Positions 1 to 64,000 of a stretch of DNA of 64,000 nucleotides are shown here, piece by piece (positions within the stretch are counted from its first letter, which is position 1; each line of letters begins with the position of its first letter). The notes under the pieces are model-generated. The model was not told the origin of the DNA and ran no database searches. It worked only from the letters and a program-made list of their open reading frames with translations. The stretch comes from Phycisphaerales bacterium (GTDB lineage: Bacteria > Planctomycetota > Phycisphaerae > Phycisphaerales > SM1A02): assembly GCA_029260575.1 (NCBI GenBank), contig JAJDDB010000027.1:560501-624500 (forward strand). Reading direction: 5' to 3'. The translations under genes were made by a program, and so were the position numbers.

Positions 1-2
1 TG

Positions 3-254
3 TTCGCAGATCAGTGCATAGCAATGGCGCAACTTTCCTTCGACACGCTTGGCTGCAGAGATCTGGCCCGGGTTGACTTCATGTGTGATGACACCGGCCC
101 GTGGTTCCTCGAGGTGAACACGATTCCGGGCTTCACATCGCATTCGCTGATGCCCAAGGCTGCGGTTGCTGCGGGGATCGATTTCACCGGATTGTGTGCG
201 AAGCTTGTGCATGCGGCACTTTCCCGAAGCCCTGCTCCCATCCGATCGGCATGA
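3..254 (+). CDS. ddl: D-alanine--D-alanine ligase, C-terminal part (5' end outside window)
   Basis: The reading frame is open from the left edge and ends at 254. It encodes the last ~83 residues of an ATP-grasp D-Ala-D-Ala ligase, the cytoplasmic enzyme that makes the dipeptide ending of peptidoglycan stem peptides. The stretch RVDFM...WFLEVNTIPG, followed by TSHSLMPKAA and a G-F-L helix, is the typical ATP-grasp C-terminus. The Glu and Asn of EVNT are the expected Mg-binding residues. The Asp in RVDF is also conserved in the family. The next gene is ftsQ-like, which is the standard dcw order ddl-ftsQ. Only the N-terminal two thirds are missing, because of the window edge. Confidence 0.9.
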   Translation, partial: FADQCIAMAQLSFDTLGCRDLARVDFMCDDTGPWFLEVNTIPGFTSHSLMPKAAVAAGIDFTGLCAKLVHAALSRSPAPIRSA

Positions 255-283
255 TTCCTGTGGTTTGGAAGGGACCGTGGCCG

Positions 284-1198
284 ATGGTGAACGAACAACC
301 AATGGCTAAACGAAAAACGAAAAAGCGCAAGAAGAACTCGGACGGTCTGTTTACGCGATTACGCTGCTGGGTCACCGCGCCGGACTGGCCGACGATACGC
401 CGAACGGGTATTGCCACGACCTGGCTGCTCGCTGTGATTGGCGTGATCGTCGGATGGATGTTCGGCGTTCCGCAATTGGAGAGCCGCGTCGCCGCTGCGA
501 CAATAGCCGGGGCTGAGCAGATCGTGGATGTTCGATTTGCAAATGCGCCGTCGTGGGTGCAGGGCGATCTCGAAGCGATGCTCGCACACACGGCCGGGGC
601 GCATTTGAGCCCAAACCCGCTTGCGCATGATGAACTTGTAAACGCCCAAAACGCACTGCTGGAGACAGGTTGTTTCGAATCGATTCAACAACTGCGGCGC
701 GTGGATGTCACGCGCGTGGAAGTACATGCAACGTTCCTGACGCCGTACGCAGTTGTGAACGGCAGCAATCACAATTGGATCATTGATCGAAACGGGCGAT
801 TACTGCCTGCGTCATACCGGGTTTCGGATCAGAGTCACTTCATTGCGATTCGCGGTGTGCGCTACGAACCGCCGCGCGAGCCGGCTCAGCGGTGGGAAGG
901 AACCGACATCACCGCAGCACTGCGATTGATCCGCCTGATTGAATCCCAGCGCTGGGCTGGGCAGATCGACGCTGTCGATATAACTGGGTTTATGCAGGGC
1001 AAACCGATGCGACTTCGTACGGATCGCGGCAGTGTGCTTTTGTGGCATTCTGCACCTGGCGACGAGGCGGCGGGTGAAGTGTCCGCCAATGAAAAGATTC
1101 GCCGGATTGACTTTCTGTTCGAGCAGCGCGGCCACGTCGATGGCGGCTACGACAACGAGCTTGATCTCGCAGACCCGCGCGGGGTTTTCGCTCGCTAG
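284..1198 (+). CDS. ftsQ: FtsQ/DivIB-like cell-division membrane protein
   Basis: 304 residues. A Lys/Arg-rich cytoplasmic N-terminus is followed by one membrane segment (about residues 42-62) and a periplasmic part. The first ~75 periplasmic residues (from about VDVRFANAPSW) have the POTRA pattern, and the following part has the FtsQ-type W-I-x-D-x-x-G-R-L-L motif. FtsQ proteins link early and late divisome proteins. The assignment rests on topology and on the position directly behind ddl. ATG 284 follows a GAAGGGA-like ribosome site; ATG 302 is an alternative start. No ftsA or ftsZ follows, which fits planctomycetes that divide without FtsZ. Confidence 0.75.
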   Translation: MVNEQPMAKRKTKKRKKNSDGLFTRLRCWVTAPDWPTIRRTGIATTWLLAVIGVIVGWMFGVPQLESRVAAATIAGAEQIVDVRFANAPSWVQGDLEAMLAHTAGAHLSPNPLAHDELVNAQNALLETGCFESIQQLRRVDVTRVEVHATFLTPYAVVNGSNHNWIIDRNGRLLPASYRVSDQSHFIAIRGVRYEPPREPAQRWEGTDITAALRLIRLIESQRWAGQIDAVDITGFMQGKPMRLRTDRGSVLLWHSAPGDEAAGEVSANEKIRRIDFLFEQRGHVDGGYDNELDLADPRGVFAR

Positions 1199-1282
1199 CG
1201 AGTTGCTTGCAGCAAGTGCTGCGGCACCGTCCTCTTGCGAGAGGTCAGATGCAATCCAATTCCATGAAGACCCGAGCGGTCC

Positions 1283-1288
1283 TACACT
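1283..1288 (+). promoter_or_regulatory. -10 hexamer of a leaderless promoter
   Basis: TACACT lies 7 nt before the ATG at 1296 and no Shine-Dalgarno sequence lies between them. Transcription would therefore start at or next to the start codon. The same spacing recurs at several other genes in the window. Confidence 0.5.
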
Positions 1289-1295
1289 TTTCCCG

Positions 1296-1988
1296 ATGTC
1301 GACCCCAACCGCTCAGCCGCAACCACCGCAGGGCATCCCCCTACCGCGTGCGCTGATCTTTTTTGCATCGTTCTGGCTCATCGGATCGTGGATACTGGCG
1401 ATGGGGTTGCGGACACCGGTGCATCCGAATTCTGCAAGTTTTACGCCCGGCGTACGGCTGATGATGTTGTGCATCACCGTCGGCATAATGATCGGTTGGC
1501 CTTTGATGCGGCTGAGCCAGGCCAAAGCCCGTTGGCCGATTCGGCAAACCATTCTGGATGTCATCGTTTTGCTGCTGCTCGTGCAGGTCGTGATCTGGCC
1601 GCTGCGCCTTGTGACGGACTGGTCAACAATGCGCACCGCTGCCATGGCTGCGACGCTTGGATGCTGGTTGCTGTTTGTCGGCGCGATTGTTGCGGGCGCG
1701 ATCGTCACAGACCGCCCCGGCCCGCGCATGCTGGCAATGCTTGCATGCATCGCTGTCAGTTTGCTCGGCCCCGCACTCACGTTACTCGGCGTCGTCACCG
1801 GTGCGAACTGGATGTCACTGATCGAGCTCAGCCCGCTTATGGCGGTGCATACGCTCGGCCAAGGTGGCTCGATCCCGCCGCCTGATGAGCAGTGGACGCT
1901 CATCACGCTGCTCGCAGTTGGCGGCGTGTTTGTGTGGGCTGCGCTGCTTGCCGGAACGTTGTGGCGCGGCGCAACGCACACCGACTGA
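1296..1988 (+). CDS. hypothetical six-helix membrane protein
   Basis: 230 residues with about six hydrophobic segments (roughly residues 17-37, 48-65, 82-103, 112-134, 140-162 and 203-224) and a short Pro/Gln-rich N-terminus. I do not recognise the family. The start at 1296 is chosen because it follows a TACACT hexamer by 7 nt and begins just before the first membrane helix; in-frame codons upstream overlap the ftsQ-like gene. It lies between ftsQ and cardiolipin synthase, so an envelope role is possible, but this is position only. Confidence 0.7.
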   Translation: MSTPTAQPQPPQGIPLPRALIFFASFWLIGSWILAMGLRTPVHPNSASFTPGVRLMMLCITVGIMIGWPLMRLSQAKARWPIRQTILDVIVLLLLVQVVIWPLRLVTDWSTMRTAAMAATLGCWLLFVGAIVAGAIVTDRPGPRMLAMLACIAVSLLGPALTLLGVVTGANWMSLIELSPLMAVHTLGQGGSIPPPDEQWTLITLLAVGGVFVWAALLAGTLWRGATHTD

Positions 1989-2086
1989 TCGCCATTTCGC
2001 ATAATCCGTACACTGTGTGCGTCGACTGATGCACACACAGCGGAGTCTGCGCGCTGGAATTTCTGAACACAATCTGGCCGTTTGTC

Positions 2087-3508
2087 GTGATCGTTGGTGA
2101 GCTTGCGCTCAAACTAGCCATGGTTGCGTTTATTCTGACCAGGCAATCGTTTCGCCCCGCAACTGCGCTGGCATGGGTCGTCGTGATCTTTGCCATTCCG
2201 ATTCTGGGCATTGTGCTGTATCTACTGGTTGGCGAGGCGCGTCTGGGCAGACGCCGTATTCGCCAACATCGGTCCATTATCGCTCGGATCCGTTCACAGA
2301 CGTGCGTTGTGGAAAGGCCGCAGCACCACTATCGCCATCCGGTGATACCAGTGGATTTCATACCGATCGCAAGTCTCGCGGAGTCTGTCGCGCACAATCC
2401 GGTTCGGCCCGGCAATCGTCTCAGGCTCTTTGCAGACACCGATGTGTTCATTCAAGCGCTGATCGAGGACATCGACGCAGCGACTGACCACTGTCATTTG
2501 CTCTTTTACATATACCTGACTGATCATAGCGGTACGCGCGTTGGTCGCGCGCTCATGTCCGCTGTACAGCGCGGTGTTCGCTGCCGACTGCTGGTCGATT
2601 CTGTGGGCTCGAAACTGTTCCTGCGTTCGGCACTCGCGCGGCAGATGCGCAGCGCCGGCATTCAGGTTATCGAAGCGCTGCCGGTGCATGCAATGCGCGC
2701 ACTGTTTGCGCGTGTTGATCTGCGCAATCACCGCAAGATTGCAGTCATCGACGAACGCATCGGATACATGGGCAGCCAGAACCTGTCCGATCCGGAGTTT
2801 GCAATCAAGAAGCGCTACGCACCCTGGGTGGACGCTATGCTGCGGATCGATGGCCCAGCCACCGGTGATCTCCAGGCACTGTTCATCGAAGATTGGTTTC
2901 TGGATACCGAAGAAGTGCTCACTGACGCAATTGGGCTGATGCCCGAACCGTATGACGATGGCGCGGCCCTTCAGATCATGGGAACCGGGCCGACATCCAA
3001 CAACGAGGCGCTGCGGCAATTGGTGACGGCGATGATCTACAGTGCACGTGAGGAACTCATTCTCACGACGCCCTACTTCGTACCTGATGAATCGACACTA
3101 CTCGCGATCAGTGCTGCAGCGCGCCGCGGCGTGGAGACGACGATCGTGCTCCCGGCGCGAAATGATTCACCTGTGGTCGCTGCGGCCAGCCGTGCCTACT
3201 ACGACTTGATGCTCGATTCGGGCGCGCACATCCTTGAATTCACCAGCGGGATGCTGCACGCCAAGACGATGACGATCGATCGAAACCTGGCGATGATCAG
3301 TACAGCCAATCTCGATCGACGCAGTTTCGAACTGAATTTCGAAGTCAGTTCGGTGATTTACGACACTGATTTTGCCAGCCAGTTGCGATTCCTGCAGAAG
3401 TCGTACATGAATACCGCAAACACCATCCGCCATGATGATTGGCGTTCGCGATCCTGGCCAATTCGCCTCCTGCACAATACTGCAGGGCTGTTGAGCCCGT
3501 TGTTATGA
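2087..3508 (+). CDS. cls: cardiolipin synthase (phospholipase D family)
   Basis: 473 residues from the GTG at 2087. Two N-terminal membrane segments carry the typical ALAWVVVIFAIPILGIVLYLLVG pattern (split by the family into LAW, P-I-G and Y-L-L-G blocks). Two PLD catalytic motifs follow: H-R-K-I-A-V-I-D with G-S-Q-N near residues 221-240, and H-A-K-T-M-T-I-D with S-T-A-N-L-D near residues 390-410. The enzyme condenses two phosphatidylglycerol molecules (or a related pair) to cardiolipin at the inner membrane. A CTG at 2054 in the same frame, preceded by CGGAG at 8 nt, would add eleven residues (L-E-F-L-N-T-I-W-P-F-V) and give a more typical N-terminus. Confidence 0.92.
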   Translation: MIVGELALKLAMVAFILTRQSFRPATALAWVVVIFAIPILGIVLYLLVGEARLGRRRIRQHRSIIARIRSQTCVVERPQHHYRHPVIPVDFIPIASLAESVAHNPVRPGNRLRLFADTDVFIQALIEDIDAATDHCHLLFYIYLTDHSGTRVGRALMSAVQRGVRCRLLVDSVGSKLFLRSALARQMRSAGIQVIEALPVHAMRALFARVDLRNHRKIAVIDERIGYMGSQNLSDPEFAIKKRYAPWVDAMLRIDGPATGDLQALFIEDWFLDTEEVLTDAIGLMPEPYDDGAALQIMGTGPTSNNEALRQLVTAMIYSAREELILTTPYFVPDESTLLAISAAARRGVETTIVLPARNDSPVVAAASRAYYDLMLDSGAHILEFTSGMLHAKTMTIDRNLAMISTANLDRRSFELNFEVSSVIYDTDFASQLRFLQKSYMNTANTIRHDDWRSRSWPIRLLHNTAGLLSPLL

Positions 3509-3596
3509 CTTTTCCTTTCAACCCTCGCTGCCGCTTCGAGTATGCTTTTTCGAATTGAGACTTCACAGCCTCGCGGATACATATGCAATTCCCATT

Positions 3597-4031
3597 ATGT
3601 CAAGCGACCAACAACAACCCGATTTCAATCGACAGCCGCATGAGCACCTTGCTCGGCTCGTGGAGAGTGTCGGCACCAAACGATTTGCATCATCGATGCA
3701 GATGTCGACCAGGCATGTCAATCGCATGCTCTCCGGAGCTGCGCCGAATCCGATCGAGCGGTTGATTCGTATGGTGCAGTCAGCGGATCCGGATTGCGGC
3801 GACCGCTGCGTCGATTACATCTGCCAGGAAGTCGGTGGCCACTTTGTCCGCCACGAATCGCTGGACGCAAGCACTGTCAACGCAGTGCGCGAATGTGCGG
3901 AGGCCATTGCTGCGATCAGCGATGGACATATCTCGAATCTTGACATTCGTGAGATTCGCGAAGCAATCGCAGCGCTATCAAGTCTGATCATGAATTTGCG
4001 CGATGCTCGAGGCGATTCAGCCGATGCATAG
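3597..4031 (+). CDS. CII-like helix-turn-helix protein
   Basis: 144 residues. The centre (about residues 20-85) resembles phage CII/CP76-type regulators: a predicted HTH around STRHVNRMLSGAAPNPIERL is followed by a C-G-x-R-x-V-D-Y-I-x-x-E-x-G-G-x-F-V segment. The C-terminal ~60 residues look helical. Such proteins bind DNA. No Shine-Dalgarno sequence precedes ATG 3597. An in-frame TTG at 3555, 8 nt after TATGCT, is an alternative leaderless start but would add an unlikely 14-residue extension. The next gene, 23 bp downstream, is a DNA methyltransferase; the pair may be prophage-derived or a methylation-control unit (inference). Confidence 0.6.
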   Translation: MSSDQQQPDFNRQPHEHLARLVESVGTKRFASSMQMSTRHVNRMLSGAAPNPIERLIRMVQSADPDCGDRCVDYICQEVGGHFVRHESLDASTVNAVRECAEAIAAISDGHISNLDIREIREAIAALSSLIMNLRDARGDSADA

Positions 4032-4054
4032 TCAACCGAGCCACGGAGAGCTCG

Positions 4055-4840
4055 ATGAACCTGTTGGACTGCCGGCTCATGCACGGATGCACCGCCCGCA
4101 TCATCCACGACGACTGCCTCAGTGCATTGCTCGAGCTGCGCACTGCATCCATTGATCTGGTCTATCTTGACCCGCCCTTCAATACCGGCAGAACAATGCG
4201 GGCGGGCAGCGGAGCATATGCGGACAGTTGGGACAGCATCGATGCGTATCTCGAATTTATGCAGCCGCGCATCGAACAACTGCACCGTGTGCTCCGCCGC
4301 ACCGGCGCGATCTACCTGCACTGTGACTGGCGCACGTGTCATCATCTGCGGCTGCTGCTCGATGATGTTTTTGGCAGCGACAATTTTGTCAATCACCTGA
4401 TCTGGAAGTACGGCCTGGGCGGATCATCACCGCGGCGTTTTGCGCGCAAGCATGATGACATTTTGTTTTATGCAAGAACGCAGGCATATTTCTTCGAACC
4501 GCCGATGGTCCCGGCAACGAGTAATCGCATGAAGGGACAGATGAAGAAGGCGACCGATGTCCTGGATGTGCCTGCCATCAACAACATGGCATTGGAGCGC
4601 GTCGGTTACCCCACGCAGAAACCGATAGCGCTACTGAAAATACTCATCGAAGCGGCCTGCCCGTCCGGCGGGCTGGTGCTGGACCCATTTTGCGGCAGCG
4701 GCACGACTGTTGTGGCGGCGCTTGCCACCGGCCGAACAACGCTGGGCATTGACTGCAATCCGGACGCAATCAGGCTTGCGCAACAGCGCATCGATGCACA
4801 GATCAAACAGAAGTCTGCGCAATTGCGGGATGCCTCATAG
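4055..4840 (+). CDS. site-specific DNA methyltransferase (N4/N6 class), solitary
   Basis: 261 residues. The catalytic motif DPPFNTG occurs early (about residue 35) and the SAM-binding motif LDPFCGSGTT occurs near the C-terminus (about residue 208), followed by G-I-D-x-N-P-D-A. This IV-then-I order defines the beta class of amino-methyltransferases, which methylate adenine N6 or cytosine N4 using S-adenosylmethionine. The central region after HLIWKYGLGG probably contains the small target-recognition part. A GGAGAG ribosome site precedes the ATG. No restriction endonuclease is encoded nearby, so it may be an orphan, regulatory methyltransferase. It follows the CII-like HTH gene closely. Confidence 0.88.
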   Translation: MNLLDCRLMHGCTARIIHDDCLSALLELRTASIDLVYLDPPFNTGRTMRAGSGAYADSWDSIDAYLEFMQPRIEQLHRVLRRTGAIYLHCDWRTCHHLRLLLDDVFGSDNFVNHLIWKYGLGGSSPRRFARKHDDILFYARTQAYFFEPPMVPATSNRMKGQMKKATDVLDVPAINNMALERVGYPTQKPIALLKILIEAACPSGGLVLDPFCGSGTTVVAALATGRTTLGIDCNPDAIRLAQQRIDAQIKQKSAQLRDAS

Positions 4841-4893
4841 CCCCGGCGGCGAGACAGGTCCGTTGTACAATGGTTGCCTGTCGAGATTCGCGC

Positions 4894-5550
4894 ATGCCGA
4901 CCATTGCTATTGAAGATTATTTGAAGCAGATTTACCTGGCGCACCAGTTACAGCCGAACGAGTTGGTGTCGATGGGTGCGCTCGCAGAAGCGATGGACGT
5001 TGTGCCGGGCACGGCTACGGCGATGGTGAAGCGCCTTGCCGAAAATAAATTGATCTCGTACGAGCCGTACTCCGGTGTGAAGTTGACACGCCGCGGCCAG
5101 AAGATGGCGCTCGCAGTGCTGCGCAAGCATCGCTTGATCGAGACTTTCCTGGTTGAAGCGCTTGGTGTGGACTGGGCGGAAGTACACGAAGAAGCGGAAC
5201 AACTCGAACATGCCATCAGCGATCGCCTGCTGGACCGTATCGATGCATTGTTGAATTACCCGGCGGTTGATCCGCATGGCGACCCGATTCCTGATGCCGG
5301 CGGCGCGATGCGTGCTGAACCCCGCAGGCGATTGATCGACTGTAAAGCCGGCTCGACTGTGCGCATAGCACGGGTGCTTGATCAGGGAAACGCGTTTTTG
5401 CAGTTCATTGACAGCCACGGACTTCGGCCGGGAACGTCGGTCACCATCAAAGCCAACGAGCCTGCTGCGGATTCAATTACCGTAAAGCCGGCGGCGGCAA
5501 AGTCGGTGACTATGGGCCACGCGGCAGCGGCAAAAATCATGGTCGAATAA
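4894..5550 (+). CDS. DtxR/MntR-family metal-dependent transcriptional regulator
   Basis: 218 residues. An N-terminal winged HTH starts with T-I-E/A-D-Y-L-K-x-I-Y. A dimerisation/metal-binding domain follows with the H-E-E-A-E-x-L-E-H helix (about residues 84-92), whose His and Glu residues are family metal ligands. The C-terminal FeoA-like SH3 domain (about residues 145-218) starts at R-L-I-D-C-K-A-G. Members use Mn or Fe as corepressor to control metal uptake genes. A TACAAT hexamer at 4866-4871 gives a short 5' leader. No metal transporter lies nearby, so its targets are elsewhere. Confidence 0.9.
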   Translation: MPTIAIEDYLKQIYLAHQLQPNELVSMGALAEAMDVVPGTATAMVKRLAENKLISYEPYSGVKLTRRGQKMALAVLRKHRLIETFLVEALGVDWAEVHEEAEQLEHAISDRLLDRIDALLNYPAVDPHGDPIPDAGGAMRAEPRRRLIDCKAGSTVRIARVLDQGNAFLQFIDSHGLRPGTSVTIKANEPAADSITVKPAAAKSVTMGHAAAAKIMVE

Positions 5551-5633
5551 ACGCCTCTTCGGTGCCTGGAGCAAAGCGACGCGGGCATCGCAACAGGTGT
5601 GCCGTATACTTCACTGCCTTGGGTGAGGGCATC

Positions 5634-8216
5634 ATGAGCAAGCGGCGCGACGAGGACATCCACGAACAGGAGACGATGGGCGGCGGCGATGAACAACCGA
5701 CTGTCGATTCTTCTGCATCGGATACTCCGCATGAAGCGGAGACATTTGACGGCGAAGCCGATGAAGCAGCGACGTCGGATGGCTCAATGAGCAATGATGA
5801 GCAGGCGACAGTTGATGGGCCGCCCGCGAGTTCATCAAGCGCATCGGAATCTGAAACTGTCGTGCCGCCGGGATTTCAAACTGTCACGCCGGATGCTGAT
5901 GCGCCGACAATGGAGTCGTCCGCACCGGCCGGTGGTCGTACGTCCAGAGTCGATCCAACGCTTCCAAAAACTGTCGGTCGGTATCGGATCGTTCGATTGA
6001 TCGGGGCCGGCGGCATGGGCGCTGTCTTCGAAGCCGAACAGGACAATCCGCGTCGCTCAGTTGCGCTGAAGCTGATGAAGGGCGGCATTGCCAGCAAGAG
6101 TGCGCTGCGCCGTTTTGAATATGAATCGCAACTGCTCGGGCGGTTGCGGCATCCGGGTATAGCGCAGGTATATGAAGCCGGCGTGCATGATGATGGCACG
6201 GGTGCGGTGCCGTACTTCGCAATGGAGTACATTCCCGATGCGCGCACACTGACAGAATTCGCACAGAAACAGAAATTGAGCACAGACGAACGGCTCGAAC
6301 TGTTTATGAAGGTGTGTGATGCTGTGCATCACGGCCACCAAAAGGGAATCATTCATCGCGACTTGAAGCCGGACAACATCCTTGTTGATTCATCCAGCCA
6401 GCCAAAGATCATCGACTTCGGCGTCGCGCGCACGACTGACAGCGACATCCAGGCAGCGACGGTGCAGACGGAAGTCGGTCAACTTGTAGGCACCGTACCG
6501 TACATGAGTCCGGAGCAGATCGAAGCTGATCCGTCGGACATCGACACGCGCAGCGATGTATATGGATTGGGCGTTGTGCTGTATCGGTTGTTGACCGGTA
6601 AGCTGCCGTACGATCTGTCTGACACACCTGTTTATGAAGCAACGCGGATAATCAAGGAGCAGGCACCGCTGCGCATGAGCACGATGAACCACTCACTGAA
6701 GGGTGATGTGGAAACGATCGTGTTTCATGCGCTGGAGAAGGATCGCGAAAGGCGATACCAGTCAGCACTCGAACTCGAACAGGATATTCAGCGGTATCTG
6801 AATGATGAGCCGATCCACGCCCGGCCTGCAAGTCTTTTGTACACGTGGTCGCGGTTTGCCAAGCGCAACAAATTGCTGGTGAGTTCGATTGCGATTGTGT
6901 TTGTGCTGCTGGTTGGTGGCGTAGTTGGGACCTCGACAGGAATGGTTCGGGCACAGCGCAATTTCAAGGTCGCAGTGGAAGAAGTCCGGAATCAGAAAAA
7001 GACATCTGATTACTTCTTTGGCAAGCTTGGTCAGACAGTAGATGCACGGCGAGACGAAGTTGATATTAAGGGGAAAGCTGCCGATGCGAAGGTCGTCGAT
7101 TTTATGGACCTCGCAGTACGTGATGCAGAAGAAGAGCTTGGCGATTTCCCGAAAGTGCATGCCGCAGTACTGTCTGCCATGGCATTTGGTTACAAGTCGT
7201 TAACCAATTTCGAAATTGCAGAAGACCTCTATCAAAAAGCACTCGCTCTTCAGCGCGACATTTATGAGCCGCCTGCCGAAGAGCTCGCGCTCACACTTCG
7301 AGAACTGGGCGCGGTCCTGTGGTGGAACGGCAGATATGAAGAGGCGGAGCCACTCTTTCGCGAGTCGTATGAGATGTACGAAGAGCTTGCGGATGGTGAA
7401 GATGAAGAACTCGCGCGAAGCATTGATTACCTTGCCTCATGCCTGGGTCGGATGGATCGGTACGACGAAGCGAACAAGCTTTATCGTAAAGCGATGGAGA
7501 TGCGCCGCCGAGTTTCCACGCCGGTGATGGTCGGGCGCACGATGAATAACTTCGCGATGTGCCTGCGCGATCAGAAGAAGTACAAAGAAGCCGCAGACTA
7601 CATCGCGCAGGCGACATCCATCCAGCGCGAACATCGTGGCGATCGACACATTGATGTTGCAAACGGTCTGACGAATCGCGCATCGTGTCTGATTCACATT
7701 GCCGACGAGAACCCCGCCGAAGCAATGCCTGTCCTGGAAGAAGCGCAGCGCGATCTCCGTGAAGCACTGGACATCAAGAAATCCGAGCTGCGTGAGGACA
7801 ACACGTCAATCGCCACGACACAGTATCACCTTGCGCATGTTCTTTTGCTGCTTACTACACACACACAGCGACAGTCTCTGGCCGAGGCAGAACAACTGGC
7901 TCGCGCGGCACGTTCGCTGCAGCAATCAGGATTCAGCCCGCATGACCCGCGGGTAATTGACACGACGCTGCTGCTGGTGCGAATTCTTGAGAAGTCCGGC
8001 GACAACGAGTGCGCGTTGATCATCGAAGGTGAATTGAATACGCTCAAGCAAACACTCGAAGCGCACATCGATGCACTCCGTGCGGAATCGCCAAGAAACG
8101 ATGCCGCGTTGAATGAGTCGCTTCGCCACATGATTTACCTTTATGAATCCACTGGCGATGCGGAAAACGCTCAGGCATATCGCGATAAACTCGCGGATCT
8201 TCACGACGGACCATGA
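5634..8216 (+). CDS. membrane serine/threonine protein kinase with TPR sensor half
   Basis: 860 residues. An acidic, disordered ~110-residue N-terminus precedes a Hanks-type kinase (about residues 115-405) with the GAGGMG loop, VALKLM lysine, HRDLKPDN catalytic loop, DFG and the Y-M-S-P-E-Q segment. One membrane helix follows at about residues 427-447. The C-terminal half carries TPR-like helical repeats with A-L-x-L-Q and E-A-x-x-L-Y/F-R patterns. The kinase is cytoplasmic; the TPR half is probably periplasmic and may sense proteins. TATACT at 5605-5610 and a TGAGGG ribosome site precede the chosen ATG. Kinase-TPR fusions are typical of planctomycetes. Confidence 0.9.
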   Translation: MSKRRDEDIHEQETMGGGDEQPTVDSSASDTPHEAETFDGEADEAATSDGSMSNDEQATVDGPPASSSSASESETVVPPGFQTVTPDADAPTMESSAPAGGRTSRVDPTLPKTVGRYRIVRLIGAGGMGAVFEAEQDNPRRSVALKLMKGGIASKSALRRFEYESQLLGRLRHPGIAQVYEAGVHDDGTGAVPYFAMEYIPDARTLTEFAQKQKLSTDERLELFMKVCDAVHHGHQKGIIHRDLKPDNILVDSSSQPKIIDFGVARTTDSDIQAATVQTEVGQLVGTVPYMSPEQIEADPSDIDTRSDVYGLGVVLYRLLTGKLPYDLSDTPVYEATRIIKEQAPLRMSTMNHSLKGDVETIVFHALEKDRERRYQSALELEQDIQRYLNDEPIHARPASLLYTWSRFAKRNKLLVSSIAIVFVLLVGGVVGTSTGMVRAQRNFKVAVEEVRNQKKTSDYFFGKLGQTVDARRDEVDIKGKAADAKVVDFMDLAVRDAEEELGDFPKVHAAVLSAMAFGYKSLTNFEIAEDLYQKALALQRDIYEPPAEELALTLRELGAVLWWNGRYEEAEPLFRESYEMYEELADGEDEELARSIDYLASCLGRMDRYDEANKLYRKAMEMRRRVSTPVMVGRTMNNFAMCLRDQKKYKEAADYIAQATSIQREHRGDRHIDVANGLTNRASCLIHIADENPAEAMPVLEEAQRDLREALDIKKSELREDNTSIATTQYHLAHVLLLLTTHTQRQSLAEAEQLARAARSLQQSGFSPHDPRVIDTTLLLVRILEKSGDNECALIIEGELNTLKQTLEAHIDALRAESPRNDAALNESLRHMIYLYESTGDAENAQAYRDKLADLHDGP

Positions 8217-8227
8217 CCGCGCAAGAA

Positions 8228-8255
8228 AACAGGCAGCGATGAATCGCTGCCTGTT
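8228..8255. terminator. strong hairpin between convergent genes
   Basis: A perfect 12-bp stem (AACAGGCAGCGA paired with TCGCTGCCTGTT) has a TGAA loop. It sits between the stop of the plus-strand kinase gene (8216) and the stop of the minus-strand gene (8281). On the minus strand the stem runs into TTTTCTT, a good Rho-independent terminator. On the plus strand the T tract is weak. Confidence 0.8.
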
Positions 8256-8280
8256 GAATCTGTTTGCAGAGATTGGTGTA

Positions 8281-10389
8281 CTACTTCCTTGGAGAATCTC
8301 CACCGTTCTTTCCTGGTCGGCGTTTCGGCTTTGTGACCTGTTTCACAGTTTCAGCAGCCGGCTTGGGCTTCTTGCCTTCACGCTCTTTCCATTCGGCAAT
8401 CTCTTCCGGCGTCAGCAGTCCGTCATCCCACAACTCTGGTGGAATGTTGACCGTGTCAATACGCACGACTGCGGTCTCCACACCCATGCCAAAGAGGTTA
8501 CCACCGGTTCGATCGAAACCGAATGCAGTATCGAATCGCAAATGCATCGCGCGAACACCAAGAAGCGCAGTTGCCTCGCTGACAAAATCGATCACACCAT
8601 CAGGTGGTGTCCCGGGGCCACCAAGGCCGAAGAGATCAAGATCGCAATTTTGGCTGCTGATGCCATCGATTCGGCTCTTGCCGTGCGTCGTCTGAAGCGC
8701 AGCGATCTTGAAGTGATTCGGAAATTCATACAGACTGAGCAGTTGCTGATCCCAACATGTAATGCAACGATGCTGGCCGGAAAGTTTGACTTCATTCTGA
8801 TTCCACGTGACGAAGTCCGCTTTGGTCGTGACCGGGCCGGTTGTTTCCTGGCGAAGGTCAGCAGTCAACGGGTGGAGCGTCAGATCAACATCCGTGGTGG
8901 TAACCATTTTCGGACCGTTGTACGCAGTTGAGCCGACTGCCTGGAAGTTCATCAGCAGTTCGCCGTACGGCCGCGTGAATTCAACGCCATCGAAATTCAG
9001 AATGCCCGGCGTACCGGTCGGCGTGCCGTGTGCGACAGCTGCGTTCACAGACTGGAACGCCCATGTGAGGTAAGTCCAGGCAGAACCCTCGCGATAATTG
9101 ACGAGCGTTGCATCGCCTGCAAGGTGATTCCAACGTAATTCATGATCCTGCTCGTTCACCGGCCAGGCAATGATGTATCCGCGCAGTACGCGTTCGGCTG
9201 TCCCATCGTTGGCGGGTCGGCCAGGAGGCGCGCCCGGGTCAAGAACTGTCCAGGGCGAGAAGGTCGGATCGTCCGGCCCGTTGCCACCCAAACCGGTTGC
9301 GGCTGACCAATATGTTGGTTGATCGGAAGTCAGCCAGATTTCGATACCGGCCCAGTTCCAACCGGGATGGGCGCGTTCGCCGGCAGCAGGATTCGCAGCA
9401 AGTGGTGCATCGCCATTGATGTAGTACAACTGCACGCGCACATTCTGCGGGTAATCGTTGGTCAACGTCAGGAAGGTGTCCTGAATGAGATTGCCGTTGG
9501 CATCCCATCGAATTTCGACTTTCGAATACACCAGAACGGTGCCTTTTTCTGTTGCCGTGCCTCGATCGGCGGGCCCGCCACCAGTTCCCGGCGGTTGAAG
9601 CGGTTCGGCAAAGCCGACACCTCGCAGGGTTATGAGATAGTTGCCTGTGACAGGTGGTCCAGTGCGGTCGAGACCCGTCACATCGCCGGGGACCGGTGGT
9701 CGTGTCCAACCCGAAAGTTCAAACGCGCCGCCCGGACCGTCAGCACCTGAAATCTCAAACGGATTCTCGAAATTGAAGATCGGCGAGCCACCTTTGCCGC
9801 GCGAACCCGGCGAACCACCACCAAGCGGTTGGTTCGGGGAATAGCTGACAGCAAGGAGATAGCGGCCTTCTGTTACCTGGACGTTTGAGCCATCGGTCGA
9901 CTGATTAAGCAACGTCGGTCCGCTTGAAATCTGCGGCGGATCCTTGCCTTTGTCATCGTCATCATCATCGTCGTCGTCATCGCCGCTCGTACCCTGCGTA
10001 ACACCGACGAAGAATGTGTCATCATTTGCGAGAACACCTATGCCGTTCTCATCGAAGAGGAACAACCTTGCATCAAAGTCAGCATCACCGCCGAAGAACG
10101 ATGCGATGGATGCGGTGAACGCATTGGCGTTGATTATGTTGATTACGTAGACATCTTCGAAGTCATCAATCGATGGAATGTCGCCAAAGCCCACTGGGCT
10201 TCCTGATGTCAGGCCCCCCAGCTGCCCACCAATCGTCGACAACGATCCCGTACCGCGCGTGATCTGCGCGCCAGGTCGATCATTTCCTGCGTCGCCCCCG
10301 CCGAGGTCATCTTCCACCCACTCCGGGCCGGCCTCAGCAATGGTCGCGCACACTAAGAGCGCCAAAAGCGCTGCGCACAACCTCTGCAT
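8281..10389 (-). CDS. large secreted protein with DVUA0089-like N-terminal domain and Asp run
   Basis: 702 residues with a clear signal peptide (LCAALLALLVCATIAEA). The N-terminal domain (about residues 22-260) contains the W-x-E/D-x-x-D-G-G-x-D-A-G-N and D-A-R-L-F-L-F-D...N-D-D pattern also found in the PEP-CTERM-like protein at 17548. It is interrupted by ten consecutive Asp residues followed by K-G-K-D (DNA about 9950-9985). The central and C-terminal parts are not recognised; the end is Lys/Arg-rich. An AGGAGC ribosome site precedes ATG 10389. It is probably an exported, Ca-binding, extracellular or periplasmic protein (inference from composition). Confidence 0.75.
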   Translation of the reverse strand: MQRLCAALLALLVCATIAEAGPEWVEDDLGGGDAGNDRPGAQITRGTGSLSTIGGQLGGLTSGSPVGFGDIPSIDDFEDVYVINIINANAFTASIASFFGGDADFDARLFLFDENGIGVLANDDTFFVGVTQGTSGDDDDDDDDDDKGKDPPQISSGPTLLNQSTDGSNVQVTEGRYLLAVSYSPNQPLGGGSPGSRGKGGSPIFNFENPFEISGADGPGGAFELSGWTRPPVPGDVTGLDRTGPPVTGNYLITLRGVGFAEPLQPPGTGGGPADRGTATEKGTVLVYSKVEIRWDANGNLIQDTFLTLTNDYPQNVRVQLYYINGDAPLAANPAAGERAHPGWNWAGIEIWLTSDQPTYWSAATGLGGNGPDDPTFSPWTVLDPGAPPGRPANDGTAERVLRGYIIAWPVNEQDHELRWNHLAGDATLVNYREGSAWTYLTWAFQSVNAAVAHGTPTGTPGILNFDGVEFTRPYGELLMNFQAVGSTAYNGPKMVTTTDVDLTLHPLTADLRQETTGPVTTKADFVTWNQNEVKLSGQHRCITCWDQQLLSLYEFPNHFKIAALQTTHGKSRIDGISSQNCDLDLFGLGGPGTPPDGVIDFVSEATALLGVRAMHLRFDTAFGFDRTGGNLFGMGVETAVVRIDTVNIPPELWDDGLLTPEEIAEWKEREGKKPKPAAETVKQVTKPKRRPGKNGGDSPRK

Positions 10390-10922
10390 GACAAGTAGCT
10401 CCTTCTACACGCCTCCACGTGCCGGCACTGTCTCAACAGCACCTCGGACACTTTGAAATCACCATAAGCCATTTCAATGGCAATGGTTACCGGCATAGTA
10501 CACCAATTCAACCCGACCTGCACGTGTTTCTTGGACGAAACAACGCTTGGATGCGAAAATCGAACATTCCGGCGGACCGCAAGTGTACTGCCTCCTAACT
10601 CGCGGCGTTGCTCAGGCAATGGTGACGTTACCGGAATGTCGATTACAAGTGTCTGAGCGATGGTCCGCAGTAGTTATCCACATTCACAGCAACAATTTAA
10701 CACCCGCCAAGGTCCGAGAACTCGCGTCATTGCACAGCGGATCATTGTGCCTATGCCCAAACTGACAGCAGTTCGCTATGGCCGGCTGGCATTCGGTCAC
10801 GCCTTTCGGATTCAGCGCCTGCACAGCTCGCACGTTGAATCGGATCACGAATTCGACCAATGCGTCGATACGCAATCCTGCCACTGCGCAGCACGATGTG
10901 GTTGTGAGGTGGCGACAGCGGC
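10390..10922. other. 533-bp non-coding stretch
   Basis: Between two minus-strand genes. No reading frame here has coding character or a recognisable product. It must contain the promoter of the secreted protein gene at 10389. One perfect 9-bp DnaA box (TTATCCACA) lies at 10674-10682, but there is no cluster of boxes. Nothing else was recognised. Confidence 0.6.
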
Positions 10923-10941
10923 AGCGGCACACAGTGCCGCT
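10923..10941 (-). terminator. possible hairpin terminator at the end of the MFS gene
   Basis: A perfect 8-bp stem (AGCGGCAC / GTGCCGCT) with a 3-nt loop begins at the last base of the stop codon of the minus-strand MFS gene. No T tract follows on the minus strand, so it may only be a transcript-end stabiliser. Confidence 0.35.
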
Positions 10942-12230
10942 CAATCCTCAGTGGGAGTTCCGATTGCTCTTTGTTCAGCCTTGATCATTGTTGAAATGAA
11001 CAGTGCTAGAAGTACAGCCCCGACCAGCGCAATGATCGTGGCTGCTGTCAGGACGCGCGACAACCCCTCCCATGCGACACGAGCATCGGCACCGGCCAGC
11101 AATGAAAACCCTGCAAGGGTTGCGGAAAACGCCAGCCGACCGACGAGTGACTGCAACGAGAAATACGTCGCGCGCGTTTTCTGGGTGACGCGCGGCGCGA
11201 TCGCAGCATTCAGAGGCGCTGCCATCAGCCCGCGCGGGGCACTTCGCAGGAGAATAAGCACAATCACAATCGGGTGCAGCACGAACGCCATTGCCGCAAT
11301 GATGACCGTTTGCAGCAGGCACGCTGAAAGCAGTGTCGGCCCGATTCCGATGCGATCGCGCACGTGAATACTGCGGCCTGCAACGCTTCCGCTGATGAAC
11401 ATTGCCGCCGCAGCGAGCAGTCCGGTGATGATCGGCGTGCCGCGGCCGGGTGTTGACGATGCCAACCATTTATCAGCGCCGAGCAACTCCAGATACGGTT
11501 GATAGAACTCGTACGGCACGTGATTGAGAATGGTCATCAACACCGCAAAGCCGAACAACCAGCGCAGCGGTGCCTGACGGAGATGGCCGAAGCAAGCGCC
11601 AATTTGTGAAACCAGACCACGATGCGGATCTTCTTCTGCTTTGTGAGTCGTGGGTTCAGTAAACAGAAATACGAGCACAAACATGCTGCCTGCTGCAAGA
11701 GCTGAAAGGCCGTAGGCATAGCGCAATTCAAACGCAGCTGCGATGCCGCCGACTAATGCGGCGACTGCGCTTGCATGAAAACCGTTGCGGGCAGCGACTG
11801 CTTCGCGCTGATCGTATTCGTTGTGCCGGCCGAGCGCAGCCAAACTGTCATAGTGAAACGATGTATCTGTGCCGGAATTGAACGAGATGCCAATCGCCAG
11901 GCAGATCTGTGCAAGAACAAACACCACAAACGATGCACCCCAGAAGAACAGGCCATAGGCTGCGAGCAAAGCGCCGGCGGAAATGAGCAGCGTTGGTTTT
12001 CGGCCGACGGAATCGGAGAAATATCCGCTGGGCACTTCAAACAGCACGACTGCTATGTAGTAGATTGATTCGAGCAGCAGCACGCGCTCAAGCGTGAGAT
12101 GCTCACTGAAATACAAAAAAAAGACCGGCATCCAGAAGAACGCATTGAATGCTGCGGTGTACGCCGGATACAGCCGAACATTGCGCCCGAGCCGCTGCCG
12201 TATCGTTTGTGGAGGCTGAATCTGCTGCAC
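10941..12230 (-). CDS. major facilitator superfamily transporter
   Basis: 429 residues, with about twelve hydrophobic helices. The loop between helices 2 and 3 carries the MFS motif as G-Y-F-S-D-S-V-G-R-K-P-T, and F-E-V-P-S-G precedes it. Substrate cannot be told; the sequence resembles generic single-component MFS exporters. The GTG start at 12230 lies 6 bp after the stop of yceH, so both genes probably form one transcript. An inverted repeat follows the stop codon. Confidence 0.85.
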   Translation of the reverse strand: MQQIQPPQTIRQRLGRNVRLYPAYTAAFNAFFWMPVFFLYFSEHLTLERVLLLESIYYIAVVLFEVPSGYFSDSVGRKPTLLISAGALLAAYGLFFWGASFVVFVLAQICLAIGISFNSGTDTSFHYDSLAALGRHNEYDQREAVAARNGFHASAVAALVGGIAAAFELRYAYGLSALAAGSMFVLVFLFTEPTTHKAEEDPHRGLVSQIGACFGHLRQAPLRWLFGFAVLMTILNHVPYEFYQPYLELLGADKWLASSTPGRGTPIITGLLAAAAMFISGSVAGRSIHVRDRIGIGPTLLSACLLQTVIIAAMAFVLHPIVIVLILLRSAPRGLMAAPLNAAIAPRVTQKTRATYFSLQSLVGRLAFSATLAGFSLLAGADARVAWEGLSRVLTAATIIALVGAVLLALFISTMIKAEQRAIGTPTED

Positions 12231-12236
12231 GTCCGT

Positions 12237-12905
12237 TCAATCCGCAGCCGTGTGGAATGATGATGTTGACTGCCCCTGCAACTGTTGCAACAACTTGCGC
12301 AACTCCGCAACCTGATGTTCGAGCTCTGCAACTCGTTGTTCGAGACCGCCGGTTTCCTGCGGAGCGTGTGCGACATGCTGTTGTACGGTTGCTGGCGATG
12401 GCGCGGCGTGCTGCTGCGGTGCAAGAAGTTGCGTGAACTTGCGAGCACGGGAACCTGCTTCCGCTGGCAGTTCCCGCACCATCGGCTCATCGCGTTGGGC
12501 GAGACCGCTCAGAATGTTCTGGACCTGCTCGAGCGTATCGAGGTTGTGCATGCGCGACGCCCTGCCGCGCAGCTCGCCCAGCGTCTGCGGCCCGCGGAGC
12601 AGCAACTCTGTGAGCACGACCAACTCCGGAGTTTCAACGCCGAGCGTTTCCCGGGCGTTGTGGCGAAACTTGGCAACCCGGCTGCCGGACATCATGGCCT
12701 CGCGAGCGAGTTGTTTGCTGCGCAAACCGTCGATGGCAGCCAGCACATCGTCTTCACTGAGATTGGTGACCGGCTCGCGGCTGCTTTTTTGATTGCAGCC
12801 GTTGAGAAGCGCGTTGAGTGTCAACGGGTACTGCTGCGGCGTGGTGTGGGCTTTTTCCACAAGCACGCCCAGCACGCGGCATTCATCTGCGTTCAGTTGC
12901 ACCAT
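12237..12905 (-). CDS. yceH: YceH (DUF480) family protein
   Basis: 222 residues. The two winged-helix lobes typical of DUF480 are present: E-x-R-V-L-G-V-L-V-E-K, then Y-P-L-T-L-N-A-L-x-x-x-C-N-Q-K-S-S-R-E-P, and later E-L-L-L-R-G-P-Q-T-x-G-E-L-R-x-R. The C-terminus is Gln-rich and forms a short coiled coil (about residues 185-212). The function of the family is unknown. I start at the ATG at 12905, not at 12914, because TAGAAT (12913-12918) overlaps the upstream ATG and stands 7 nt before the inner one, as in a leaderless gene. Confidence 0.88.
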   Translation of the reverse strand: MVQLNADECRVLGVLVEKAHTTPQQYPLTLNALLNGCNQKSSREPVTNLSEDDVLAAIDGLRSKQLAREAMMSGSRVAKFRHNARETLGVETPELVVLTELLLRGPQTLGELRGRASRMHNLDTLEQVQNILSGLAQRDEPMVRELPAEAGSRARKFTQLLAPQQHAAPSPATVQQHVAHAPQETGGLEQRVAELEHQVAELRKLLQQLQGQSTSSFHTAAD

Positions 12906-12912
12906 AGCTGAC

Positions 12913-12918
12913 ATTCTA
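12913..12918 (-). promoter_or_regulatory. -10 hexamer of leaderless yceH promoter
   Basis: TAGAAT on the minus strand ends 7 nt before the ATG at 12905. It overlaps the alternative upstream ATG, which excludes that codon as the start of this transcript. Confidence 0.5.
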
Positions 12919-12947
12919 TCGCAAGTCGGAGTGGATTCGGCCTACAC

Positions 12948-13610
12948 TTGCCGCGCGGAACGCAACAATTCCGCCCAATTGCAGTGCATGACGAAGCCGG
13001 CCACAAACACAGCGACCCACGTACGGAAGCCGTTGCCCGAGAAGCAGCTCGCCTGATGGAGTTGGGGCAGGTGCCAACGTTGCGCGCGGCGATTCACCGG
13101 GCAATGGAACACATGCGCGCGCAGGATGCGCTGCGGCCGAGCGCCCTGCAGGTTCGCCAGCACGCCCGCGCGATGAGCATGCAGGCTTTGGGACAGGCGG
13201 GCTACCAGCAGCGGATTGTCGACATGTGGCGGTGGGTGGAGGAATTCATGACCGCCGTTGAACACGGTCTGCCCGATGCAGAAACTGTCCTGGTCGGCCG
13301 CGCCGCTGAAGGCTTGGTCGATGCTGGTCTGGTAATACATCTGCGCGTGCATACCAAAGAATCAATCAAGCAGCTTGCTGCGGTACTGGTTGAATACGAC
13401 TATGCGGAGCCGACGTTTGAAACTGTTGAGACGAAGCACGGCCGGTTGAATCGCCTGCGGCTTGTCGATGAGGAAGAAGGCTACGAAGCGGTGGCGATGC
13501 GCATCAAGCACACGATGCGCGTGCAACGCGATCGGTGCGTTTTTACCGGGAAAGTCCTGGCGGCGCGGACGTTGAGTGAGGTGCGTAGTTTGTTGGAAAA
13601 AGAATCGTGA
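12948..13610 (+). CDS. hypothetical protein
   Basis: 220 residues from a TTG at 12948; GTG 12984 in the same frame is an equally possible start, since the TACACT hexamer at 12943-12948 overlaps the TTG. The protein is soluble and rich in Arg, Ala and Glu, with helical segments such as T-E-A-V-A-R-E-A-A-R-L-M and a C-terminal V-E-T-K-H-G-R-L-N-R-L-R-L segment. I do not recognise the family. It is divergent from yceH and convergent with purE. Confidence 0.65.
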   Translation: MPRGTQQFRPIAVHDEAGHKHSDPRTEAVAREAARLMELGQVPTLRAAIHRAMEHMRAQDALRPSALQVRQHARAMSMQALGQAGYQQRIVDMWRWVEEFMTAVEHGLPDAETVLVGRAAEGLVDAGLVIHLRVHTKESIKQLAAVLVEYDYAEPTFETVETKHGRLNRLRLVDEEEGYEAVAMRIKHTMRVQRDRCVFTGKVLAARTLSEVRSLLEKES

Positions 13611-13682
13611 ATGGTTGTTGGGTCTGGCAATTGAAACGGCCGGCCCGAGCCGAAATGCCACGTGCCTTGAGTTGATCGAGAA

Positions 13683-14174
13683 TTAGTCGAGTGTTACAGC
13701 GCGGACTTTCTCAGCTTGTTTCGCACGAAAGTCGTGTAACTGTTTTCGCAACTCTGGGCGGCTGGCGGAAAGAATCGCAACCGCAAATAGCGCCGCGTTG
13801 ACCGCTCCGGCTTTTCCGATGGCAAACGTGGCGACGGGTATGCCGCCGGGCATCTGCGCTGTGGACAACAGCGAATCGAGGCCGTTCAGCACGCTGGGTA
13901 TGGGCACACCAAGCACAGGCAAAACGGTGTGCGCCGCCGCAACCCCCGCCAGATGCGCTGCCCCTCCGGCTCCTGCGATGATGACTTCCATGCCCCTGCT
14001 TTCGGCCTGGCCGACCCATTGCGTCACATCATCCGGTGTGCGGTGGGCGGACATCACTTTGCATTCGTGTGCGATGCTGAAGTCTGCGAGCGTCTGACGG
14101 GCAAACTGCATCACGGGCTCCCAATCAGATTTGGACCCCATCACGATTCCAACCAGCGGCGTGTCGTTGCTCAT
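13683..14174 (-). CDS. purE: N5-carboxyaminoimidazole ribonucleotide mutase
   Basis: 163 residues. It converts N5-CAIR to CAIR in de novo purine synthesis. Diagnostic segments are G-I-V-M-G-S-K-S-D-W, the catalytic S-A-H-R-T-P-D, and A-G-G-A-A-H-L-A-G-V. The length is normal for class I PurE. The start at 14174 lies 6 nt after a TACTAT hexamer (14181-14186, minus strand) with no Shine-Dalgarno sequence, so the transcript is probably leaderless; the longer upstream frame runs into csaA. No purK is adjacent. Confidence 0.95.
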   Translation of the reverse strand: MSNDTPLVGIVMGSKSDWEPVMQFARQTLADFSIAHECKVMSAHRTPDDVTQWVGQAESRGMEVIIAGAGGAAHLAGVAAAHTVLPVLGVPIPSVLNGLDSLLSTAQMPGGIPVATFAIGKAGAVNAALFAVAILSASRPELRKQLHDFRAKQAEKVRAVTLD

Positions 14175-14180
14175 GTCCGC

Positions 14181-14186
14181 ATAGTA
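14181..14186 (-). promoter_or_regulatory. -10 hexamer of leaderless purE promoter
   Basis: TACTAT on the minus strand, 6 nt before the purE ATG. The divergent csaA gene has its own TACGCT hexamer at 14214-14219, 9 nt before its ATG, so the two promoters lie back to back. Confidence 0.5.
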
Positions 14187-14228
14187 ACGATCGGCGCACT
14201 GGCCATTGCGAGATACGCTGCGTGCATT

Positions 14229-14567
14229 ATGTCTGACGGAAACGCTGGTGATGCATTTGAGCTTTTGGAGCTGCGCGTCGGGAAAATCACGCGCGTTGAA
14301 GTCAACGAGAAGGCCCGCAAGCCGTCGTACAAGCTGTGGATCGACTTCGGCGAACACGGCGAGCGCACGAGTAGCGCCCAATTGATGGATCTGTACAGTG
14401 CTGAGGAGCTTCCCGGCCGGTCGGTCATCGCAGCAATGAACCTCGGCGGCAGGCGGATTGCAGGCTTCATGAGCGAAGTGCTCGTGCTCGGGCTGCCTGA
14501 TGCAGAGGGGCGCGTCGTGCTATTGCAACCGCAGCGTGATGTGCCACCGGGCGGGCGTGTGTATTGA
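14229..14567 (+). CDS. csaA: CsaA-like tRNA-binding-domain protein
   Basis: 112 residues, a single OB-fold of the EMAP-II/CsaA type. The sequence follows the family: L-R-V-G-K-I, K-P-S-Y-K-L-W-I-D-F-G, S-S-A-Q-L, L-P-G-R-S-V-I-A-A-M-N-L, S-E-V-L-V-L-G. CsaA proteins bind tRNA and have a chaperone-like role in protein export. The start follows TACGCT by 9 nt. It is divergent from purE. Confidence 0.88.
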   Translation: MSDGNAGDAFELLELRVGKITRVEVNEKARKPSYKLWIDFGEHGERTSSAQLMDLYSAEELPGRSVIAAMNLGGRRIAGFMSEVLVLGLPDAEGRVVLLQPQRDVPPGGRVY

Positions 14568-14741
14568 CCGGCAGCGCGCAATTTTTGCGTTTTTGATGGA
14601 GTGCTGTCGATGTGCAGAGGTTGTCCAAACTGCAGGCAATGGACAGCAGGTGTGTAGCATCGATGCCTGCCAATGCCATTGCTGCCATCGGATCACCTGA
14701 CGTGAAGTCCGATGGGAGCAGTCAGCTACAGGAGACCAACA

Positions 14742-15200
14742 ATGGCACCTTCGGAACAGGAATTCTCAACGATCATCGGCCCGGACGCCCGGGTGAAGGG
14801 TGAAGTTTCATTTGAATCCGCCGCCAAGGTGCTTGGCACGCTGGAGGGGTCCGTTACCGGCAAGGGCAAGGTCCACGTCGCAAACGGCTCGCGATGCAAG
14901 GCCACTGTGACGGCCAAGGAAGTCGCAGTCGAAGGCCACATCGAAGGCAACGTCGAAGCCAGCGATCGCGTCGAGATCATGGCCAACGGCAAGATCACCG
15001 GCGACGTTGTCGCAGCAAAAATGAACATGGCAGAGGGCGCATCAATCAACGGGTATTGCCGAATCGGCGTCTCCACGGATGATTCATCGCGTTCCACGTC
15101 GTCGCGTTCAGCTTCAACGACAGAACCGAAGCCCGAGATTGAGACACGTCCGACACCTACCCCGACCCCGACCGCGACTGCCTCTGTCAGCAAGAAATAA
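14742..15200 (+). CDS. bactofilin
   Basis: 152 residues. The central ~95 residues form the right-handed beta-helix of bactofilins (start at I-I-G-P-D-A-R-V-K-G; repeated G-x-V/I turns such as V-E-G-H-I-E-G-N-V-E-A and G-K-I-T-G-D-V-V-A-A). The termini are short and disordered, the C-terminus Ser/Thr/Pro-rich. Bactofilins polymerise into filaments that act in cell shape and wall or organelle positioning. An AGGAG ribosome site precedes the ATG. A second bactofilin-like gene follows 57 bp later, probably in the same transcript. Confidence 0.92.
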   Translation: MAPSEQEFSTIIGPDARVKGEVSFESAAKVLGTLEGSVTGKGKVHVANGSRCKATVTAKEVAVEGHIEGNVEASDRVEIMANGKITGDVVAAKMNMAEGASINGYCRIGVSTDDSSRSTSSRSASTTEPKPEIETRPTPTPTPTATASVSKK

Positions 15201-15257
15201 CGCCTTTGGCGCTACTACCACGGATCGGCAATCGCGGCGCATTGAGCGCGCCACGTC

Positions 15258-16148
15258 ATGGCTAAGAACAAGCTCATTGGCAGAAACCGCCCGACTGCCC
15301 GACGGCAGGTGCGATGCTATTTCTGCGGACAGATGCTGGACGTCTCAGCCAAGACGCTGAGCACGACCTGTCCCGGTTGTCACAAGGCCATCAAGGTCGA
15401 AGATGTCGTCATCAAGTCGTATCTGCCCGTCAATGATGTGCAGACGTGCGGGTTGATTACCGTCACCAAACGCGGGCGCATCGCAGCCAAGCGCGTGCAG
15501 TCAGGCGACGGCGTTGTTTGCGAGGGCTCGATTGAAGGCAAGGTCGAGACGCCTGGGCCTGTGCAACTCGGGCCAAAGTCGTCTTGGAAAGGCGCATCGC
15601 TGACTAGCAAGACACTTGAGGTGGACGATGGCGCGAAGCTCAATGGTCTTGTGACCGTGCCGTGTGAAGAACCCGAAGAATCTGCCATCGACGAAAAGCA
15701 CGCAAAGCTGGTGCGACGCGTTGAGCCGCCTAATCCAACTGCTTCTCTTGTGAAAGATGACCTGGAACAGCCGGAATCGCGACCAAAGTCAGCGCAGCTC
15801 ACTGAAACCAAGCCGACGCCCAAACCCACAGTAAAATCCACAGCGACAAGCAAGCCCTCAGCGACTGTTGCAAAGAAGAAGAAGACAACATCGAAGAAGA
15901 AAGTGACGAAGGCTGCTGCCGTAACCGCAGACTCTGAAGCTGTGACTGCAAGGCCTGCGATGAAAGTCATTCGAACCCGTGCAGTGCGCCCGGCAACGGA
16001 ACCGACAGCCAAGGCAACCGTAAATAACCCCGCACCCAGCGCAGCAGCCAAAAAGACCGCGAAAAAAACGGCAACGAAGAAGAAAAAGACAACAAAGAAA
16101 ACCAGTGCGCGCAGCTCGAAGAAACCGAGCAAAGACACCGACGCTTAG
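15258..16148 (+). CDS. zinc-ribbon bactofilin with histone-H1-like basic tail
   Basis: 296 residues in three parts. Residues ~18-50 form a zinc ribbon (C-Y-F-C-G and C-P-G-C). Residues ~55-135 form a short bactofilin-like beta-helix with turns G-S-I-E-G-K-V-E and G-A-K-L-N-G-L-V. The last ~110 residues are a Lys/Ala/Thr/Pro tail with K-K-K-K-T-T-S-K-K-K and K-K-T-A-K-K-T-A-T-K blocks, like histone H1 or AlgP tails. The tail may bind nucleic acid or anionic polymers. Its stop overlaps the convergent CPBP gene by 4 bp. The bactofilin assignment is supported by the adjacent true bactofilin. Confidence 0.8.
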   Translation: MAKNKLIGRNRPTARRQVRCYFCGQMLDVSAKTLSTTCPGCHKAIKVEDVVIKSYLPVNDVQTCGLITVTKRGRIAAKRVQSGDGVVCEGSIEGKVETPGPVQLGPKSSWKGASLTSKTLEVDDGAKLNGLVTVPCEEPEESAIDEKHAKLVRRVEPPNPTASLVKDDLEQPESRPKSAQLTETKPTPKPTVKSTATSKPSATVAKKKKTTSKKKVTKAAAVTADSEAVTARPAMKVIRTRAVRPATEPTAKATVNNPAPSAAAKKTAKKTATKKKKTTKKTSARSSKKPSKDTDA

Positions 16149-16885
16149 AACCCGAATAGTAGATGCCAGCCGATGATGAGGATCGTGACATCAACGATCA
16201 GGTGGCTGACATACCCGGGCCAAATCGAGCGGAATCGCAGATAGCACCACGACCAGACAGCCCCGCCGATGAACACACCGGCCGAGGCAAGCGCGGTCAC
16301 GAGCCAATCGAACTGCGCAGATAGTGCCAGGACGTGATGCACGGTGAACAGAGCTGCAGAAAGTGCAATTGCGACTGGACCGCCGACCAGCGTTTCGCAG
16401 TGTCGGAAGACGAACCACCGCCAGACGTATTCCTCGAGCAGCGAATTGATCATGCATAGGTAAAGTCCGAATCCGAGATACACCAGTTTGTTGTCGATGC
16501 CGGATTCTGCGGCTTGCCCCCGGACCATTTCGGGATCTACGAGCTTCGAACCGAGGACGATGTACACGCCGGCTATCACGACAGAGATCGCAATCCCGAG
16601 TACGGCAGCAGTCACGAATCCTCCTCGTTTCGCAGGCGACCAGCTCAGTCTTCTCTTCATAAAGAACCGCAGCCACAACAGCGGCAAGAGTGCCAACCAG
16701 ATTTTTCCAGCGATGTAAAGTGATTGACCAACCGGACCGGCTGTCACGTCGACCAGCATTGCAGCTGCGGTTCCGATGCTTGGAGCGGGGACAAGCAGGA
16801 TCAATGCCACCAGAGCAGTCCGATTACTGATCCCGGTGGAATCGGAGATTTCGTCACCGAGTACAGGCTCTTGGCCATGGTCCAT
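16145..16885 (-). CDS. CPBP-family intramembrane metalloprotease
   Basis: 246 residues with six to seven membrane helices. The catalytic pattern of the CAAX-protease/bacteriocin-processing family is present: E-E-Y-V-W-R (about residue 153), F-T-V-H-H (about residue 183) and a C-terminal S-H-L-I-V-D. Bacterial members cleave membrane substrates or give self-immunity; the substrate here is unknown. ATG 16885 is preferred over the in-frame TTG at 16897. It converges with the zinc-ribbon bactofilin gene. Confidence 0.85.
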   Translation of the reverse strand: MDHGQEPVLGDEISDSTGISNRTALVALILLVPAPSIGTAAAMLVDVTAGPVGQSLYIAGKIWLALLPLLWLRFFMKRRLSWSPAKRGGFVTAAVLGIAISVVIAGVYIVLGSKLVDPEMVRGQAAESGIDNKLVYLGFGLYLCMINSLLEEYVWRWFVFRHCETLVGGPVAIALSAALFTVHHVLALSAQFDWLVTALASAGVFIGGAVWSWCYLRFRSIWPGYVSHLIVDVTILIIGWHLLFGF

Positions 16886-17547
16886 ACGTTTCCCCAAATC
16901 TCCAGAAGGCCCATATTGTCGCTCTTGGGCTCATCTGTATGCCAACTCGTTCGGAAATCGACCCTCCTCCGTTTGTCGGCGGAAATATGCAGTGAGGCGT
17001 AAGCGCTGAACAAGTCAGTACTAGGGGCCGATAATCGTGGGAATTCTTCTGAATATTCCAATTGCGTTTGGCCTGCGCCGTGTTACCCTAACGCCTAGTC
17101 TGCACTTGATCCGGTGCCAGGTTCTGGTTTCAGGTGGAGCATTCTGCCCTTTTTCCGGGGAAGAGAGTTGCCAAGAGAGAGAGGCATCTCGGTACGGTTG
17201 ATGCGCATGCGTCAGCTGAATGGGGTGTGTATTGGCCTTCCGTTGTTGAGGAATCAACTTCGGTGGTTTGTCATGGTGGGTTCATTGCAGCGTTGCTGAA
17301 GTGACTCATTCAGACAAGAAGTTTCATAGAAGGAGGAGGCATTCTCTTTTTGACCGCAAATCGTAACTCGTCAGGTCCACTAGGGAGGAGCGGGTTACGA
17401 ACATGATCCACAATCCGTGAATCATTTTAATTCTGTAGCGCATCCCTTGGTGTTGATCGAATTCGGCCGTGCGGAGCTGATCGATCAGACAAAGCGCTTC
17501 AGGCATTCTCACACGTGTGAATTTTTTGCTTTGGAGGAAAAAGGACA
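16886..17547. other. 662-bp intergenic stretch
   Basis: Between the divergent CPBP protease and PEP-CTERM-like genes. No frame has coding character. It contains a purine-rich GAAGGAGGAGG at about 17330-17341 with no reading frame behind it, and a 12-bp palindrome (17509-17520) just before the PEP-CTERM-like gene. The length suggests promoters and a long leader for the downstream gene. Confidence 0.55.
17509..17520. promoter_or_regulatory. 12-bp palindrome upstream of the PEP-CTERM-like gene
   Basis: TCACACGTGTGA is a perfect palindrome 27 nt before the ATG at 17548, followed by a T-rich stretch and the GGAGG ribosome site. A hairpin could have only a 4-bp stem, so a binding site for a dimeric regulator is more likely. 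Confidence 0.3.
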
Positions 17548-18303
17548 ATGAAAAAGGCATTTGCTTTAACAAGCGCCCTTGCTCTTGGTCTGACGACAGC
17601 CGCGTTTGCGGGTGCCGGCAGTTGGGACGAAGCCGTCGATGGCGGCGCTGATGCAGGCGACGGACCGTTCACCGGTTTCCAGTCGATCATGAATGGTGGC
17701 GGTCCCGTCACCACGATCAGCGGTAGCATGGACTGGTTCAACCTCGGCGATCACGTCGATGCGTACAAGATCACGATCAAAGACGCAGCAAACTTCCTGG
17801 TCACGACGAACCCCGCCGGTGGCGGCAGCTTTCTTGGTCAGGACGGGTTTGAAGACGATTCGCGTCTGTTCCTGTTCGATCTGGCCGGCAACCTTGTGAT
17901 GGCCAACGACGACTCGATCGCAGCTTTCGGCGGTAGCCTTGAGTCAACTCTCGCGAATCCGGCCACGTGGACGGCCAACGGCGGCGCTCTGAACAACGCG
18001 CCCGGCACAGTCGTCAACGGCCAGGATTACGTTCTCGCAGTGTCGTATTTCGAGAACAATATCACTGACGGTGGCGGCAATGGTCAGGCTGACTTCACCG
18101 ACTTTGACGGATTACAGGGTCAGAATCCGCTGTTTGCTGGCGCCGCAGGCTGGGACGATCCCGGCGATTTCGACGATGGCTGGACATACACCATCGCATT
18201 GACGGGTGCTTCCGGCATGTCCGCTATTCCGACTCCCGGCGCATTGGCGCTGCTCGGTCTGGCAGGTCTTGCAGGTACACGTCGTCGTCGCAACAGCAAC
18301 TGA
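17548..18303 (+). CDS. secreted protein with DVUA0089-like domain and PEP-CTERM-like anchor
   Basis: 251 residues. A signal peptide (residues 1-22) ends in A-A-F-A. The body carries W-D-E-A-V-D-G-G-A-D-A-G-D and D-S-R-L-F-L-F-D...N-D-D-S, shared with the protein at 8281. The last ~25 residues are a sorting signal: I-P-T-P-G, a hydrophobic helix A-L-A-L-L-G-L-A-G-L-A, and R-R-R-R. This is a PEP-CTERM variant that would be processed by an exosortase-type enzyme in the cytoplasmic membrane. A strong GGAGG ribosome site and a following Rho-independent terminator suggest a single-gene, well-expressed transcript. Confidence 0.85.
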   Translation: MKKAFALTSALALGLTTAAFAGAGSWDEAVDGGADAGDGPFTGFQSIMNGGGPVTTISGSMDWFNLGDHVDAYKITIKDAANFLVTTNPAGGGSFLGQDGFEDDSRLFLFDLAGNLVMANDDSIAAFGGSLESTLANPATWTANGGALNNAPGTVVNGQDYVLAVSYFENNITDGGGNGQADFTDFDGLQGQNPLFAGAAGWDDPGDFDDGWTYTIALTGASGMSAIPTPGALALLGLAGLAGTRRRRNSN

Positions 18304-18369
18304 AGCTGTTGGACAAACATAAGAAAGTCGCTCTTCGGTTCACACCGGGTGCGCACTGACAACGACACG

Positions 18370-18401
18370 AACTGTCTGGCTGAAAGGTCAGGCAGTTTTT
18401 T
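18370..18401 (+). terminator. Rho-independent terminator
   Basis: A 9-bp stem (AACTGTCTG / CAGGCAGTT, one G-T pair) with a 10-nt loop is followed by a run of six T. It lies 67 bp after the stop of the PEP-CTERM-like gene. Confidence 0.8.
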
Positions 18402-18551
18402 GATGACACGTGCTTTGCTCTCACGACCCACTACTCGAAGTCGCCGAGTTCTGAATCCGGTTATGAAAGACTTGTAAATGCTGCACAATGCAGGACAATA
18501 ATCGAAGCCTGAACCTATCCTTGCAGACAGTTCAGAGTGTGGAGATGAGGA

Positions 18552-20288
18552 ATGTCTTCGAAGACTCAATCGATTCAAACGATTGTTGCGACCGCAATGT
18601 TGACTGTTGTTTCCGGCGCTGCCGGGCAAGTCACATTCACCAACGCAACAACTTCTTCAGGACTTGTATCACAGCATGCTCCTGACAGCGTTTGCATGGG
18701 TAATGATTATTGGATGACCGGCGGATGCGCAGTCGGTGACTTCAATAATGACAACTGGCCGGACCTGTACTGGGTCGGAGGCGGGCTCACGCCGGACAAG
18801 TTGTTTCTCAACAGCGGCGACGGGACTTTTACCGAGCAGGCTGCAGCGTGGGGGCTCGGTACGCATTCCGGAGTCGGCGCGTCGGTTGCCGATTTCAACA
18901 ACGACGGACGCCTCGACATTTTCGTCACGAGCTACGGTGAACCAGGTACCGCCGGAAGTCCGGGTAAGCACCGCCTGTATCGAAATGACGGCGCAGGCTT
19001 CACTGATGTCGCCGTGGCAGCAGGCGTGAACCAGGCTTCGCCCGATCGCCCAGCCGGGTTCGGATCAGCCTGGGGCGATTATGACAACGATGGTGATCTG
19101 GATCTTTTCGTCTGCACATGGAAAATCCCATCGATCAGTCCCGCACCGGGAAATATTCTCTTTCGCAACAATGGCGACAGTACGTTTACGAATGTCACAC
19201 AGAGTGCGATTGGCGCTGTGCTTGACGAGATTAGTGGTTTTCAGCCGCGCTTCATTGACCTCGACGACGACACATATCCTGAACTCATCATTGCTGCGGA
19301 TTTTGGTACGTCGCATTACCTCAAGAACAACGCAGACGGCACATTCACTGACCTGACTGCTTCCTCGGGAACCGGCCTTGACACCAACGGGATGGGGCAG
19401 ACGATCGGCGACTTCAATAACGACGGACTCTTTGATTGGTACGTCACGTCCATTCATCTTGAAGGCGGCGGTACACACGCAACAGGCAACATGCTGTACA
19501 TGGCGACCGCGACTCACCAGTACACGGAAACGTCTCAGGCGGCTGGTTGCAACGATGGTGGTTTCGGGTGGGGAACGATAGCTGTCGATCTTGACCATGA
19601 CACATTGGTCGACATCGTGGAAGTGAATGGGAATGTTGATCCGGAACAGGCATACCTGTTCTACAACAACGGCGATGACACATTCAGCGAGATCGCTGTA
19701 GCGTCAGGAATCGATCACACCGATGACGGGCGCGGGCTCGCATGGCTCGACGCCGACCGCGATGGCGACCTTGACATCGTCATCTGTACAAATTTTGGCG
19801 CGCTCGAATATTATCGCAACGACACTGCACCGATCGGTTCGTGGCTGCACATCACCCTCGACACTTCGGGCTCAGCCACTCTGCCACCCAATGGATTTGG
19901 CGCGAAAGTGACCGCGACAATCGGTGGCCAGTCCTACATTCGATCCATGGATGGCCATCCGAGTTACGTCAGCACATCAGAACTAATTGTGCATTTTGGT
20001 CTCGGAATTGCATCCGTCGTTGATGAGTTGCGCGTGCAGTGGCCCGATGGCCGTATTACCGTCCTCAAGAATGTCGCGGTGAATCAGATACTCACGATCG
20101 ACGATTCGGCCGTCATTCCACAATGTACAGGAGATGTCACCGGTGATGGTGCGGTCAATGTCTTCGACCTGCTGGCACTTCTATCGGCATGGGGTCTGAA
20201 CCCCGGTCATAACGCGGATTTTGATGACAACAATTCTGTCGATGTCTTTGACCTGCTTGATCTCCTGAACGCGTGGGGCGATTGCTGA
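18552..20288 (+). CDS. secreted FG-GAP/VCBS repeat protein with ASPIC/UnbV domain and dockerin
   Basis: 578 residues. Signal peptide (about residues 1-25, ending A-A-G-Q). Several FG-GAP/VCBS repeats with D-F-N-N-D/D-G-x-x-D-I/L motifs (G-D-F-N-N-D, D-Y-D-N-D-G-D-L-D, D-R-D-G-D-L-D-I) form a Ca-binding beta-propeller. An ASPIC/UnbV domain follows at ~430-515 (G-F-G-A-K-V, W-P-D-G-R). Two type-I dockerin repeats (D-V-T-G-D-G-A-V-N-V-F-D-L-L and D-D-N-N-S-V-D-V-F-D-L-L) end the protein. CRTAC1-like proteins with a dockerin are common in planctomycetes. The ribosome site GGAGATGAGG precedes the ATG. Confidence 0.9.
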   Translation: MSSKTQSIQTIVATAMLTVVSGAAGQVTFTNATTSSGLVSQHAPDSVCMGNDYWMTGGCAVGDFNNDNWPDLYWVGGGLTPDKLFLNSGDGTFTEQAAAWGLGTHSGVGASVADFNNDGRLDIFVTSYGEPGTAGSPGKHRLYRNDGAGFTDVAVAAGVNQASPDRPAGFGSAWGDYDNDGDLDLFVCTWKIPSISPAPGNILFRNNGDSTFTNVTQSAIGAVLDEISGFQPRFIDLDDDTYPELIIAADFGTSHYLKNNADGTFTDLTASSGTGLDTNGMGQTIGDFNNDGLFDWYVTSIHLEGGGTHATGNMLYMATATHQYTETSQAAGCNDGGFGWGTIAVDLDHDTLVDIVEVNGNVDPEQAYLFYNNGDDTFSEIAVASGIDHTDDGRGLAWLDADRDGDLDIVICTNFGALEYYRNDTAPIGSWLHITLDTSGSATLPPNGFGAKVTATIGGQSYIRSMDGHPSYVSTSELIVHFGLGIASVVDELRVQWPDGRITVLKNVAVNQILTIDDSAVIPQCTGDVTGDGAVNVFDLLALLSAWGLNPGHNADFDDNNSVDVFDLLDLLNAWGDC

Positions 20289-20335
20289 TTCACATGTAAC
20301 ACTCGCGCGGCGTTTCCCTGACGGCCGCTGCGTCG

Positions 20336-20341
20336 TACAGT
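20336..20341 (+). promoter_or_regulatory. -10 hexamer of a leaderless promoter
   Basis: TACAGT ends 6 nt before the in-frame GTG at 20348. The GTG at 20342 directly abuts the hexamer and is an unlikely start. Confidence 0.45.
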
Positions 20342-20347
20342 GTGCGC

Positions 20348-22057
20348 GTGCTGATGTGGGAAACACTTCTGCAGATACTCCTGTTGCTGCTGGCAGCACT
20401 GGTTCTGGGCGCGCTCGCAGAGCGGCTCAAACAAAGCGCGATCCTCGGCTACCTGCTTGCAGGCACGCTGCTCGGGCCCAATGCGCTGAATCTTGTCTCC
20501 AGCCACAGCGATGATGCTGTCGCTGCCGGACCTGGTCTGGTGGAAGTTCTCGCAGAACTCGGTGTAGCGCTGCTGCTGTTTTCGATCGGCCTGGAGTTCT
20601 CGTTTCGGCGCTTGCGGCGGTTGGGCCCGGCCGCACTCGGCGGCGGCGCCCTGCAGGTTGTCGTCACGGTGGCATTGGGCGCAGGTGTCGCCCTCGCTGG
20701 CGGCTTGTCGTTGAAGACCGCCCTGGCGGTGGGCGCGATCGTCACGCTGAGCAGTACAGCGTGTGTGCTGCGCGTGCTGCTGTCTCGGGCGGAACTCGAA
20801 TCGATTCATGGACGGCTGGCGACGGGGATTCTGCTCGTGCAGGATCTTGCCGTCGTGCCACTGGTACTGTTTCTGGGCATACTTGGCGGCGAAAGTGACG
20901 GCGGCGCAATGCTGCTGGACGCCGGCCGCAAAATCATTGCTGCGGTTGCGCTCATCAGCGGATTCTGGGTCTTGTTCAACTATGTCGTGCCCTGGGTTCT
21001 GGGGACTGACCTGATGCGGCGCAATCGTGAACTCCCGATTCTGATTGCGATTGTTGCAGGACTCGGCTCTGCGATGACAACGCACCGGCTGGGGCTCTCT
21101 GCATCGCTGGGCGCGTTCATCGTCGGCATGATTCTGGCAGAGTCGCCGTTCGCTGTGCAGATACGAGCAGATATTTCCTCGCTGCGCACGCTGCTGCTCA
21201 CACTCTTTTTCAGCTCTATCGGGATGCTCGGCGACCCGTCCTGGGCGTTTCGGAATGCGCCGCTGGTGATCGCCGTCGTCATCGCAATTGTCATCGGCAA
21301 GTTGCTCATCACGTGGTTTGTGCTGCGCCTCATGCGCGTGCGCCATCGCCACGGCCTTGCAGCGGGGATTTCACTTGCACAGGCTGGTGAGTTTTCGTTC
21401 GTATTGGCCGCGGTTGCGGTTGCGGGAAACCTCATCAACGATGCGCTGCTGAATTTGCTTGTCACAGCGACGATTGCGACGTTGTTCATGACGCCGTATC
21501 TCGTCGCAGCAGCGCCGGCTGTTGCACACCTAGTAACTTCACAACTACGGCGGATGCGGCTGATCAAACCTGTTATTGATCCAGCTGTAAAGTCGAGCAT
21601 CGGCGCACATGATCGGCATGTCATCATTATCGGTTTTGGACCGGCCGGGCAGGCAATCGGCGAGACAATGATCAACAGGGCTGACTTTGTACATGTCATA
21701 GAACTCAACCATGCAGCGGTCACTGAAGCCCGGCGGCTTGGATTTCACGCGTATTATGGTGATGCAACACATGCAGAGGTTCTGGAACACGTTCACGCTG
21801 CATCGGCGGCGGCAGTGGTCATAACTATTCCGGATCCGAATGGTGCGCGTCGAATCATTTTGAGTCTGCGAGCGCTGAGCCCGGATATCTTCATCATTGT
21901 GCGGGCGCGATACCACTTGTATCGATGGGAATTGCAACATGCCGGCGCTGACGTTGTGATTGATGAAGAGTATCAGCTCGGGATCCACGTTGCTGCGGAG
22001 TTGCACCATTATCTCGGAACACTCAGCAGGAGTGAAGACCCGCCGACATCAGTCTGA
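20348..22057 (+). CDS. Kef/CPA2-type monovalent cation:proton antiporter with TrkA-N domain
   Basis: 569 residues. About twelve membrane helices (residues ~5-390) contain the CPA2 features G-Y-L-L-A-G-T-L-L-G-P and a second half with L-G-A-F-I-V-G-M-I-L-A-E-S. The cytoplasmic C-terminus (about 410-530) is a Rossmann TrkA-N/RCK domain with G-F-G-P-A-G-Q-A-I-G and the Y-G-D-A-T turn. Such proteins exchange K+ or Na+ for H+, gated by nucleotide or ligand. The 3' end overlaps the convergent DUF389 gene by 9 bp. GTG 20348 is chosen by the promoter spacing; GTG 20342 and ATG 20354 are alternatives. Confidence 0.9.
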   Translation: MLMWETLLQILLLLLAALVLGALAERLKQSAILGYLLAGTLLGPNALNLVSSHSDDAVAAGPGLVEVLAELGVALLLFSIGLEFSFRRLRRLGPAALGGGALQVVVTVALGAGVALAGGLSLKTALAVGAIVTLSSTACVLRVLLSRAELESIHGRLATGILLVQDLAVVPLVLFLGILGGESDGGAMLLDAGRKIIAAVALISGFWVLFNYVVPWVLGTDLMRRNRELPILIAIVAGLGSAMTTHRLGLSASLGAFIVGMILAESPFAVQIRADISSLRTLLLTLFFSSIGMLGDPSWAFRNAPLVIAVVIAIVIGKLLITWFVLRLMRVRHRHGLAAGISLAQAGEFSFVLAAVAVAGNLINDALLNLLVTATIATLFMTPYLVAAAPAVAHLVTSQLRRMRLIKPVIDPAVKSSIGAHDRHVIIIGFGPAGQAIGETMINRADFVHVIELNHAAVTEARRLGFHAYYGDATHAEVLEHVHAASAAAVVITIPDPNGARRIILSLRALSPDIFIIVRARYHLYRWELQHAGADVVIDEEYQLGIHVAAELHHYLGTLSRSEDPPTSV

Positions 22058-23131
22058 GTGGCGCTGGACGTCGGGCGCTTCTCCGCTGCGCTGCACCGGT
22101 TGAATCTCGTCAAAATTCTTTGGCCCCCCGGCGAGCAAGATCGCGACAACAAGTGCGGCCAGAATTGTCAGCCACGTTCCAACAGCAGCCCAGGACATCT
22201 TGCGGGCGCGATCCTTCTCCCACCACGACAGCGGGCGCACTCCCTGTGCAAGAAACATAAGCGTTCCGGCAAGATTGACGCAGATAATGTTGGCTGCCAA
22301 CAGCAGCGCTGCCCCCCCTGCGTACGACCACTCGCCGGCGCCGATCATCAATCCCATCGCGACTAGTGGTGGAACAAGCGCAACTGCGACCATTACGCCA
22401 ACGAGCGCCGCCGCAACACCACTCGTCAGCGCCAAGACTCCCGCAGCCCCTGCGGCAAGCGCGAGCACAATGTCAGAAAGCGACACCTGCAAACGAGTTT
22501 GCAACTCTTCCGAAGACAAGCTTATATCAAAGATCAACCCAATCAGGACAGCCAGAACAAGCGCAGTGCCGCTTCCGACAAGGTTTGAAAAGAGAGCGCG
22601 CTTCAGGAGTTTGCCATCTGCAAGAGTTGTCGCAAGTGCAAGACCGACGTTGGGCCCGAGCAGCGGCGCGATGACCATGGCGCCGATGATGACCGCAACG
22701 TTATCGCGCATCATGCCGACCGCTGCGACTATTGACGAAAGACCTGCAGTAATGACCATCACAGGCGAAAGCACTGTGATATCCCAGACGTCGTTGTACA
22801 ACTCTTCACGGCTGACGCCGGAGGTCGGACCGGTAGAATTGCTTTGTTCTTCCTCTTGTGCATCCGCCGCTTCCGCTTCGCGAGAAATGCGAGGAAGAAC
22901 CGCCTCGACGGAGGTAATGATCAAACGAAAGTCAGTATCGTTGCCAAGCCGATCTTCCAGACGATCGACAACCGGGCCGGTTCGGTCCGAGTCGAGCACG
23001 AATTGCACGACGAGCCGGCCGTCGAATTCGCGCTCAGTCCACGCCTTGAGCGGCGGATCAACCTGCATGATGTCATGCACAGCGTCTGCACGATCTTTGG
23101 GCACCGAAAGTTCGATCATCCGTAGCGCCAT
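22049..23131 (-). CDS. DUF389 family membrane protein
   Basis: 360 residues. A soluble N-terminal ferredoxin-like part (about 1-85) is followed by six membrane helices with the family segments N-V-A-V-I-I-G-A-M-V-I-A-P-L-L-G-P and S-G-V-A-A-A-L-V-G-V-M-V-A-V-A-L-V-P-P. The function of the family is unknown. The start at 23131 is preceded at 6 nt by TAGAAC (23138-23143 on the minus strand), a weaker form of the leaderless pattern. It overlaps the antiporter gene tail-to-tail. Confidence 0.88.
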   Translation of the reverse strand: MALRMIELSVPKDRADAVHDIMQVDPPLKAWTEREFDGRLVVQFVLDSDRTGPVVDRLEDRLGNDTDFRLIITSVEAVLPRISREAEAADAQEEEQSNSTGPTSGVSREELYNDVWDITVLSPVMVITAGLSSIVAAVGMMRDNVAVIIGAMVIAPLLGPNVGLALATTLADGKLLKRALFSNLVGSGTALVLAVLIGLIFDISLSSEELQTRLQVSLSDIVLALAAGAAGVLALTSGVAAALVGVMVAVALVPPLVAMGLMIGAGEWSYAGGAALLLAANIICVNLAGTLMFLAQGVRPLSWWEKDRARKMSWAAVGTWLTILAALVVAILLAGGPKNFDEIQPVQRSGEAPDVQRHSD

Positions 23132-23199
23132 ACCAGTGTTCTAACAACCAGCATCACCGCCGACAAGCGCGTGGAGGTGAGTTGCCACAAGCGAGTGTG

Positions 23200-23205
23200 T
23201 ATACT
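23200..23205 (+). promoter_or_regulatory. -10 hexamer upstream of the DUF2959 gene
   Basis: TATACT, 26 nt before the ATG at 23232, with a CGGAG ribosome site in between. The promoter and start of the interrupted gene therefore look intact. Confidence 0.45.
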
Positions 23206-23231
23206 CTCTCGCGTATTCGGAGTTCCCTGCT

Positions 23232-23885
23232 ATGCGAATCACATTGCTTGGTTTGACGGCACTGCTGTTGCTGACGATTCTCCCTGCCGGATGCAAGAGC
23301 ACCTATTACGGCGCATGGGAATCAATGGGCGTACACAAGCGCGACATTCTGGTGGAACGCGTAGAGAAGGCACGTGATGATCAGGAGCAGGCGAAAGAAT
23401 AGTTCGCCAGTGCTCTTGAGCAATTCATGAGCGTTGTGGAAGTGAACGGCTCGGATTTGCAGAGCAAGTACGACACGCTTCGAAGTGAGCTTGACGACAG
23501 CGAAGATGCAGCTTCGGATGTTCGTGGCCGCATTGACTCCATCGAATCCGTAGCTGAAGCCCTGTTCGATGAATGGGAAACCGAACTGGAAGAGTACACC
23601 AGTGATGACCTTCGCCGCACCAGCGAACAACAACTGCGCGAAACACGCAGCCGATATGAACAAATGATCGCTGCGATGCGCCGGGCCGAAGCCACGATGG
23701 AACCGGTGCTTGCAACTTTTCGTGACCAGGTGCTGTTCCTGAAGCACAATCTCAATGCCCGCGCTATTGCTGCGATTCAGGATTCCGCAGCAGAACTCGA
23801 AAGTGACATCGAGATGCTGATCGAACAGATGCAGCGCTCCATCGACGAAGCAAACGCGTTCATCGACACGATGGTTGCGCAGTGA
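23232..23885 (+). pseudogene. DUF2959 family lipoprotein gene interrupted by an in-frame amber codon
   Basis: From the ATG at 23232 the frame encodes a lipoprotein signal (LTILPAGC), then Y-Y-G-A-W-E-S-M-G-V-H-K-R-D-I-L-V-E-R-V and D-D-Q-E-Q-A-K-E, then TAG at 23400-23402. The same frame continues without another stop to 23885, with F-A-S-A-L-E-Q-F, A-L-F-D-E-W-E and D-Q-V-L-F-L-K-H-N-L-N-A-R-A-I-A. Both halves together make one complete DUF2959 protein of about 217 residues. As I recall the family, the TAG falls where it has Gln (E-A-K-E-Q-F), so one C-to-T change explains it. Translation restarting at ATG 23427 could yield a soluble 152-residue fragment. A sequencing error is possible. Confidence 0.85.
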
Positions 23886-23886
23886 T

Positions 23887-24219
23887 TCACCAGTTCAGCG
23901 GATCGCTGCCGCCAGCTGATTCCAACAGCGTCTTGGTCGCGTGCAGCGACTCAAACTCATCTTCGGGGATCGCTGACTTCTTCACCTGTCCCTGCTTGAA
24001 ACGCACCTGCATTTGCTCGTCCAGGTAATACAGAACCGTTATTGCGTTGCGCCATTTCTCGACTGAATCGCCCGGCCGATACATGCGGTAAAACTCCCGC
24101 GTTTCGTCGCTGATGAGATCGGGCTGGCCGTGCTGCTTCATGTACTGCCCGGGCGTCTGACAACCGGTGAGCACCAGTACTGCAACCAACGTTGTGATTG
24201 TGAGTATGCGTCGCATCAT
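23887..24219 (-). CDS. small lipoprotein, hypothetical
   Basis: 110 residues with a lipobox signal (L-V-A-V-L-V-L-T-G-C, Cys at about 19) and a soluble remainder containing F-Y-R-M-Y-R-P-G-D-S-V-E-K-W-R-N-A-I-T-V-L-Y-Y-L. I do not recognise the family. It begins 72 bp after the metH stop on the same strand and probably shares its transcript. The start is the first of two adjacent ATGs; a GTG at 24282 would put the lipobox too deep. Its stop lies one base from that of the DUF2959 gene. Confidence 0.7.
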   Translation of the reverse strand: MMRRILTITTLVAVLVLTGCQTPGQYMKQHGQPDLISDETREFYRMYRPGDSVEKWRNAITVLYYLDEQMQVRFKQGQVKKSAIPEDEFESLHATKTLLESAGGSDPLNW

Positions 24220-24291
24220 TGCAGCGATGTCATCGGCGAGATCGGCTGCGATTCTGAAATTCAAGCTGGCAACTCTGGTCACGCGTTGCGA

Positions 24292-27200
24292 TCAGACATT
24301 GAAGTATTTTGCCTGCGGATGGTGAACGATGATCGCGCTGGTGCTCTGTTCGGGGTCAATCTGCCAGTTCTCAGTCAATTCACAGCCGATGCGCTGGGGC
24401 CCAAGCAGACGGAACAGCTTTTCCTGATCGGACATATCCGGACATGCGGGATAGCCGAAACTGTAACGCGAGCCACGGTAGTTCTGCGTGAACAGTTTGC
24501 GAATCTCCGTTGCATCGTCGTTGCCGATGCTAATCTCTGCGCGCATGCGCTTGTGCCACATTTCAGCGAGCGCTTCAGCAGTTTCGACGCCGAGGCCGTG
24601 CAGGTACAGGTATTCGGTGTATTCATTGGCTTCGAAGAGCTGCCGCGCCTTTTCGCTGGCAGTCGAACCCATCGTCACACAATGCAGGCCAATGACATCG
24701 CGCTCATTGCTGTCTACGCTTCGGAAGAAGTCGCTGATGCACAGGCGATCGCGCTTGTCCTGACGCGGAAACGCAAAACGTTCGATCTCGCGCTGTGGGT
24801 TTTCCGGATCGTAGAGAATCAGATCGTTCCCAGCACTTTGACATTCGTAATACCCGTACACCACTCTCGGCGTGAGCAGTTGTTCTTCACGGCATTGTCT
24901 CTTCACACGTTCAAACACCGGCCGGACAACATCGCTGAGGTATAGCTCGTACTGCTCCTTGCTCATCGAACCCTTCTTGAACCCCCACTGTCCGCGGAAC
25001 AGTGCGACTTCATTGATGAACGGGTAGATGTCATTGAGATCAAGTGAATCAATGACGCGTGAGCCGAGGAACGGCGCAGTTGGTACATCTATATCAGTCG
25101 CAACGGCACGTCGCGTAGCTACCGCAACGCTTCCGCTGTTGGCATCGGCAGCTGCACTTTGTTCCTTCTTGCGCATGTCACTTACTTTGGATTCAGTTTC
25201 CGCACGCTTGGTCAGCCGCTCGACGACTTCATCATCAAGAATGGAATCTCTGCCGGTAACGAGATGATCACAGATACGCAGGCCGTCGAACGCGTCTTTG
25301 CCGTAATACAACTTACCGTCGTAGACATTGCGCAAGTGCCCTTCTGCATAGTGTCGCGACAGAGCAGCGCCGCCAAGAAGGATGGGAACTTGCAGGCCTA
25401 ATGAATTGAGCTCTTTCAGGTTTTCCTCCATCACCGTCACCGATTTGACCAGCAGACCGCTCATGCCGATCGCGTGCGCCTTATGTTGTTCGAACGCGTC
25501 GATCATGTTTGCAAGCGGCTGTTTGATTCCGATATTTTTCACCGTAAAACCGTTGTTGGATAGAATAATGTCCACAAGGTTCTTGCCGATGTCATGTACA
25601 TCACCTTTGACCGTTGCCAGCACAATCGTCCCGCGCGTCTGGCCTTCGGACTTTTCCATATGCGGTTCGAGGTGCGCAACCGCCATCTTCATGACCTCAG
25701 CACTTTGCAGGACGAACGGCAACTGCATCTGTCCGCTGCCGAACAACTCGCCGACTACTTTCATGCCGTCGAGCAGGTGATCGTTGATGATCGCAAGCGG
25801 CGGATAGGTCTGCATCGCTTCGTCAAGTGAATCCGTGACCCCCTGCTTTTCGCCGTCAATGATGTGATCGCGAAGGCGCTCTTCGAGTGTTCTGTTCTTC
25901 TTTTCAACGGTGTTATTGCTCGCTGCCGTTGCGTCCCTGAACAGATCAATCAGTGCCTGCAACGGATCGTACGCTGCATCGGTCACGTCATCGCGCAATC
26001 CGGTTCCACCGGCAGCGACTGCCCTGCGATCATAAATCAGATCAAGGGCAACATCGCGCTGCTGATCGGTAATCCTGTTCAATGGCAGAATTTTCGATGC
26101 ATGCACAATCGCGCTGGTCATGCCTGCCTGTTGCAGTTCGTGCATGAAGACAGAGTTGAGTACAACGCGGGCAGCAGCGCTCAAGCCAAAGCTGACATTC
26201 GACAACCCGCAGGTAATCTGGCATTTGGGAAAGGCTTCGCTGATGCGCCGTGTGCCTTCAATCAATTCCAAGGCGCTGCGGCGATCTTCAGCCATGCCAG
26301 TCGAAATCGGAAGCACAAGCGGATCAAAGAAGATGTCCATTGGCGCGAAACCATGCACCTGCGTTGCGCGCTTGAACGCGCGCTCAGCAATAGCAAACTT
26401 GCGGTCAGCGGTGCGGGCCATCGCCGCTTCTATATCTTCATCGATTGTGCCGATGACAAGCGCAGCGCCGTAGGTTCGAGCAAGCTCGCAGATTTCATCG
26501 AATTTCTCTTCACCATCTTCAAAGTTCGCGCTGTTGATGATGCATCTGCCGCCGGCGTTGCGCAGACCCGCTTCGATGGTCGCAATCTGCGTAGAGTCAA
26601 TGACGAGCGGCGCGTCGACTTGCCGTACAGTACGATGTACGATTTCCGCCATATCAGCTGCATTGTCCCGGCCGGCATAGTCGACGTTAATGTCCAGAGC
26701 ATTCGCGCCTTCACGAGTCTGCTCTCGGGCCAGGGAGATCATTTCATCCCAGCTCTCTTCTTCGAGCAGGCGTTTGAACTTTCGGCTGCCCGATGCATTC
26801 AAGCGCTCGCCGATGATGAAGAAGGAATTTTCCTGGCGATACTCCACGGGCGCGTACAGCGAGGCACACCCGACAAAGGGCGTCGACTGTGGTCGCTGCA
26901 CGTGTGGCTCACCGGCAATTGCTTCAACAACAGCCTTGATGTGCTCGGGCGTTGTGCCGCAGCACCCGCCGACGATGTTGACGCCGTATTCACGCACGTA
27001 CTTTGAGAGCGCTTCAGCCATCGGCTTCGGCCGCAACGGAAATTCGGTGCGCCCTTCAACAAGCACGGGCAGACCGGCGTTGGGAATGACTGAAATGGCG
27101 CGATCCCAATGTTTGCTAATGTACGCGATGTGCTCTTCCATCTCGCCGGGTCCGGTTGCACAATTCAGACCCAATGACGCAATGGGGTAGCTGCGCAGCG

Positions 27201-27849
27201 CAGTAACTGCGGCTGCGATTTCCGTACCAAGCAACATCGTGCCGGTCGTCTCAATAGTCAGACTGACCATGATCGGAATCTGCTCGTGCGTTTTGCCGGA
27301 CAATTCAAGCGCTCTGAGACAGGCGTTGATAGCGCACTTGACCTGCAGAATGTCCTGCGACGTTTCGATCAACAGCGCATCAGCACCGCCGGCAATGAGG
27401 CCGCGGGCCTGCTCGCAATAACTATCGAGCATGATTGACCACGTCGTCTGGCCGAGCGTCAGCAATTTCGTGCCCGGCCCCATTGAACCGATGACGAAAC
27501 GGGGAATGTCAGAAGTTGAAAATCTAGCGCACGCTGCGCGGGCAATCTCCGCTGCTTCCTTATTAATGTCGAACGACCAGCCGACCAGTTCTTCATCGAA
27601 TTCACTGAAGACGAGTTTGTTCGCGCCGAACGTATTGGTTTCGACAGCGTCTGCGCCGATTTCCAGGAACGAGCCGTGAATCTGCTCGATCAGGTCCGGC
27701 CGGCTGCGATTCAGAACGTCGACGCAATTCTCCCTGCCGAGGTAGTCAGCTTCGATATCCAGGGGCAGCGACTGAATCGTGGCCCCCATTGAACCGTCGA
27801 CTATGAGAACTCGATCTCGAAGCACATCAAGAAGGCGGCTGGATTGCAT
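24292..27849 (-). CDS. metH: cobalamin-dependent methionine synthase
   Basis: 1185 residues, full modular length. Order: homocysteine-binding barrel (1-~325) with the zinc Cys pair V-G-G-C-C-G-T-T; methyltetrahydrofolate-binding domain (~345-620) starting G-E-R-L-N-A-S-G-S; cobalamin cap and B12-binding Rossmann domain (~660-890) with D-V-H-D-I-G-K-N, whose His ligates cobalt; and the S-adenosylmethionine-dependent reactivation domain (~930-1185) with Y-F-G/S-F-G-Y-P-A-C-P-D. It methylates homocysteine with methyl-tetrahydrofolate. The upstream region has a TAGAGT hexamer, a 20-bp palindrome and a potential structured RNA. No known cobalamin riboswitch was seen there. Confidence 0.97.
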   Translation of the reverse strand: MQSSRLLDVLRDRVLIVDGSMGATIQSLPLDIEADYLGRENCVDVLNRSRPDLIEQIHGSFLEIGADAVETNTFGANKLVFSEFDEELVGWSFDINKEAAEIARAACARFSTSDIPRFVIGSMGPGTKLLTLGQTTWSIMLDSYCEQARGLIAGGADALLIETSQDILQVKCAINACLRALELSGKTHEQIPIMVSLTIETTGTMLLGTEIAAAVTALRSYPIASLGLNCATGPGEMEEHIAYISKHWDRAISVIPNAGLPVLVEGRTEFPLRPKPMAEALSKYVREYGVNIVGGCCGTTPEHIKAVVEAIAGEPHVQRPQSTPFVGCASLYAPVEYRQENSFFIIGERLNASGSRKFKRLLEEESWDEMISLAREQTREGANALDINVDYAGRDNAADMAEIVHRTVRQVDAPLVIDSTQIATIEAGLRNAGGRCIINSANFEDGEEKFDEICELARTYGAALVIGTIDEDIEAAMARTADRKFAIAERAFKRATQVHGFAPMDIFFDPLVLPISTGMAEDRRSALELIEGTRRISEAFPKCQITCGLSNVSFGLSAAARVVLNSVFMHELQQAGMTSAIVHASKILPLNRITDQQRDVALDLIYDRRAVAAGGTGLRDDVTDAAYDPLQALIDLFRDATAASNNTVEKKNRTLEERLRDHIIDGEKQGVTDSLDEAMQTYPPLAIINDHLLDGMKVVGELFGSGQMQLPFVLQSAEVMKMAVAHLEPHMEKSEGQTRGTIVLATVKGDVHDIGKNLVDIILSNNGFTVKNIGIKQPLANMIDAFEQHKAHAIGMSGLLVKSVTVMEENLKELNSLGLQVPILLGGAALSRHYAEGHLRNVYDGKLYYGKDAFDGLRICDHLVTGRDSILDDEVVERLTKRAETESKVSDMRKKEQSAAADANSGSVAVATRRAVATDIDVPTAPFLGSRVIDSLDLNDIYPFINEVALFRGQWGFKKGSMSKEQYELYLSDVVRPVFERVKRQCREEQLLTPRVVYGYYECQSAGNDLILYDPENPQREIERFAFPRQDKRDRLCISDFFRSVDSNERDVIGLHCVTMGSTASEKARQLFEANEYTEYLYLHGLGVETAEALAEMWHKRMRAEISIGNDDATEIRKLFTQNYRGSRYSFGYPACPDMSDQEKLFRLLGPQRIGCELTENWQIDPEQSTSAIIVHHPQAKYFNV

Positions 27850-27884
27850 GAAATGATGGTACTCTAGGCAGTCGACACATTCAA

Positions 27885-27904
27885 CCGTTCATCCGGATGA
27901 ACGG
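27885..27904. promoter_or_regulatory. 20-bp perfect palindrome in the metH promoter region
   Basis: CCGTTCATCC is followed directly by its reverse complement GGATGAACGG. It lies 36-55 nt upstream of the metH ATG and about 19 nt upstream of the TAGAGT hexamer (27861-27866, minus strand), so it covers the expected -35 region. It could be an operator for a dimeric regulator of metH, or a hairpin in a leader. Confidence 0.5.
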
Positions 27905-27970
27905 ATGATGCCAATATGCATGTGATTGGGGAATCGTCACAACCCAGGTGGTTTGGAGTCGGTATCATCC
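27903..27970. ncRNA. possible structured RNA element between metH and the LolA-like gene
   Basis: GGATGATGCC (27903-27912) can pair with GGTATCATCC (27961-27970): ten pairs including one G-U. The 48 enclosed bases contain two smaller complementary pairs, TGTGA/TCACA and CAAACC/GGGTTG (one mismatch), so a three-way-junction fold is possible on either strand. It resembles a riboswitch layout but matches no cobalamin, SAM or SAH class that I can recognise. Orientation is unknown. Confidence 0.3.
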
Positions 27971-28144
27971 CCCGCTGCCCGGCGGACGGGTCGTTCGGGC
28001 TGTCCGAGCGCCCAAAGGCCCGGCACAGTCGATTCCGGGTGATACGTGATCGGAATCGGGGCTGAAGATTTCGTGTCGCAGGTCAAAAACTCGCGCCCTC
28101 GTTTTCGAATCACTCCATACACAACACTAGAGAAGGATGCACTG

Positions 28145-29005
28145 ATGATTCATCGATTGTTTACCGAGAAATCCGTCCCGATGGCAGTTGCGGCCCTCGG
28201 CATCGCGCTGTTTGCCGGAAGTGCCGCTTGCGCACAGACTTCGGCACCGGATTCCCCACCGACAGCCAAAAAGGGCGGCCCCGCTGCAGAGAAGCTTTTT
28301 GAGAAGGCCATGGACGCAATGGGTGGAATGAAGGCCTTTGAAGCTATGAAGTCCATGCATGTGGAAGCGGAACTGTCCGCAATGATGCTGCCCGAACCGA
28401 TGGTCATCGTGCTCGATCACGCAGACGGTGACCGCTGGTTGCTCAACCAGCAGATGCCCGGCGGCATGGGTGAGATCAAAGCCGGAAGCGATGGCAAGGT
28501 CGCCTGGATGCATCATCCGATGGCCGGCTATCAGTTGCTTGAAGGCCCGATGAAGGAACAGATGGCCGAGCAGACGCGCATTGTTCGCCATGACCTTCTG
28601 TCACAGATCAAGGAAGAAGCAACAGAACTCGAAACGTATGGCGCTTCGACGTTCGGCGATGAAGAGGCCTGGGAAGTGCATATGACTGATAAGGACGGCG
28701 AAAAGAGCAAGCTGTACTTCAGTCAGGACAACGGTCGAATCCTCGGCGTGAAGTCCACCAGCGACAGTCAAATGGGACCTGTCGACATCACCATCACATT
28801 CGGCGAATGGAAGGAATTCGGTCCGTTCACGCTGTACACGAAGATGGATATGGAACAGGGCGGTCAGCAGATGTCCGTCGCGTTCAAGAAGATTGAAATT
28901 GACAAGGTTCAGGACAGCGCGTTTGAACTTCCTCAGGAAGTCAAGGACATGTCCAAGCCCGCAACGCAGCCGGGAAGCCAGCCGTCGACCGTCCCCGGCG
29001 GTTAA
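28145..29005 (+). CDS. exported LolA-like (outer-membrane lipoprotein-sorting type) protein
   Basis: 286 residues with a signal peptide (residues 1-30, V-A-A-L-G-I-A-L-F-A-G-S-A-A-C-A). The mature part begins with a helical A-E-K-L-F-E-K-A-M-D-A-M-G-G-M-K-A-F-E-A and continues with alternating strands (V-E-A-E-L-S, M-V-I-V-L-D, G-K-V-A-W, E-E-A-W-E-V, S-K-L-Y-F, G-R-I-L-G-V), as in LolA-fold proteins that carry lipids or lipoproteins. The C-terminus is Pro/Ser-rich. The fold is inferred from pattern; the specific family is not certain. An AGAAGGA ribosome site precedes the ATG. A hairpin with CTTTT follows. Confidence 0.7.
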   Translation: MIHRLFTEKSVPMAVAALGIALFAGSAACAQTSAPDSPPTAKKGGPAAEKLFEKAMDAMGGMKAFEAMKSMHVEAELSAMMLPEPMVIVLDHADGDRWLLNQQMPGGMGEIKAGSDGKVAWMHHPMAGYQLLEGPMKEQMAEQTRIVRHDLLSQIKEEATELETYGASTFGDEEAWEVHMTDKDGEKSKLYFSQDNGRILGVKSTSDSQMGPVDITITFGEWKEFGPFTLYTKMDMEQGGQQMSVAFKKIEIDKVQDSAFELPQEVKDMSKPATQPGSQPSTVPGG

Positions 29006-29032
29006 GCTACGCAATTGCAACTAGACGTTTCA

Positions 29033-29067
29033 AGCCGGTGTCATCGACAGGTGGCGCCGGCTCTTTT
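29033..29067 (+). terminator. probable terminator after the LolA-like gene
   Basis: AGCCGG pairs with CCGGCT around an 18-nt loop that itself holds TGTC/GACA; CTTTT follows. It lies 28 bp after the stop at 29005 and before the ABC transporter genes. Confidence 0.5.
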
Positions 29068-29115
29068 GTTCAACACAGGCGTATTCAGCCGACTTCTCTG
29101 ATCACACAACGATTT

Positions 29116-30069
29116 ATGCCAAACTCCGCAATCGACATCCAGAGTGTTACCAAGTCGTTCGGCTCGACACGAGCCGTCAACAAGCTCTCGCTTACAGTAC
29201 CCGCAGGCAGTTTGTGCGGTTTCCTCGGGCCCAACGGTGCGGGCAAGAGCACAACGATTCGGATGATCATGTCGATCATCTACCCTGATAGCGGCTCGAT
29301 CGAAGTGCTTGGATCATCGGCGCTCAAGAACAAGGACCGCATCGGCTATTTGCCGGAAGAACGCGGTGTATACCGCAAGATGCGCGTCGGCGATTTCCTG
29401 AAATACATTGCCCACCTCAAAGGCGTCAAGACCAGCGGTCTTGATGAGCGCATCAGCACCTGGCTGAAGCGCGTGGAATTGCCGGATGTCGAACGCAAGA
29501 AATGTGAAGAACTCTCCAAAGGCATGCAGCAGAAAGTGCAGTTTCTTGCAGCGATCATTCACGAGCCGGAGTTGCTGATTCTGGATGAACCATTTTCGGG
29601 GCTCGATCCGGTCAATACAGAGTTGATACGCGCCCTTATTGATGAACTTCACAGATCGGGCACGACGATCATCTTCTCAACGCACATTCTCCACCAGGCG
29701 GAACAATTGTGTGATCGCATTTTTCTGATTAACAAAGGACGTAAGCTGTTGGATGCGACATTGCAGGAAATTCGCGAGACGTATGATCCGCGCACAATTC
29801 TTGCAGAACCTCTTGACGGCACGAGTGGTCTTGAAAACATCCCAGGAGTGAACACTGTCAGCCTGCATACTGACGGCCGTTCGTTCGAACTGGAACTGGA
29901 TGGCAACACACACCCGCAGCAGGTGATGCATGACATTCTTGCACTGGGACCGATGCGCTCGGTTGAACTTCGGCGACTGTCACTGGACGAAGTCTTTGTG
30001 CGGCTGGTGCATGAAGACCTCGGCGAGAAGGCAGCAGCGATGGCGCGGGAGGAACTGAGCCATGTCTAA
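29116..30069 (+). CDS. ABC-2 exporter, ATP-binding subunit (NatA-like)
   Basis: 317 residues. Walker A G-P-N-G-A-G-K-S-T (about residue 38), signature L-S-K-G-M-Q-Q-K (about residue 136), Walker B L-L-I-L-D-E-P with G-L-D-P, and the switch H in F-S-T-H. The C-terminal ~90 residues form the DUF4162-type extension found in these exporters. It energises the permease encoded next, whose ATG overlaps its 3' end by 8 bp. The start ATG 29116 precedes N-S-A-I-D-I-Q-S-V-T-K-S-F-G; codons further upstream lie in the terminator region. Confidence 0.93.
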   Translation: MPNSAIDIQSVTKSFGSTRAVNKLSLTVPAGSLCGFLGPNGAGKSTTIRMIMSIIYPDSGSIEVLGSSALKNKDRIGYLPEERGVYRKMRVGDFLKYIAHLKGVKTSGLDERISTWLKRVELPDVERKKCEELSKGMQQKVQFLAAIIHEPELLILDEPFSGLDPVNTELIRALIDELHRSGTTIIFSTHILHQAEQLCDRIFLINKGRKLLDATLQEIRETYDPRTILAEPLDGTSGLENIPGVNTVSLHTDGRSFELELDGNTHPQQVMHDILALGPMRSVELRRLSLDEVFVRLVHEDLGEKAAAMAREELSHV

Positions 30070-31498
30070 GGTGCGCACGATTGCATGGCGCGAGTTCCGA
30101 CAGACGGTGTTTCGACCCGTTTTCTTGCTTGCGATCATCGGAATTCCCGTCGGCATCATGGTCGTGCTCGGCCTGGCGGGCTATTTGATGGCCACGCAGG
30201 AAGAACCTGCATTGGTCGGCACGATTGCGCTCGTCGATGGGAACGGCGAATTGACGGATGCACTGCGCAGCGAGCTTGAACCGAAATCTATCGAAGCCGA
30301 TCAGCATCGTAAGCTTGAGCAGATGCAGGAGCAGTCCGTCGAACAACTTCGTTCGGGAGGTGCGCCCGGCCAATTCGCGATAACCCCGAATGACATGACT
30401 GCAGCGTTTCAGCGCGGGGAAGTCAACATAACTGTTGATCAGATTGATCCTGCATCAGAATCATATGACGAGGGAGACCTGAAACAGCTGGTGCGCGAGC
30501 AGAAAATTCTTGCAGCCGTAATCGTTCCTGAACACCTTTTGGAACCGAACCTGACCGATCGTGACGATGCGGAAGCCGAGTCAGAAGACGATGCACAGGA
30601 ACGGGCAACATCGTTTGACTTGTTCGTCGCGCCGAATGTCGATAACGATCACGTCTCGTTGATAGAAGACCGCGTCGGCCAGGCTGTCGTGCGCGTACGC
30701 GCATCACGTGCCGGCCTGGACCCGCAGCGAACACTTGCGATGTTCAAAGCGCCGCGATCTGCGACGCGTCGCATGCTGGAATCCGGCGAAGACACGTCTG
30801 AAACAGAGGTCATGCGCGAACTGAAGCAGATGATTCCGCTTGTATTCATGGTCTTGCTGTGGGTTGGTGTTTTCACAGCCGGCCAGCATCTGCTCATGAG
30901 TACGATTGAAGAGAAATCCAATCGCGTGATGGAAGTGCTGCTGTCTGCGGTCAGTCCGATGCAACTGATGGTGGGAAAAATCTTCGGCCACGGTGCCGTC
31001 GGCTTGCTTATTACAGGCATCTATGCGTCAGTTGGAATTGCAGCGCTCATCGCGTTTGCGGCGATGAAATTCATCGAACCGATGAGTCTGCTGTATCTGG
31101 GCATCTACTTCTTCATGGCGTACTTCATGATTGCGTCACTCATGGCAGCAGTCGGCAGCGCCGTCAGCGATATTCGTGAAGCCAATACGCTGATGACGCC
31201 GGTCATGCTTATCGTCATGATTCCGTGGTTTCTATGGATGCCGATCATTCAAGCGCCCAACGGCCCACTGGCACAGGCGTTCAGTTGGATTCCACCGATG
31301 ACACCGTTCGTTATGATTCTGCGCGTCAGTGCTGATGAACCGGTCCCCTACTGGCAGATACCCGCAACGATCATTTGGGGCTATGTCTGCGTGGTCGCCA
31401 TGATGTGGATAGCTGCAAAGATCTTCCGCGTCGGCGTATTGATGTACGGCAAGCCACCATCGCCATTGCAACTCATCAAGTGGTTGCGGTATTCGTGA
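30062..31498 (+). CDS. ABC-2 type exporter permease (NatB-like)
   Basis: 478 residues. One N-terminal membrane helix (about 20-42), a large extracytoplasmic domain (~45-255) rich in Glu, Gln and Asp, then five to six C-terminal helices starting at L-V-F-M-V-L-L-W-V-G-V-F-T. The segment E-E-K-S-N-R-V-M-E-V-L-L-S-A-V-S-P is the coupling signature of ABC-2 permeases of the NatB/YhaP type. It pairs with the overlapping ATPase gene. Transported substrate is unknown; Na+ export is known for NatAB but cannot be assumed. The 3' end overlaps the convergent MFS gene by 23 bp. Confidence 0.9.
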   Translation: MSKVRTIAWREFRQTVFRPVFLLAIIGIPVGIMVVLGLAGYLMATQEEPALVGTIALVDGNGELTDALRSELEPKSIEADQHRKLEQMQEQSVEQLRSGGAPGQFAITPNDMTAAFQRGEVNITVDQIDPASESYDEGDLKQLVREQKILAAVIVPEHLLEPNLTDRDDAEAESEDDAQERATSFDLFVAPNVDNDHVSLIEDRVGQAVVRVRASRAGLDPQRTLAMFKAPRSATRRMLESGEDTSETEVMRELKQMIPLVFMVLLWVGVFTAGQHLLMSTIEEKSNRVMEVLLSAVSPMQLMVGKIFGHGAVGLLITGIYASVGIAALIAFAAMKFIEPMSLLYLGIYFFMAYFMIASLMAAVGSAVSDIREANTLMTPVMLIVMIPWFLWMPIIQAPNGPLAQAFSWIPPMTPFVMILRVSADEPVPYWQIPATIIWGYVCVVAMMWIAAKIFRVGVLMYGKPPSPLQLIKWLRYS

Positions 31499-32837
31499 TG
31501 TGATTGCCAGCTCTGCGTGTGCGCAGCATGATCGCGACGGTAGTGACAATGGTAATGGAAATGTGCAGTGCAGCCAGCGCTGCGATCACGATTGGAAACG
31601 CGGCTGCATTTGATTCACCGCTCCGCAGAACTTCAAGCAGCACGCCCGAACCGACGATGCCGATAAAGAATCCGGCATTCCCCGAAGCGTGCAGCGCGCC
31701 AATTGCGACCGGGCCGTGACCGCTGCGTGTTGCTAGGGCCATGGACGTCGGCATGAGCGCCGACCCCGCCAGACCGATCACAGCCATAACGCCGACGAGC
31801 ATCAACACCGTCATTTGTGCTGCACCGGCAATGCACAACACTGCTGCTGCATAACACAGGGCAGCGACAATGCGCACCTGAAAATGACCGAACCGGTCGC
31901 TCAGCACGCCTGCCGGCCAGGAACTGACTGCCATCACAAGCATCGTAACCGCCAGCAACCCGCCGGATTGACTTGGAGACAGTTCGAGTTGCGACACAAA
32001 GAACAGCGGCACTGTTGCGATGAACAATCCTGCTGCTGCGCGATCGGCGAATGCCATACTCATCGTCGGCCACAACTGTCGCGCAACGCGCAACCTTGTG
32101 CTTCGAGCGATCGGCACCTGGGTGATTCGCTCGAGCGTATCAATCGGCCCGGCTGATGTGCAGGCAACGACTGCGACGGTCAGACAGGCAACCGCGCCGC
32201 CGACAAAGACGAGGATCGGAAGTCTTTCGCCGATCACTCCACCGAGCGCAAGCCCCCCGCCGATCGAGAACATCAGCAGCGCGCTTGCCATGCCAAGACG
32301 CCGGCCGCGCGTTGCTGCAGCTCCTGATTTGACGATCAGATCGAAAAGCAACGCAAAGACGACAAGGTCGGCTGCACCCTCCACCACGCGCAGTACAAGC
32401 GATCCGGTAAAGCCGATTGGAAACGCAAGCAGTGCAAGCAGCAGTCCATTGATCGCAGCAGCGACAGCGAGCAAAGTTGTCGGAGCGGTGGTGCGTCTGA
32501 GCCGCGCAAGGATCGGAACAACGCAGGCTGCACCGATGAGGTTCACTGCCATGAACCAGTGGGCAGCGCCTTCCGTTACCCCGTAGCGCACAATGAACAG
32601 ATCACGCAACATCGGCGGGACCATCGCATCCGGCAATGAAGCGAGCGCCAGTAGGATATATAACGTCATAGGCGCTGACGCGCTGCCCGCCGCGGAGTGT
32701 GCCGCAGCAGCGCGAGTTATCGAACGATCAAGCTGGCTTGCTGATGACGTCAATCCATTGTGTCCTGCGTCGAGGCCGAATTCGAAAGATGTCGCTGTAG
32801 TGACGCCACATGCCGGCCCGATTGAGCCGGCTTCCAC
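31476..32837 (-). CDS. major facilitator superfamily transporter
   Basis: 453 residues, about twelve hydrophobic helices beginning at residue ~57 (M-T-L-Y-I-L-L-A-L-A-S-L-P). The second-half motif G-V-L-S-D-R-F-G-H-F is a typical MFS loop. Substrate unknown. The GTG at 32837 stands 8 nt after TAGATT, which supports the long start; the inner ATG at 32669 would remove a 56-residue Ser/Ala-rich extension and is a serious alternative. The gene overlaps the ABC permease tail-to-tail. Confidence 0.82.
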   Translation of the reverse strand: MEAGSIGPACGVTTATSFEFGLDAGHNGLTSSASQLDRSITRAAAAHSAAGSASAPMTLYILLALASLPDAMVPPMLRDLFIVRYGVTEGAAHWFMAVNLIGAACVVPILARLRRTTAPTTLLAVAAAINGLLLALLAFPIGFTGSLVLRVVEGAADLVVFALLFDLIVKSGAAATRGRRLGMASALLMFSIGGGLALGGVIGERLPILVFVGGAVACLTVAVVACTSAGPIDTLERITQVPIARSTRLRVARQLWPTMSMAFADRAAAGLFIATVPLFFVSQLELSPSQSGGLLAVTMLVMAVSSWPAGVLSDRFGHFQVRIVAALCYAAAVLCIAGAAQMTVLMLVGVMAVIGLAGSALMPTSMALATRSGHGPVAIGALHASGNAGFFIGIVGSGVLLEVLRSGESNAAAFPIVIAALAALHISITIVTTVAIMLRTRRAGNHITNTATT

Positions 32838-32959
32838 GAAGACGCAATCTATTGTTCATCTGCGACCCCGTATCATCCGGAGGGTAACCTGCCGGGTCAA
32901 TGGGCGGTTCTCAGCGATTGTCCTGAATTTCGGCTGCGAAATTCCCGCTGCAGATTGGG

Positions 32960-32965
32960 TACACT
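32960..32965 (+). promoter_or_regulatory. -10 hexamer of leaderless CoA-transferase promoter
   Basis: TACACT ends 7 nt before the ATG at 32973, with CCCGAAC between and no ribosome-binding site. Confidence 0.5.
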
Positions 32966-32972
32966 CCCGAAC

Positions 32973-33674
32973 ATGTTCGACAAGGTGTATGACAGTCCGG
33001 ATGCGGCACTGGAAGGTGTCGTGAAAGACGACATGATCGTGGCAGTCGGCGGATTCGGCCTGTGCGGGATTCCCGAACTGCTCATCGTTGCGTTACGTGA
33101 TTCAGGCGTGAAGAATCTGACTGCGGTCTCTAACAACGCCGGTGTTGACGACTGGGGCCTCGGCCTGCTGCTTCAGACGCGACAGATACGCAAAATGCTC
33201 AGTTCCTATGTCGGTGAAAACGCGGAGTTTGAACGCCAGTTCGTCTCCGGCGAGCTGGAACTGGAATTCTGCCCACAAGGGACGCTCGCAGAGCGGATGC
33301 GGGCAGGAGGAGCCGGCATTCCCGGGTTCTACACCAAGACCGGCGCAGGCACACTTGTCGCTGAGGGCAAGCCCACGATGGATTTCGAAGGCGAATCCTA
33401 CATTCTCGAACGCGGCATCCGGGCTGATTTATCGCTTGTAAAGGCTTATGCCGCAGATAGATCTGGAAATCTGATCTTTCGGAAAACGGCCCGGAACTTC
33501 AACCCGCTGGTGGCGACGTGTGGCAAGGTCTGTGTGGCTGAAGTCGAGAAAATCGTAGACACCGGCGATCTCGATCCTGATCAGATCCACACGCCGGGCA
33601 TCTTTGTGGACAGGATCGTTCAGACCGATTCTGAAAAGCGGATCGAGCAACGAACTGTGACAGAACGCTCCTGA
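32973..33674 (+). CDS. 3-oxoacid CoA-transferase, subunit A
   Basis: 233 residues. The family-I CoA-transferase subunit-A signature G-G-F-G-L-C-G-I-P-E occurs at about residue 25, followed by S-N-N-A-G-V-D-D-W-G-L-G and G-I-P-G-F-Y-T-K-T-G-A-G-T. It transfers CoA between succinyl-CoA (or acetyl-CoA) and acetoacetate or a similar acid. Subunit A binds the acid/CoA scaffold, but the catalytic Glu lies in subunit B, which normally follows directly. Here the next gene is unrelated and no subunit B occurs in the window, so the partner must be elsewhere. A leaderless start is indicated by TACACT 7 nt upstream. Confidence 0.9.
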   Translation: MFDKVYDSPDAALEGVVKDDMIVAVGGFGLCGIPELLIVALRDSGVKNLTAVSNNAGVDDWGLGLLLQTRQIRKMLSSYVGENAEFERQFVSGELELEFCPQGTLAERMRAGGAGIPGFYTKTGAGTLVAEGKPTMDFEGESYILERGIRADLSLVKAYAADRSGNLIFRKTARNFNPLVATCGKVCVAEVEKIVDTGDLDPDQIHTPGIFVDRIVQTDSEKRIEQRTVTERS

Positions 33675-33876
33675 TTGGCTGGGAGGTCAACTGGTGTTGA
33701 TTTATCGGCCGCAACAGGCGGTCGAACCGTGGTTTTGCCGATTTCGTGCCATAGAGCTGCGGTGCATACGTTGGACCTTCAGTATCCAGGAAAAGGCCGA
33801 TGGTCTCTGCGTACGCATGATTTTTAGCATCTGCCTGAGTCTCCCGGATGAAACCCCAGAACAGGAGCGAGTGAGG

Positions 33877-35250
33877 ATGAGAATCCGCTTTCGATCAATA
33901 CAAATGTTCACAGCCGGCGCAGTCGTTGCCGGTGCAGCACTCTTTGGCTCGACCCCTGTGGCCCAGGCACAATTCGGTCAGGCTGTAGCGATCCAGGAAC
34001 TCATGAAACCCGAGTTTCTGAATCGTGACCTGATCATCTTCGTCGAGGGTTTGGACCTCGATTCGGAACAGCAGATCATTATCGAGAGCATGTTCGAGAA
34101 CTATCGCGATGACTTTGAGTCAGGTCTGGCGAAGCTGCGAGACAGCTTTGAGGCGATGCGTTCAGACTTGAATCCAGATGATCCGGAGCGCGTCCTCAAA
34201 ATGGTGTTCGCGCCGTTTGAAAAATGGCGCGGCGAACGTGAGGTAATCCGCGACAATTTTCTGCAGAACGTAAAGCTCGTTCTCAGTGAAAGACAACTTT
34301 CACAGTGGGCCAGCTTCGAGATGCGACTGCTGCGTGAGAAAACCATGGATCGTGGTTTGCTCTCCGGCGAGCACATGAACCTCTTTCACGTTCTGCAGGA
34401 CATGCATCTTGATGAACGTATGATGCTGTCCATCGAGCCGATCCTCAACGAATATGCTCGCGAACTCGACAGCGCCCTCAAGATTCGCAATGAAGCAATC
34501 AACGATACGCAGGGCAATATGCTGCAGGCGTTGCAGGACTCGGACAGCACTAGAATGCTGAAAGTCGTTGATAAGCAAACCGATCTGAGAGTTTCGGTTC
34601 GCAATATCAATGATCATTATGTGCAGGCAATCACCGCGGCTCTGCCGAACCCGCAATCCGAAACGTTCTACGCCAACGCGATGGCCCGGGGGTATCCGAA
34701 GATTTTCCGGCGCAATTCCGCAGAGAAACTCTATGAAGCTGCTCTGGTCCATGAAGACCTCGATCCGGATTTGAAGTCGTCCGTTCGAGAACTGTATGAA
34801 AACTACTCGGCGGCTCTTGAAAACATCGACCAGCGGCTGTTGGACATGATCCGTGCGCACGAGCCGGCGGCCGAACGGCAACATGCACAGGCTGCCGCAG
34901 CACGAATGAACAACCAGCCGTACTCGCGCATGCCCAACCCGTCGATCGTGGAGTTTCGCAAGCGCGATGAAATGGTTCGCGAGAACGTTGAACTTCTGCG
35001 GTGGACTGTCGGCGACGAGATATTCATGTCGCTGCCGGGTGCAACCCGCTGGCAGCGTCCCACACGACCCGAGCGCACAACGGACAACCTGCAGACAACC
35101 GTCGGTGACTCGAAGGGTGTCCCCAGTCGAGGCAATCGGAGTCTGACTGCCGGTGACGATGGTAAATCCAGAGGTTCCGCTGGTGGAAGTGCTGCTGGCA
35201 CTGACAAGAAAAAGAAGGACCCGAATGAACCAGGTCCGCCGGATGAGTGA
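33877..35250 (+). CDS. exported helical protein, Spy-like, at head of secretion operon
   Basis: 457 residues. Signal peptide (residues 1-31, A-G-A-V-V-A-G-A-A-L-F-G...A-Q-A). The mature part is almost entirely helical with repeated L-D-x-x-Q and E-R-Q-L patterns (L-D-L-D-S-E-Q-Q, L-S-E-R-Q-L-S-Q-W, L-D-E-R-M-M-L-S), reminiscent of periplasmic Spy/CpxP LTxxQ proteins. The last ~60 residues are disordered, with Gly, Ser, Lys and Pro. Exact function unknown; a periplasmic chaperone is a guess. ATG 33877 follows AGGAGCGAGTGAGG. It precedes gspE by 69 bp and may be the first gene of the secretion operon. Confidence 0.65.
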   Translation: MRIRFRSIQMFTAGAVVAGAALFGSTPVAQAQFGQAVAIQELMKPEFLNRDLIIFVEGLDLDSEQQIIIESMFENYRDDFESGLAKLRDSFEAMRSDLNPDDPERVLKMVFAPFEKWRGEREVIRDNFLQNVKLVLSERQLSQWASFEMRLLREKTMDRGLLSGEHMNLFHVLQDMHLDERMMLSIEPILNEYARELDSALKIRNEAINDTQGNMLQALQDSDSTRMLKVVDKQTDLRVSVRNINDHYVQAITAALPNPQSETFYANAMARGYPKIFRRNSAEKLYEAALVHEDLDPDLKSSVRELYENYSAALENIDQRLLDMIRAHEPAAERQHAQAAAARMNNQPYSRMPNPSIVEFRKRDEMVRENVELLRWTVGDEIFMSLPGATRWQRPTRPERTTDNLQTTVGDSKGVPSRGNRSLTAGDDGKSRGSAGGSAAGTDKKKKDPNEPGPPDE

Positions 35251-35319
35251 TTTCAGCCACGCCGCGCATCATGTGTACGTGAGGGTCATTCAACACAACA
35301 GCTTTGATCAGGAAAATCC

Positions 35320-37002
35320 TTGAGCGAATCAGATCCCACAATGTCGATGCAGGACCAGATCCAGTCTCTTGGTGCGCCCACCACGAACGGTGATACATCC
35401 TCTGCAAATGGTCACGCGGTTCACGTACCTACCGATGACGAGTCGATCCGCCAGCGCTGTGTACTGCTTGGAATCGACTGGCTGGAAAAAGCGCCTGAGG
35501 TGGACAAGCCTGTCATCGAGTTGATCGAGTCGGACACTGCGGTGCGCTTGCGCGTTGTGCCGATCCGCATTGAAGACGAGCGGCTGGTTGTCGCCATGAT
35601 CAACCCGCTGGACACCGCAGCAGCAGACGAAGTTTCCACACTCGCACAGCGACCGATCACCCGACTCGGTCTGGACGCCAAGGCGTTCGGCGAGTTGATG
35701 CGTGAACATTACGGGACGACTGCTGCGCGCATGGCAGAAAGCCTCGCTGGTGATGCTGATGAATCAGGCGATCTGGAACACAATCTCGATGCGATTGATG
35801 CGGATGACATTCACCGCATGGCAGAACAGCCCACGCTCATCAATCTTGTCAACCTGCTTCTGCTGGAAGCGATTCAGCAGCGCACCAGTGACGTGCATAT
35901 TGAGCCGTTCGAGAATGAACTCAAGATCAAGTACCGCGTTGACGGCGTGTTGCAGGAACAGCCCCCGCCGCCGAAACACCTGCAACCGGCGCTGATCGGC
36001 CGCATCAAGATCATGAGCGGCATGAATATCGCCGAGCGGTACGTGCCGCAGGACGGCCATATCACGCTGCGATTTGAAGGGCGCAAGGTCGACATTCGTG
36101 TCTCGACTGTGCCGACGTTGTACGGCGAATCGGTGGTCATGCGTATTCTTGACAAGAGCGCGCTTCCGCTGGACCTGCAACATCTGGGCATGCGCGAAGA
36201 TTTGCGCGATGAGATGGACCGGCTGATCTCCAAGCCGCACGGCATGGTGCTCGTCACCGGCCCGACCGGCTCGGGTAAAACGACGACGTTGTATGCAGCA
36301 TTGTCAAAACTCTACGACCCTCGTAAAAAGATCATCACGATCGAAGATCCGGTTGAATACGAACTGCACGGCATCAACCAGATTCCGGTCAACCCCAAGC
36401 GTGGCTTGACGTTCGCAACCGGATTGCGGCACATTCTGCGTCAGGACCCGGACATCATCTTCGTCGGCGAAATCCGAGACAGTGAAACCGCAGAGATTGC
36501 AATTCGATCTGCGCTGACCGGCCACCTGATTTTCTCGACGCTGCATACGAATGATGCCTTGAGTTCCATCGGCCGACTCATCGATATGGGATGCGAACCA
36601 TTCCTTGTTGCGTCGGTGCTGGAAGGCGCGTTGGCGCAGCGGCTGGGGCGGCGCATCTGCGAGAAATGCCGAGAGCGCATTCCAATGGGCGAAGATGTTC
36701 AACACCGGCTGCGCCCTGCGGAATTGGAGTTGTTTGATGGCATGGAATATCGCGGCGCAGGCTGCGATCAGTGCAACGGTTCTGGTTTTTACGGTCGAAT
36801 CGGGTTCTTCGAACTGGTGCGGATCAACGCTGCCCTGCGGCGCGGGATTACCGAAAGCCTGAACGCAGCTGAACTCGCACCGCTGACCAGTTCGAATTAC
36901 ACAGTGATGCGGCAGGACGGCATCCAGGCAGCCGCCAATGGCCTGACACGAATCAGTGAAGTCTTGCGGGCGACGCAAGACGTTGAAGATGAGGGCGATT
37001 GA
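35320..37002 (+). CDS. gspE: type II secretion / type IV pilus assembly ATPase GspE
   Basis: 560 residues. An N-terminal GspE-N domain (about 35-150) precedes the hexameric ATPase: Walker A G-P-T-G-S-G-K-T-T (about residue 311), Asp box I-T-I-E-D-P-V-E, Walker B D-P-D-I-I-F-V-G-E-I-R-D, His box L-H-T-N-D-A. A tetracysteine zinc motif (C-E-K-C and C-D-Q-C-N-G, about 447-487) is typical of GspE/PilB. It powers pseudopilus assembly at the inner membrane. The TTG start at 35320 follows CAGG at 7 nt; ATG 35341 is an alternative. Its stop overlaps gspF. Confidence 0.95.
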   Translation: MSESDPTMSMQDQIQSLGAPTTNGDTSSANGHAVHVPTDDESIRQRCVLLGIDWLEKAPEVDKPVIELIESDTAVRLRVVPIRIEDERLVVAMINPLDTAAADEVSTLAQRPITRLGLDAKAFGELMREHYGTTAARMAESLAGDADESGDLEHNLDAIDADDIHRMAEQPTLINLVNLLLLEAIQQRTSDVHIEPFENELKIKYRVDGVLQEQPPPPKHLQPALIGRIKIMSGMNIAERYVPQDGHITLRFEGRKVDIRVSTVPTLYGESVVMRILDKSALPLDLQHLGMREDLRDEMDRLISKPHGMVLVTGPTGSGKTTTLYAALSKLYDPRKKIITIEDPVEYELHGINQIPVNPKRGLTFATGLRHILRQDPDIIFVGEIRDSETAEIAIRSALTGHLIFSTLHTNDALSSIGRLIDMGCEPFLVASVLEGALAQRLGRRICEKCRERIPMGEDVQHRLRPAELELFDGMEYRGAGCDQCNGSGFYGRIGFFELVRINAALRRGITESLNAAELAPLTSSNYTVMRQDGIQAAANGLTRISEVLRATQDVEDEGD

Positions 37003-38327
37003 GTTCCGGCATGCCCAGTTTTCGATACCAGTCTGTGACATCGCAAGGTCAGTCCCGAAGCGGCATTCTTGATGCCCGGGACCGAGCAGAAGTCGTGCGC
37101 GAACTCGCAACCCGCGGTGAGACAGCAATGGCCGTGAACGCACTGGAAACGAACGGCGTCGTAACGAAAGTCAGAGCAAGTTCGCGCACCGCCGCCCCGA
37201 AACCGAAACCACATACCGCCACGCCGACAGCAAAGAAAACTGCAGCCGGCACATCGCGGCTGTCATTCATGCGATCGGCTCGGCCGTCGCTCAGCCAGAC
37301 CGAGATGGCTTCACTCATCCGCGAGCTCGCCACCGCAATCGAAGCGGGCCTGCCGTTGATGCAATCGCTGCGCACCATGCGCCGCCAGGCGTCGGGGAAA
37401 GCGATGCCCGTCATTCTCGAGCACTTGATTGAACGCGTCGAAGCGGGCGATCCGCTGCATGTGGCTGCACGCGAGTATGGCCCACCGTTCACAGACATGA
37501 TCATCGGCATGCTGCGTGCAGCCGATGCGTCGGGCAAGATGAGCGATGTGCTGCACCAGCTTGCGGATCTGCTGGAACGAGCAGTCGAGCTGCGCAGGGA
37601 AGTCTTCGGCGCAACGTTGTATCCGATGATCGTTGCAGTGTTGATCATCATGAGTGTGATCATTCTGGTGACAGTTCTTGTGCCGAAGTTGATCGCACCG
37701 CTTGCTGCGAATTCATCGTTTACGATGCCGCTGCCGACGGTCATTGTCCTTGGCATTGCGGAATTTTTTGCGTCGTACTGGCTGATCTGTATTTCGGCGA
37801 TCGTGGTCACAGTCGTCGCATCGCGCATGTGGATTCGTATTCCGGCAAACCGATTGCGATTTGATTATTGGATGATCAAAATGCCGATCATCGGCCCGCT
37901 GTTGCGCGATGTCGCAGTAGCGAGATTCACCCGCACAATGGGAACGCTGACAAGTGCTGGCCTGCCGCTCTTGGATTCACTTCGCATTACACAGGGCACG
38001 CTCGGCAACAAGGCCATGATCGCTGCACTGGATGACGTGCAGGACAAGGTGACAGGCGGCAAGAGTCTTGCGGAACCGCTGGAGCGCAGCGGCCTGTTTC
38101 CCCCGCTGCTTATTCAGGTTGTCGGGCTTGGCGAACGTTCCGGCCGACTTGAGAACATGTTATTGCACGCAGCGACTGCGTTTGATCGGCGCGTCAATAC
38201 CTCGGTCAAAGTGTTTACCAAAGCCCTGCCTCCGGTCCTGTTGATCGTCATGGCGGCGGTAGGCGGTTTCATTCTTGCAGCGATTCTATTGCCGCTTCTT
38301 TCCATGCAGGAAGCAATGGCAGGTTAA
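36999..38327 (+). CDS. gspF: type II secretion inner-membrane platform protein GspF
   Basis: 442 residues. After an N-terminal F-R-Y-Q-S-V...A-R-D-R-A-E-V-V-R-E-L domain and a basic Ala/Thr/Lys linker (~50-85), two copies of the T2SF domain follow, each with F-T-R-x-M/E-L-A...G-L-P-L-x-x-S-L patterns (about residues 105 and 310) and membrane helices at about 205-228, 250-275 and 405-430. GspF couples the ATPase to pseudopilin assembly. The TTG start at 36999 overlaps the gspE stop (TTGA); ATG 37011 is an alternative. Confidence 0.93.
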   Translation: MSSGMPSFRYQSVTSQGQSRSGILDARDRAEVVRELATRGETAMAVNALETNGVVTKVRASSRTAAPKPKPHTATPTAKKTAAGTSRLSFMRSARPSLSQTEMASLIRELATAIEAGLPLMQSLRTMRRQASGKAMPVILEHLIERVEAGDPLHVAAREYGPPFTDMIIGMLRAADASGKMSDVLHQLADLLERAVELRREVFGATLYPMIVAVLIIMSVIILVTVLVPKLIAPLAANSSFTMPLPTVIVLGIAEFFASYWLICISAIVVTVVASRMWIRIPANRLRFDYWMIKMPIIGPLLRDVAVARFTRTMGTLTSAGLPLLDSLRITQGTLGNKAMIAALDDVQDKVTGGKSLAEPLERSGLFPPLLIQVVGLGERSGRLENMLLHAATAFDRRVNTSVKVFTKALPPVLLIVMAAVGGFILAAILLPLLSMQEAMAG

Positions 38328-38356
38328 TGGTGCTGTTGCACCAGGAGTATTTTGCA

Positions 38357-38782
38357 ATGCGACGCTTTTCACGAACCAAATTACACACGACTCGACGACG
38401 AGGCGGCTTCACGTTGCTGGAAGTCATTGTCGTCGTCACCATCATCGCGCTGTTGGCAGCCATCGTCGCACCGAAGCTGTTGAGCAACATTGGACGCAGC
38501 AAACAGAAGGTCGCCACCGCTGAGGTAAAAAGCCTCGCGCAGCAGGTGCAACTTTGGATGGCAGATAACGGCGCCAGCCGCCTGCCGGACGACTTCGAAC
38601 TCGATTTGCTGCTGAGTGGTGATGACCCGTACCTCGCCAAGCAAGATGATCTTCTGGACCCCTGGGACAATCCATACATTCTCATTGTGCCCGGCGAGGA
38701 GAACCCGGACTTTGACATCAAGTCCTACGGCGCAGACGGACAGCCCGACGGTACCGGCGAAGACGCAGATGTCGTGAACTGA
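38357..38782 (+). CDS. gspG: major pseudopilin GspG
   Basis: 141 residues. The prepilin site R-R-G-G/F-T-L-L-E-V-I is followed by the hydrophobic helix I-V-V-V-T-I-I-A-L-L-A-A-I-V-A-P. The C-terminal part has the GspG features K-V-A-T-A-E-V-K-S-L, L-L-D-P-W-D-N-P-Y and F-D-I-K-S-Y-G-A-D-G. Processed by a prepilin peptidase, it forms the shaft of the secretion pseudopilus. ATG 38357 is chosen because CAGGAG lies 9 nt before it; a longer frame from 38327 overlaps gspF. Confidence 0.95.
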   Translation: MRRFSRTKLHTTRRRGGFTLLEVIVVVTIIALLAAIVAPKLLSNIGRSKQKVATAEVKSLAQQVQLWMADNGASRLPDDFELDLLLSGDDPYLAKQDDLLDPWDNPYILIVPGEENPDFDIKSYGADGQPDGTGEDADVVN

Positions 38783-38792
38783 AAATGCACTG

Positions 38793-39395
38793 ATGAACAC
38801 CGGACGAATACAACATCACAGTGCAGTTCGCCTCGGCTTCACACTCATTGAAGTCACGGTGGCCACTGTGATTATTGTGATCCTTGCAGCAATGATCATT
38901 CCTCGATTCAGTGGCACCGAACGCAGGCAATTTGAAGCGGTTGTTGAGCAGGTCAGCGACATGCTTGTCGTCTACGCCCACCGCGATCGCATGAACCGCC
39001 AGCCGGTCGGTATATTCCATGACTATGAGCGCAACTGGCTGACTGTTGTGCTGCTGGAAGATGAAGAAGCGCCGGGAACGGATCAATACGGATGGCGTGT
39101 TGATCCGATTGTCACGCCCGTCAAATTGCCCGATGACATTACCGAAGTGTTCGCAACTGAAGACCACAACATGGTGGACATCACGCAGTGGCCGCTGACG
39201 AATCGTTCGGATCAGTCGCGGCCGACGATCGCTCTTGAGATTGTCAGCGCGTCGTACTCTGCGACATTGACTTTGGAGCCACACGCCATGGCGCCGCGCG
39301 TGTCGTACTCATTTGATACGCAGCGACGGGGCGGCGCGAATGCGCGCGATCCGATTAATCTGGATCGCGGCGGTCGAAACCGGGAGGAGTGGTAA
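38793..39395 (+). CDS. GspH-like minor pseudopilin
   Basis: 200 residues. A prepilin motif G/F-T-L-I-E-V-T at about residue 15 and a hydrophobic helix to ~38 are followed by a beta-rich C-terminal domain (Q-P-V-G-I-F-H-D-Y-E-R-N-W-L-T-V-V-L-L-E-D). Position after gspG and length point to GspH, which sits near the pseudopilus tip. The C-terminus is Arg/Gly-rich. The stop TAA shares a base with the ATG of the next gene. Confidence 0.8.
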   Translation: MNTGRIQHHSAVRLGFTLIEVTVATVIIVILAAMIIPRFSGTERRQFEAVVEQVSDMLVVYAHRDRMNRQPVGIFHDYERNWLTVVLLEDEEAPGTDQYGWRVDPIVTPVKLPDDITEVFATEDHNMVDITQWPLTNRSDQSRPTIALEIVSASYSATLTLEPHAMAPRVSYSFDTQRRGGANARDPINLDRGGRNREEW

Positions 39396-39874
39396 TGCCA
39401 ACCAAGCATCGACACCACAACCGGCGGGCAATTGCACTGCTCGATGCAATCATCGGCGGAGTGCTGCTGGGCGTCGGCCTGACGGTCGTGCTGTCGATCG
39501 GCGGTCGATCTCTGAACAACCTCGCAGAAGGCGAACGCCGACTTACTGCATCGTGGCTTGCTGATGAAACGCTGTCGATGATTCTGGTGGAAGGGCCGGA
39601 TCAATACCCGAAGTTGTACGACCTTGATGGTACGTTTGAAGCGCCGTTTGACGGGTACAACTATGCGATTGACATTGACTTGCGCGAGTCGTCACTTCCG
39701 GCACATGTAACAGTATTGATTTCCTGGCCGGGCGCACGCGCTCCGGTGCAGATCGAGGCGGACATCGCGCCACGACAAGGAGAGGAATTCCAACCGCGCG
39801 AACCGATTGAACCCATTGAACGACAGGAGCGCTGGGATGCATATCGCGATGCACTCGAAGAAGAAGGCTTGTAA
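39395..39874 (+). CDS. GspI-like minor pseudopilin with atypical cleavage site
   Basis: 159 residues. A basic N-terminus is followed by a hydrophobic helix (about 14-38). At the place of the prepilin site there is A/I-A-L-L-D-A instead of G/F-T-L-L-E: Gly at -1 is replaced by Ala and Glu at +5 by Asp. Position between H and J and size support GspI. The remainder contains strands such as Y-N-Y-A-I-D-I-D-L-R and V-T-V-L-I-S-W. GGGAGGAG precedes ATG 39395; GTG 39389 is an alternative. Confidence 0.75.
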   Translation: MPTKHRHHNRRAIALLDAIIGGVLLGVGLTVVLSIGGRSLNNLAEGERRLTASWLADETLSMILVEGPDQYPKLYDLDGTFEAPFDGYNYAIDIDLRESSLPAHVTVLISWPGARAPVQIEADIAPRQGEEFQPREPIEPIERQERWDAYRDALEEEGL

Positions 39875-40889
39875 GCCGGGCCGCCGGACCGGCTTCACGC
39901 TGGTCGAGGTGCTCGTAGCAGGCGTCATCATTGCATTCATCATCGGCAGTGTGTCGACGACGGTTGGTCAACTTGCGCGCACGAAGAATTCTTCGAAGCA
40001 CCGGCTCACCGCGCATCTTCGAGCAGACGCAGCGCTGAATGCTCTTCGCGCAGATCTGGTTGCCGCTGTGCGCGATACTGACCTGTTCTATACGCATCTT
40101 CAGATTGTTGACGATCTCCGCGATACGCCGGCCGGCATAATGGATCGTGATGAACTGCTTGTCTTCAATACCAAGCTTCGTTCGGTGCGCGATCTTTCAT
40201 TCCAGGGAGAAGGACTCGAGTACGAATCACAGTATCGTATTGAAGATGATGAAATGGGTCCGGTTTTATGGCAGCGCCGCGATTCCGTGCCGGATGAATA
40301 CACACTCGGCGGCGGTCAGGCGACGCCGAAGGTCGAGGGTATTCTTGGCCTTTCGGTTCAAGCATACGATGGCCTGGACTGGCATGACGAATGGGATTCG
40401 GATGATGATGGCCTTCCGCTGGCGGTGCGCATCACAGTGACTGCAAGCGGGCACAGCAATGATGAAGATCTGGCGACAGCTCCGGTCGCAATCCTGCGCA
40501 CGGTCGTTTCGATCGATCGAGTTGTTCCACCACGTGATTGGCTTCTGCCGTCACCCGAGGAGGAACTCGAACTCGATGACTACCTCAATGAATTGCTCGC
40601 AAACTTCGGACAGCAAACTCCTGCGGTGAATGACAACGAAAACGGCGAAGGCTCCATGGCGCCCATCGTGGAATTTGACGGCTCAACAGGTTCTTTGGAA
40701 AGCCTTGATGGATTCGAAGGCGCTGAACGAATCCGCGACCGGCGAGGTGGCGGGGGCGGCGGTGGTGGTGCGAATCCCGGCGGCGGGCGACCAGGCTCCG
40801 GCGGTCCATCTGGAACCGGTTCTGGTAGCGGCGGTCGTCCGACCGGAGCAAACAGCGGAAGCTCCGGCAACCAGGGGGTCGATGAATGA
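39837..40889 (+). CDS. GspJ-like minor pseudopilin with Gly-rich tail
   Basis: 350 residues. Prepilin motif T-G/F-T-L-V-E-V-L at about residue 19, hydrophobic helix, then a GspJ-type beta domain (D-A-A-L-N-A-L-R-A-D-L, Y-R-I-E-D-D). The last ~55 residues are a disordered R-R-G-G-G-G-G-G-G-G tail with Pro, Ser and Gly repeats, unusual for GspJ. The ATG at 39837 follows CAGGAG and overlaps the previous gene by 38 bp; ATG 39849 is an alternative. ATGA overlap with gspK downstream. Confidence 0.82.
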   Translation: MHIAMHSKKKACKPGRRTGFTLVEVLVAGVIIAFIIGSVSTTVGQLARTKNSSKHRLTAHLRADAALNALRADLVAAVRDTDLFYTHLQIVDDLRDTPAGIMDRDELLVFNTKLRSVRDLSFQGEGLEYESQYRIEDDEMGPVLWQRRDSVPDEYTLGGGQATPKVEGILGLSVQAYDGLDWHDEWDSDDDGLPLAVRITVTASGHSNDEDLATAPVAILRTVVSIDRVVPPRDWLLPSPEEELELDDYLNELLANFGQQTPAVNDNENGEGSMAPIVEFDGSTGSLESLDGFEGAERIRDRRGGGGGGGGANPGGGRPGSGGPSGTGSGSGGRPTGANSGSSGNQGVDE

Positions 40890-42232
40890 TGCAAACTCCG
40901 GTGAAAATTCGACGCACGACACGCCGACAGCGCGGATCAGTTATCATCATCGTGATCTGGACGATTGCGATTGCGTCACTGCTGACAGCTTCGGTGCAAC
41001 TGCTGAGCTACCGGCAGGCGACGTTCGGCAGCGATGCAGTCGAGCGCATACAAGCACGATGGGCAGCCCGATCGGGCATCGAGAACACCATCGCAGTCAT
41101 GGCGGATCACACGCAGCGCCCCTACCCCGAAGATTCCTTTGCAATCTTCCGTGATATGGAAGTCGTTTCGTTCGGACAGGTCGGCACCGCAACATACGAT
41201 ATTCAACATTTTCGCGACAACCGAAAATGGGCTGGTCCGATGGATGAGCACGCCCGCATAAATGTCAATCACAGCCAGACGTCCGCGGCTTCGCTGATGC
41301 TGCTGGATGACATGACAATCGACGTGGCAGATGCAATTTCCGACTGGATCGACGACAACAACCAGGCAGGATTGTTCGGCGTGGAACGCGACTGGTACCT
41401 CAGTCGTGAATCACCCTATGAACCGCGCAATGGCGCGATGCGCAGCGTTGCTGAACTTGAACTCGTCGCAGGCGTCTGGCCTGAATATCTGCGCGGTGAA
41501 GACTGGAATCTGAACAGTCGATTGGACCGCAATGAAGATGACGATGCGCGCACCTGGCCGCCGGATGAACCGGACAATCTTCTGGATGCGGGTTGGTCGC
41601 AATTGCTTACGGTGTATTCAATTGATCATGGGGCAACATCGTCCGGCGAGCCGCGTTTGCAGTTGAAGCGCGCGTCCCCCGAAGAGTTAATGGAGCGTCT
41701 CGGCATTGATGACCTGCAGGCGTTGGCGCTGATTGCATTCGGGCGCAATCCGAACAATCGCACGGTTGATCTGGTCACAACCCAGTTGTCGCGCATCACC
41801 GCCAACGGTCAGATCAGCGGGCAGCCGGTCAATCCGTTCATCCGTGACCTGACATATGACCAGATACGCATGGTGCTCGAAGAGACGCTGGTCGCCCATC
41901 CGGAAGAAAAGCAACCCGGACGAATGAATATCAATACTGTGCCTGAGCAGTTCCTGCGGGACCTCATCGCTGATGAGACGCTGGCTGATGAGATCATCTA
42001 CTTGCGCAACAGCCGGGCTGAGGGCATTGTCTCGATGTTGGAATTGCAGACGATTCCCGGACTGAATGCAGACCTGTGGATCAGGCTATACGACATGTTT
42101 GATAGCAAAAGCAACGTCTATTCGATCTCGTCAGTGGGGCGATCTGAATCAACTGGTGCAGAAGTTGAAATCATCGTCGTTGTGGATCGTTCTACAGTGC
42201 CAATCCGCATTCTTGAGTACAGAGAACAGTGA
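40886..42232 (+). CDS. gspK: minor pseudopilin GspK
   Basis: 448 residues. The site R-Q-R-G/S-V-I-I-I-V-I-W lacks Glu+5, as expected for GspK, which caps the pseudopilus with GspI and GspJ. Later features are the D-E-H-A-R-I-N-V-N segment, two SAM-like helical parts (D-V-A-D-A-I-S-D-W-I-D-D-N; P-G-R-M-N-I-N-T-V-P-E-Q-F-L) and a C-terminal strand domain (Y-S-I-S-S-V-G). Start ATG overlaps the GspJ-like stop by 4 bp, and its own stop overlaps the next start by 4 bp, so translation is coupled. Confidence 0.92.
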   Translation: MMQTPVKIRRTTRRQRGSVIIIVIWTIAIASLLTASVQLLSYRQATFGSDAVERIQARWAARSGIENTIAVMADHTQRPYPEDSFAIFRDMEVVSFGQVGTATYDIQHFRDNRKWAGPMDEHARINVNHSQTSAASLMLLDDMTIDVADAISDWIDDNNQAGLFGVERDWYLSRESPYEPRNGAMRSVAELELVAGVWPEYLRGEDWNLNSRLDRNEDDDARTWPPDEPDNLLDAGWSQLLTVYSIDHGATSSGEPRLQLKRASPEELMERLGIDDLQALALIAFGRNPNNRTVDLVTTQLSRITANGQISGQPVNPFIRDLTYDQIRMVLEETLVAHPEEKQPGRMNINTVPEQFLRDLIADETLADEIIYLRNSRAEGIVSMLELQTIPGLNADLWIRLYDMFDSKSNVYSISSVGRSESTGAEVEIIVVVDRSTVPIRILEYREQ

Positions 42233-44166
42233 CCAACGAACAACCGCGACAACTCGACTCGAATATTCTGGCTGTGCTGCACAACGCAGCCGGCCGATGG
42301 TCGGTCCTGGTGGCTGATATTTCCGGACCTCGTCCGAAAATCAGCGCGGCTCGGCAGTTCGAATCCAAAGACACAGCAACGATACACGACTGGCTCGATT
42401 CACAGCAGGTCAGCGCGATTCTTGCGGTTGTACCCGCTTCCGCGGTGATCTGCCGAACGTGCATGTTGCCCGATGTGAGCGATGATGAACTGGCGCAGGG
42501 TCTGGAACTGCAGGCCGAAGCACATCTGAACGGGATTGCCCCCGAGCATCGGACCGCAAAAGCTGTTCTTCCCGCTGCCGAGGGTGAATCAAGCCGGTCC
42601 GGCCTCATTCTTGCCTGGCCTGAATCGTCCCCAGTCGAGTTTCCCGAATTCGACCGCCCGGTGCTGTTCACCGCAGATGTTGCTGCGATCGGCGCTTTGC
42701 TGGACGTGCAGCGCCCCGAGCAACCGGTCGTCTGGGTCGATCGGCACAGCGATGCGCTAGCGCTGGCAATTACGCATACCAACGGCGTCGCATTTCGTGT
42801 CACCCGTGAACGTGCAATCGGCAATTCCGAAATGGTGCGCAGTGTGCAGCGAGCGATTGCAGAAACCGCGCTCAATGTCGGGCACTCACCCAGTTACGTC
42901 GAATCAGTCAACGAATCCACGGCAACGCAGTTGAGCGGTCTCACCGCGGACGCAGCCACGCTGATCCTGCCTGCTGACGTCAAGGGCAGCGTCGTCGATC
43001 GCGTGGACGGCACCGGCGCGGACATTCAGTGGTGGTCACAATTCGGCATCGCAGTGGGCGCGCTTCTGGCCCGAACAGGTCCGTTGCATACACTGACGAC
43101 GATGATTGATGCGCCGCCGATGACCGCGCCATCAATCGTCCACCGTATTGTTGATCAACTGTCCGTGCCGCGCACTGCTGTGAAGGTTGTCGTCGCTGCG
43201 GTTCTTCTGCTTGCTCTTTCACCGCTGCTGTTCAACGGTATGCGGTTGCTGATGCTGAATCTTCGGTACAGCGAACTTGATGAAAAGCGCGCCCAGGTTG
43301 AGCGCGCACATCAGTCGCTGACCATGTACAAAGAACTTGAAGAACAGGCTTGGCCGATGACCAAGCTGCTTGCGGACATCGCCAACTGCACGCCGCTTGG
43401 CATCGAACTGGAAGTCATTCGCATTCGGCAGGGACAGTTCTTCACTGTGGCCGGCACCGCGTCTCCGAACGACAAGGAAGGCCTGTCCGCTACGGAAAAC
43501 ATCGCGCTCATGGAGCAGCAGCTTCGTGACACGCGCATCTTTACCGAGGTGCGCTATGCGTGGGGTGATCCGACCGCCAACGGACAACTGGAATTCGATC
43601 TGAATGCAAAGATCGTTCGGCCGTACTACCTGGCCTCTTACGATGTTGAACAGGACTTCGGCAGATGGCCGCATGAAGCCCGCCGCAACGGCGACCCCAT
43701 ACCCGATGAAAACACCCGCACCGCAGTTGCAAGCGGTGCAGAATCGTCCGGTGGAGTCAAGACAAGTGGGCCGACAACAGGCGCACTCGCCAAGACAAAC
43801 GATGACACGACACGTTCAACCGGCGGCGCGGTGCAGCCGAACCCGCGCGTGAATACGAATTCCAACGCCGCCAACGACGACGGCGAGCGCGAAACACGCC
43901 CCAACACTCGCCTGAGTAACAACGGAGGTCGTGACAATCGCGATCTTGGAAATATTGACAACCGCGAAAAGACCATTGATCCCAATGCCCTGCCGGAATT
44001 TCTGTCAGATGCCACAATTGGCACACTCTCTCGTCAGGAGACAATGAGTCATCTCGCCAAAGTTGCCAAAGCCAACAAGGCCTGGGGTGGCGATGAAGAC
44101 ACCAAAGCGAAACTCGATGAGCAGCACCAGAAGCTCATGGATCGTTTGAAGGAACTTCGAAAGTAA
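42229..44166 (+). CDS. GspL / PilM-PilN-like assembly protein
   Basis: 645 residues. The N-terminal ~290 residues resemble an actin-like PilM/GspL cytoplasmic domain (S-V-L-V-A-D-I-S, V-P-A-S-A-V-I-C-R, L-E-L-Q-A-E-A-H-L). One membrane helix occurs at ~323-345 (V-V-V-A-A-V-L-L-L-A-L), followed by a coiled coil and a PilN-like periplasmic part (D-I-A-N-C-T-P-L-G-I-E-L). The last ~190 residues are Asn/Thr/Gly/Asp-rich, disordered, ending in a charged helix. It would link the GspE ATPase with GspM. GTG start overlaps gspK by 4 bp. Confidence 0.8.
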   Translation: MTNEQPRQLDSNILAVLHNAAGRWSVLVADISGPRPKISAARQFESKDTATIHDWLDSQQVSAILAVVPASAVICRTCMLPDVSDDELAQGLELQAEAHLNGIAPEHRTAKAVLPAAEGESSRSGLILAWPESSPVEFPEFDRPVLFTADVAAIGALLDVQRPEQPVVWVDRHSDALALAITHTNGVAFRVTRERAIGNSEMVRSVQRAIAETALNVGHSPSYVESVNESTATQLSGLTADAATLILPADVKGSVVDRVDGTGADIQWWSQFGIAVGALLARTGPLHTLTTMIDAPPMTAPSIVHRIVDQLSVPRTAVKVVVAAVLLLALSPLLFNGMRLLMLNLRYSELDEKRAQVERAHQSLTMYKELEEQAWPMTKLLADIANCTPLGIELEVIRIRQGQFFTVAGTASPNDKEGLSATENIALMEQQLRDTRIFTEVRYAWGDPTANGQLEFDLNAKIVRPYYLASYDVEQDFGRWPHEARRNGDPIPDENTRTAVASGAESSGGVKTSGPTTGALAKTNDDTTRSTGGAVQPNPRVNTNSNAANDDGERETRPNTRLSNNGGRDNRDLGNIDNREKTIDPNALPEFLSDATIGTLSRQETMSHLAKVAKANKAWGGDEDTKAKLDEQHQKLMDRLKELRK

Positions 44167-44173
44167 CAGCATC

Positions 44174-44785
44174 ATGGCCGAGCAATTCGAACAACTCTGG
44201 CAGCGATTTCGTGCTTTTCCTCGGGCGATTCAATGGGCGCTCATTGCGGGCGTCTGCATTCTCGTGTTCGTTATCTGGAACGACTACATCAAGGCAATCG
44301 GTGATGAGTGGGCGCTTGCTGCAGATCGCATCGAACGGCAGGTTGCTGAAGTGCGCAACAGCGTCGCGCTGGAAGACGATTTCGAATCGATGAAAGACAC
44401 CATACGCGGGCTCGGGCCGGTCCATGTGCCTGCCAGCGAACAGGCCGCAACAACGGCGCTCAATGACGTCGTCAACAATCTTCTCAAGGAATACCGCAAT
44501 TCCATCACCAACCAGCAGTTCAATCGCGCAGCCGGTGATCGGCTGCGCAAGGGTTCGCTGCACGGCATCATCGGCGCGCAGCAAGTCGGCAAGAAGCTGA
44601 CCGGTGAACTTGAATTCGACGCCCCGCCGGAGATCGCCACCGCGATCCTCGCCAAACTGGAATCCAGCCCCGACATCGAATCAGTGACGGAAGTGCGCTT
44701 CACCAAACTCGGCGGTCGCGAAGTTGGTGTGAAACTCAAACTCGAAGCGTGGGTTGTCGTCCGCGACACCTCCCGCCGTTCGTAA
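44174..44785 (+). CDS. GspM / PilO-like assembly protein
   Basis: 203 residues. One membrane helix (about 20-38, A-L-I-A-G-V-C-I-L-V-F-V-I-W) near the N-terminus, a coiled coil (~50-75) and a ferredoxin-like C-terminal domain. Size, topology and its place right after the GspL-like gene match GspM or PilO, the periplasmic partner of GspL/PilN. Sequence similarity alone is weak. Confidence 0.7.
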   Translation: MAEQFEQLWQRFRAFPRAIQWALIAGVCILVFVIWNDYIKAIGDEWALAADRIERQVAEVRNSVALEDDFESMKDTIRGLGPVHVPASEQAATTALNDVVNNLLKEYRNSITNQQFNRAAGDRLRKGSLHGIIGAQQVGKKLTGELEFDAPPEIATAILAKLESSPDIESVTEVRFTKLGGREVGVKLKLEAWVVVRDTSRRS

Positions 44786-44797
44786 ACGGAAGTACGT

Positions 44798-45958
44798 ATG
44801 CTCGGCAATCGCATCAACATCTCGGCACCGCTGATTGCGTCACTGGTGGCCATCGCTATCTGCGGACTGGTTGTGATGTTGTATCTGGTGGATATTGCCG
44901 CAGCAGTGCTCGGCCCGGGCACGGGTGACATCGAACCGGATGCGAAGTTGTCGCTGTATGTTGCTGAGCACGAACAGAAGATGGAGGAGTTTGCCGAACG
45001 ATTTGACGGACGATCTGTGTTTTACATTCCACCGGTACGTCAGCCGCCGCAAACTGTTGTGACACGAACGCCGGAACAGGAGCGCGATCCTGCGCCATAT
45101 GTGGCACCTCTGCCACCGGAGCCGGAGGTCCTCCGCTACACCGGGCCGAGCCCGATCTTTGCTGTCGGGTCGGAAGTCTGGTTTGAGCGACCGCGCCCTG
45201 ATGAACCGCAGATGCGCCTGCGCGTCGGCGAAACAGCTCATAATGTCAAGCTCGTCTCCGTGTCGCTGCCCAGCTTTATCACCGTCGAATTCAAAGACAC
45301 TGAATTCGATCTTGACATGCTCGGCACATACTTTGGCGGCTACAAGAACGATGACAACGGCACAGAAGACTTCATCCTCGAGGCGAACACGCGCGAAAAA
45401 CCCATGCCTGGCATCGTGGTTATCTCACCGAAAGGTGAAACGCCACTCGAAGACGATCAGCCGACGCTGACGGCCAGCGACCTGGAGACGTCTGGTGACC
45501 AGAACAACAATCCTGCTGACATGATGGCCCGGCCTGAACCGATCCCATCAAACATCAGTTTCGAATTTGCGAAACCACACATTGAAGACGATGACAACGA
45601 TGCCGCCGATGCATCAACACAAGAAGATGCGCAGCCCACACAGCCAATCGAGCAATCCGAAGATGTGTGGTACGGTCCGCCGATTCCCGCTGCACTGCTG
45701 GAACGTCATACCAACGCCAGCATGGCCCCGCCGCCGGCAAATGATGACGCAGACGAAGCTGTTACTGTGACAACGACAATGAATGACAGCGCGCAGCTTC
45801 CGCCGCGCGATCTTGAAGCCGAAGATGAAGCCGCACAAGCAGGCGATCCGGAAGCAGACGCTCAGGCCGATGCTGAGGCTTCGGACCAATCTGATGATGA
45901 CCAGTCGGAGCAGGATGCGCCGGCAGCACCTGAACAACCGGCTGGACCGCCGGAATAA
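44798..45958 (+). CDS. bitopic GspC/PilP-like protein with acidic tail
   Basis: 386 residues. One membrane helix (about 10-37), a linker with Pro-rich segments, a small beta domain (~115-200; V-G-E-T-A-H-N-V-K-L-V-S-V) and a long acidic, disordered tail with Glu, Asp, Gln and Ala to the end. The operon position between M-like and the secretin, and the topology, suggest the protein that couples the inner-membrane platform to the secretin (GspC or PilP). I cannot see a clear HR domain, so the call is tentative. Confidence 0.55.
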   Translation: MLGNRINISAPLIASLVAIAICGLVVMLYLVDIAAAVLGPGTGDIEPDAKLSLYVAEHEQKMEEFAERFDGRSVFYIPPVRQPPQTVVTRTPEQERDPAPYVAPLPPEPEVLRYTGPSPIFAVGSEVWFERPRPDEPQMRLRVGETAHNVKLVSVSLPSFITVEFKDTEFDLDMLGTYFGGYKNDDNGTEDFILEANTREKPMPGIVVISPKGETPLEDDQPTLTASDLETSGDQNNNPADMMARPEPIPSNISFEFAKPHIEDDDNDAADASTQEDAQPTQPIEQSEDVWYGPPIPAALLERHTNASMAPPPANDDADEAVTVTTTMNDSAQLPPRDLEAEDEAAQAGDPEADAQADAEASDQSDDDQSEQDAPAAPEQPAGPPE

Positions 45959-45960
45959 TC

Positions 45961-46036
45961 GTGCAGCGATGTTTGGATACAAACACGCCTGCACATCTCT
46001 AGACACGTCCGATACCGTATTTGTACGGGTTCGGAC
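45961..46036 (+). other. two adjacent hairpins between the GspC/P-like and gspD genes
   Basis: Hairpin 1 (45961-45994): GTGCAG/CTGCAC outer stem, 3x3 internal loop, TGTTT/AAACA inner stem. Hairpin 2 (46007-46036): GTCCGA/TCGGAC outer stem, a 2x2 internal loop, CCGTA/TACGG inner stem and a TTTG loop. Neither has a T tract. They begin 3 bp after the stop codon of the upstream gene and may stabilise or separate parts of the operon transcript. Confidence 0.45.
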
Positions 46037-46213
46037 TGTACCGGCTGGGTGAAGGACAGGAAATAATTCCGGGCAGTGACCATTGGCCCGCAGGAAACAA
46101 TCGTGCACACTTACAGCAGACAATCAGGACAGCGTCACACACCAGCAGACCTGACTGATGTGCCAGCTGTGCAAGTCAAGCATCGGCGCCGCCGCCCCGG
46201 GAGCAATGTGAAG

Positions 46214-48808
46214 ATGAAGATCATGCGACAAATGACCATATGTACCGCAGTGGCCCTGACCGCAATGCTCGCGCCATGTGCGCTCGGTCAGAGCAATCGC
46301 CCGGAGCCCGCTGTTCCGCAAGCCTCGACTGTCAACGACCGACCATTGGCCCGAGCGGACATCCGCCCAGAGCCCCAGTCGCGCGATCTCATACGCCGCG
46401 CGCCGACCAATGGCCCGTCGCGCCGAGAGATTCCGGATGAACAGGTCATCCTCGCGTTTGATGATGTGTCCGTCATGGACACGATCGAATTCATCGTCAA
46501 GACGACAGGCAAGGTGGTCATGCCCCTGCAGCCGAGCGCGCTCAAGGGCCGCAAGATCTCTTTGATCAACGACAAGCCAATCTCGCGTGCAGAAGCGCTT
46601 GACCTGTTGTTCCGTTCATTCAGACTCAACGGCATCGGCGTCATCGAACATGATGACATCATCATCATTGACACGCTGGATAACATCCACCGCATACCGA
46701 ATATGCCAGTCTACAACGCAAACGTGGACATCATGGATCGCTCCGACGTCGGCGTGATCGCGATGAAGATCTTTGCGTTGCAGGAAGCCCAAGCGGAGGA
46801 CATCTCCGAACAAATCGAAACGCTTTTTCAACTCGGCGAGAAGATGACCGTCGACACCAATAGCAATCAGATTGTCGTGATCGGCGACATCGGCCTGCAA
46901 CAGCAGATTCAACGTATCATCGACGAACTTGACAACACGTTCATTGCTGAAGTGACGCGCACCTTCCGCCTGCGGTATGCAGATGCAGGCGAAGTGTCGG
47001 ACAACATTTATGACCTGTTTGAATCCGACGGTTCCAGCGGTGCAGGTCGGCAGCAGCGCACCCCGCGCAACCGAAACCCACGCCAGCAGACTCCGACTGT
47101 ACCAGGCGTCGGCCCCGGCCCCACTGTTGAATTGCGCGTCACCGTCAGCGGCCAGAACAACTCGCTTACCGTGCAAGCCGCTCCTGTTGTGATGCAGAAA
47201 ATCGATCACTTGATCGATACTGAATGGGATCTTCCGCGTCAACCTGGTACATCGAAGATTTATACGTTGCAGTACACGGACCCGCTGAAGGTTCGTGATC
47301 TGCTGCGGGATCTGATCGGTAGCGGCGGCTCCAGCAGCGGCGGTTCACGCCGCGCCGGTACGCCCGGCGGCGCACAGGGTCGAACCGATGTCTCCGATCA
47401 ACTCGGCGGCGTCTATCAGATCGAAGCGTATCCCGATTCGCAAAGCCTCGTTGTGCTGTCCAAGACAACTGAAAGTCTGGACTATCTCGATCACATCGTG
47501 ACGTCGCTGGATCAACCGTCGGACGTCGCGCTTCCACAGGTGATTCCGCTCAAGCACGCCAACGCGGTTGACCTTGCTCAGGAAGTCAACGTGCTGATGT
47601 CAACCGGTGGCAATGTCACTTTGAACGAACCTGAATCCGGCCTGACAGGCGAAGGTGTGGACAGCTTTGGTTCCGATAGCGCCAATGCTGGCGGTGGCGC
47701 AACCGGCGGCGCGCAAACCGCCGGCCAGATTAACTTCCCATGGCAGCGCGGCCAACAAAACGAAGACCAGACGCCCGAATCATCACTGATCGGGAAGACT
47801 CGCGTCGTGCCCATCGTACGGCAAAACGCACTCGCAGTGCTGGCCCCGCCGGCGTATCGCGAAGCCATTTTCAACATGATCACCGATCTCGATCAGCCCG
47901 GCCGGCAGGTCATGATCAGCGCGATCATCGCAGAAGTCGAACTGAGCAATGATCTTGCACTGGGGCTGCGCGTCAGCAACTCCGGAGACATCCTCGGCGG
48001 CGGCAATCCGGACAACCGCATCGGCGGCAACTTCAGCACGACCGCTTCGGAAACCGGATTCCTTGACAGTTTGTTCGACACATCAGTGCTTGATGTCAAC
48101 GTCAATATCAATGCCGTCTTACAGGCTCTGGAAGAAGTTACTAATGTGCGTATTCTGCAGCAACCGCGCGTCTTCACCGCGGACAATCAGGAAGCACAGT
48201 TCTTCGATGGCCAGGACTTTCCATTCCTGACCAACACGCAAACCACTGACCAAGGCACGGTCAATGAATCGACCGAATATCGCCCCGTCGGTATCTTCCT
48301 GAATGTACGGCCGCGCATCACCGCCCAGCGCGATATCGATCTCGATGTGAATCTCGAGCTTTCCAGCATCGTGCCCGGCCAGACGCAATTCGGCAGCGCT
48401 ATTGTCGACCGTCGAACAACGACCACCCGTATCGTGCTTCGTGATCAGCAGACAATCGTGCTTTCGGGCATTCTGACCGACCGCGAATCACAGATCACGC
48501 GCAAGGTTCCGTTCTTCGGCGACATCCCGATCATCGGCGAACTGTTCAAGAGCCGCGAAAACTCCAAGACCACGACCGAGTTGATCGCGTTCATCACGCC
48601 GCATGTGGTTGACAATCCGGATGCGCTCGCCGAATTCTCTGAAACCGATACACAGCGTCTGGATGAAATCTCCAAGCCGTTGGATCAACAGGACCCGGAT
48701 GCGAATTCGACAGAGTCGATTCGCAAGCGGCTGCTTCCGCCGGATGTGCGGCGCAAGGAAGACGAACTGTACGAAGTGGAGAAGACTGAACCGAAAGCCG
48801 ATACATAA
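46214..48808 (+). CDS. gspD: type II secretion outer-membrane secretin GspD
   Basis: 864 residues. Signal peptide (1-24, M-T-I-C-T-A-V-A-L-T-A-M-L-A-P-C-A-L-G). N0 domain (F-D-D-V-S-V-M-D-T-I-E-F-I) and several N1-N3 ring domains follow (D-E-L-D-N-T, T-L-Q-Y-T-D-P, I-P-L-K-H-A-N-A) with Gly/Ser-rich loops, then the secretin pore from about residue 560 (V-M-I-S-A-I-I-A-E-V-E-L) with V-P-F-F-G-D-I-P-I-I-G-E-L-F and T-T-E-L-I-A-F-I-T-P-H-V. It forms the outer-membrane gate. ATG 46214 follows GGGAG; GTG 46208 is an alternative. The gap of 255 bp before it contains two hairpins. Confidence 0.94.
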   Translation: MKIMRQMTICTAVALTAMLAPCALGQSNRPEPAVPQASTVNDRPLARADIRPEPQSRDLIRRAPTNGPSRREIPDEQVILAFDDVSVMDTIEFIVKTTGKVVMPLQPSALKGRKISLINDKPISRAEALDLLFRSFRLNGIGVIEHDDIIIIDTLDNIHRIPNMPVYNANVDIMDRSDVGVIAMKIFALQEAQAEDISEQIETLFQLGEKMTVDTNSNQIVVIGDIGLQQQIQRIIDELDNTFIAEVTRTFRLRYADAGEVSDNIYDLFESDGSSGAGRQQRTPRNRNPRQQTPTVPGVGPGPTVELRVTVSGQNNSLTVQAAPVVMQKIDHLIDTEWDLPRQPGTSKIYTLQYTDPLKVRDLLRDLIGSGGSSSGGSRRAGTPGGAQGRTDVSDQLGGVYQIEAYPDSQSLVVLSKTTESLDYLDHIVTSLDQPSDVALPQVIPLKHANAVDLAQEVNVLMSTGGNVTLNEPESGLTGEGVDSFGSDSANAGGGATGGAQTAGQINFPWQRGQQNEDQTPESSLIGKTRVVPIVRQNALAVLAPPAYREAIFNMITDLDQPGRQVMISAIIAEVELSNDLALGLRVSNSGDILGGGNPDNRIGGNFSTTASETGFLDSLFDTSVLDVNVNINAVLQALEEVTNVRILQQPRVFTADNQEAQFFDGQDFPFLTNTQTTDQGTVNESTEYRPVGIFLNVRPRITAQRDIDLDVNLELSSIVPGQTQFGSAIVDRRTTTTRIVLRDQQTIVLSGILTDRESQITRKVPFFGDIPIIGELFKSRENSKTTTELIAFITPHVVDNPDALAEFSETDTQRLDEISKPLDQQDPDANSTESIRKRLLPPDVRRKEDELYEVEKTEPKADT

Positions 48809-48814
48809 ACTCAC

Positions 48815-50059
48815 GTGCATCTCTGTTTCAGAACAATACGAACGAACGTGACTCTATCCATCAGCGCCGCAGCACTTGCGGCGCTGATGTGCTGCGCCAG
48901 TGGATGTCAGCCGCAGGTGACGCAGAAAATCACCAGCCGAAGACCCCATTCACCGGACACCGGTACGCCGGTTGATCTGAGTAAGGCGCCGATTGAGAAT
49001 CAGCGCATCCGCTGGCAGGTTCTGCCCTGCGGTTCCGTTGCGAACGACAGTATGACATTGCCCGCGGTCAGCCCCGACGGGATGTTCATCGCAACGCAGA
49101 CCGGCGGAAGTCCTTCATGGGATCAACTGCTCGCGCGAGATGGTGCAACGCCGCCAACGGCGACGCGCATCGAAATCTATTCACTTCGCGAAGGGAGCGA
49201 GCAACCACAGTTTGTTGCTGCTGTTGATCAGCAGGTTCTGCTCGGCCGATCTGTTGATCGCGAAGGATTTCTCGTCGAGTCGCCACGCGAAGACGGTTCG
49301 CGATGGATCGGCAAAGCAGATTGGAGTACCGGGTCTGTCCAATGGCTGGTGCATGATGAATACGTCAACGCGTTTGCAAGCCTCGGACCCGGCGGCAGGC
49401 TTGCATGGTCGCGACGGGCTGTTGATACGGAACACTTTGACCTGGCGGTGCGACATCTCGCTGAGCCGTGGATTCTGGAAGGCGGTGGCGGTGATTGGCT
49501 GATGCCGACATGGGCCGGCACTGGTGACGGGCTCTTTGCGCTGAATCTCACGAATCATTTTCTGGACGCTGTCTATGGCACAGCTGTAGGCCCGGAGCAA
49601 TATCGCAGATCCATGCGCCGCCTGCCGATTGCAACCGATGCGCTGCTGCCTGCTGCGTTCCAACTGCTCAACGGTCATATCAACGTGAATGATGGCGCAG
49701 CTGCGCCACGTACTGAACTTGTGTTCTATCACATCGGATACGGCCGCGTCGGTGTGTGGCAACCGCGCTCGGCCCGAGCCGATCGTGCAACTGTATTTGC
49801 GATCGGTTCGCTGTTCGGCGTCACGGACAACGCTGGATTCATCGTATGTATGACCGAAAAAGCTCTAGTGCGACAGCGCATTGATCATCCCCCCGACAAA
49901 ATCGAACTACTCAAAGGGCATTTGGTCCCTCGGCCAATCACACATCCGAACTGGCAGTATCTGCTGCTCGCACCGAGCAACGGCCAGGTCAATCTGACGT
50001 TGATGCGCCTGCTGCCGGCAGATTCACCGCTGTGGACAGACGCAACGTCGGGCAAGTAA
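48815..50059 (+). CDS. lipoprotein with beta-propeller-like repeats, end of secretion operon
   Basis: 414 residues. Starting at GTG 48815, the N-terminus has two Arg residues, a hydrophobic segment and the lipobox C-C-A-S-G-C, so it should be lipidated. GTG 48848 would give a shorter, uncharged signal. The mature part contains strand segments such as L-P-A-V-S-P-D-G-M-F-I-A and A-S-L-G-P-G-G-R-L-A-W-S that resemble WD40/TolB-like propeller blades. The start lies 6 bp after gspD, so it is probably co-transcribed and may help the secretin, as pilotins do (inference only). Confidence 0.65.
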   Translation: MHLCFRTIRTNVTLSISAAALAALMCCASGCQPQVTQKITSRRPHSPDTGTPVDLSKAPIENQRIRWQVLPCGSVANDSMTLPAVSPDGMFIATQTGGSPSWDQLLARDGATPPTATRIEIYSLREGSEQPQFVAAVDQQVLLGRSVDREGFLVESPREDGSRWIGKADWSTGSVQWLVHDEYVNAFASLGPGGRLAWSRRAVDTEHFDLAVRHLAEPWILEGGGGDWLMPTWAGTGDGLFALNLTNHFLDAVYGTAVGPEQYRRSMRRLPIATDALLPAAFQLLNGHINVNDGAAAPRTELVFYHIGYGRVGVWQPRSARADRATVFAIGSLFGVTDNAGFIVCMTEKALVRQRIDHPPDKIELLKGHLVPRPITHPNWQYLLLAPSNGQVNLTLMRLLPADSPLWTDATSGK

Positions 50060-50092
50060 CGCGCATCGACCCCAGCACAAGTTCATCAATTC

Positions 50093-51589
50093 CTATCGTG
50101 CATCCGGTCCCATCGCAGCGGCTTCGCGCACATCCGGCGGAACGGTCGCGCCGCACTCTGGGCAATGAGCGCCTCCCGAACCACGGAGATCGTACCCACA
50201 ACTCTCGCACGGCAAGGTGCCGTCTTCAATTCCCTGCACGAATGTCCTGCCCCGATAAATCATCGCAAAGAAAACGAATGCGACCGCGGTGATGAGCATC
50301 GCCACAGTGAAGAACATGTAGTACGAGGCGCCTTCGAGCTTCGTTGAACCGTCATCGTTCTGAATAACAACATTGACGAGTGAGACGAAAAGATTGCCCA
50401 ATGAAACACCGAGGAAGTAAATACCCATGATGAATGACTTCATGCGCTTGGGGGCTTGCGTGTACGCAAACTCCAGCGATGTAATCGAGATCATGATCTC
50501 CGCCGAAGTCAGAATCACATACGCAAGCAACTGCCAGCCGATGTTCGGTAGCGCGCCGGCGTCAATGCGCTGCTGAATCCACGTGGAAAGTGCAAAAGCT
50601 GCGGTGGTGACAAACATTCCGATGGCAATCTTTCGCAGCGGCGTCACCTTAAACAGGTTCTTGTCGATGAGCGGATAAATGACATACGTAAACACCGGAA
50701 TCAGTACCAGAATCAGAATCGGGTTTGCGGCCTGAATCTGTGATTCGAGCCAGTTAACACCGAGAAATTTCCGGTCCATGTCTTCTGCCTGCAATACCCA
50801 CGCCGAACCTGTCTGATCAAAAAGCGCCCAGAACATCGGAATGAAGATGAGAAACAACGGCGCGAGATTCAGCAGAGCCCGCCGGCCGTCCTTGCTGAAT
50901 GTCTCTTCCATGAACTTCTTCGGGCCCGAAGGAGGAATGTGTACGAACTTGTTGCGGCCAAGCCAGAATATGAATGTCGCAATCGCCATTAATACGCCGG
51001 GCACACCAAACGCCAACCACGGGCCGTAGTACTTGAGAAACAACGGTGTCAGGATTGTGCTCGTTGCAGCACCAACATTGATCGCAAAATAGAACCACGA
51101 GAAGATCTTGGTGATCAGATGCTGATTCTTCTCGCCGAATTGATCGCCAACATGCGCGGAGACGCACGGTTTGATCGCACCCGCGCCCATGGCAATGAAC
51201 AGCAGTCCCGGATACATCCAGTACTTCATGTGCATGTCCATCGCCGGCGCGAAATCCATGACCGCCAGGCAGCCGTGACCGAGACAATACAGCAACGAGA
51301 GGAACAGGATGGTGCGGTACTTCCCGAGGATGACATCACTGATGATCGCGCCTATAAGCGGGAAGAAGTATGCCGCAGCAGTAAACAGGTGATACGTTGC
51401 CTTGGCCTGCTCGTCGTTGAATGGATCCAGCGCGCCGCTGGCATCGAGAAGATGCTTGGTCATGAAGACCGTCAGAATTCCCTTCATGCCGTAAAAGCTG
51501 AATCGCTCTGCGACTTCGTTGCCGATGATGTACGGAATACCCCCGGGCATCTTCGTCGTCTGCACGGGTACTGATCGATACTTGCTCAT
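50093..51589 (-). CDS. POT-family peptide:proton symporter with C-terminal zinc ribbon
   Basis: 498 residues. The POT signature E-V-A-E-R-F-S-F-Y-G-M-K-G is at the first helix (about residue 28). Some fourteen hydrophobic helices follow. The family imports di- and tripeptides with protons. The last ~40 residues form a zinc ribbon (C-E-S-C-G-Y-D-L-R-G...C-P-E-C-G), a tail characteristic of planctomycetal membrane proteins and unusual for POT transporters elsewhere. The start at 51589 (M-S-K-Y-R-S) is preferred; M-D-E-R at 51604 is possible. Confidence 0.92.
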   Translation of the reverse strand: MSKYRSVPVQTTKMPGGIPYIIGNEVAERFSFYGMKGILTVFMTKHLLDASGALDPFNDEQAKATYHLFTAAAYFFPLIGAIISDVILGKYRTILFLSLLYCLGHGCLAVMDFAPAMDMHMKYWMYPGLLFIAMGAGAIKPCVSAHVGDQFGEKNQHLITKIFSWFYFAINVGAATSTILTPLFLKYYGPWLAFGVPGVLMAIATFIFWLGRNKFVHIPPSGPKKFMEETFSKDGRRALLNLAPLFLIFIPMFWALFDQTGSAWVLQAEDMDRKFLGVNWLESQIQAANPILILVLIPVFTYVIYPLIDKNLFKVTPLRKIAIGMFVTTAAFALSTWIQQRIDAGALPNIGWQLLAYVILTSAEIMISITSLEFAYTQAPKRMKSFIMGIYFLGVSLGNLFVSLVNVVIQNDDGSTKLEGASYYMFFTVAMLITAVAFVFFAMIYRGRTFVQGIEDGTLPCESCGYDLRGSGGAHCPECGATVPPDVREAAAMGPDAR

Positions 51590-51701
51590 AATGCGTTCAT
51601 CCATTTGCACGGGCGCAGCAGCGGTCGCAGGCTTCGAGAGCCGTCCACAATACACGACACCTGCCGATCGTTCAGGCGATGGAAAACCCGATCGACAGTT
51701 G

Positions 51702-53267
51702 TCAACCGCCGTTGACGACCAACGGTTCGACGAACAGCGACGCCTGATCCGGGCCCAATGGAATACCCAGCCCCATCCACAGCAGCAACAGCGCCGTCCA
51801 GAAAATCAGGAACGTGATCGTGTACGGCAGCATCAGCGAGACCAGTGAGCCGAGCCCGGCACGCGCCATGTACTTCTGCATGAACACCAAAATGATGATC
51901 AGGTACGGGTTCAGCGGCGCGATCGAGTTCGTGCAGGAATCGCCTACGCGGTACGCTGCCTGCGTCAATTCCGGGCTGACGCCAAGCCCCATAAACAGCG
52001 GCACGAACACCGGCGAGATGAGCGCCCATTTTGCTGACGCCGAACCGAGAAACAGGTTCAGAATTGCCACCAATGCAATGATCGCAACAACGAGCCCCCA
52101 GTTCGGCAGGCCCGAGTCATCCAGCAAACCAACGCCTTCGACCGCGATGAGTAAACCAAGATTGGAGTGACCAAACCACGCCACAAACTGCCCGGCAAAG
52201 AATGCAAGCACGATATACGGCCCCATCGACGCCATGGTTTCACTCATCATCCGCGCGAAGTCACGATCATTGCGAAGCGTCTTTGCTGCAATGCCGTAGG
52301 CAATGCCGGGGATGAGAAAGAGAATGAACAGCAGCGGGACGATCGCGCCGCTCCAGTTGCCATCAGCCAGCGGCGCGCCGGGAAGGAAGATCAGCGAACC
52401 GGCTCCGATGCACCCCAGCAATAACGCGATGCCTGCCCACATCATGCCGCGTTTTTCAGACGACATAATCTCATCGGTGTGCGATTCATCCGGATCATCA
52501 AGACCAGCGTGGCTGATCTGCTCCTTCACCTGCTGCGCGTTGTAACGCTTTTCCACAATAAAGTGCGTGACGCCCCAGCCGACGAATGTCATGACAATCG
52601 TTGATGCAATCATGAAGTAGTAATTGCACTCGACCGCAACTTCATAATCTGCATCGAGCAGTTGCGCAGCCTCCTGCGTGAGACCCTGCAACAACGGATC
52701 AAGCGCCGTCAATAACAGATTCGCGCTGAAACCCGCCGAGACACCGGCGAACACCGCAGCAAGACCAACCAATGGCGATCGGCCCGCTTTGGCATACACA
52801 AGCGCGACCAGCGGCGGCAGCACGACATACCCCGCATCCGCTGCCATCGAACTCATGATGCCGACGAAAATCACTGCCGGAGTCAACAGCATCTGCGGTG
52901 TAATCAGCACCATGATCTTCAGCAGCGAGCCAATGAGCCCCGAACGTTCGGCCACGCCGATACCGAGCATGGCGACAAGCACCACGCCCAGTGGCGCGAA
53001 ACCGGTAAAGTTGGCCACCATATTCAGCCAGACCCACTGCATACCATCACTGGTCAAAAGGCTCAACGGCCGAACAAAGTCACCATCATTTGTAGGATGC
53101 GGTGCTTGCCAGCCGACCATCACGGCAACATGCGACCCGAAAAGCACGAGCAGCGCGCCGATGATGAACAACGTCACCGGGTCAGGCATCTTGTTGCCGA
53201 TGCGTTCGATCCAGTCGAGAATTCCGAAACCGGTCTTGCCGATCGGCTGCGATCGTAGTTGTGTCAT
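51702..53267 (-). CDS. AbgT-family transporter
   Basis: 521 residues with about twelve helices. The AbgT pattern is clear: P-D-P-V-T-L-F at the N-terminus, N-F-T-G-F-A-P-L-G-V-V-L-V, S-M-A-A-D-A-G-Y-V-V-L-P-P, S-A-N-L-L-L-T, and S-A-S-A-K-W-A-L-I-S-P-V-F-V-P. Members import p-aminobenzoyl-glutamate or export p-aminobenzoate and sulfonamides. GGAGG precedes ATG 53267. The asparaginase-domain gene lies 45 bp upstream on the same strand, so the two may share a transcript. Confidence 0.92.
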   Translation of the reverse strand: MTQLRSQPIGKTGFGILDWIERIGNKMPDPVTLFIIGALLVLFGSHVAVMVGWQAPHPTNDGDFVRPLSLLTSDGMQWVWLNMVANFTGFAPLGVVLVAMLGIGVAERSGLIGSLLKIMVLITPQMLLTPAVIFVGIMSSMAADAGYVVLPPLVALVYAKAGRSPLVGLAAVFAGVSAGFSANLLLTALDPLLQGLTQEAAQLLDADYEVAVECNYYFMIASTIVMTFVGWGVTHFIVEKRYNAQQVKEQISHAGLDDPDESHTDEIMSSEKRGMMWAGIALLLGCIGAGSLIFLPGAPLADGNWSGAIVPLLFILFLIPGIAYGIAAKTLRNDRDFARMMSETMASMGPYIVLAFFAGQFVAWFGHSNLGLLIAVEGVGLLDDSGLPNWGLVVAIIALVAILNLFLGSASAKWALISPVFVPLFMGLGVSPELTQAAYRVGDSCTNSIAPLNPYLIIILVFMQKYMARAGLGSLVSLMLPYTITFLIFWTALLLLWMGLGIPLGPDQASLFVEPLVVNGG

Positions 53268-53312
53268 CGTCGTACCTCCGCGCAAATCGCGCGCTGTTTC
53301 TGGGCTTTCACA

Positions 53313-53831
53313 CTAGTCGGATGCTCGTCGAACAAAACGTCCGCGACTGACATCTTTGACCACACCGGGGAACTGAAGCACACAGTTGTGCATTGCGACG
53401 TACACGCCCGGCGGAATCAACTGCACCGCCAGCAGCGCTTCGGTGACATTTTGAACTGCATCGGTGTTACGAAGTTGATACGGCCGCATCGCGCCGATGA
53501 GTACGATCGGCACAGGCGGCTCGCCGAGCAGTTCCACTATGCGCTCACCGGTGGCGGCCAGCCGATCGGTTCCGTGCGTCACGACTACGCCATCGTGCGC
53601 AGCTGCCATGTTTCCCGCGGTCTGTGCGATCAACGTGTGATCGCTGTCGTCCATGTCAAGACTGTCCTTGTTCATCAGCGGAACACGAACAATGTCTACG
53701 CCATCAAGCACCAGCGATGCCAGCATGACATCAAGCACGCTGACTCGGTTTTCGAGTACACCCTGCAACTCGTCGTAGGTCTTCTCGATCGTGCCGCCGG
53801 TTGAGATGATGGCAATCTGTTTGCGAGGCAT
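53313..53831 (-). CDS. short asparaginase-domain protein
   Basis: 172 residues, corresponding only to the N-terminal Rossmann domain of L-asparaginase. The nucleophile motif I-S-T-G-G-T-I-E-K (about residue 8) and the second Thr-Asp motif V-V-T-H-G-T-D are present, and I-G-A-M-R-P follows. The normal C-terminal domain (~150 residues) is absent and no frameshift remnant follows before AbgT. Short proteins of this kind are known as a separate group; hydrolase activity is likely but not certain. TACGCT lies 10 nt before ATG 53831. Confidence 0.8.
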   Translation of the reverse strand: MPRKQIAIISTGGTIEKTYDELQGVLENRVSVLDVMLASLVLDGVDIVRVPLMNKDSLDMDDSDHTLIAQTAGNMAAAHDGVVVTHGTDRLAATGERIVELLGEPPVPIVLIGAMRPYQLRNTDAVQNVTEALLAVQLIPPGVYVAMHNCVLQFPGVVKDVSRGRFVRRASD

Positions 53832-53903
53832 ATGGGGCGAAAGCGTAGCGGATTTTCGCCCGATTCGCGCTGCTCGAATTCGCAATGTCCGGTTTCGTGG
53901 TGG

Positions 53904-56396
53904 TTAGTTGTCCGTCCAGCGAAGCGGAATCATTTCGGTCTGCGGCGCAAGGCATTTGGTGTCGTCACATGCCTGATACGTTAACGCCAACTGCGGCGAA
54001 CCTGTCACCGAACCATCCGCACGGATCGTCAATCGAATCGTCGCTGCCCTGCTGTGGACCTGCATCGCCCCCACCGGCCCTGCGAATGTTTCTGAATCGG
54101 GATACGTTACAGCAAGTGTCAATCCTTCTGCACCAACGAGTTCGACATTGAGCGGTATCAGCGATTCATTTCCCGGTTCATGTGCGTTGATGTGCCACCC
54201 GTCTGCGATTGAAAGAATCATCTCGAACGTTGAGCCAACCTCCGCATCAACGTTCATATCATTCTGGCTGAAGGTGTAGGTCACGATCTCATCAACTGCC
54301 AGGGGGCCGGCGCTGCCACTCGGTCGAAGCGCATCGGCCGTGTTGTTCTGCAGGAACCGATGCAGCGCGATGGATGCCACAGCAAGCGAAGCAGGCGATT
54401 GACTAATCGTCGCGCTCAGTGATTTGAATGTCGCAATCGCATCGTCATGAAATCGCGCCTCACCAGTGACTTCATGCAGCGTGATCAGGTTGTTCAACAT
54501 AATCGACATGCCCGACGGCACCGCTCCGTCGCGAGCAGAGCGTGTACGCACGAACAGATCCGATTGATCCGCAAGTGTGTCAAAGTACCCGCCATGATCC
54601 GCATCCCAGAAGCGCTCTTTCGCAGTGCCAGCAAGTTCAATCGAAGCATCAATCCAGCGGTTTTCGCCGGTTGCTTTGTGCAACGCCAGCAGGCCGTGCG
54701 TGAACATTGCGTAGTCTTCAAAAAACGCGTCAATCTTTGCTTCGCCGTTGCGATACGTACGCAGCAAACCGCCATCAGGCGTGCGCATGTTCGACAAGAC
54801 AAATTCAGCAGCCTGCTTGGCAGACTCGACATACCGCTGTTCCTGCAAGACCCGCCCACCATCGGCAAACCCAGCAATCATGAGACCGTTCCAGCCGACG
54901 ATCGTCTTGTCATCCAGCCTCGGTTGCTTGCGAGTGTCTCGAACAGCCAGCAGCGCAGCATTCGCGCGGGCTAAACGCGTGTTGAAGTCTTCGAGTGTGA
55001 TGCCCAGACTTTCGGCAAGCTTCTCCGGCCGTTTCGTCAGATGCAGTATGTAGCGGCGCGGTTCCTCGGGATGATGTGGGTCCTGAAAATTAGCCTGCTC
55101 ATTCAGTCCGTATGCCGCAAAGACAAGATCAATGTCATCTTCAAACTCGGCATCGGTCAATACCTCACGCACCTGATCCGGCTGCCAGAGGTAATTCAAA
55201 CCCTCGCGCGCATCAACTTCCGCATCCTGCGCGCTGTAGAATGCGCCGCCGTCGCCGGTCATCTCGCGCAGCACATAATCCAGCGTTTCGCGCACAATCT
55301 CTGCGTAATACGGATCGTTCGTTTTCTCAAGAACAGCAGCGTATGTCGATGCGAGTTGGCCGTTGTCGTACAGCATCTTTTCAAAATGCGGTACAAGCCA
55401 GATGCGGTCCGTGCTGTAGCGATGGAATCCGCCGCCGACCTGATCGTACATGCCGCCCCTTGCCATGCGGTTCAACGTTTTGAGTACCGCAGCCTCAGAA
55501 ACTTCATCATTCCAGTCAGTCGCAATAAGAAGATCGAGATGCGTCGGCATCGGAAACTTCGGCGCAAACCGTGGCGGATTTGCAAAGCCGCCGTGCATTT
55601 CGTCATAGCCGCGCATGATTTGACTTGCGGTCAGCGCGACATGACCTGCGTTTAGTGCTTTCTCTTGTTGAGGACGCGCGAGGTACTGCCCGATTTGATC
55701 AGCAACGGAATTCGCCTGACGTAAGAGCTGTGGCCGCTGGTTCGTCCATGCGTCATGTATGTTGCGCATCATGTCTGGAAACGATGGCCGATTGAATTTG
55801 CTCTCCGCAGGAAAGTACGTCCCGCCGAAGAACGGTTTGAGTCCTTCCGGTTCCAGGAATACAGACATCGGCCATCCGCCGCCGCCTTGCGTGAACATCT
55901 GCACTGCCGTCATATAGATGTCATCAACATCCGGCCGTTCCTCACGATCAACTTTTACGTTGATGAACAACTCGTTCATGATCGCAGCGATCGCTTCGTT
56001 CTCGAAACTCTCGCGCTCCATCACGTGACACCAGTAGCACGTTGAATAGCCGACGCTGAGGAAGATCGGCTTGTTCTGCGCTCGCGCCGCTTCGAACGCT
56101 TCTTCGCTCCACGGATACCAGTCAACGGGATTATGCGCATGTTGCAACAGGTACGGACTGCTGGAGTTGATGAGCCGATTCGTGTGTGCGTGTTCGCCGT
56201 TAACGTGATGCGCATCGTCATGCTGCGCGGTCTGAGAAGTTTCAGTCATCGCGGTGCTTTCATCTGGTGGAGTTTGAGTATCCGCCGCAGGCGTCGCAGC
56301 AGCATCGACCGACTCGCGATCCGTTCGTGATCCGGATTCCGAACAGCCGGCGTTGATCAAAACGAGCGCGATTGCGGCAAGGGAAACTCGTGTCAT
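53904..56396 (-). CDS. DUF255/YyaL thioredoxin-like lipoprotein with DsbD-alpha-like C-terminus
   Basis: 830 residues. A lipobox (L-V-L-I-N-A-G-C) near residue 17 suggests anchoring to the outside of a membrane. The thioredoxin-like domain (~75-235) has N-P-V-D-W-Y-P-W, the C-Y-W-C active-site motif in [14 protein letters not shown], and [12 protein letters not shown] long alpha/alpha-barrel, as in human SPATA20, follows (~280-680). The last ~125 residues resemble the DsbD N-terminal domain ([10 protein letters not shown]). It may act in thiol/disulfide chemistry in the envelope. TACGAT stands 6 nt before ATG 56396, which fixes the start. Confidence 0.9.
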
Positions 56397-56402
56397 ACAC
56401 AC

Positions 56403-56408
56403 ATCGTA
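56403..56408 (-). promoter_or_regulatory. -10 hexamer of leaderless promoter for the DUF255 gene
   Basis: TACGAT on the minus strand ends 6 nt before ATG 56396. No Shine-Dalgarno sequence is present. The hexamer lies just past the stop codon of the upstream pseudogene. Confidence 0.45.
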
Positions 56409-56415
56409 GGTCGAT

Positions 56416-56920
56416 TTACCGCGGTATGATGCAATGCCCGCATTCGGTGCAGACAGTACTGCTATCGGCGGGATACGCACACTTCGGGCAAAGCCCCGTC
56501 CGCACACGCCGCCAGCGTCTCATAGCTAAAGGTGCAGCGAACAGCAGCTATAGAATCACAGCATAGAAGATGGTGTTGATCGCGAAGCCGGGCCAGAGAG
56601 GTCGCAACGGAAGTGTGCGCGGTGCCGGCGCGAATCCATCTCGCGACCGCATGTTGTCTGCCGGCACTTCGATAGCGAAGTGATACGCTCACTGTCCAGG
56701 TTGCGTGTCTCTCCAATACTGATTCGCCCTCACGCCAAGCATAATTTGGCACGGAAAACCGCGAGCGACTTTAGCTCGGACTTCCGCGAGGATGTCAACT
56801 TGGTTCAATACTTCGCTGGGGTTCAGATACGCGTCTACGTACGACGAAAGCAATAACGGTGGATCGGGGATTTCATTGCTATTGTTGCGTGCGCCGACGT
56901 GTCTGCGACAGTCTCGCCAT
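56416..56920 (-). pseudogene. decayed zinc-ribbon membrane protein gene
   Basis: The minus-strand frame ending at TAA 56416-56418 encodes L-P-L-R-P-L-W-P-G-F-A-I-N-T, a membrane helix, [10 protein letters not shown], and the zinc ribbon C-P-K-C-A-Y-P...C-T-E-C-G. This arrangement is a hallmark of a large planctomycetal family of unknown function. Two stops interrupt the frame: TAG 56548-56550 inside the helix, where the family has Trp, and TGA 56689-56691. Upstream the frame continues to ~56925, but the apparent true start (ATG 56920, 7 nt after TACAAT 56928-56933) is in another frame, so a frameshift is also present. The promoter signature survives. Confidence 0.8.
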
Positions 56921-56952
56921 TGCATGCATTGTAACCAATTACTGCGCGCGAT

Positions 56953-58116
56953 TCACAAAACCCGCTGCGCTCGCGGGTAACTGCCCAGCACCTTCAGTGA
57001 TACGCAGTGCGCCCGCGCTTCTTCGATCGCATCAATCATCATCTGTTCGCTGCGATGGCCTTCACAGTCAATAAAGAAGGTGTATTCCCAGTTCATTCTG
57101 CCGCTGGGGCGTTTTTCGATGTGACTGAGGTTGATGCCAGCATCACGAAACACGCCGAGAACATCGACGAGCGCGCCGGGTTTGTGCGCTGTGACGAACA
57201 TGATGCTCGTCTTGTCATCGCCGGATGGTTCCGCCTGCTCGCGGCCGATGACAAGAAACCGCGTGATGTTGTTCGCTTTGTCCTGGATGGACTGGAACAA
57301 CGGTTTCACGCCATATATTTCGCCGGCAAGTTCCGAACCAATCGCTGCTGCGCCCGCCTCCCCCGCAGCCCGCTGCACTGCAGAGGCGCTGCTTGCAGTG
57401 TGAATCTGTTCAACATTCGGATAGTGCGCGCTCAACCACCGTCGACATTGGCTGAACACCTGCGGTTTTGAATAGATGCGTTCGATTGCATTGGCAGGCA
57501 CATTCGCAAGTAACGTATGCGAAACTTCAATGAGCGCTTCCGCATACGCAATCACTTCGTGTTGTTGAAACGCATCAAGCGTGTCGGTGATGCCGCCGCC
57601 AATCGAATTTTCATACGGCACGAGACCGTAATGACACCGTCCCGCTGCGACCTCTTCAAACACATGATCAATCTCGTGCAGATCATCATGTTCAACAGAT
57701 GAACCAAACTGCCGCACCGCTGCGACGTGACTGAACGAACCCGCCGGCCCGAGAAACCCTACGCGCAGCGGCAGTTCAAGTTGAAAGCTCCCCGACATCA
57801 GCTCGCGATAGATTGCTTCGACCGTGCGCGATGACAGCGGCCCGGGGTTTGCCTCCAACACACGCTCCAGCACTTGCTTCTCACGATGCGGCGCATAGAT
57901 CGGTGTGCCCGTCGCCTGCTTGTGCTTCCCAACCTCGACAACAATCTTCGCACGTTCGCACAGCGTCTCGATCAACCTGCGATCAAGCGCATCAATCCGC
58001 TGGCGAAATTCCTCCAACTCCGCAGCAGTCGGCGGCGTCGGTGGACTTGCACCTCCAATAGATGTGTCCTGCTTGTCGTCAGCACTGGAATTGGGTGTCT
58101 GGTCGGGATTTGTCAT
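56953..58116 (-). CDS. pheA: bifunctional chorismate mutase / prephenate dehydratase
   Basis: 387 residues. An AroQ-type chorismate mutase helix bundle (~34-115; R-I-D-A-L-D-R-R-L-I, K-H-K-Q-A-T-G-T-P-I-Y-A-P-H-R-E) precedes the dehydratase domain (~118-295; G-F-L-G-P-A-G-S-F-S-H-V-A-A, V-P-Y-E-N-S-I-G-G, and N-I-T-R-F in place of the usual T-R-F core) and a C-terminal ACT domain (~310-385) with the H-I-E-K-R-P-S motif that binds phenylalanine. It makes phenylpyruvate from chorismate. The N-terminus is disordered. The pseudogene begins 33 bp downstream. Confidence 0.95.
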   Translation of the reverse strand: MTNPDQTPNSSADDKQDTSIGGASPPTPPTAAELEEFRQRIDALDRRLIETLCERAKIVVEVGKHKQATGTPIYAPHREKQVLERVLEANPGPLSSRTVEAIYRELMSGSFQLELPLRVGFLGPAGSFSHVAAVRQFGSSVEHDDLHEIDHVFEEVAAGRCHYGLVPYENSIGGGITDTLDAFQQHEVIAYAEALIEVSHTLLANVPANAIERIYSKPQVFSQCRRWLSAHYPNVEQIHTASSASAVQRAAGEAGAAAIGSELAGEIYGVKPLFQSIQDKANNITRFLVIGREQAEPSGDDKTSIMFVTAHKPGALVDVLGVFRDAGINLSHIEKRPSGRMNWEYTFFIDCEGHRSEQMMIDAIEEARAHCVSLKVLGSYPRAQRVL

Positions 58117-58220
58117 TGCGGATCACGTCGGGTGTCGATGGAAACCGGGCTCTTTCGAGGCAATCGGCGATACAGTACCCCAACAATAGATAGGTAGGGA
58201 CCACGATCCCGATTCGCACT

Positions 58221-59150
58221 ATGCAGGAAGTCTTCCAGTCATTTGAGGAACTGTCACCGGCCGGGCTGATCCTGCCGGCTGTGGCCCTCGTGGCTGGATT
58301 GCTGCTTTGGGCAGCAGGCAGGAAAGTCCTCCGTTTCGCCATCGCTGCGGTCGGGCTGGTCATCGGGGCGTCCATCGGCTGGGCAATCGGCGAAGCCCTC
58401 GGCGTGCCATCGTGGATTCCAGCCCTGATTCTGGGTGCAATTGCAGCCATCGTCGCCGGCGTGGCAAGCAAATTGGCCGTGGCCGTAGGCCTTGCGATTG
58501 TCCTCGGTCTGGGCCTGCCCGCTCTCACATGGACAATTGCCGATCTGACCGGCAATTATCAGCTTCCCGAGATTACACAGACCCCGGAAGAGGCCACACT
58601 CGAAGAATCTCCTCCCGACGATGGCAGCCTGTTCGATTGGATCAATGACGGTCCCGGCGCGTTCCTGCCTGAGATCGCTGCAGGCACACAACCAACTGAC
58701 CCAGCAGAACTTGTGACGCCACAGGAAATCAAGGACGCCATTGAGGATACAGCTGATTCTCTCGGCATCACCAAGGAAGATGCTGAACAACAGCTCGAAA
58801 TCGCAGCCGACTTCTTCCGCGAGCTGACCACAGCAATCACCGACATCTGGGATCAGGCACCGGATGATCTGCAAAAACTGCTGATCCTCACCGCAGCCCT
58901 CGGCGTGCTGCTCGGCCTCGTTCTTGGCATCTTCGCAACCAAGATCAGCACCTCCATTGTCACCTCCTTCGGCGGCGCTGCCCTGTGGATGATCGCAGCC
59001 CTCATCATCGCAGGCGGCCTCGGCGCACCGCTTGCCGAACACCTGCCCACGTCGAATGTTGCGTGGTCAGCGGCCTGGATCGTCATTTCAGTTATCGGCC
59101 TTGCGATTCAGTGGACGGCTTTCCGCAAGTCCGCCGATAAACCCGCCTGA
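58221..59150 (+). CDS. hypothetical membrane protein with central soluble loop
   Basis: 309 residues. Four N-terminal hydrophobic segments (about 13-35, 38-58, 63-84, 86-105) rich in Ala, Gly and Leu are followed by a soluble acidic region (~110-220) and three C-terminal helices (~225-300). No family recognised. It is divergent from pheA. The following membrane gene shows the same Gly/Ala-rich helical style, so the two may be related in function. Confidence 0.65.
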   Translation: MQEVFQSFEELSPAGLILPAVALVAGLLLWAAGRKVLRFAIAAVGLVIGASIGWAIGEALGVPSWIPALILGAIAAIVAGVASKLAVAVGLAIVLGLGLPALTWTIADLTGNYQLPEITQTPEEATLEESPPDDGSLFDWINDGPGAFLPEIAAGTQPTDPAELVTPQEIKDAIEDTADSLGITKEDAEQQLEIAADFFRELTTAITDIWDQAPDDLQKLLILTAALGVLLGLVLGIFATKISTSIVTSFGGAALWMIAALIIAGGLGAPLAEHLPTSNVAWSAAWIVISVIGLAIQWTAFRKSADKPA

Positions 59151-59283
59151 TATGCACCACTCGTAACCGCGCGAGCCACCACATACGTACGGAAGCCGCC
59201 TCCGAGTCTTCGAAGGGGCAGGTCTCTTCCACAAGTGGTGAAGAACGCTCCTCGGTTGCGGTGCTTCGCCAAAGGACAAACCC

Positions 59284-60024
59284 ATGTTCAACAGCATCAC
59301 ATCGCACACCTTTGCCACGACAACAACAGCGCAGCCGACCTCGGTAAAGGAGATGTTCACCGGCGTCGTTGACAAGCTCGACATTCTCAACGACCCCAAC
59401 GCATTGCTCGACATGCTCAGCAGCCTGTCGTTCTTCCACGCTGCAGTCGCGGTCGTGCTCGGCGTGCTGTGCATTTTGAATGGCTACCGCTGGCATAAAT
59501 GGGTCATGATCGTCCTCGCATTCTTCGGCGGCTATCTCATCGGCTTACTCCTCAGCCAGCAGATGGGGCGCTCGGCAATCATTGCGGTCTCACTCGGCTT
59601 CCTGTTCGCAATCATCGCAGGGCCGATGTTGAAAGTCGCAGTGGCAATCTTCGCAGGCGTCACCGGCGCGTTCATCGGAGCCAATGTCTGGGGCGCGATT
59701 GAAACCGTTCCGCCGGAAATGTCCTGGGCCGGCGCCGGCATGGGCTTCATCCTGCTCGCGATGGCATCATTGGTGCTGTTCCGCCTGGTACTCGTGCTCT
59801 CCACAAGCATCGGCGGCGCCGCAATGATCGTCTTCGGCGGCATCACCTTACTCATGCACGTCCCCGACTGGGAAGAAGGCGTGCGCACCGGCCTGAGCAA
59901 TCACACATTGATGATCCCGCTGCTGGTTCTCGTCGCAGCAGTCGGCGGCTTCGTCCTGCAGGAAAGCCGCGTGCGCTCCGAAGACAGCGAAGGTGGCGGC
60001 GGCAGCAAAGCTAAAGCTGCGTGA
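59284..60024 (+). CDS. multi-pass membrane protein, TMEM198/DUF4203-like
   Basis: 246 residues. A ~50-residue N-terminal soluble part is followed by seven hydrophobic segments. The repeated G-G-Y-L-I-G-L-L and G-A-F-I-G-A-N-V-W-G turns, with short helices, resemble the DUF4203 fold, but the match is loose. The C-terminus is short, Gly/Ser/Lys-rich. An AAAGGA ribosome site precedes the ATG. The gene is followed by the 21-bp repeat region. Confidence 0.6.
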   Translation: MFNSITSHTFATTTTAQPTSVKEMFTGVVDKLDILNDPNALLDMLSSLSFFHAAVAVVLGVLCILNGYRWHKWVMIVLAFFGGYLIGLLLSQQMGRSAIIAVSLGFLFAIIAGPMLKVAVAIFAGVTGAFIGANVWGAIETVPPEMSWAGAGMGFILLAMASLVLFRLVLVLSTSIGGAAMIVFGGITLLMHVPDWEEGVRTGLSNHTLMIPLLVLVAAVGGFVLQESRVRSEDSEGGGGSKAKAA

Positions 60025-60070
60025 AGCACTAGCGAAACTGTACTGCACTCACGCTGCATCCGGCGCAGCG

Positions 60071-60280
60071 ACTTCTGCAAGCCGCCAAGGCGCTTCTTTG
60101 CGCCGCCAAGAGGCGTATTCCCTGCGCGCAGTAACTTCTGCCTTCCACGAAGAGACGTCTTCGCGCCGCAAAGACGCTTCTTCGCGCCAGCAAGATGCTT
60201 CTTCCTGCTACCAAGACGCGTCTTCCCCGCGCGCAGAAGCGTCTTCCCGCTATAAAGAAACTTCTTCCCGGCGCCAATGC
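60071..60280. repeat. array A: ten degenerate 21-bp tandem repeats
   Basis: Ten consecutive 21-bp units, with starts at 60071, 60092, 60113 and so on to 60260. The consensus is close to GCG TCT TCC CGC CGC CAA GAC, with A/G-C-T/G-TCTTC best conserved. As 21 is a multiple of three, frames stay open on both strands and encode seven-residue repeats such as A-S-S-R-R-Q-D (plus) or L-x-G-A-K-K-x (minus). There are no spacers. The array starts 46 bp after the stop of the membrane gene at 60024. No start codon and ribosome site convincingly open a frame through it. Confidence 0.85.
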
Positions 60281-60378
60281 GCTTTGTTCTCGGTCGCAGT
60301 ACCGACAGCTCGCCGTGGACGCGATTCTTCCCGGACTGTCGAACATTCTGTTGTATTGACTGGTGGAAGCGCCCGGCC

Positions 60379-60756
60379 TCAATACCCGCGAAGCCGCTGC
60401 ACCCTGCGCTTGTGTCGAGCACGCTTCTTCGCAACAGTGTTGCGAGATTCAAGATCGAGGTTGATCAGCTGCACCCGTGTAATGTCGGGATGGCCCTTCA
60501 TGGCGGTAATGATCTCACGAGCAGCATCCACCGCAGCATTGCGAGCTAACGTCTTGGCCTCGACGTTGGGCGCTGTGTTCGAATCCGGCGAACTGGCGAT
60601 GAAGTACGCTTCGTCAAACGCCTACGCACATTCTGTCAATTCATCGCACTGCGTTGCAGCAAACCATCGGCCGGCGGCACATGGCACTTCACCACTGAAA
60701 TCGCCGCGCACGGACAGCCATGCCGCTTTCAGATGCGGAAACGAGGATTTGTCCGT
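60379..60756 (-). pseudogene. degraded coding segment between the two repeat arrays
   Basis: On the minus strand a frame ending at TGA 60379-60381 has strong coding character: A-Y-F-I-A-S-S-P-D-S-N-T, T-L-A-R-N-A-A-V-D-A-A-R-E-I-I, a basic end K-K-R-A-R-H-K-R-R-V-Q-R-L-R-G-Y, and many GNC/GNG codons. It is cut by TAG at 60622-60624. The same frame continues upstream with coding-like sequence (R-W-F-A-A-T-Q-C-D-E-L-T-E-C-A) to another stop, TGA 60757-60759. No suitable start codon exists after the TAG. I do not recognise the family. A disabled gene remnant is the simplest reading. Confidence 0.5.
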
Positions 60757-60828
60757 TCATTTACGGACAGATGGAAGTGCAGTTTTGTGTTCGCGATGCG
60801 CGGTCACTGTCCGGAAATGTCACTCCCG

Positions 60829-61038
60829 GAAAGTTTCATTTGCGCTATTGAAAGTTTCATTTGCGCTCCGGAAGTCTTCAGGAGCGCTCCGGAGACTCTC
60901 ATTTGCGCTCCGGAAAGTCTCCGGCCCACTCCGGAAGTTTTCCGGAGCGCTCCGCAAAGTTTGAAGACCGCTCCGGAGACTTTCAGGAGCGCTCCGGAGA
61001 ACACGCGGACGTCTCCGCAAGTCTTCAGGACGTCTCCG
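60829..61038. repeat. array B: ten degenerate 21-bp tandem repeats
   Basis: Ten 21-bp units starting at 60829, then every 21 bp to 61018, with a partial unit after. Consensus is near GAAAGTTTCAGGAGCGCTCCG; the end G/A-C-T-C-C-G is best conserved, so TCCGGA recurs at unit borders and GGAGCGCTCC (a palindrome) lies in three units. All reading frames through it are heptad repeats, for example P-E-S-F-I-C-A (plus) and L-R-S-A-P-E-S (minus). The sequence differs from array A although unit length and copy number are the same. Confidence 0.85.
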
Positions 61039-61252
61039 GAAAGCACGAGGAAGTGGCAGGACACCTACGCTAGGCGTTTTCAAAATCCCGCTTTACACAT
61101 TGATTCGCCAAATCGGTGCAGCGATTAGCCCAGCAGCCACATATGCGCCCCGGCATCATCAGTAGGCATGCACGCTAACTCTTGGATTTGAACTTGGCCA
61201 TGATGAAGGCGTTATCGGTTGCAGCGCTGGCTGTGGTTTGAAATTCGACGAG

Positions 61253-63373
61253 TCAATCGTTCTTCGGCAATTCATCGGAATCGGGCAGACTGTCAATCCA
61301 GCCCTGCAACTTCTCCACTTCGTGAGAAAGACCAAGCTGTTCGTACAGATCACATGACTTGGCCCACATCTTCCTAGCCTCCCCGACCTGATGTCGAAGT
61401 TCAAAGAGCGAGCCGAGATTGCCATATTGGCTTGCAGACAAATGGAGCATGCCGTTTTTTTTGCTAATCTCTAGTGATTTGCGGCACATCGCTTCTGCTC
61501 CGTCGATATTGCCGCGGGATTTCATAATGCCTACAAGATTGCCGTAGACAGTGGCCATTCCTTCAAGCCGTCCAAGCTTCTCGTTGATCTCCAGTGCCTT
61601 TCGGTACATTGCCTCGGCATTGTCAAAATCATCACGCTTCTGCATGACGTTACCGATGTTTGCATAGTTTGTAGCCATACCGAGAAGACTACCGACCTTC
61701 TCATTGATCTCCAGCGCCTTTCTATGCATTGTTTCGGCTGCATCTAGATCGTCGCGTTTTCCAATAGCGATTCCGAGGTTACCATAGGCAGTGGCTATAC
61801 CTTCCTGCCAGCCCCGCTTCTCATTAATCTTCAACGACTTGCGGTACATTGCTTCGGCACCGTCGTTATCACCACGGGTCAGCATGACATTGCCAAGATT
61901 GCCGTACGCGCTACCGATGGACGCAAGACGTCCCAGGTTTTCGTATATCCCCAATGCCTTTCGGTGCATCGCTTCGGCGCCATCGAGATTACCGAGGGTT
62001 TGCAAAACGATGCCGAGGCTGTCGTAGTTGGCGGCCGCATTTTCGAGTCTGCCAAGTTTCTCGTTAATTTCCAGCGACTTTCGGTGCATCTTTCCGGCAC
62101 CCACCAAATCACCTCGGATTGTCAAGATGGTACCGAGATTGCCGTATACTTCCGCCATTCCTTCGAGCCGGTCGAGTTTCTGGTGGATTTCCAGCGCCTT
62201 GCGGTGCATCGCTTCGGCGCCATCAAGATCTCCACGGGTTTGCATGACGATGCCAAGGTTGACTTGATCGGCGGCCACTCCTTCGAGTCTGCCAAGCTTC
62301 TCGTCGATGTCCAACGCCCGTCGGTGCATCGTTTCGGCACCATCGAGATCACCTCGGTTCATCAAGAAGATACCTAGGTTGCCGTATGCGTCGGCCACGT
62401 GTTCTAGTCGGCCAAGTTTCTCTTCGATCACCAATGACTTGCGAAGCAATTCCTCGGCTGCATCGACATCACCGCGTGTTTCTTGAAGTGCGCCTTGATA
62501 ACGATAGACATCAGCCAACGACTCCGTGTCACCCATTTCAGTTGCGATGCGCTCTGCTTCATTGAACATAACACTTGCTTGGTCAAGCCTCCCTTCACGT
62601 CGAAGAAAATTCCCGTATTGAACGAATGAACGAGGGGTTACTCTTCGCAGAATTGCAGAAGCAAATTTTGCTTCTGCCTCAACCAGGTTCCCCTCATCAG
62701 ATAAGCGTTCTGCTTCATCGATGATATCTGTTGCATCATGCTCTCTTTCATAAGTCGGAGCTGCAAGTGTGCCATCGGAGGTTCTAGGAAGAAGGGGCCC
62801 ACCTCCAGAAGGTGGAGGTTTGTGATCGTCATCTCTATTCTCAAGTTCCTTGAACCATTTCCACAACTGCTGCTGCACATACTTTCCAAATTCTTCCGCA
62901 GTATCGAATGCTCCGTAATACAACGAACGATCGTCTTGAAGTTGCAGTTTGAACTGCAAGACTTTGCTTAGCTGTTCACCCGGATCTGATATTTGTCTTG
63001 GCTCAACGCCCTTGAAAAACACAACGATATCTCTCATCGGAGCGTCCGAATCAGCGATTTCATCAGTAGCAATACTAAATTCTTCTTCGGTTCCCGATGT
63101 GTAGTTGCCACCACTATCTGGCGGCGTGCCCCAGCGGTCCCAAAGCATGAGAATCATGAAGTCACACTTTTTAACATCAACGTTAATTAGGCTCTGCGGA
63201 CGTCCCTTACCAGGAAGCGTGTCTTCCCAACCGATTGGATAAAAGGCGATGCCCTGATCTAAGCAAACCATGTCGTTCCACTCGCTCAAAGTCTCCCGGA
63301 ACACTTTGCGCTCGCTTTCAAGCCCACTAGGTGACGCGATGAATACACGGTATATGCGCACGTTCTCGGGCAT
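61253..63373 (-). CDS. DUF4062 domain protein with ten 40-residue TPR repeats
   Basis: 706 residues. The N-terminal ~100 residues match DUF4062 (R-I-Y-R-V-F-I-A-S-P-S-G-L-E-S-E-R, then P-I-G-W-E-D-T and M-I-L-M-L-W-D-R-W-G-T-P-P), a TIR-like domain found in front of NTPase or repeat sensors. No NTPase domain is present here. After a Pro-rich linker (~185-205) and two degenerate repeats, ten TPRs of exactly 40 residues (~286-685) follow the pattern Y-G-N-L-G-x-x-x-x-x-R-G-D-L-D-G-A-E-A-M-H-R-K-A-L. An AAGGA ribosome site and TATATT promoter hexamer are upstream. It may be a protein- or stress-sensing signalling protein, possibly defence-related (inference). Confidence 0.88.
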   Translation of the reverse strand: MPENVRIYRVFIASPSGLESERKVFRETLSEWNDMVCLDQGIAFYPIGWEDTLPGKGRPQSLINVDVKKCDFMILMLWDRWGTPPDSGGNYTSGTEEEFSIATDEIADSDAPMRDIVVFFKGVEPRQISDPGEQLSKVLQFKLQLQDDRSLYYGAFDTAEEFGKYVQQQLWKWFKELENRDDDHKPPPSGGGPLLPRTSDGTLAAPTYEREHDATDIIDEAERLSDEGNLVEAEAKFASAILRRVTPRSFVQYGNFLRREGRLDQASVMFNEAERIATEMGDTESLADVYRYQGALQETRGDVDAAEELLRKSLVIEEKLGRLEHVADAYGNLGIFLMNRGDLDGAETMHRRALDIDEKLGRLEGVAADQVNLGIVMQTRGDLDGAEAMHRKALEIHQKLDRLEGMAEVYGNLGTILTIRGDLVGAGKMHRKSLEINEKLGRLENAAANYDSLGIVLQTLGNLDGAEAMHRKALGIYENLGRLASIGSAYGNLGNVMLTRGDNDGAEAMYRKSLKINEKRGWQEGIATAYGNLGIAIGKRDDLDAAETMHRKALEINEKVGSLLGMATNYANIGNVMQKRDDFDNAEAMYRKALEINEKLGRLEGMATVYGNLVGIMKSRGNIDGAEAMCRKSLEISKKNGMLHLSASQYGNLGSLFELRHQVGEARKMWAKSCDLYEQLGLSHEVEKLQGWIDSLPDSDELPKND
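61319..62518 (-). repeat. ten 120-bp coding tandem repeats (TPR units)
   Basis: Each unit encodes one 40-residue TPR. Blocks such as those for D-L-D-G-A-E-A-M-H-R-K-A-L and E-I-N-E-K-L-G-R-L-E-G recur almost unchanged at the DNA level, which suggests recent unit duplication and makes copy-number variation likely. Confidence 0.75.
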
Positions 63374-63429
63374 CCTGAGTCCTTGTTGCTAGATGCCAAT
63401 ATACAGAAGCATCCAAGGAATAATCGAGA

Positions 63430-63735
63430 TCACTTCTCCCCTTCCATCTCCATCCACGCTTGCCATGCTTTGACGACGAGGGCGGCTCGGGAGTGGACGT
63501 GGAGCTTGGTTCGCATGCGGTCGAGCTGTTCGGTGATGCACGATGGCTTCACGTGCAGCGATCGGGCCAGACGCGGTGCGGTAAGGTCCTGAGCCACAAT
63601 CAATTGCAGGATTTCTGCCTGTTGGGCTGACAAGCGCATGTGCCGGCCGAGGGTGAGCCAGTTGATGGCGCACGATGGCTGCGATGCAGATACGGCGGCG
63701 ACAGATGCGAAGCTGCTGTGTGAGCCACGGCACAA
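63430..63735 (-). CDS. LuxR-type helix-turn-helix protein
   Basis: 101 residues. The C-terminal ~60 residues form a GerE/LuxR HTH: L-S-A-Q-Q-A-E-I-L-Q-L-I, then A-R-S-L-H-V-K-P-S-C-I-T-E-Q-L-D-R-M-R-T-K-L-H-V-H-S. No receiver or ligand domain is present; the ~40 residues before it are of unknown fold. It would bind DNA alone or with a partner. The TTG at 63735 is uncertain because GGAGG is only 2-3 nt away; ATG 63639 would leave just the HTH. It is directly upstream of the DUF4062-TPR gene on the same strand (56 bp), so it may control or accompany it. Confidence 0.75.
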   Translation of the reverse strand: MCRGSHSSFASVAAVSASQPSCAINWLTLGRHMRLSAQQAEILQLIVAQDLTAPRLARSLHVKPSCITEQLDRMRTKLHVHSRAALVVKAWQAWMEMEGEK

Positions 63736-63876
63736 GCCCTCCCACAGATGAGGAGACTCAGCCTCTGTCTTCTTTCGCTGATGCGCTGTTTATTGGCCGG
63801 GTGCTGTGACTTGCTGCATCGCCGGTATGGCGAGTGTCACTCGTGCTGGATTGCGAATGTGTTGTGACTGTCGCGA

Positions 63877-64000
63877 TCAATCATCGTCATCGTCGTCGTC
63901 GTCATCTTCATCATCGGTTTCGATTTCGAGGACTTCACCCGCTTCGGTGACTTCGATTTCGTATTCCACGCCATCGAGTTCGCCTTCGATGTCGTAGATG
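63877..64000 (-). CDS. PepSY-domain protein, C-terminal end (5' part outside window)
   Basis: The frame is open to the right edge and stops at TGA 63877-63879. The ~40 visible residues read I-Y-D-I-E-G-E-L-D-G-V-E-Y-E-I-E-V, then E-A-G-E-V-L-E-I-E, the typical second strand pair of a PepSY domain, and end in an acidic tail with eight Asp in a row. PepSY domains are small periplasmic or extracellular modules that inhibit peptidases or sense ligands. The rest of the gene is beyond 64000. Confidence 0.75.
   Translation of the reverse strand, partial: IYDIEGELDGVEYEIEVTEAGEVLEIETDDEDDDDDDDDD

What the first reader, a model, noticed from the sequence alone, without database searches (positions are those of the whole stretch)
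61253..63735. DUF4062-TPR protein beside a lone LuxR HTH: possible sensor unit
Seen: a TIR-like DUF4062 domain joined directly to ten near-regular 40-residue TPRs without the NTPase domain that usually sits between. A stand-alone HTH gene lies 56 bp upstream on the same strand, and repeat arrays lie just downstream. Known: DUF4062 occurs at the N-terminus of STAND-type proteins linked to signalling and, in some cases, phage defence. Inference: a minimal sensor whose repeat number can vary. This is the best candidate here for an undescribed system, but function is unproven.
Basis: partly seen in the sequence, partly recalled or inferred. Interest (0 to 1): 0.6.

Follow-up and report, generated by a model that had tools for sequence, protein, structure and literature searches.

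The report
TIR-like enzyme with TPR sensor arm
This bacterial gene joins a DUF4062 domain, a TIR-like domain type recently shown to destroy the cell's NAD+ during phage attack, directly to a long protein-binding repeat arm, so it is probably a one-gene anti-phage suicide switch; the DNA-binding gene beside it is probably not its dedicated partner.

Summary
Window 61253-63373(-) encodes an intact 706-aa protein: DUF4062 (residues 9-102 by Pfam, about 1-180 structurally), a disordered linker, then ten regular 40-residue TPRs plus two irregular ones, with no NTPase. A predicted model of residues 1-184 is a five-stranded TIR-like fold, and the Glu that corresponds to the catalytic Glu of the DUF4062 NADase KpSwz ("Swarozyc", PMC13174449) is kept (E98). 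A 58%-identical relative with two fewer TPRs sits in an acidobacterial MAG. Looser DUF4062-TPR proteins occur in Alphaproteobacteria, Binatota and on a Rhodococcus plasmid. The domain is rare (14/392 genomes of the phylum) and this gene has the lowest G+C of 48 ORFs, so it was probably acquired. Best reading: a single-protein NAD+-depleting abortive-infection effector with a TPR sensor, a variant of a known kind; activity is untested. Instead the HTH is a six-copy, apparently genus-specific family; at 5 of 6 copies a clear 20-21-bp tandem array (weaker at the sixth) lies on its 3' side, and at four copies accessory genes sit between HTH and array. That platform is a single-genome, post hoc lead.

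The parts
61253..63373 (-). DUF4062-TPR protein, 706 aa
62834..63373 (-). TIR-like DUF4062 domain (residues 1-180), putative NAD+ hydrolase
   Evidence: Pfam PF13271; AF2 model pLDDT 86; structural matches to TIR domains and DNPH1, Z 10.5-12.3
63080..63082 (-). codon of E98, the putative catalytic glutamate in S-G-T-E-E-E98-F
   Evidence: E98 kept in every relative whose alignment is unambiguous there; aligns to the KpSwz position that is Ala in PDB 10wc_A, read here as the paper's E97A mutation
62738..62833 (-). linker, residues 181-212, predicted disordered
   Evidence: pLDDT below 50
61289..62734 (-). TPR superhelix, residues 214-695: 2 irregular and 10 regular 40-residue repeats plus cap helix
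   Evidence: Foldseek matches to LGN and OGT TPR arrays
63430..63735 (-). lone GerE/LuxR-type HTH ORF (start uncertain), 56 bp upstream of the DUF4062 gene; probably not a dedicated partner
60826..61051 (.). 21-bp degenerate tandem array downstream of the DUF4062-TPR gene
   Evidence: HTH-array association
60150..60284 (.). second 21-bp (42-bp) degenerate tandem array

Best explanation
A horizontally acquired, single-gene, NTPase-free sensor-effector. The C-terminal TPR superhelix binds a peptide or protein cue, most likely from a phage; binding clusters or realigns the N-terminal TIR-like DUF4062 domains, which then hydrolyse NAD+ with E98 as catalytic residue, so that the infected cell stops growing or dies before phage is released. 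Shown here: domain order, predicted TIR-like fold, conservation of the catalytic-type Glu, absence of an NTPase, patchy distribution and outlying composition. Inferred: NADase activity, TPR as sensor, oligomerisation, and the antiphage role (by analogy with KpSwz Swarozyc).
For: Pfam DUF4062 and PADLOC PDC-S60 (N-terminal part only) on residues 5-181. AF2 model of residues 1-184 (pLDDT 86, pTM 0.83): five strands alternating with helices, alpha-C starting at G94-E98; best structural matches DNPH1 (Z 12.3), RPPT-TIR (12.2), AbTir TIR (11.9), TIR-STING and SPARTA TIR. E98 conserved across relatives and aligned to the mutated catalytic position of KpSwz. Literature: DUF4062 hydrolyses NAD+; KpSwz gives abortive infection triggered by phage portal; DUF4062 genes are patchy and often beside defence genes. 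Here: 1 DUF4062 in the genome, 2/181 in the family, 14/392 in the phylum; gene GC 50.5% against 57.0 +/- 2.1, lowest of 48 ORFs; 58%-identical homologue in an Acidobacteriota MAG. DUF4062 joined to TPRs in Alphaproteobacteria, Binatota and Actinomycetota, and in another planctomycete as a DUF4062 gene followed by a separate TPR gene. Some relatives neighbour defence-type genes: a type II methyltransferase with a probable C-protein and endonuclease in L021.
Against: No activity data. The locus is not in a recognisable defence island: 10 neighbouring proteins (transporters, pheA, nuo genes and others) have no PADLOC hit, and most TPR relatives also sit among housekeeping genes. Three of four human DUF4062 proteins tested were inactive on NAD+ (NWD1, NWD2, NPHP3; PMC13174449), so fold plus Glu does not guarantee activity. 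Sequence similarity to KpSwz itself is near noise (E 0.88-1.3). Relatives were not found in phage records or viral contigs.
Confidence: 0.58

Rival explanations
1. The DUF4062 domain is an enzyme or pseudo-enzyme used in ordinary signalling: it makes a nucleotide-derived messenger or acts as a scaffold with the TPRs, without a role against phages.
For: Solo genes among housekeeping genes at this locus and in most relatives; inactive DUF4062 proteins exist (NPHP3, NWD1, NWD2); TPR arrays are general peptide-binding scaffolds.
Against: Patchy distribution and outlying composition fit accessory rather than core function; the catalytic Glu is invariant in the TPR branch.
Confidence: 0.27
2. Two-gene unit: the lone LuxR-type HTH regulates or works with the DUF4062-TPR protein.
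For: Same strand, 56-bp gap, no terminator-like site on that strand between them and no promoter-like site found; HTH copies elsewhere in the genome also adjoin accessory genes.
Against: HTH absent from the held flanks of every DUF4062 relative; five other HTH copies without DUF4062; the HTH has host-like GC (61%) while the DUF4062 gene does not, so the two have different histories.
Confidence: 0.08
3. A neutral, recently acquired passenger gene with no retained function.
For: Low GC, single copy, no relatives in the genus or family except one partial hit.
Against: Intact 706-codon frame, ribosome-binding motif, conserved C-terminal cap with L018 and intact active-site motif.
Confidence: 0.07

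Closest known systems
Swarozyc (KpSwz, DUF4062 + AUX domain; PMC13174449)
   Same: N-terminal DUF4062 TIR-like domain with the catalytic-type Glu, no NTPase, single gene, patchy distribution
   Different: C-terminal half is a TPR superhelix, not the winged-HTH AUX domain that binds the phage portal; sequence similarity of the DUF4062 domains is very weak; activity untested
Human NPHP3 (DUF4062-NACHT-TPR) and TEP1
   Same: DUF4062 at a comparable position; the TPR region matches the Pfam model TPR_NPHP3 (1.6e-23, though below that model's cut-off)
   Different: no NACHT ATPase here; NPHP3 showed no NADase activity, TEP1 did
PADLOC PDC-S60 (phage defence candidate, 906-aa model)
   Same: residues 5-181 match model positions 2-174 (E 2e-18)
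   Different: the remaining ~730 model positions are not matched; the C-terminal part here is TPR
Bacterial TIR effectors (AbTir, TIR-STING, SPARTA TIR-APAZ)
   Same: same fold class, structural Z 10-12
   Different: DUF4062 is a separate sequence family; activating module differs

Membership tests
DUF4062 (PF13271) | Pfam profile match over the curated cut-off | tested here: met
   33.7 bits vs 24.7, profile positions 1-82; 37.9 bits genome-wide
TIR-like NADases | five-stranded TIR-like alpha/beta fold | tested here: met
   predicted model, pLDDT 86; TIR domains among the top structural matches, Z 10.5-12.2; DNPH1-type N-glycosidases score the same and Rab GTPases only slightly lower
TIR-like NADases | catalytic glutamate at the start of alpha-C | tested here: met
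   E98 at alpha-C 94-107, kept in relatives; aligns to the KpSwz position that is Ala in the deposited construct, inferred to be E97A
TIR-like NADases | NAD+ hydrolysis | not testable with these tools
   needs an enzyme assay
Swarozyc defence system | C-terminal AUX domain (winged HTH) that binds the phage portal | tested here: not met
   residues 214-695 are TPRs by Pfam and predicted structure
Swarozyc defence system | location beside known defence genes (frequent, not universal) | tested here: not met
   no PADLOC hit among 10 neighbouring proteins
Swarozyc defence system | phage-triggered NAD+ loss and abortive infection | not testable with these tools
   needs phage challenge
STAND NTPase receptors (DUF4062-NACHT-repeat) | P-loop NTPase between effector and repeats | tested here: not met
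   no Walker A motif, no NACHT/NB-ARC hit
PDC-S60 | match along the whole 906-position model | tested here: not met
   only positions 2-174 match
LuxR/GerE HTH regulators (P0002) | GerE profile match | tested here: met
   27.9 bits vs 23.5; no receiver or ligand-binding domain in the ORF

The most novel reading that the evidence does not exclude
In this genome the lone GerE HTH plus a 20-21-bp tandem array forms a repeated platform (six copies) in which accessory, partly defence-like genes are parked between the HTH's 3' end and the array: DUF4062-TPR here; an XRE gene plus an unknown; a 378-aa unknown; TIGR04255 + unknown + an MBL protein resembling LmuA/PDC-M48B; and two copies without cargo. 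It could be a recombination or capture hotspot, or a regulator with an array of operators (21 bp is two DNA turns), for exchangeable defence cargo.
Probability: 0.2. Interest if true: 0.75.

Novelty: new variant of a known kind. Interest (0 to 1): 0.45.

Why it matters
DUF4062 links bacterial antiphage enzymes with human TEP1, NPHP3 and NWD1/2. An NTPase-free version with a long TPR arm would show a different way of sensing and triggering the same NADase, gives a compact protein for asking how TPR binding activates a TIR-like domain, and extends the family into a poorly explored planctomycete lineage. If the HTH-array platform is real, it offers a new way to locate accessory and defence genes in these genomes.

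Tried and rejected
Viral contigs and phage records hold no detectable relative of the N-terminal domain. Sequence search of the PDB with residues 1-194 found nothing; profile searches reached KpSwz only at noise level and a second profile did not reach it at all. Foldseek alone ranked Rossmann-like flavodoxin and Rab folds first with poor superposition; the re-alignment gave TIR and DNPH1 but also Rab GTPases at Z about 10, so fold alone is not decisive. No direct-repeat target duplication around the DUF4062 gene was found. No tRNA, Rfam family or promoter-like site near the gene. The HTH family searched as a profile in 181 genomes of the family gave only weak GerE matches elsewhere, without a clear 21-bp array within about 1.5 kb. 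'HTH = DUF4062 partner' was rejected. A plain Walker-A test and GC comparison replaced a phylogeny, which was not built. An RN-4-H (HEPN-like) motif seen by eye in the 378-aa neighbour of the L010 HTH has no family support.

Full report
Observation. The reported gene is real: window 61253-63373 on the minus strand, 706 codons without a stop, ATG preceded by AAGGA. Pfam gives DUF4062 over its cut-off on residues 9-102 and many TPR models on the rest. The full-length model has a TIR-like domain, a disordered linker (181-212) and twelve TPR helix pairs plus a cap; ten pairs are regular 40-residue units. No P-loop is present. The lone HTH ORF ends 56 bp upstream and the 21-bp arrays begin about 200 bp downstream.

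What the N-terminal domain is. A model of residues 1-184 built on 13 relatives has mean pLDDT 86 and five strands alternating with helices. Among 999 chains re-aligned, the best are DNPH1 (Z 12.3), RPPT-TIR (12.2), AbTir (11.9), RPS4/RRS1 TIRs, TIR-STING and SPARTA TIRs; Rab GTPases follow at about 10, so this is a TIR/N-glycosidase-type fold, best supported together with the sequence family. A bioRxiv paper of May 2026 (PMC13174449) shows that DUF4062 is a family of TIR-like NADases: K. pneumoniae KpSwz (Swarozyc) depletes NAD+ when its winged-HTH AUX domain binds a phage portal, needs E97, and causes abortive infection; human TEP1 is active, while NWD1, NWD2 and NPHP3 were not. The deposited KpSwz chain 10wc_A aligns without gaps in this stretch (...SFTEKAFDYA against ...SGTEEEFSIA), which puts its Ala under our E98. 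Since the paper's cryo-EM construct carries E97A, I infer that E98 is the catalytic position. E98 is kept in every relative whose alignment is unambiguous there, whereas E96 is not and E97 is missing in one Nostoc protein. The reading of the Ala as E97A is an inference, not a database statement.

Relatives. One genome-contig scan with an N-terminal alignment returned 15 loci. L018, a Vicinamibacteraceae MAG, is 58% identical over 602 aa, has the same order of parts and the same C-terminal cap, and carries eight regular repeats instead of ten: repeat number does vary between relatives. DUF4062 fused to other TPRs occurs in L019-L024 and L026 (Alphaproteobacteria and Binatota) and on a Rhodococcus plasmid. 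In the planctomycete contig L025/L049 a 195-aa DUF4062 gene is followed about 140 bp later by a separate gene with the same type of TPR, at a contig end, so a broken gene or assembly error is possible. NTPase-bearing relatives exist too (L051, L054, L056). The domain is rare: once in the own genome, 2 of 181 genomes in the family, 14 of 392 in the phylum, and not found in phage records or viral contigs.

Acquisition and context. The gene's GC is 50.5% against 57.0 +/- 2.1 for 48 ORFs of the window (lowest of all), GC3 52.3 against 63.5 +/- 4.5. It sits between a pheA/membrane-protein region and the nuo operon; ten neighbouring proteins have no PADLOC hit. Relatives mostly sit among housekeeping genes too, with exceptions: L021 has a type II methyltransferase, a probable endonuclease and a C-protein about 1 kb upstream, and the plasmid L013 has weak PDC-S09/S10 hits beside it.

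The HTH. P0002 scores as GerE but has no receiver or ligand domain. The genome holds five paralogues (84% to about 22% identical) and none of the other 180 genomes of the family has a match at 1e-6. No P0002 relative lies in the held flanks of any DUF4062 relative, so the pairing is local. Looking at all six copies, a pattern appeared: on the 3' side of the HTH there is a tandem array of 20-21-bp period at every copy: window 60150-61051, L009, L010, L057 (20 bp), L058, and a weaker one in L059. In four copies accessory genes lie between HTH and array: DUF4062-TPR; XRE + unknown (GC 45%); a 378-aa unknown (51%); and TIGR04255 + unknown + an MBL protein matching LmuA, RTasMBL and PDC-M48B models weakly to moderately. 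In L058 the array begins 95 bp after the HTH. In 859 kb of the same genome away from these loci, seven arrays reach the strength that five of the six HTH loci reach; for six one-sided windows of 3 kb that predicts about 0.15, against five seen. The association was found after the fact in a single genome, arrays differ in sequence between loci, and cargo points either way. I therefore report it as a lead, not as part of the DUF4062 function. Long GerE genes in the same genome do not show such arrays within 1.5 kb.

Mechanism. Most likely the TPR arm binds a cue and brings TIR-like domains together, turning on NAD+ hydrolysis and stopping the infected cell. Domain order, predicted fold, conserved Glu, lack of an NTPase and accessory-type distribution are shown here; enzymatic activity, the cue, oligomerisation and the antiphage role are inferred from KpSwz. 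What it works like is Swarozyc; whether it is a Swarozyc fails on one tested defining feature, the AUX domain. The main rival is a non-defence signalling role or an inactive TIR-like domain.

Verdict. It is a new variant (TPR-armed, NTPase-free) of a very recently described kind, with a separate unexplained HTH-array association worth following.

Noticed in passing
window 60150-63735; L009 6722-8769; L010 5140-7068; L057 3182-6614; L058 5846-6366; L059 6806-7290: All six copies of the lone GerE HTH have a 20-21-bp tandem array on their 3' side (weak in L059), four with accessory genes in between; about 0.15 strong arrays expected by sampling against five seen.
   Followed up: partly
L057 3732-6264: Three-gene low-GC cassette: TIGR04255 family protein, an unknown, and an MBL-fold protein matching LmuA/RTasMBL/PDC-M48B models, convergent with an HTH copy; possible defence module.
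   Followed up: partly
L010 5633-6769: 378-aa protein without family hits, carrying an RN-4-H stretch that resembles a HEPN motif by eye, directly downstream of an HTH copy.
   Followed up: partly
L009 8567-8815 and window 63491-63738: The two closest HTH copies are 92% identical over 249 bp with sharp ends; the L009 copy has lost its 3' end where a GC-45% XRE + unknown gene pair abuts it.
   Followed up: yes
window 63877 onwards (L008 8877-9467): A small acidic probable lipoprotein with a PepSY-like stretch (by eye; no Pfam hit) ending in a poly-Asp tail sits upstream of the HTH; the tail corresponds to the GTCATC-rich repeat near the window's end.
   Followed up: no
L049 8834-9884: In another planctomycete a DUF4062-only gene is followed by a separate gene with the same type of TPR; contig ends inside it.
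   Followed up: partly
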